A stretch of 14,975 bases of DNA from Candidatus Cloacimonadota bacterium (GTDB lineage Bacteria > Cloacimonadota > Cloacimonadia > JGIOTU-2). The notes beneath the pieces were generated by a model. That model saw nothing but the letters and a program-made list of their open reading frames with translations, was not told the origin of the DNA and made no database searches. The stretch covers positions 1 to 14,975 of the forward strand of contig JAGGUR010000018.1 in assembly GCA_021158425.1 (NCBI GenBank), given 5' to 3'. Every line of letters begins with the position of its first letter. The first letter of the stretch is position 1. Positions 1 to 14,975 of this stretch are shown here, piece by piece. Position numbers and translations under genes: made by a program.

Positions 1-129
1 ATTGCATCAATACTCTTTTATTTCCTGCAGGCACCAGATGTAGCAATGGCTGAAGCATCTATTGGAGCGGCATTGGTCACTGCTATATTTGTTATAGCAA
101 TCAGACGAACAGAAAGGCATGAAGAATGA
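1..129 (+). CDS. MbhD/MbxD-like antiporter subunit (DUF4040), C-terminal fragment
   Basis: Frame 1 is open from the window edge to the TGA at 127-129 and gives the last 42 residues of a membrane protein. The motif APDVAMAEASIGAAL is typical of the DUF4040/MbhD family and of the matching part of MrpA in Mrp-type Na+/H+ antiporters. A hydrophobic helix follows, then a short charged tail (RRTERHEE). In Mbh and Mbx complexes this subunit sits in the ion-translocating membrane arm beside the E, F and G subunits, which follow here in that order. Its stop overlaps the next start as ATGA, implying translational coupling. The true start lies upstream of the window. Family assignment is firm for so short a piece; the choice between MbxD, MbhD and an MrpA C-terminal piece rests on context. 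Confidence 0.8.
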   Translation: MASILFYFLQAPDVAMAEASIGAALVTAIFVIAIRRTERHEE

Positions 130-809
130 GAAAAATTATCGGTATTATCTTATTGATTATTATTTGTTGGGGAATTATTTTAGCCCTATATAAAATCCCT
201 TTTGGAATACCAAAAACAAAAGTTGGCGAATATTATATAGATAAAGGAAGGGAGGAAACAGGAGCCGCAAATGTTGTAACTTCAGTGGTTCTCAATTATC
301 GTGGTTTTGATACTCTTGGCGAGGTGACAGTTCTTTTTATTGCAGCAATTGGATTGGGCGCTGCTTTGGCGACCCTTAAGAAAAAGGAAAAAAGGAAAAT
401 TGAACCTTCAAGTTTAATATTGCGTACCGGTTGCCGATTTTTATTTCCTCTAATACTCCTTTTTGGAGCATACATTTTTATTCACGGGCATCTAACTCCT
501 GGTGGAGGTTTTCAAGGAGGTGCCATTATCGCCTCAGCATTTATTCTCGTTTATTTGGGATGTCGGGGAAGAAGAATAAGTGAAGTAAGCAGTAAAACTA
601 CTGAATCTCTGGGTGGATTGATTTTTGTCATAATAGGATTAGTTGGTTTAGCCGTTGGTGGGCATTATTTTCTATCCAATTTCCTTCCAAAAGGAGAATT
701 AAATACTTTGTTCAGTGCAGGCATAATTCCGATAATATATATAGCCATTGGATTTAAGGTAGGTTCAGAATTAGCCGGGGTTATTGATAACTTAATGGAG
801 GAAAGTTAA
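126..809 (+). CDS. MbhE-MnhB fusion, membrane antiporter module subunit (MbxF-like)
   Basis: This 227-residue membrane protein appears to join two Mrp/Mbh modules. Residues 1-85 resemble MbhE (the MrpA C-terminal part), with an N-terminal helix and the sequence NVVTSVVLNYRGFDTLGE near residues 49-66. Residues 95-220 are an MnhB/MbhF-like domain with HGHLTPGGGFQGG at 120-132, the family signature, and about four helices. It should form part of the small-subunit Na+/H+-translocating module of the membrane arm. The start overlaps the previous stop by 4 nt, and the stop overlaps the next start as TAATG. A join between E-type and B/F-type domains fits the recalled MBX layout, where no separate E gene is listed. 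The domain identities are secure; the exact letter name is inferred from gene order. Confidence 0.85.
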   Translation: MRKIIGIILLIIICWGIILALYKIPFGIPKTKVGEYYIDKGREETGAANVVTSVVLNYRGFDTLGEVTVLFIAAIGLGAALATLKKKEKRKIEPSSLILRTGCRFLFPLILLFGAYIFIHGHLTPGGGFQGGAIIASAFILVYLGCRGRRISEVSSKTTESLGGLIFVIIGLVGLAVGGHYFLSNFLPKGELNTLFSAGIIPIIYIAIGFKVGSELAGVIDNLMEES

Positions 810-1168
810 TGGATTTTCTGTCTAATAATATTTATTATATTGGTGCCTTTGGGCTGATATTTATAGGACTTTTTATTATTTTAGTCAAACATAATCTAAT
901 CAAAGTAATAATTGGAATAAGCATTCTGGAGACAGGGGTAAATCTGTTCCTCATCGCTGTGGGTTATATCAGCAAAGGGACAGCCCCTATATTTTCCAGA
1001 CCAGGACTCAATGCTAAGAATATGGTTGACCCTGTTCCACAGGCATTGGTGCTAACTGCTATTGTTATTGGAGTGGCGGTTCTAGCTCTGGCTCTCTCTT
1101 TGGCAATAAGATTATACAAACATTATGGAACCCTTGATTTGCGAAAGATAAAGGAGCAAAGATGGTAA
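809..1168 (+). CDS. mbxG: MnhC/NuoK-like antiporter subunit (MbxG-like)
   Basis: The 119-residue product has three hydrophobic helices and the usual length of MnhC/NuoK proteins. The segment ILVKHNLIKVIIGISILETG (25-44) matches the conserved NuoK/MnhC core, including a buried Glu (E42). DPVPQALVLTAIVIGVAV in the third helix is a signature of the MnhC branch rather than of NuoK of true complex I. It is a small ion-channel-like subunit of the membrane arm. Its ATG overlaps the preceding stop (TAATG). The stop at 1166-1168 is followed directly by AT-rich repeat sequence of the inserted four-helix-bundle cassette, so coupling to the next antiporter gene is broken here. Confidence 0.9.
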   Translation: MDFLSNNIYYIGAFGLIFIGLFIILVKHNLIKVIIGISILETGVNLFLIAVGYISKGTAPIFSRPGLNAKNMVDPVPQALVLTAIVIGVAVLALALSLAIRLYKHYGTLDLRKIKEQRW

Positions 1169-1214
1169 AAAATCTCAAAACGAATGACAAATCTCAAAAA
1201 AACAAATTTCAAAT

Positions 1215-1223
1215 AAATTACAA
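1215..1223. repeat. Left arm of cassette inverted repeat
   Basis: AAATTACAA is the exact reverse complement of TTGTAATTT at 1621-1629. The last base is also the A of the start codon of the four-helix-bundle gene, so the arm lies directly against the coding region. In such an AT-rich stretch a 9-bp match alone is weak; the shared AAATCTCA words further out support it. Confidence 0.4.
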
Positions 1224-1591
1224 TGACCAATAGTCAAAATTCTAAACCAGTATATGATCTTGAGGAAAGGACATTTCGATTTGCGAAAAATGTAAGGATT
1301 TTTTTGAAAACATTACCAAGCACAATGGCCAATATTGAAGATGGCAAGCAATTGATTAGGTCTTCTGGTTCAATAGGAGCCAATTATAGAGAAGCAAATG
1401 AAGCATTAAGTAAAAAAGACTTTTTAATGAGAGTTAAGATAAGTCGCAAAGAAGCGAAGGAGAGTATTTATTGGCTTAGATTAATCTATGAAACTAATAA
1501 TCTTAGAAATTCCGCTGAGGCTAAAAGTCTTTTACAAGAAGCTGATGAGTTGAAAAAAATACTTTCTTCAATAGTAGAAAAATCAAAATAA
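1223..1591 (+). CDS. Four-helix-bundle protein (23S rRNA intervening-sequence protein family)
   Basis: This 122-residue, mostly helical, soluble protein belongs to the four-helix-bundle family first known from 23S rRNA intervening sequences (S23P, TIGR02436). Recognisable features are an N-terminal helix with TFRFAKNVRIFLKTLP, the turn RSSGSIGANYREA at 46-58, and SRKEAKESIYWLRLI at 74-88, where KEAKES and YWL are family hallmarks. Length is normal. Its biochemical role is not established. Relatives include the Avd accessory proteins of diversity-generating retroelements, but no reverse transcriptase or variable repeat is visible here. It lies between two subunit genes of one complex and has no plausible link to that complex. 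No good ribosome-binding site precedes the ATG. It is best read as a passenger of a small mobile element. Confidence 0.85.
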   Translation: MTNSQNSKPVYDLEERTFRFAKNVRIFLKTLPSTMANIEDGKQLIRSSGSIGANYREANEALSKKDFLMRVKISRKEAKESIYWLRLIYETNNLRNSAEAKSLLQEADELKKILSSIVEKSK

Positions 1592-1620
1592 TGATTTTTT
1601 CTTATTTTGTATGTTATTAT

Positions 1621-1629
1621 TTGTAATTT
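1621..1629. repeat. Right arm of cassette inverted repeat
   Basis: TTGTAATTT pairs with AAATTACAA at 1215-1223 and runs straight into TGAGATTT (1629-1636), the inverse of AAATCTCA on the left. From here to 1738 there is only AT-rich non-coding sequence, ending in a weak ribosome-binding site (AGGAT, 1726-1730) for the next gene. Confidence 0.4.
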
Positions 1630-1738
1630 GAGATTTATTTTTAATTTGGATTTTATAATTTGGATATTTAAAAATAAAAATGGCATCATGGACATACAAG
1701 AATCAACATAGGACCGATAAAAAATAGGATATTAGAAA

Positions 1739-3235
1739 ATGAATGAATTAGGTTTATTATCTAACGGGGTAAACCCTGTTCTTCTAATTGTTGTTCCTCT
1801 TGCACTTGCTTTTGCAGTGCCCTTAATAGGTTTTATTTCAAAAAAAATTATAAAATATATTCCGGTTCTTGCTTTCCTTTTTAATCTTATTATTGCAATA
1901 CTTTTAATACCTAAAGTTTTGCATCAACCAATAATTGTTAAAATTGGCGGTTTTCAGCCACCATTCGGTATCAACCTATATGTGGGAACCGTAGGTATTT
2001 TATTTTCTACTTTGATAGCTCTAGCAGGATTTTTGGTTTCCATCTACGCATTAAACTATATTAAAGAGGGTCCAAAAGAAAAATATCATATACTTTATCT
2101 TCTTCTTCTAACTGGAGCAACAGGTGTAGTTCTTACAGGTGATATATTCAATCTATTCGTCTTTTTTGAAATCCTTTGTATTTCGTCTTATGCTCTGGTA
2201 GCTTATTTTGGGAATAGGGCAGGAATTGAATCTTCAATAAAATATCTAATTCAAGGCTCGGTTGGGTCAAGTCTTCTTTTAATAGGAATTGGTCTACTTT
2301 ACGGACAATTTGGCACTCTTAATATGGCAGACATTGCTAATCAAATTCAATCAGCGAGTTCTCCCTCTATATTTGTTCCAATGGTGCTGATGATAACAGG
2401 TCTCGGAGTTGAAGCAGCCATATTCCCACTTAATGCCTGGCTGCCTGATGCACATTCCTCAGCACCTTCATCTATTAGTGCTATCCTTTCTGGAATTGCT
2501 ATTGAAGTGGGACTTTATGCTGTAATTCGTGTTCTGTTTACGATATTTGGCGCTTCAAACTTCTTGATGTTTTTTGTTTTCTTAGGCGTATTAACACTTC
2601 TAATCGGAGAAATGTCTGCATTCAGTCAGAAAAATATAAAAAGAATGTTGGCTTACTCCAGTATTGGTCAAATAGGCTTAATTGTTTTTGCCGTCTCACT
2701 TAATACACAATATGGCGTAAGTGCCGGACTTTTTCAGATGATAAGTCATACTCTCGGCAAAGGATTATTGTTTTTAGCAGCGGGTTATATGATTTATAGA
2801 ACGGCATCTATGGATATTTCTTCTTTTGAAGGTATAGGTAAAAAAATGCCTTATACATCATTGGCTTTTACAATCGGTACATTTTCACTTATAGGTTTAC
2901 CACCATTTATTGGATTCCCAAGTAAATTTATGATTATAAAAGCTGCTCTTGCCAAAGAGGGGATACTATTTACTGTTCTTGTCGGGCTTGTTCTTTTGGG
3001 AACTGTTATTGAAGGTGCTTATTTTTTCCGAGTTGTGCAGGTAATTTATTTTAAGAAAGGAAATGGGAATCAGGAAAGGAAAGAAGCTCCTATCACCGGT
3101 TTAATTCCAATGTTTATATTTGCACTCTTAATAATATTTATTGGAATTTATCCAAATTTTATAATCAAAATTTTGAATTCAGCGGCTTCAGAGCTTCTTA
3201 ATAAAATAGATTACATAAGGAGTGTTTTAGGATGA
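1739..3235 (+). CDS. mbxH: Antiporter-like proton/sodium-conducting subunit (MrpD/NuoN-like, MbxH-like)
   Basis: This 498-residue polytopic protein of the NuoL/M/N-MrpA/D family has about 14 helices and forms an ion-translocating unit of the membrane arm. Landmarks are LTGDIFNLFVFFEIL with the conserved TM5 glutamate E144, FPLNAWLPDAHSSAPS (229-244), a SHTLGK helix near 336-341, and GFPSK with K396 in the TM12 region. The lysines usual in TM7 and TM8 of the family appear as E225 (GLGVEAAIF) and E256 (SGIAIEVGLY). AGGAT at 1726-1730 lies 8 nt before the ATG and supports this start. The stop overlaps the next ATG by 4 nt. The family is certain. The H label comes from order and from the presence of a second such subunit next door, a trait of MBX-type complexes. 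Confidence 0.9.
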   Translation: MNELGLLSNGVNPVLLIVVPLALAFAVPLIGFISKKIIKYIPVLAFLFNLIIAILLIPKVLHQPIIVKIGGFQPPFGINLYVGTVGILFSTLIALAGFLVSIYALNYIKEGPKEKYHILYLLLLTGATGVVLTGDIFNLFVFFEILCISSYALVAYFGNRAGIESSIKYLIQGSVGSSLLLIGIGLLYGQFGTLNMADIANQIQSASSPSIFVPMVLMITGLGVEAAIFPLNAWLPDAHSSAPSSISAILSGIAIEVGLYAVIRVLFTIFGASNFLMFFVFLGVLTLLIGEMSAFSQKNIKRMLAYSSIGQIGLIVFAVSLNTQYGVSAGLFQMISHTLGKGLLFLAAGYMIYRTASMDISSFEGIGKKMPYTSLAFTIGTFSLIGLPPFIGFPSKFMIIKAALAKEGILFTVLVGLVLLGTVIEGAYFFRVVQVIYFKKGNGNQERKEAPITGLIPMFIFALLIIFIGIYPNFIIKILNSAASELLNKIDYIRSVLG

Positions 3236-5088
3236 GTTTGGAGTTATTGATAATAGTTGCTTTTGGTGGTGCATTTCTCACTTATTTTTTAGGCAAGATT
3301 TCATCTAAACTTAGGAATAGTTTTGCCGTACTCAATGCATTGGCGTTGGTCGTGATAATTGCTTGTTTATATGGTCAAACTATGGAGAAATCATTCTATT
3401 TTGGCTTCTTTAGTTTACCACTCATCCTGAGAAATAATGTGCTTTCCTGGTTTTTTGCCATTGCCATTTCTGTCTTAGGAGCTCTTTCGGTTATCTTTTC
3501 ATTAAGTTATATGAGGAACAGAGAAAGAACAGATTTCTACTATCTAATGATGCTTTTAGTCAATGCAGCAATGCTGGGTATTGTTTTTTCTGGTGATTTA
3601 ATTTCCTTTTTTATCTTTTGGGAAATTATGAGCTGGTCTACCTGTATATTAATCAGTTACAACAGAGGTCCAGCTTTAGCTGCTGGAATGAAATATATCA
3701 TTATGTCTATTATCGGTTCTATGGCAATGCTTGTGGGAATGTTATCTCTCTATACAACTTATGGAACGCTGAATATCGCAACACTTTCTACATTGGTTGC
3801 TTCTTCTTCTCATGGATATCTTTTATTTCTCTTGATTATTTTTGGAATTACTTTTGGCATTAAGAATGCTGTAATGCCCCTGCATACCTGGTTACCCGAT
3901 GCTTATGCAGAGGCGCCTTCGCCATTTACTGCTGTGCTTTCAGGCATGCTCACCCGAATGGGTATTTATGGCTTTCTTTTGATAATGTATGTAATAGTTG
4001 GAGCAGGAGCCACTCTTCATTTGGGTCATGGATTTTTTACTTTTAATAATATTCTTGCATGGTTAGGTGCGATTACAATAGTTATTCCAACATTTATTGC
4101 TATGCTTCAAAACGATGCAAAAAAACTTCTTGCCTGGCATGGAATTGGACAAGGCGGATATATGATTTTAGGAATTGCCTTTGGAACAAGCCTTGGTATG
4201 GCAGGAGGTATATTCCATACTCTTAATCATGCAATATATATATCTCTTCTTTTTATGAGCGTGGCAGCAATTCAGTATAGGACTGGGGGCGTGCGTGATT
4301 TAAATTCATTAGGTGGTTTAATTAAAAAAATGCCCATTGCCTTTATTGGTGGCCTATTGGGGATTTGTGGATTAATTGGTATACCATTAACAAATGGATT
4401 TGTCTCAAAATGGTTAATCTATAAAACGTTAATTTTAAATGGGGCTCCATTTTTAGCTTTTGCTGCATTGATTGGTACATGGGGGACTATCCTGTCTGTT
4501 TACAAGTTCTTGCACAATATATTTCTAGGACAGCTTCCGGAAAAATATAAAAATATACAAAAGTCGCCTTTTAGTATGCGATTACCCATTATTGTTTTAT
4601 CTTTTGCAATTCTTTTATTTGGTATTCTTCCTGGAATCCCTTTAAAAGTAATTAATGCTATTGACGTTTCTTTAGGTTTCAAATCCCTGAATGTCACATT
4701 GTGGGGAATTGCTTCAGATTCCGGCACATTAAATACTATAAACATTTTTGCTGTGGTTTTAGTTTTTGGTGTAATCATTTGGTTACTTTTTAAAGCAGGT
4801 AGAAAAGCTCCAAAAGTTGACCAATATGATAATTATGCAGCAGGTGCAGCAATTCCAAAGGGTAAATATCATTATACTGTTGATTACTATAACCCTTTTT
4901 ATAGGATGGCTACCCCATATTTAAAAGATTTTGTTGATGTATTTTACATGAAAATAGCAAAGTGGACTCAGAACCTTTGCAACACTGTGCGACGGATTTA
5001 TACAGGATATGTTGGTAATTATGTAATGTATATTGTGCTATTTATGGCATTTCTGATTTTAATACAATTAAAATGGAGTGTATTCTAA
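3232..5088 (+). CDS. Second antiporter-like subunit (NuoL/MrpD-like, MbxH'-like)
   Basis: This 618-residue membrane protein is a second NuoL/M/N-type ion-translocating subunit. It keeps the usual charged residues: E131 in FFIFWEIMSW (TM5), K211 in GIKNAVMPLHTWLPDA (TM7), R242 in MLTRMGIYG (TM8, normally Lys) and K393 in GFVSKW (TM12). The C-terminal third is longer than in MrpD, with extra helices near 500-520 and 600-615 separated by a hydrophilic stretch (about 523-580). That recalls the lateral extension of NuoL, although the long horizontal helix is not obvious here. It overlaps the previous gene as ATGA and the following NuoH-like gene as TAATG. Two adjacent antiporter subunits followed by M-J-K-L fit the MBX/MBS layout better than Mbh, which has one. 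Confidence 0.88.
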   Translation: MSLELLIIVAFGGAFLTYFLGKISSKLRNSFAVLNALALVVIIACLYGQTMEKSFYFGFFSLPLILRNNVLSWFFAIAISVLGALSVIFSLSYMRNRERTDFYYLMMLLVNAAMLGIVFSGDLISFFIFWEIMSWSTCILISYNRGPALAAGMKYIIMSIIGSMAMLVGMLSLYTTYGTLNIATLSTLVASSSHGYLLFLLIIFGITFGIKNAVMPLHTWLPDAYAEAPSPFTAVLSGMLTRMGIYGFLLIMYVIVGAGATLHLGHGFFTFNNILAWLGAITIVIPTFIAMLQNDAKKLLAWHGIGQGGYMILGIAFGTSLGMAGGIFHTLNHAIYISLLFMSVAAIQYRTGGVRDLNSLGGLIKKMPIAFIGGLLGICGLIGIPLTNGFVSKWLIYKTLILNGAPFLAFAALIGTWGTILSVYKFLHNIFLGQLPEKYKNIQKSPFSMRLPIIVLSFAILLFGILPGIPLKVINAIDVSLGFKSLNVTLWGIASDSGTLNTINIFAVVLVFGVIIWLLFKAGRKAPKVDQYDNYAAGAAIPKGKYHYTVDYYNPFYRMATPYLKDFVDVFYMKIAKWTQNLCNTVRRIYTGYVGNYVMYIVLFMAFLILIQLKWSVF

Positions 5089-6023
5089 TGCAAATTTGGG
5101 GAATTATTCTATCACCGCTTTTAGCTTTGGTTGTTGGGATATTTTTTCTAGGATTATCAAGAAAAATAATGGCAAGAATCCATTGGCGTTATGGGCCACC
5201 TATTACTCAACCCGTTATAGATATAATTAAGTTGTTCAGCCAGAAAAGTATAAGCCACGGAACAATATTCGATCTTGGATTAATTCTTTCATTAGCAGGG
5301 TCTTTTGTTGTTATTTTATTTCTTCCATTAGGACAAATGTGTCCATTAAGTTCCGGAGGTTTATTGGCAATATTGTATCTTATGCTATTAGCTCCTTTAG
5401 GTATAGCCTTAAGCAGTGGCGAAGCAGCTAATCCTAATTCCAGTATTGGAATATCAAGAAAATTTCTTCTTGCTCTTGGGTATGAGGTGCCCTTACTTTT
5501 TATCCTTCTTGCAGTTATGACGCATTATAATACTATTTCATTAGTGGAAATAGTAAGAATACAATCAACTACAGGATGGTCTTTTGGCTCTTTACCTTTG
5601 TTGTTATCAGGAATTGCTTACTTTCTGATACTTCCGGCTATATTAGGAATCAGACCTTTTGAAATTGCTGGTGCAGGTCAGGAAATTTCTTCAGGAGCAA
5701 ATGCCGAATTTGGGGGCAAATTTTTAGCTTTTTCTACTATACAACATGCTTTACACGAATTTATTGGTATTTCTCTTTTTGTAAATTTGTTTCTCGGAGG
5801 ATGGAGTCTGTTTGGAATTTTGGAACCCATCACAAATACAGTATGGGGTGTTATTCTGGGTATAATCGTCTTCTTAATAAAAATGCTAATAGTATTTATT
5901 TTAGGACTTTTTATAAATGCTGTGTTCCCTCGTTTTAGAATTGAGCAAGCGATTAAATATTTATGGAAATGGCCTACATTATTCGCCTTTATAGGGTTGA
6001 TAGTTGTAGTTTTGGTGAAATGA
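5088..6023 (+). CDS. mbxM: NuoH-like membrane anchor subunit (MbxM-like)
   Basis: This membrane subunit links the antiporter arm to the peripheral redox arm. I take the ATG at 5088, which overlaps the previous stop as TAATG and has GGAG 9 nt upstream, giving 311 residues; an in-frame ATG at 5073 would add five. There are about eight helices. The first cytoplasmic loop has SRKIMARIHWRYGPP (24-38), matching the ERK...RGP region of NuoH. The later conserved acidic loop reads RPFEIAGAGQEI (189-200), where NuoH and EchB proteins normally have PFD-PEAE-E, so two glutamates are glycine (G195, G197). The second NuoH-like protein at 13275 keeps both. The family is secure; M is assigned from order. Confidence 0.88.
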   Translation: MQIWGIILSPLLALVVGIFFLGLSRKIMARIHWRYGPPITQPVIDIIKLFSQKSISHGTIFDLGLILSLAGSFVVILFLPLGQMCPLSSGGLLAILYLMLLAPLGIALSSGEAANPNSSIGISRKFLLALGYEVPLLFILLAVMTHYNTISLVEIVRIQSTTGWSFGSLPLLLSGIAYFLILPAILGIRPFEIAGAGQEISSGANAEFGGKFLAFSTIQHALHEFIGISLFVNLFLGGWSLFGILEPITNTVWGVILGIIVFLIKMLIVFILGLFINAVFPRFRIEQAIKYLWKWPTLFAFIGLIVVVLVK

Positions 6024-6028
6024 TTGAA

Positions 6029-6057
6029 CAGCGAATGGGAGAATAATCTGTTCGCTG
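6029..6057. repeat. Short inverted repeat in the M/J gap
   Basis: CAGCGAA (6029-6035) and TTCGCTG (6051-6057) form a 7-bp perfect stem with a 15-nt loop in the 75-bp spacer after the NuoH-like gene. No T-run follows, so it is not a standard terminator. The rest of the spacer reads ACCGAACGGAGTGAGG just before the next ATG and supplies its ribosome-binding site. Confidence 0.4.
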
Positions 6058-6098
6058 GTTATTTGTAACTGTTTACTAACCGAACGGAGTGAGGTTTA

Positions 6099-6656
6099 AT
6101 GGATAGAAATCAACTTAAAAAATGGTTTGAATCTCCAGCAAAAATGGGGCATAAGTATTCCCTTCATGTTGTATATTTTTGTACTGGATGTGGAATTATT
6201 GAAATACCACCTTCAATAACAGCCAGGTGGGATGCTGAAAGATTCGGAGTAATTCCTGTGGCTACCCCAAGACAGGCAAACCTTTTCCTTATTACAGGAT
6301 ATGTTTCAGTAAAAACTTTAAAAGCAGTTATCCGCACATACGAACAGATGCCAGAGCCAAAATTTACTGTAGGTTTTGGCTCCTGCCCAATAAATGGTGG
6401 GATGTATTGGGATTCATATAATACAATAAAGCATTTGGATAAATATATTCCTATTGATGGATGGATCGCTGGTTGTATGCCAAGACCCGAAGCTATCTTT
6501 ATTGCCGTAACTCATCTTTGGACATTGATTGATAAAGAGATGGCAGACGGTTATAAAAAATACAAGGAAAACTATAGATATTACAGAGCAAATCAGGAAC
6601 AACTATATGGTAAATTAGACTGGCCACCATTATTTTCAGAGGAAGATAAGAAATGA
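6099..6656 (+). CDS. mbxJ: NuoB-like [4Fe-4S] subunit (MbxJ-like)
   Basis: This 185-residue peripheral-arm subunit is of the NuoB/small-hydrogenase type and carries the proximal [4Fe-4S] cluster. The four ligands are visible: C28 and C31 in YFCTGCGIIEIPP, C96 in GFGSCPINGG, and C126 in GCMPRPEA. The CTGCGIIEIPP form differs from the adjacent Cys-Cys of canonical NuoB and from the CNNCDIEIL motif of the second copy at 14211. The C-terminal tail (from about 150) is charged and longer than in EchC-type proteins. GAGTGAGG (6087-6094) ends 4 nt before the ATG. The stop overlaps the next gene by ATGA. It should receive electrons from the NuoI-like fusion and sit at the interface with the NuoD- and NuoH-like subunits. 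Confidence 0.9.
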   Translation: MDRNQLKKWFESPAKMGHKYSLHVVYFCTGCGIIEIPPSITARWDAERFGVIPVATPRQANLFLITGYVSVKTLKAVIRTYEQMPEPKFTVGFGSCPINGGMYWDSYNTIKHLDKYIPIDGWIAGCMPRPEAIFIAVTHLWTLIDKEMADGYKKYKENYRYYRANQEQLYGKLDWPPLFSEEDKK

Positions 6657-7165
6657 AATCACTTAAGAAAAAACTTGAATCCTCATTCAGCGACATTAAA
6701 ATAAATATTACTGACGATAGTAGAATAACTGTAAATATTAAAAAAGATGCAGTCGTTTCCATTTTAAATTTTCTTAAGAACCTGGGATATGAGCATTTGG
6801 CTCTAATATCCTGTATTGACTGGATAGAAGAGAATGAATTTGAACTTGTCTATATTCTTTCTGCCTATATGGAGAAAGACCAGGAATATAATGAGAAAGA
6901 AAAGAAAACTATTTTAGTCAAAACGAGGATTTCCAGAGAGGAATCAAAATTTATAACAGTGATAAATATTTTTGAAAATGCCGAGCCTTATGAACGGGAA
7001 TTACATGAACTTTTTGGGATAAATTTTGAGGGACATCCGCGATTGACGCCACTTTTCCTGGAAAGGGACTATAAAATACCTCCTTTCAGAAAAGATTTTG
7101 ATACAAGAAAATATGTAAAAGATGTCTTTGATAAAATTCCTTCCATTGAAGAAAGGAAGAAATGA
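6653..7165 (+). CDS. mbxK: NuoC-like subunit (MbxK-like)
   Basis: This 170-residue soluble subunit belongs to the NuoC/30-kDa family of the peripheral arm. The signature is near the C-terminus: ERELHELFGINFEGHPRL (114-131), then PPFRKDFD (143-150), matching the E-R-E-x-x-D-x-F-G-I...GHP...P-x-R-K-D pattern. It has no cofactor of its own and packs against the NuoD-like subunit. It overlaps the preceding gene by 4 nt. Its stop (7163-7165) overlaps the start of the GxxExxY gene by 4 nt, and an inverted repeat of that cassette begins right after the stop. The cassette therefore appears to have entered exactly at the end of this gene, separating it from its NuoD-like partner at 7763. Confidence 0.9.
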   Translation: MKSLKKKLESSFSDIKINITDDSRITVNIKKDAVVSILNFLKNLGYEHLALISCIDWIEENEFELVYILSAYMEKDQEYNEKEKKTILVKTRISREESKFITVINIFENAEPYERELHELFGINFEGHPRLTPLFLERDYKIPPFRKDFDTRKYVKDVFDKIPSIEERKK

Positions 7166-7605
7166 AAACCACTGAGAACACCCCGGTGGAAGGAAAAGAA
7201 AAGAATGATTCCACGGGGCAGGCTGAATACACAGAAGAGAAATATCCTCATTCTGAAATAACAAGCAGAATAATTAAATGTGCTATTGAGGTTCACAAGG
7301 TGTTAGGTCCAGGCTTTATGGAAAGTATATATGAAAAGGCTCTGATTTACGAGATGAGGCAAGACGGCTTAAAAGTTGATGCTCAGGTACTGGTTCCGAT
7401 AGTCTATAAAGGAAATAATGTAGGAGAGCATAGATTAGATTTACTCGTGGAAGATGCTGTAATAGTTGAGAATAAAACAGTAAAGGAGTTCAATGAAGTT
7501 CATCAAGCACAGGTTTTGTCTTATCTTAAAGCTACAGGTAAAAGGATTGGACTTTTGCTAAATTTTGCTAAAACGAAGTTAGAGATAAAAAGAATTATAT
7601 TGTGA
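7162..7605 (+). CDS. GxxExxY family protein (PD-(D/E)XK-like)
   Basis: The 147-residue product contains the name-giving motif as G51-FM-E54-SI-Y57 in GPGFMESIYEKALIYEM, preceded by ITSRIIKCAIEVHKVL. RLDLLVEDAVIVENKTVK (91-108) carries D93, E103 and K105, arranged like a PD-(D/E)XK nuclease core, and QAQVLSYLKATG (116-127) follows. GxxExxY proteins (TIGR04256) are widespread in environmental bacteria and their role is not settled; a nuclease-like fold is inferred. The first 30 or so residues (TTENTPVEGKEKNDSTGQ) are low-complexity and encoded by the flanking repeat, so the true start could be the in-frame GTG at 7186. The gene interrupts the K-L pair of a conserved complex and looks like a passenger. 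Confidence 0.85.
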   Translation: MKTTENTPVEGKEKNDSTGQAEYTEEKYPHSEITSRIIKCAIEVHKVLGPGFMESIYEKALIYEMRQDGLKVDAQVLVPIVYKGNNVGEHRLDLLVEDAVIVENKTVKEFNEVHQAQVLSYLKATGKRIGLLLNFAKTKLEIKRIIL

Positions 7606-7737
7606 TTTTTTTGGCTATATTAAAATGTAAACTAAATAGGTAAGTTTTTTATGAAAAGTTTTAATTTAAAATCTTACTTTTCAGTGTCTTCAGTGTCTTC
7701 AGTGGTTATAAAATTATCTTGTTTGGTTCAGTGGTTT
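7166..7737 (+). mobile_element. Probable GxxExxY cassette bounded by 10-bp inverted repeats
   Basis: AAACCACTGA at 7166-7175 is the exact reverse complement of TCAGTGGTTT at 7728-7737; a nine-base copy of the right arm also ends the tandem array at 7699-7707. The roughly 570-bp interval holds the GxxExxY gene, an internal stem (CCCC-GTGGAA near 7181-7191 with TTCCACGGGG at 7209-7218), an AT-rich imperfect stem (7640-7677) and tandem 9-mers. It starts at the stop of the NuoC-like gene and ends just before the NuoD-like gene. No transposase is present. If it moves, it does so with help supplied elsewhere. Confidence 0.45.
7681..7707. repeat. Tandem 9-bp repeats, TCAGTGTCT type
   Basis: Three 9-mers stand in a row: TCAGTGTCT (7681-7689), TCAGTGTCT (7690-7698) and TCAGTGGTT (7699-7707). 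The last is inverted relative to AACCACTGA at 7167-7175. A related array of TCTGTGTTC units lies at 8972-9009, upstream of the NuoI-NfnB fusion gene. Confidence 0.75.
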
Positions 7738-7762
7738 AAATTACAGATAAGGATGAGAAAAA

Positions 7763-8863
7763 ATGAGAGAACTTGAACTCTATTTTGGTCCACAGCATCT
7801 TGGAATGGTTGGTAATTTCAGCATCACTCTAAAAGTAGAAGGTGACCGTATTTTAAAAGCTGATGCAAACCCCGGATATTTACATCGCGGTTTTGAAAAA
7901 CTTATAGAACAAAGAACCTGGATGCAAAACTTCCCTTTAGTGTGTAGAATAAATGTCGTGGAACCTGACCACATGGAATTAATATACTCTATGGGAGTTG
8001 AAAAATTAGCTGGAATTGAAGTACCGGAAAGAGGAAAATTTATAAGAAGCATCTATTGTGAACTTGCTCGAGTAGGTTCTCATTTATTCGGATTATGGGC
8101 TTATTCTAATATGCTCGGTTTTGATACAGTTGCAAATTGGGCAATGTATCATCGCGATCTTGTATTGGACCTTTTTGAAGAACTTACCGGGGCAAGGGTC
8201 TATCATATTTATATTCGCCCCGGTGGAGTAAGACGTGATTTCCCTGAAGGTTTTGAAGATAAAATTGTTAAAACGCTACATACTATTGGTAGTAAAGTGC
8301 CGGATTATAATGCTACATTTTTTGAAAATCGTCTCTTCGAAAAAAGAGCCAAAAATATTGGCAAAATAACCTGTGAAGAAGCTAAAAAAATGGGTGCAGT
8401 AGGACAGGCTATAAGAGCAACTGGGATGAAGTATGATATCAGAAAGATTGAGCCTTACGCTGCTTATGATAAAGTAGACTGGAAAGTTCCTACAAGAGAA
8501 GATGGTGACGCTTATTCACGGATTCTGGTAATTCGTGATGAGATGATTGAAAGCGTTTATATGATATTTAAATTGCTTGATAAAATGCCGAAAAAAGGTG
8601 ATGTCTATACTAAAACTCCCAATCCATTCAAGTGGAGAGTACCAGCAGGAGAAGCTTATGTGAGATGTGAATCTTCACGAGGAGAGTTAGGACTTTATAT
8701 AGTAAGTGATGGTGGAGATAAGCCGTATCGGGCACATTTTAGAACTCCTTCTTACTCTCACGGACTGACAATTTTAGAAAAAGTTCTGGAGGGTGAAAGT
8801 ATCGCTGATGTCGGCAATATTATGATGAGCTTATATGTAGTGGCTCCGGAAATAGACCGATAA
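7763..8863 (+). CDS. mbxL: NuoD-like large subunit lacking NiFe ligands (MbxL-like)
   Basis: This 366-residue protein is the large-subunit homologue of NuoD and group 4 NiFe hydrogenases. The N-terminus has GPQHLGMVG (9-17), like GPQHPATHG of NuoD, and PAGEAYVRCESSRGELG (294-310) is a strong family signature. Hydrogenases bind NiFe through two CxxC motifs. The first region reads LVCRINVVEPDHMEL (59-73) with no CxxC, and the C-terminus reads SLYVVAPEIDR with no cysteine. The only cysteines are C61, C99, C204 and C302. Hydrogenase activity through a NiFe site is therefore not expected. The CRI..VEPD form recalls MBX/MBS large subunits. AAGGA at 7749-7753 precedes the ATG by 9 nt. What replaces the active site (sulfur, quinone, or only electron relay to the fused flavoprotein) cannot be read from sequence. 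Confidence 0.88.
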   Translation: MRELELYFGPQHLGMVGNFSITLKVEGDRILKADANPGYLHRGFEKLIEQRTWMQNFPLVCRINVVEPDHMELIYSMGVEKLAGIEVPERGKFIRSIYCELARVGSHLFGLWAYSNMLGFDTVANWAMYHRDLVLDLFEELTGARVYHIYIRPGGVRRDFPEGFEDKIVKTLHTIGSKVPDYNATFFENRLFEKRAKNIGKITCEEAKKMGAVGQAIRATGMKYDIRKIEPYAAYDKVDWKVPTREDGDAYSRILVIRDEMIESVYMIFKLLDKMPKKGDVYTKTPNPFKWRVPAGEAYVRCESSRGELGLYIVSDGGDKPYRAHFRTPSYSHGLTILEKVLEGESIADVGNIMMSLYVVAPEIDR

Positions 8864-8932
8864 ATTAAGTATGGGATAAAATATGAAACATACATGTTCC
8901 GGAAACAAATCGGGACGCAATGGAGAATGAAT

Positions 8933-8946
8933 CCGCCAGCTGGCGG
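8933..8946. repeat. 14-bp perfect palindrome
   Basis: CCGCCAGCTGGCGG is self-complementary and much more GC-rich than its surroundings. It lies in the 154-bp gap between the large-subunit gene and the fusion gene. No T-run follows, so it is not a typical terminator. It looks like a dispersed short palindromic element. Confidence 0.7.
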
Positions 8947-8971
8947 GACGAGCCAGAGTTATCAGATTTTT

Positions 8972-9009
8972 TCTGTGTTCTCTGTGTTCTCTGTGTCTCT
9001 GCGGTGAGG
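8972..9009. repeat. Tandem 9-bp repeats, TCTGTGTTC type, ending in a ribosome-binding site
   Basis: Units are TCTGTGTTC (8972-8980), TCTGTGTTC (8981-8989) and TCTGTGTCT (8990-8998), followed by CTGCGGTGAGG. The terminal GGTGAGGA (9003-9010) is the only good ribosome-binding site for the ATG at 9018, 7 nt downstream. The unit length and the GTG core match the array at 7681-7707. Confidence 0.75.
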
Positions 9010-9017
9010 ATTTTCAG

Positions 9018-10955
9018 ATGAGTAAAACAAGTTTTTTAAATCCGTTTAAAGCTATAAAATATCTTTTTGAAAAACCAAAAACTCTAAGGTATCCTTTTGA
9101 GCTTAAAGAACCAGCAAAAAGATATAGAGGATTTCATCTCAATGATTGGGATAAATGTACCGGCTGTGGAAATTGTGCTGATATCTGTCCTAATGAAGCC
9201 ATTGAAATGATAAAAATACCAGAGATTGAAGCAAACCTGGCTGAAGGCAGAAAAAATGAACGTCCACAAATAGATTATGGCAGATGCTGTTTCTGCGGCT
9301 TATGTGTTGATATTTGTCCTCCCGGTTCTTTAACTCTTACCAGAGATTATTTACATATACATTTTGATACGAATACCTTTAAATTTATTCCAAAAGACGA
9401 GAAACTGGATAAGGCAACTTTTGTGCCTACGGAGGAATATTCAGTATTAAAAGCCAGTTTATCGCATAGAAAACAAGATTATCAGGGCTTTTCACCTGAA
9501 CTTGAGTATGCACTTTTTGAACCTGAAAGGGTTAAGATGCCTCAGATTCCTCCAGAAAAGAGAAAACTTTCATTCATTGAACAAGTAATCGGTTATAATA
9601 AAGATGAAGCAAAACAAGAAGCTGGACGTTGCCTTGAGTGTAAACTTTGCGAAGATGCATGTCCAGCGCATCTTAAAATATCAGAATATATTGATGCGAT
9701 TTACAGAGATAAACCTAAGGAATCACTTGAAAAAATATATGAAGACAATCCAATTCCTTCCATCTGCGGAAGAATATGTATGAAACATTGCGAAGATGCC
9801 TGCTCTTTACGAATAAGAGGAGATGCTCTTGCTATAAGATGGCTCAAACGTTATGCTGCTGACCAGATTAAAAATTTTAAAGAAGAACTTGAGATACATC
9901 CAGGTAAACCCACAGGGAAAAAAATTGGTATCATTGGCGCCGGTCCAAGTGGATTATCATTGGCATATTTTCTGCGACTTCAAGGGCATAAAGCAATCGT
10001 TTATGATGAATTATCCGGTGGCGGCGGAGCCATCAGAATAGGTCCACCAAAGTATAGACTTCCTCTTGAAGCAATTGATAAAGATGTTAATTATATAGAA
10101 TCTCTGGGAGTTGAGTTTAAGTTTAATACTAAAGTAGGAAGAGATATAAAATTTGAAGAAATGTTAAATGATAATGATGCTGTTTTTATTGGGATAGGAA
10201 ACACAGTAAGTTTTTCCACAAGAGTAAAAAATTCTGAAAAATGTATACTTGCTCTTGACTTTCTGAAAGATAATAAGATAGGAAAGCAAAGAAAAGTAGG
10301 AAAAGAAGTTATAGTCATTGGTGGTGGAAATGTGGCAATGGATGTTGCAAGAGAAACAATAAGGCTTCAGCATATACAATATCCAGGTGAAAAAGTAATC
10401 ACCAAAACAGTTTCATTAGAAGATTGGGACGAATTACCAGCCACAGAGGAAGAAGTAGAAGAAGCAAAAGAAGAAGATGTACAATTTAATCCTGCTTGGG
10501 GACCAAAAGAAGTTGTACTTGATGATAGTGGAAATATAAAAGGTCTTTTATGTAGAAAAGTGAAATCAGTATTTAACGAACAGGGAAGATTTTCTCCTAC
10601 TTTTTATGAAGATAAAACGAAATTTCTTACAGGAGATATGATAATTGAGGCTATTGGGCAAAGAGCGGATTTCTCATTTCTTCCCGATGAACTTTCTGAT
10701 AAACTCGAATTTACTGAAAGAAGAAAAGTTAAAGTTGATGAAAACGGTATGACTTCAATTCCAAAAGTATTTGCGGGCGGTGATATAGTTAATATAAATT
10801 TGGATGCAGTTACAGCAATTGCAGATGCAAAAGTTGCCGCACAAGGTATTGATAAATTTTTAAAAAGGCAACAACAAATAATATCAAAAGATGTTATCGG
10901 GCCAAAATCATTAGAAAGCAAAAAATATAACGGGAAAGAGTCGGTTGACGATTAA
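9018..10955 (+). CDS. NuoI-like ferredoxin fused to GltD/NfnB-type NAD(P)-flavoprotein (MbxN fusion)
   Basis: This 645-residue protein has two parts. Residues 40-115 are a NuoI/MbxN-like domain with two [4Fe-4S] motifs: C47-C50-C53-C57 and C90-C93-C96-C100 (GRCCFCGLCVDICPPGSL). Residues 185-615 resemble the GltD/NfnB flavoprotein: two further cysteine quartets (C205-C208-C211-C215 and C250-C254-C258-C262), an FAD site GIIGAGPSG (304-312), a nucleotide site VIVIGGGNVAMDVA (431-444) and FAGGD at 586-590. The likely role is to pass electrons between NAD(P)H or NAD(P)+ and the NuoB-like subunit while the membrane arm moves ions. The basic YRR motif expected after the second nucleotide site is replaced by TVSLEDWDELPA (464-475), so cofactor preference is open. 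The last 27 or so residues extend beyond the usual end, and the stop lies in a repeat. A GltD-like gene next to an mbx cluster is recalled for Thermotoga. Confidence 0.88.
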   Translation: MSKTSFLNPFKAIKYLFEKPKTLRYPFELKEPAKRYRGFHLNDWDKCTGCGNCADICPNEAIEMIKIPEIEANLAEGRKNERPQIDYGRCCFCGLCVDICPPGSLTLTRDYLHIHFDTNTFKFIPKDEKLDKATFVPTEEYSVLKASLSHRKQDYQGFSPELEYALFEPERVKMPQIPPEKRKLSFIEQVIGYNKDEAKQEAGRCLECKLCEDACPAHLKISEYIDAIYRDKPKESLEKIYEDNPIPSICGRICMKHCEDACSLRIRGDALAIRWLKRYAADQIKNFKEELEIHPGKPTGKKIGIIGAGPSGLSLAYFLRLQGHKAIVYDELSGGGGAIRIGPPKYRLPLEAIDKDVNYIESLGVEFKFNTKVGRDIKFEEMLNDNDAVFIGIGNTVSFSTRVKNSEKCILALDFLKDNKIGKQRKVGKEVIVIGGGNVAMDVARETIRLQHIQYPGEKVITKTVSLEDWDELPATEEEVEEAKEEDVQFNPAWGPKEVVLDDSGNIKGLLCRKVKSVFNEQGRFSPTFYEDKTKFLTGDMIIEAIGQRADFSFLPDELSDKLEFTERRKVKVDENGMTSIPKVFAGGDIVNINLDAVTAIADAKVAAQGIDKFLKRQQQIISKDVIGPKSLESKKYNGKESVDD

Positions 10956-10988
10956 CGAATGACGATTCGAGCGTCGCAACCTCAACCG
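10942..10988. repeat. Inverted and direct repeats over the fusion-gene stop
   Basis: CGGTTGA (10942-10948) and TCAACCG (10982-10988) are exact inverse copies. Between them GACGATT occurs twice, at 10947-10953 and 10961-10967, 14 bp apart. The stop codon of the fusion gene (10953-10955) lies inside the first copy, so the last residues (SVDD) are encoded by the repeat. Confidence 0.5.
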
Positions 10989-11019
10989 TATGACGAAAAA
11001 AGAAGGAAAAGATACTTAA

Positions 11020-11577
11020 ATGAGAAAACTTTTAATTGATGTAACAAAATTGATAAAAGAGAAGGATGCACTGGATAGAATAGATTGCGAATATTTATAT
11101 CACGAAGGAACCAATAGAGGGATTTTTTCTTTACTTGAGATTGCCGAATTTGGGGTTTTCTGCCGTCAATGTAAAGAAGCATTTTGCGTTGATGCCTGTC
11201 CAAAGGAAGCACTAGAACGAACAGAAACAAATCTAATAAAAAGATATAATATGCGATGTGTGGGTTGCAAAAGTTGTATTTTAGCTTGCCCTTTCGGGAC
11301 AATCTTTCCTGAAGTGATAAATTATATTACATCAAAATGTGATTATTGCCTAAATCAGTTGGATGAAGACCCAAACTATGTTCCACTTTGCGTAAAAACT
11401 GCTGGTAATGATGCTGTAAAAATCATTGATATTGATAAGGAAAAACCAGAAGAAAATCTATTTTTTGTTGGTGACCATATGGTTGTAAAAACTCCGAGTT
11501 GGAGAGAAAAAGAGAAAAAAGAAGATATGATAAACCCGGGTTACCCGAGACCCACGAAAAAAGGTGTAGGACCATGA
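11020..11577 (+). CDS. HycB/CooF-type polyferredoxin, electron-transfer subunit
   Basis: This 185-residue iron-sulfur protein has cysteine groups of the HycB/CooF/DmsB type. They are C48-C51-C56-C60 (CRQCKEAFCVDACP), C80-C83-C86-C90 (CVGCKSCILACPFG), and a third with C107-C110 and C124. The fourth ligand of that third set, normally Cys in C-V-x-x-C-P, is alanine (LCVKTAG), although C23 near the N-terminus is unpaired. At least two [4Fe-4S] clusters are expected. It likely feeds electrons to the upstream or downstream complex. AAGGAAAAG upstream is the ribosome-binding site. The C-terminal 40 residues are charged. The stop overlaps the kinase start by 4 nt, tying expression of the two together. 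Which complex it serves is not decided by the sequence. Confidence 0.85.
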   Translation: MRKLLIDVTKLIKEKDALDRIDCEYLYHEGTNRGIFSLLEIAEFGVFCRQCKEAFCVDACPKEALERTETNLIKRYNMRCVGCKSCILACPFGTIFPEVINYITSKCDYCLNQLDEDPNYVPLCVKTAGNDAVKIIDIDKEKPEENLFFVGDHMVVKTPSWREKEKKEDMINPGYPRPTKKGVGP

Positions 11578-12452
11578 AAGAGAAAGAAAAGGATTTAGCG
11601 AGCACTATTAATATAAGAGAAGTGTGCGCTGAATGCGAAAGATTGAATCGCCATCTGAAATGGGTGGTCAGTTTCGTAAGTCACGAACTCAGCAGTTCCT
11701 TGGGAACGGTCGTTATGAACATAAGTGCCCTCGTAGATACAGAGGTTGCGAAAAGACTTGATAAAGACAAGCAACAAAGAATGATGTTGGGAGCGCTCAG
11801 CAGCCTGAACCTCATGCAGGATATGGTCAGAAACTACCTCGCCTCTACAAAGGTCAAGGATGGGCAACTTAGCTTCAATCCTACTAAGATAAACCTTGAT
11901 AAAGATATTATCAGTAAAATTGTCAAACGCTTAATGCCTGCTCTGAAGATGAAAAGCATGGAATTCATCTGCGAGCATTGCAGAGACCTTGAAGTAGTAT
12001 GCGACAAATCACTCATACACATTGCAATAAAAAACCTAATCAACAATGCGATAAAATACGGCAGTATAAATACAACTATTCGCTCATCACTAAGAAAATG
12101 GCACAAGGGCTTCGAATTTACTATAACGAACGAGGGAATCGGCATTCCTGAGGATAAGCTCGAGGCTGTCTTTGATGAATTCGCACGATTTGACCCGATT
12201 GGCATTGGTGGAACTGGTCTCGGTCTATATCTGGTCAGAAAAATAGCCACCATGCACAACGGAAATATTAAAGCAAACGCTGGATACATCCTCAATGATA
12301 AGTTCATAACCTACGAAATGGCCAGAAAAAACCCAGACCAATATACTGTAGATCTAAATGAGGAGAGAATTAGAAAATTTGCTACTTTCGTCCTGCGTAT
12401 CCCTGGTTGGACGCCGGCTAAAAGTGGTTTAAAAGCAAAGAAGGAAGACTAA
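11574..12452 (+). CDS. Soluble sensor histidine kinase with CxxC pairs
   Basis: I start at the ATG at 11574, which overlaps the ferredoxin stop as ATGA and gives 292 residues. An upstream in-frame ATG at 11499 would lie deep in the ferredoxin gene and add a low-quality basic stretch. The HisKA-like helix has FVSHELSSSL with H37 as phospho-acceptor. The ATPase domain shows an N-box (KNLINNAIKYG, 153-163), a G1 box (NEGIGIPEDKLEAVFDEF, 186-203) and a G2 box (GIGGTGLGLYLVRKI, 210-224). There are no transmembrane segments and no PAS or GAF domain. The region before H37 is short and has C18-AE-C21, with a second pair C133-EH-C136. A redox or metal signal read by these cysteines is possible but inferred. 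Codon use looks more GC-rich than in neighbouring genes, hinting at separate ancestry. Partner: the regulator 3 nt downstream. Confidence 0.9.
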   Translation: MKEKEKDLASTINIREVCAECERLNRHLKWVVSFVSHELSSSLGTVVMNISALVDTEVAKRLDKDKQQRMMLGALSSLNLMQDMVRNYLASTKVKDGQLSFNPTKINLDKDIISKIVKRLMPALKMKSMEFICEHCRDLEVVCDKSLIHIAIKNLINNAIKYGSINTTIRSSLRKWHKGFEFTITNEGIGIPEDKLEAVFDEFARFDPIGIGGTGLGLYLVRKIATMHNGNIKANAGYILNDKFITYEMARKNPDQYTVDLNEERIRKFATFVLRIPGWTPAKSGLKAKKED

Positions 12453-12455
12453 AAT

Positions 12456-12869
12456 ATGGAGAAAATAAAAATGTCTAAACATAAGTCCATTCTGTTTGTG
12501 GATGATGACCCGAGCTTTCTGGAAGCAACGACAAATGTGCTTGAAAGTTTCGGTTATAGTGTAATAAAGGCATTAAATCCCAAGAAGTGCTTTGAAACGT
12601 TAGATAAAGAGTTGCCAGATCTTATTATCCTTGATGTAATGATGGCACGGATAGATTCTGGATTTGATGTTTGTAGAAAATTGAAAACCGATAATAGAAC
12701 TAAGGGAATCCCAATTCTGATGCTTACAGCAGTTGACAAGGAATACCCATTTGACTTTGGTAAGACTGCCGGAGATCCCGATTGGTTGCCTGTTGAGGAT
12801 TTTATAGACAAACCAGTTGAGGCTATGGAATTAGTGGAACATATTCGTGTGCTCCTGAAAGAAAAGTAA
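12456..12869 (+). CDS. Single-domain response regulator (receiver only)
   Basis: This 137-residue CheY-like receiver has no output domain. The acidic pair is D16-D17 (FVDDDPS), the phospho-acceptor is D60 (LIILDVMMARIDSGF), the switch Thr is T91 (MLTAV) and the conserved Lys is K119 (DFIDKP). Between T91 and K119 it has a longer loop than CheY (KEYPFDFGKTAGDPDWLPV), a variant I associate with regulators in anaerobic hydrogenase and oxidoreductase clusters. AAGGAAG (12441-12447) lies 8 nt before the ATG at 12456; a second in-frame ATG at 12471 also has a GGAG upstream. With no DNA-binding part, it must act through protein contacts, either on another regulator or on the enzyme complexes themselves. 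It directly follows the kinase. Confidence 0.9.
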   Translation: MEKIKMSKHKSILFVDDDPSFLEATTNVLESFGYSVIKALNPKKCFETLDKELPDLIILDVMMARIDSGFDVCRKLKTDNRTKGIPILMLTAVDKEYPFDFGKTAGDPDWLPVEDFIDKPVEAMELVEHIRVLLKEK

Positions 12870-13193
12870 CTCTGATGTGCTGGATGATTGCAATGTATAG
12901 AGAGACAATAAAGGTGGAAATCATATTTGTTTTAGTTTTTCAAACATTGTTAAACCGGTATAATTATTTGTATCTTGGGACATATGAACAGGAGTTTACT
13001 AATTCTCGGCTTGTAAATAGTATTATTGAAGATGAGCATTGTTATATAAATAATCCAGGAAATTATGAATAAAATTGAATATATAATAGTTATCAGTTTA
13101 CTTCAACAACAGATGGAGTTTATTCCAATATTAATTTTTGTAATCAAAATAATCAAGAATATTTTTTCTATTATAAATTTTTATTTCTGCATC

Positions 13194-13213
13194 CCTGCCC
13201 ACTGTCAGGCAGG
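13194..13213. repeat. GC-rich hairpin CCTGCC/GGCAGG
   Basis: CCTGCC (13194-13199) and GGCAGG (13208-13213) form a 6-bp GC stem with an 8-nt loop. Next to it, CTGCT (13215-13219) and AGCAG (13233-13237) can form a second stem. Both stand out in otherwise AT-rich sequence. No T-run follows. Confidence 0.45.
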
Positions 13214-13263
13214 TCTGCTGATCCCCGCAGGTAGCAGGAAAACTTTACTACACGGAGTAAACA

Positions 13264-13270
13264 TAGGAGG
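13264..13270 (+). promoter_or_regulatory. Strong ribosome-binding site deciding a GTG start
   Basis: TAGGAGG lies 4 nt before a GTG at 13275. It is the best Shine-Dalgarno sequence in this part of the window and supports the non-ATG start of the second NuoH-like gene, since no in-frame ATG lies close by. Confidence 0.7.
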
Positions 13271-13274
13271 ATAA

Positions 13275-14207
13275 GTGATTTTTAAATATCTATTCTACTT
13301 GCTCATTTTCCCAGGCTTCTTGTTTGCATCAATTTTTGGAATGATTGTTGGCTGGGTAGATAGAAAAGTTAGTGCAAGAGTGCAGTTCCGTGTTGGACCT
13401 CCATTTTTTCAAAACTTCCTGGATGTTTTTAAATTATGGGGCAAGGAAGTCATTCTGGTAAAAAATTCGCCTTATTTTATTTTTATTGCCGCTCCAATCA
13501 TTGCATTCGCTTCAGTATTGATTACATCTACATTGGTTGGCACTGCTGGCTTTTTGCATCTCGGAATAGGTGGAGACTTAATATTCATAATCTATCTTAT
13601 GGTTATTTATTCGGTAGCCTTGATATTAGGTGCGTCATCAACTGGAAATATCTATTCAAGTATTGGTGCTGGCAGAGAGATGAAACTTCTGCTTGCGGAT
13701 GAATTAGCTTTTATCCTTGTAATATTAGTGCCAATAATAAAAAGTGGATATAAGATAAATTTGATAGATATTCTAAATTTCCAACACGCAAATGGAATGA
13801 TAATCGGTTCTGCGTCTGGAATTATTGCTTTTATTGTCGGCATAATCTGTCTTCAGGCAAAGATGGCAATGCAGCCTTTTGATATTCCTGAAGCGGAAAC
13901 CGAAATTGTTGGCGGACCCTTGATGGAATATTCTGGTCCCTTGCTGGCATTCTGGCAATTAGCTCATTTTATGATGTATGTATTTCTGCCTTTGCTTTTG
14001 GTCATCCTATTCTGGGGAGGAATTAGTTTCTCATCCGTTGGCAGTATTATTGCTGGAATTCTAAAATATTTGCTGATAGTAGTTCTTATGATTTTGATGA
14101 AAAATACTAATCCCCGTCTCAGAACAGATACAGCAATAGGTTTCTTCTGGAAAATTGCCAGTCCTCTGGCTTTAGTTGCCGTAATCCTGGCTATATTAGG
14201 AGTATAA
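13275..14207 (+). CDS. NuoH/EchB-like membrane anchor of a second complex
   Basis: This 310-residue membrane protein with about eight helices starts at GTG 13275 behind TAGGAGG. It has DRKVSARVQFRVGPP (29-43) in the first loop and QPFDIPEAETEIVGGP (200-215), the fully conserved acidic loop of NuoH/EchB/HycD proteins with E206 and E208 present. In this it differs clearly from the MbxM-like protein at 5088, where those two glutamates are glycine. It anchors the NuoB- and NuoC-like subunits encoded directly downstream (3-nt gap to the next gene). No antiporter-like subunit gene lies next to it on the left, as echA does in Ech operons. The arm may be encoded downstream or be shared. Confidence 0.88.
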   Translation: MIFKYLFYLLIFPGFLFASIFGMIVGWVDRKVSARVQFRVGPPFFQNFLDVFKLWGKEVILVKNSPYFIFIAAPIIAFASVLITSTLVGTAGFLHLGIGGDLIFIIYLMVIYSVALILGASSTGNIYSSIGAGREMKLLLADELAFILVILVPIIKSGYKINLIDILNFQHANGMIIGSASGIIAFIVGIICLQAKMAMQPFDIPEAETEIVGGPLMEYSGPLLAFWQLAHFMMYVFLPLLLVILFWGGISFSSVGSIIAGILKYLLIVVLMILMKNTNPRLRTDTAIGFFWKIASPLALVAVILAILGV

Positions 14208-14210
14208 ATT

Positions 14211-14630
14211 ATGGCATTATATAATAAGATTTTGAAAAAGTCTATATGGGTTTTTCATGCAAGCGCCAGCCCGTGTAATAATTGTGATATTGAAATTCTT
14301 GATTTGCTGACCCCAGGATATGATATTGAAAGATTTGGAATGAAACTTGTTGGCTCAGTTCGGCATGCAGATGTATTATTAGTAACTGGAATTGTTTCAC
14401 ATAAAGTAGCACCAAGAATAAAGCAATTATATGAACAGGCAGCAAAACCGATTTTTGTCGTTGGAATTGGAAGTTGTACCACTGGAGGCACGACTTTTAA
14501 GCAGAGCTATAACAGAGCAGGTGCACCTCTGGATAAGATTATTCCTGTTAATGCCTATGTGCCAGGATGTCCACCCAAACCTGAGGCAATGATTGATGGT
14601 ATAGTAAAATTATTAGGGACTTTGAAATGA
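14211..14630 (+). CDS. NuoB/EchC-like [4Fe-4S] small subunit of a second complex
   Basis: This 139-residue small subunit has all four cluster ligands: C22 and C25 in ASPCNNCDIEILDLL, C89 in GIGSCTTGG, and C120 in GCPPKPEA. CNNCDIEIL is the form found in group 4 hydrogenases (Ech, Mbh, Hyc types) rather than in NuoB of complex I, and the short length also fits EchC. Together with the preceding NuoH-like and following NuoC-like genes it gives the order B-C-D of ech operons. It differs from the MbxJ-like protein at 6099 in motif and tail, so these are separate paralogous complexes. The stop overlaps the next ATG by 4 nt. A hydrogenase call needs the large subunit, which lies outside the window. 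Confidence 0.88.
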   Translation: MALYNKILKKSIWVFHASASPCNNCDIEILDLLTPGYDIERFGMKLVGSVRHADVLLVTGIVSHKVAPRIKQLYEQAAKPIFVVGIGSCTTGGTTFKQSYNRAGAPLDKIIPVNAYVPGCPPKPEAMIDGIVKLLGTLK

Positions 14631-14975
14631 CTGAAAAAGAAAAACTTTTTTTTGAAAAATATAAAGACAAAATATCTAAAATCATTACAAAGAAAAAGAG
14701 ATATTATTTCAATATCAAAAACGAGGATTTGAGAGAAATTGCTGATTATCTTTTCAATACAATGAAATGTCGGCTTTCTATCTGCACTGCTACGGAAGCT
14801 TATGATGGTCTGGAAGTTTTGTATCACTTTTCAGATGATACAACTGGAACTTATTATAATCCTCGTGTGCATATTGCTGACCTTGAAAATCCTGAAGTCT
14901 ATTCTATAACCCCGATTATTGAAGGTGCAAATTGGATTGAGCGCGAGATGTATGACCTCTTCGGAATAAAATTCA
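14627..14975 (+). CDS. NuoC/EchD-like subunit, 5' part
   Basis: An ATG at 14627 overlaps the preceding stop (ATGA) and opens a frame that runs off the window after 116 codons. The product begins with a Lys/Glu-rich helix, continues with an alpha/beta segment, and ends in WIEREMYDLFGIKF, the NuoC-family motif (ERE..D.FGI). It is the second NuoC-like protein in the window and differs from the one at 6653 over most of its length. In some group 4 enzymes this domain is fused to the large subunit, as in HycE. Whether it is fused here cannot be seen because the sequence stops just after the motif. Confidence 0.85.
   Translation, partial: MTEKEKLFFEKYKDKISKIITKKKRYYFNIKNEDLREIADYLFNTMKCRLSICTATEAYDGLEVLYHFSDDTTGTYYNPRVHIADLENPEVYSITPIIEGANWIEREMYDLFGIKF

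Follow-up and report, generated by a model that had tools for sequence, protein, structure and literature searches.

A NuoI–GltD fusion protein in the MbxN position of an MBX-type operon: a candidate entry point for NADH

Introduction

Which electron carrier feeds an ion-pumping complex of the MBX/MBS type whose NuoI-like subunit is continuous with a flavoprotein module of the GltD/NfnB type, and where would the electrons go? The question is raised by a locus of a Candidatus Cloacimonadota bacterium, contained in a stretch of 14,975 nucleotides of the contig JAGGUR010000018.1 that was analysed as a whole and is called here the window. An earlier note on this DNA had placed a single protein of 645 residues at the position of MbxN and had proposed that the whole complex could act as an energy-conserving ferredoxin:NAD(P) oxidoreductase comparable in role to Rnf.

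The fusion protein and its operon

The features of the window on which the analysis is based are the following, all of them on the + strand:

126–809, +, MnhB-type Mrp subunit
809–1168, +, MnhC-type Mrp subunit
1739–3235, +, MbxH antiporter-like subunit
3232–5088, +, MbxH' antiporter-like subunit
5073–6023, +, MbxM (NuoH-like)
6099–6656, +, MbxJ (NuoB-like), motif FCTGCG, GSC, AGC; top PDB match 6u8y_J (4.6e-66)
6653–7165, +, MbxK (NuoC-like)
7763–8863, +, MbxL (NuoD-like), top PDB match 6u8y_L (3.3e-103)
9018–10955, +, NuoI–GltD fusion, ATG start, 645 aa, one intact open frame
9018–9392, +, its NuoI/MbsN-like domain (residues 1–125), two [4Fe-4S] sites (C47/50/53/57 and C90/93/96/100)
9570–9875, +, its Fer4_20 domain (residues 185–286), C205/208/211/215 and C250/254/258/262
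9921–10955, +, its GltD/NfnB-type FAD and NAD(P) domains (residues 302–645)
10413–10421, +, Ser466-Leu467-Glu468, aligned with Tyr310-Arg311-Arg312 of NfnB (2'-phosphate site)
11020–11577, +, multi-[4Fe-4S] protein resembling ferredoxins (HydN/DmsB type), its gene lying between those of the two complexes

The four cysteine quartets, the FAD site and the second nucleotide site, described by the earlier note for one protein, were all confirmed in the sequence. Pfam recognises a 4Fe-4S dicluster domain at about residues 43–103, Fer4_20 at 185–286 and Pyr_redox_2 at 302–602, and the AlphaFold2 model of the whole protein exhibits a mean pLDDT of 90.7 and a pTM of 0.86. The top NuoI-type PDB match of the N-terminal domain is subunit N of the Pyrococcus furiosus MBS (6u8y_N, 1.3e-32), and the top profile match of the GltD domain is the Thermotoga maritima NfnB (4ylf_B). 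In P. furiosus, MbsN is reduced by ferredoxin and lacks a GltD domain, whereas the fusion adds some 450 GltD-type residues.

The contig begins at the MnhB gene, the start of the operon lying beyond its edge, and continues with the MnhC-, two NuoL/M/N-, NuoH-, NuoB-, NuoC- and NuoD-like genes, followed by the fusion; no separate NuoI gene is present among these operon genes upstream of the fusion on the contig. One operon contains an MBX/MBS-type gene set, i.e. the Mrp subunits together with H, H', M, J, K, L and N; MnhE was found by Pfam in the genomes G014 and G033, and MnhF in G014. Operon order, domain content and the pairing with MbxL (see below) all support the earlier placement of the fusion at the MbxN position, where it adds a GltD/NfnB-type NAD(P)H module to an MBX-type complex. 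The ferredoxin-like protein encoded at 11020–11577 probably forms part of the second complex.

With regard to its family, the fusion is a member of one already catalogued with the function unassigned (NCBIfam NF010590/PRK13984, "putative oxidoreductase"). Residues 1–619 correspond to positions 6–610 of the 611 of the profile (4e-211), the NuoI–GltD domain order being common to both over nearly the full length, although the score of 702 bits falls short of the curated cut-off of 946 bits. The profile was matched in 14 of 14 control genomes, above the cut-off in just one, suspected to be that of T. maritima. The idea that the fusion may be less described holds in part: the family entry exists and an article of 2010 considered a SudA/GltD-like gene within an MBX operon of Thermosphaera (PMC3035292), but no description of the fused form was found in the open-licence literature searched. 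According to two articles, a GltD-like flavoprotein accompanies both the dehydrogenase-linked MBX operon of Thermosphaera and the mbh/mbx cluster of Staphylothermus (near the SudA-like Smar_1055), with an NADPH or NAD(P)H link proposed for these systems; the genes are described there as separate, whereas that of the window is fused to NuoI (PMC3035292, PMC2678158).

Distribution and pairing with MbxL

The alignment of the fusion comprises 99 copies of full length, drawn from many phyla. Every one of them retains all 16 cluster cysteines; G307 and G309 of the FAD motif and G435 and G437 of the second nucleotide site are likewise invariant, and G312 is retained in 97 of the 99. Other genomes have intact copies, with 90, 81 and 75% identity, at the corresponding place of the operon, which rules out a frameshift or an assembly merger and leaves the fusion as a single gene.

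The cross-genome comparison proposed by the earlier note, of the NuoI–GltD domain order beside MbxL, revealed MbxL upstream of the fusion in 76 of the 80 named loci, at a distance of at most 200 bases in 68 of these and with small genes inserted in four; the remaining four genomes also possess MbxL. Among 59 genomes, the window's own included, 20 fusion places equal, contig by contig, 20 MbxL-type places, distributed over 18 genomes. The same note had allowed for homologues situated mainly next to glutamate synthase genes, yet the copies adjoin MbxL. The glutamate synthase domain PF01645 (E ≤ 1e-10, searched for in the 59 genomes) was detected in three genomes, only one of them (G035) among the 18 with the fusion, and even there on a different contig (C7, the fusion being on C36). 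No contig of the 59 genomes carries both, and the role of a GltD in glutamate synthase context was therefore rejected for this sample. The joint presence of the fusion and the same pump in many bacteria points to a respiratory complex in which NADH, and not ferredoxin, would be connected with ion pumping and with a probable sulfur reaction.

Nucleotide-binding site and comparison with NfnB and DsrL

The triplet at the 2'-phosphate site is found in two states, with no third one: YRR in 21 of the 99 copies and S/A/C-L/M-E/Q in 78, the window having SLE. In the DsrL proteins, kinetics connect YRR with NADP(H), and triplets including S-L-E with NAD(H) (PMC7596348). The non-YRR motif of the window and the 77 other copies, read against the DsrL and NfnB data, predicts the use of NADH/NAD(H). 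Both the two-state motif, a clear prediction addressable with one expressed protein, and a lysine found in all 99 copies at the position of Glu117 of NfnB are new here.

The DsrL-1 and DsrL-2 proteins are likewise GltD-type NAD(P)H:acceptor oxidoreductases with YRR (NADP) and non-YRR (NAD) classes, but they serve DsrAB, carry an extra ferredoxin domain at the C-terminus and are associated with no ion pump (PMC7596348). The NfnB from T. maritima (4ylf_B) and the NfnL from P. furiosus (5jca_L) share the GltD-type FAD/NAD(P) module and two [4Fe-4S] clusters with the fusion. They differ from it in the triplet, YRR being replaced by SLE, and in Glu117, the ligand of the proximal cluster in NfnB, which is lysine in 99 of 99 copies (Lys277 in the window) with the invariant Cys250 nearby; moreover, the window genes that were scanned include none named as NfnA-like. 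The lysine argues against a bifurcation of the NfnB type, which was rejected for the window, two hallmarks—the YRR motif and the glutamate ligand—being absent. The full-length tree and the GltD-only tree are discordant on a single origin of the NAD-type motif; an ancestral NADP-type site may possibly have given rise to the NAD-type site once or twice within the family.

The MBS-type core

MbxJ and MbxL have their closest solved relatives in the chains J and L of 6u8y, the MBS (formerly MBX) from P. furiosus, and the subunits match that complex better than complex I. Both systems possess an Mrp-type membrane arm with H and H' and a three-cysteine proximal motif, and both are devoid of the NiFe pairs and the quinone ligands. 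By motif comparison only, C31, C96 and C126 of MbxJ correspond to C28, C93 and C123 of MbsJ; the short-loop three-cysteine motif is kept, including both other ligand cysteines, and the window MbxJ has CTGC without the tandem CC of complex I. The MBS cluster is reported to be bound by only three cysteines, C25 being dispensable (PMC7684303); the position equivalent to C25 is occupied by glycine in 44 of the 80 distinct copies that could be read.

Group 4 [NiFe] hydrogenases have two CxxC pairs in the large subunit, and both are absent from the window MbxL. Neither pair is present in 96 of 98 large-subunit matches (four of them fragments), whereas the other two have both pairs and belong to the second complex (G005 and G014); a single N-terminal CRxC is retained in 34 of the matches. 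The quinone ligands His and Tyr of complex I (H38 and Y87 equivalents) are replaced by Val and Val in the window MbxL, which also lacks, as does complex I, the two cysteines remaining in MbsL.

Proposed reaction and alternatives

On balance, the complex is probably an NADH:sulfane-sulfur oxidoreductase, with a putative acceptor, that is coupled to ion pumping and may run in reverse in sulfur oxidisers. From the fusion itself, its cluster cysteines, the operon, the pairing with MbxL in the sample, the MBS-type motif and the absence of both the NiFe pairs and the quinone ligands, all evident in sequence, we infer the preference for NAD(H), the electron path, the sulfur partner, the ion coupling and the direction. 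The fusion would be the subunit that brings electrons into a respiratory complex of the MBX/MBS type. NADH would bind to the GltD-type domain and reduce the FAD, from which electrons would travel singly, first over both clusters of Fer4_20, then over both of the NuoI-type domain, and finally to the one cluster of MbxJ. This cluster, having the MBS motif with one iron without a cysteine ligand, most likely has sulfane sulfur (polysulfide or persulfide) as its redox partner, and the redox step at MbxJ/MbxL/MbxM would be coupled to the movement of H+ or Na+ through MbxH, MbxH' and the Mrp subunits. Complex I offers the closest parallel, with homologous NuoB/C/D/H/I and antiporter subunits and NADH input; its NuoEFG input is, however, unrelated to the GltD module that would replace it, sulfur would stand in for quinone, and the window complex has an Mrp-type membrane arm.

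The role proposed by the earlier note, in which ferredoxin would feed the NuoI clusters and the GltD domain would reduce NAD(P)+ with ion pumping, agrees with published proposals of the P. furiosus Mbx as a ferredoxin:NADP+ oxidoreductase (PMC2678158, PMC3035292, PMC6349859) and with the report that MbsN accepts electrons from ferredoxin (PMC7684303). It agrees also with the finding that rnfC was detected neither in the window's own incomplete genome nor in G005, which is 92% complete. Rnf, too, is a NAD-linked ion-pumping complex of anaerobes. This role is nevertheless unlikely: a single peripheral subunit would hold both the ferredoxin and the NAD(P) site, ahead of the coupling site, so that electrons need not pass through MbxJ/MbxL, where that site is located in MBS and complex I, and the conserved MBS-type motif of MbxJ would be left without a role. 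Furthermore, rnfC is present in 16 of the 18 genomes with the complex, which does not support a replacement of Rnf; no Rnf family or subunit was named among the matches listed for the window genes scanned. Also unlikely is an enzyme with two donors, either confurcating, with the sulfur site supplied by NAD(P)H together with ferredoxin at the fusion, or bifurcating, with the electrons of NAD(P)H divided between sulfur and ferredoxin; the FAD of NfnB, to which the GltD domain is homologous, does bifurcate and MbsN, the homologue of the NuoI domain, accepts ferredoxin electrons, but the lysine in place of Glu117 and the lack of a named NfnA-like gene in the window speak against it.

An NADH:quinone oxidoreductase with a GltD input module would be in accordance with the NCBIfam models NuoD and NuoB, both matched above the cut-off, and with the quinones expected in gammaproteobacterial and Bacteroidota hosts. 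It is considered very unlikely in view of the Val/Val pair at the headgroup ligands and the missing tandem CC in the window, and of the two quinone markers sought, menD and mqnE, each found in 0 of 59 genomes at E ≤ 1e-40 (in the control genomes, menD was matched in 7 of 14 and mqnE above the cut-off in 2 of 14). Least probable of all is that the fusion supplies the adjacent Mbh-type hydrogenase, with electrons from NADH reaching H2 by way of the ferredoxin-like protein at 11020–11577. In G000, G005 and G014 the fusion is indeed followed by a ferredoxin-like gene and group 4-type hydrogenase genes, but this arrangement was observed only there, the second complex of G014 has its own NuoI-type gene, and outside the three genomes the fusion accompanies MbxL.

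The proposed sulfur partner and its implications

The NADH:sulfane-sulfur reading has points against it as well. Its sulfur partner is predicted from homology, and a common Hyf-like, Mbx-related cluster has been argued not to serve sulfur reduction, so that kinship with MBX alone does not imply sulfur (PMC4053972). The donor of MBS is ferredoxin, and the docking of ferredoxin may have been retained in the fusion. Some hosts, such as Thiothrix and Tropicimonas, have quinones. The potential drop from NADH to polysulfide is small; this energy fits a strong forward pump poorly, the complex would thus work near equilibrium, and it may reverse in sulfur oxidisers.

A broader generalisation, i.e. a widespread and reversible "sulfur complex I" class with NADH entering via GltD, sulfane sulfur instead of quinone and coupling to H+ or Na+, taken jointly with the above origin of the NAD-type motif and the direction, is tentative and rather doubtful. 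If it held, fermenting or reducing bacteria would oxidise NADH with polysulfide, and sulfur-oxidising proteobacteria and animal symbionts—all 22 tree rows of which have the NAD-type motif—would run the complex backwards, gaining NADH from sulfide at the expense of the ion gradient. The complex I superfamily would acquire a further design, with the same pump but another fuel inlet and another terminal substrate. The MBX of T. maritima has been drawn as ferredoxin-driven (PMC9431562) and that of the Riftia symbiont listed with its in vivo function unknown (PMC11636981); with NADH as the input, many anaerobes and sulfur oxidisers would have a different energy balance.

As to the neighbourhood, G014 and G033, which are among the three genomes whose fusions are closest, have a gene of the CoA-disulfide-reductase family within the operon or immediately above it, both genes scoring below the NCBIfam cut-offs. 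A general sulfur-gene neighbourhood was not found, such a gene being present in 2 of the 100 loci searched, many of which have little upstream flank. It should also be mentioned that the form of this family of about 450 residues (at least 220 bits) occurs in 12 of 18 MBX-bearing genomes versus 4 of 41 others, a difference confounded by kinship. At one locus (L040), the operon is adjoined by two further genes, one GltD-like with 458 aa and one with 280 aa.

The fusion protein and the MBS-type core

The open reading frame at 9018–10955 (+), located in an MBX-type operon, encodes 645 residues in a single frame. The fusion of a NuoI-like protein to a GltD/NfnB-type flavoprotein, proposed in the earlier note, is confirmed by this frame, by the domains listed below and by all 16 ligand cysteines being invariant in 99/99 aligned full-length copies—some of these being one gene present in two collections, with 96 distinct as judged on the last 560 residues.

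Domains of the fusion
Residues 1–125: NuoI-like domain with two cysteine quartets
Residues 185–286: Fer4_20 domain with two further cysteine quartets
Residues 302–602: GltD/NfnB-type FAD and nucleotide module

NCBIfam NF010590, carrying only the name 'putative oxidoreductase', covers residues 1–619 with 702 bits, the family cut-off of 946 not being reached, and the AlphaFold2 model (69 sequences) has a mean pLDDT of 90.7 and a pTM of 0.86. Among the open-licence papers searched, no description of the fused protein was found; passages of these papers propose a link of the Thermosphaera MBX operon to NADPH via a SudA/GltD-like gene (PMC3035292), discuss a flavoprotein close to such an MBX cluster in Staphylothermus (PMC2678158), depict the T. 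maritima MBX as ferredoxin-driven (PMC9431562) and restate a ferredoxin:NADP role for the P. furiosus Mbx (PMC6349859).

Among solved structures, the NuoD-like MbxL and the NuoB-like MbxJ are closest to chains L and J of the P. furiosus membrane-bound sulfane reductase (MBS; PDB 6u8y), chain N of which is the top NuoI-type match to the fusion, while complex I structures rank well behind. The proximal cluster of MbsJ is reported to be bound by C28, C93 and C123 only, C25 being dispensable, and to reduce polysulfide with its open iron (PMC7684303); at the positions of these ligands, the window MbxJ has FCTGCG, GSC and AGC. Of 96 distinct operons, 36 have Cys and 44 have Gly as the C25 equivalent, the residue being unread in the other 16, a variability fitting the expectation for a non-ligand residue. 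Neither NiFe pair is present in 96 of the 98 large-subunit hits (four of these being fragments), the two hits with both pairs belonging to the second complex described below; a single N-terminal CRxC is retained in 34/98. At the sites of the complex I quinone ligands, which MBS is reported to lack, the alignment places Val and Val in the window MbxL, and menD and mqnE were found in 0/59 genomes at E ≤ 1e-40. The window complex is of the MBX/MBS type, an NAD(P)H module being fused to its NuoI-like subunit.

Distribution and genomic context

Among 59 genomes—the window's own (0.95 Mb, 62% complete, the window being its contig C80) and 58 relatives—the fusion was found in 20 places in 18 genomes, 19 of them extending to query residue 616 or beyond and the remaining one (genome G033) ending at a contig edge. 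The 20 places with at least 431 bits for the MbxL profile lie on contigs identical to those of the 20 fusions, so that neither occurs without the other in these genomes; a second, separate class of 20 places (242–276 bits) has the NiFe pairs in both members read (G005 and G014). In the 19 relatives' loci (17 genomes), the order, as far as contigs extend, is MnhB-MnhC-MbxH-MbxH'-M-J-K-L-fusion, with MbxH and MbxH' as separate or fused genes and M not called in loci L050 and L051.

A scan of genome contigs yielded at least 382 confirmed relatives, the best 80 of which, here the named loci, cover Spirochaetota, Bacteroidota, Chlorobiota, Pseudomonadota, Halanaerobiales, Neomarinimicrobiota, Omnitrophota, WOR-3, Bipolaricaulota and others. 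Among these best 80, the neighbourhood with MbxL, proposed in the earlier note as a check, was largely borne out, MbxL being upstream of the fusion in 76 and within 200 bases in 68 of those. Small inserted genes separate the two in L078, L112, L118 and L129, and the Mrp genes follow the fusion in L065. All four genomes of the loci lacking an upstream MbxL (L070, where the contig ends, L079, L097 and L119) have an MbxL-type gene elsewhere. A glutamate synthase neighbourhood, named in the earlier note as a refuting outcome, was not seen in the 59 genomes: PF01645 (E ≤ 1e-10) occurs in three of them, and in the one that has the fusion (G035) it lies on a different contig.

It should be mentioned that the fusion in L079 (9962–11776, Omnitrophota) is away from MBX and adjoins a formate-tetrahydrofolate ligase gene. 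In L056, the end of a window-type operon recurs as a near copy (75% identity); its 4.2 kb contig was assigned to a Thermoplasmata archaeon in binning, which reflects either lateral transfer or mis-binning.

Nucleotide site and its evolution

In NfnB, Y310-R311-R312 bind the 2'-phosphate of NADP; at these positions, the fusion family exhibits only two states, YRR (21/99) and S/A/C-L/M-E/Q (78/99), the window fusion having SLE. For the related flavoprotein DsrL, the YRR enzyme tested is reported to have used NADP(H); NAD(H) was used or preferred by enzymes whose triplets come from a set including S-L-E but having neither A nor C in first place (PMC7596348). Based on its SLE and these DsrL data, the window fusion is predicted to use NAD(H).

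In the full-length tree prepared without the motif columns (quick method), the motif state changes twice, compared with 18.5 times in shuffles. In the GltD-only tree, also without these columns and rooted with 14 other GltD-type sequences (13 YRR, one YDR), a single clade (98/98) unites the 30 sampled NAD-type fusions, with the NADP-type ones outside. The NADP-type site is probably the ancestral one, the NAD-type having arisen in one or two switches. One branch (100/99) separates the 40 sampled fused GltD domains, without exception, from the 14 others, which is consistent with a single origin of the fusion; this outgroup is small and nearly all of the window's class. In the full-length tree, the 22 proteobacterial rows—17 with the label Pseudomonadota and five recorded as tubeworm or clam symbionts—are all NAD-type; most of them we take, from their names, to be sulfur oxidisers.

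Possible function

The simplest reading of these sequences is a complex I-like machine, in which NADH would enter via the GltD module and an MBS-type sulfur site would be at the opposite end. The earlier note had instead suggested that the complex could act as an energy-conserving ferredoxin:NAD(P) oxidoreductase; its MBX-type complex with an NAD(P)H module stands, but the ferredoxin:NAD role is disfavoured, because the conserved sulfur-type site would not be needed there and because rnfC was also found in 16 of the 18 genomes with the complex, the exceptions being the window's incomplete genome and G005. A CoA-disulfide-reductase-family gene, scoring under the cut-offs of the family, is flanked by mnhE and mnhF in G014 and precedes mnhE in G033; occurring near the operon in only 2/100 loci, it lends the sulfur reading weak support. 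Against a general sulfur rule, a common Mbx-related cluster has been argued not to serve sulfur reduction (PMC4053972).

A bifurcating role of the fusion appears unlikely from its sequence. The NfnB proximal cluster is bound by Cys51, Cys90, Cys96 and Glu117 (PMC7596348), whereas the equivalent of Glu117 is Lys277 in the window fusion (Lys in 99/99), its invariant Cys250 aligning with an NfnB cysteine outside this ligand set; no NfnA-like gene was named among the window genes.

As for the NADH-input machine, NADH and polysulfide are nearly level in redox potential, so the direction of the reaction may differ between hosts. The 'putative Mrp-Mbx complex' of the Riftia symbiont, described as of unknown function in vivo (PMC11636981), is probably of the same kind, since L109, L114 and L125 come from related tubeworm symbionts.

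Neighbouring genes

A second complex follows 3' of the fusion in the window's genome and in G005 and G014 (window 13275–14974; L035:14477–18293; L143:954–16047), comprising a ferredoxin-like gene, NuoH/B/C-like genes and a large subunit, which carries both NiFe pairs in G005 and G014 and lies beyond the contig in the window's genome. In G014, Mbh and Mrp subunits are encoded as well, together with a separate NuoI, HypF, HypD and a HypE-like protein. This second complex resembles an Mbh-type hydrogenase arranged in tandem with MBX. The histidine kinase and response regulator between the two complexes (window 11499–12869, named by eye) have similar genes at the same position in G005, but not in G014, and a Fer4_22 dicluster protein is encoded upstream of the MBX operon in both (L145:127–1146, L144:8435–9454). 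The window operon contains two inserted genes, one of the 23S-rRNA-intervening-sequence type (1223–1591) and one that is GxxExxY nuclease-like (7162–7605), comparable inserts being present at several positions in L035, L061, L078, L089, L112, L118 and L129.

According to our own iterated profile, a rubrerythrin/ferritin-like gene is found shortly 3' of the fusion or in its C-terminal extension in 35/99 loci (e.g. L097:11795–12295, L039:8475–8924, L068:9989–12232), with Pfam Rubrerythrin in 20/76 downstream proteins. The same profile places it inside the extension in L065, L068 and L070; this fused form is unsure, because Pfam found nothing in the Spirochaete extensions. A dihydroorotate-dehydrogenase-like gene lies within about 450 bases after the fusion in 10/99 loci (L087:11794–12768, named by NF005741, and nine other Bacteroidota/Chlorobiota), and a small CBS-domain protein is encoded within 250 bases in 14/99 (e.g. 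L036:11901–12284).
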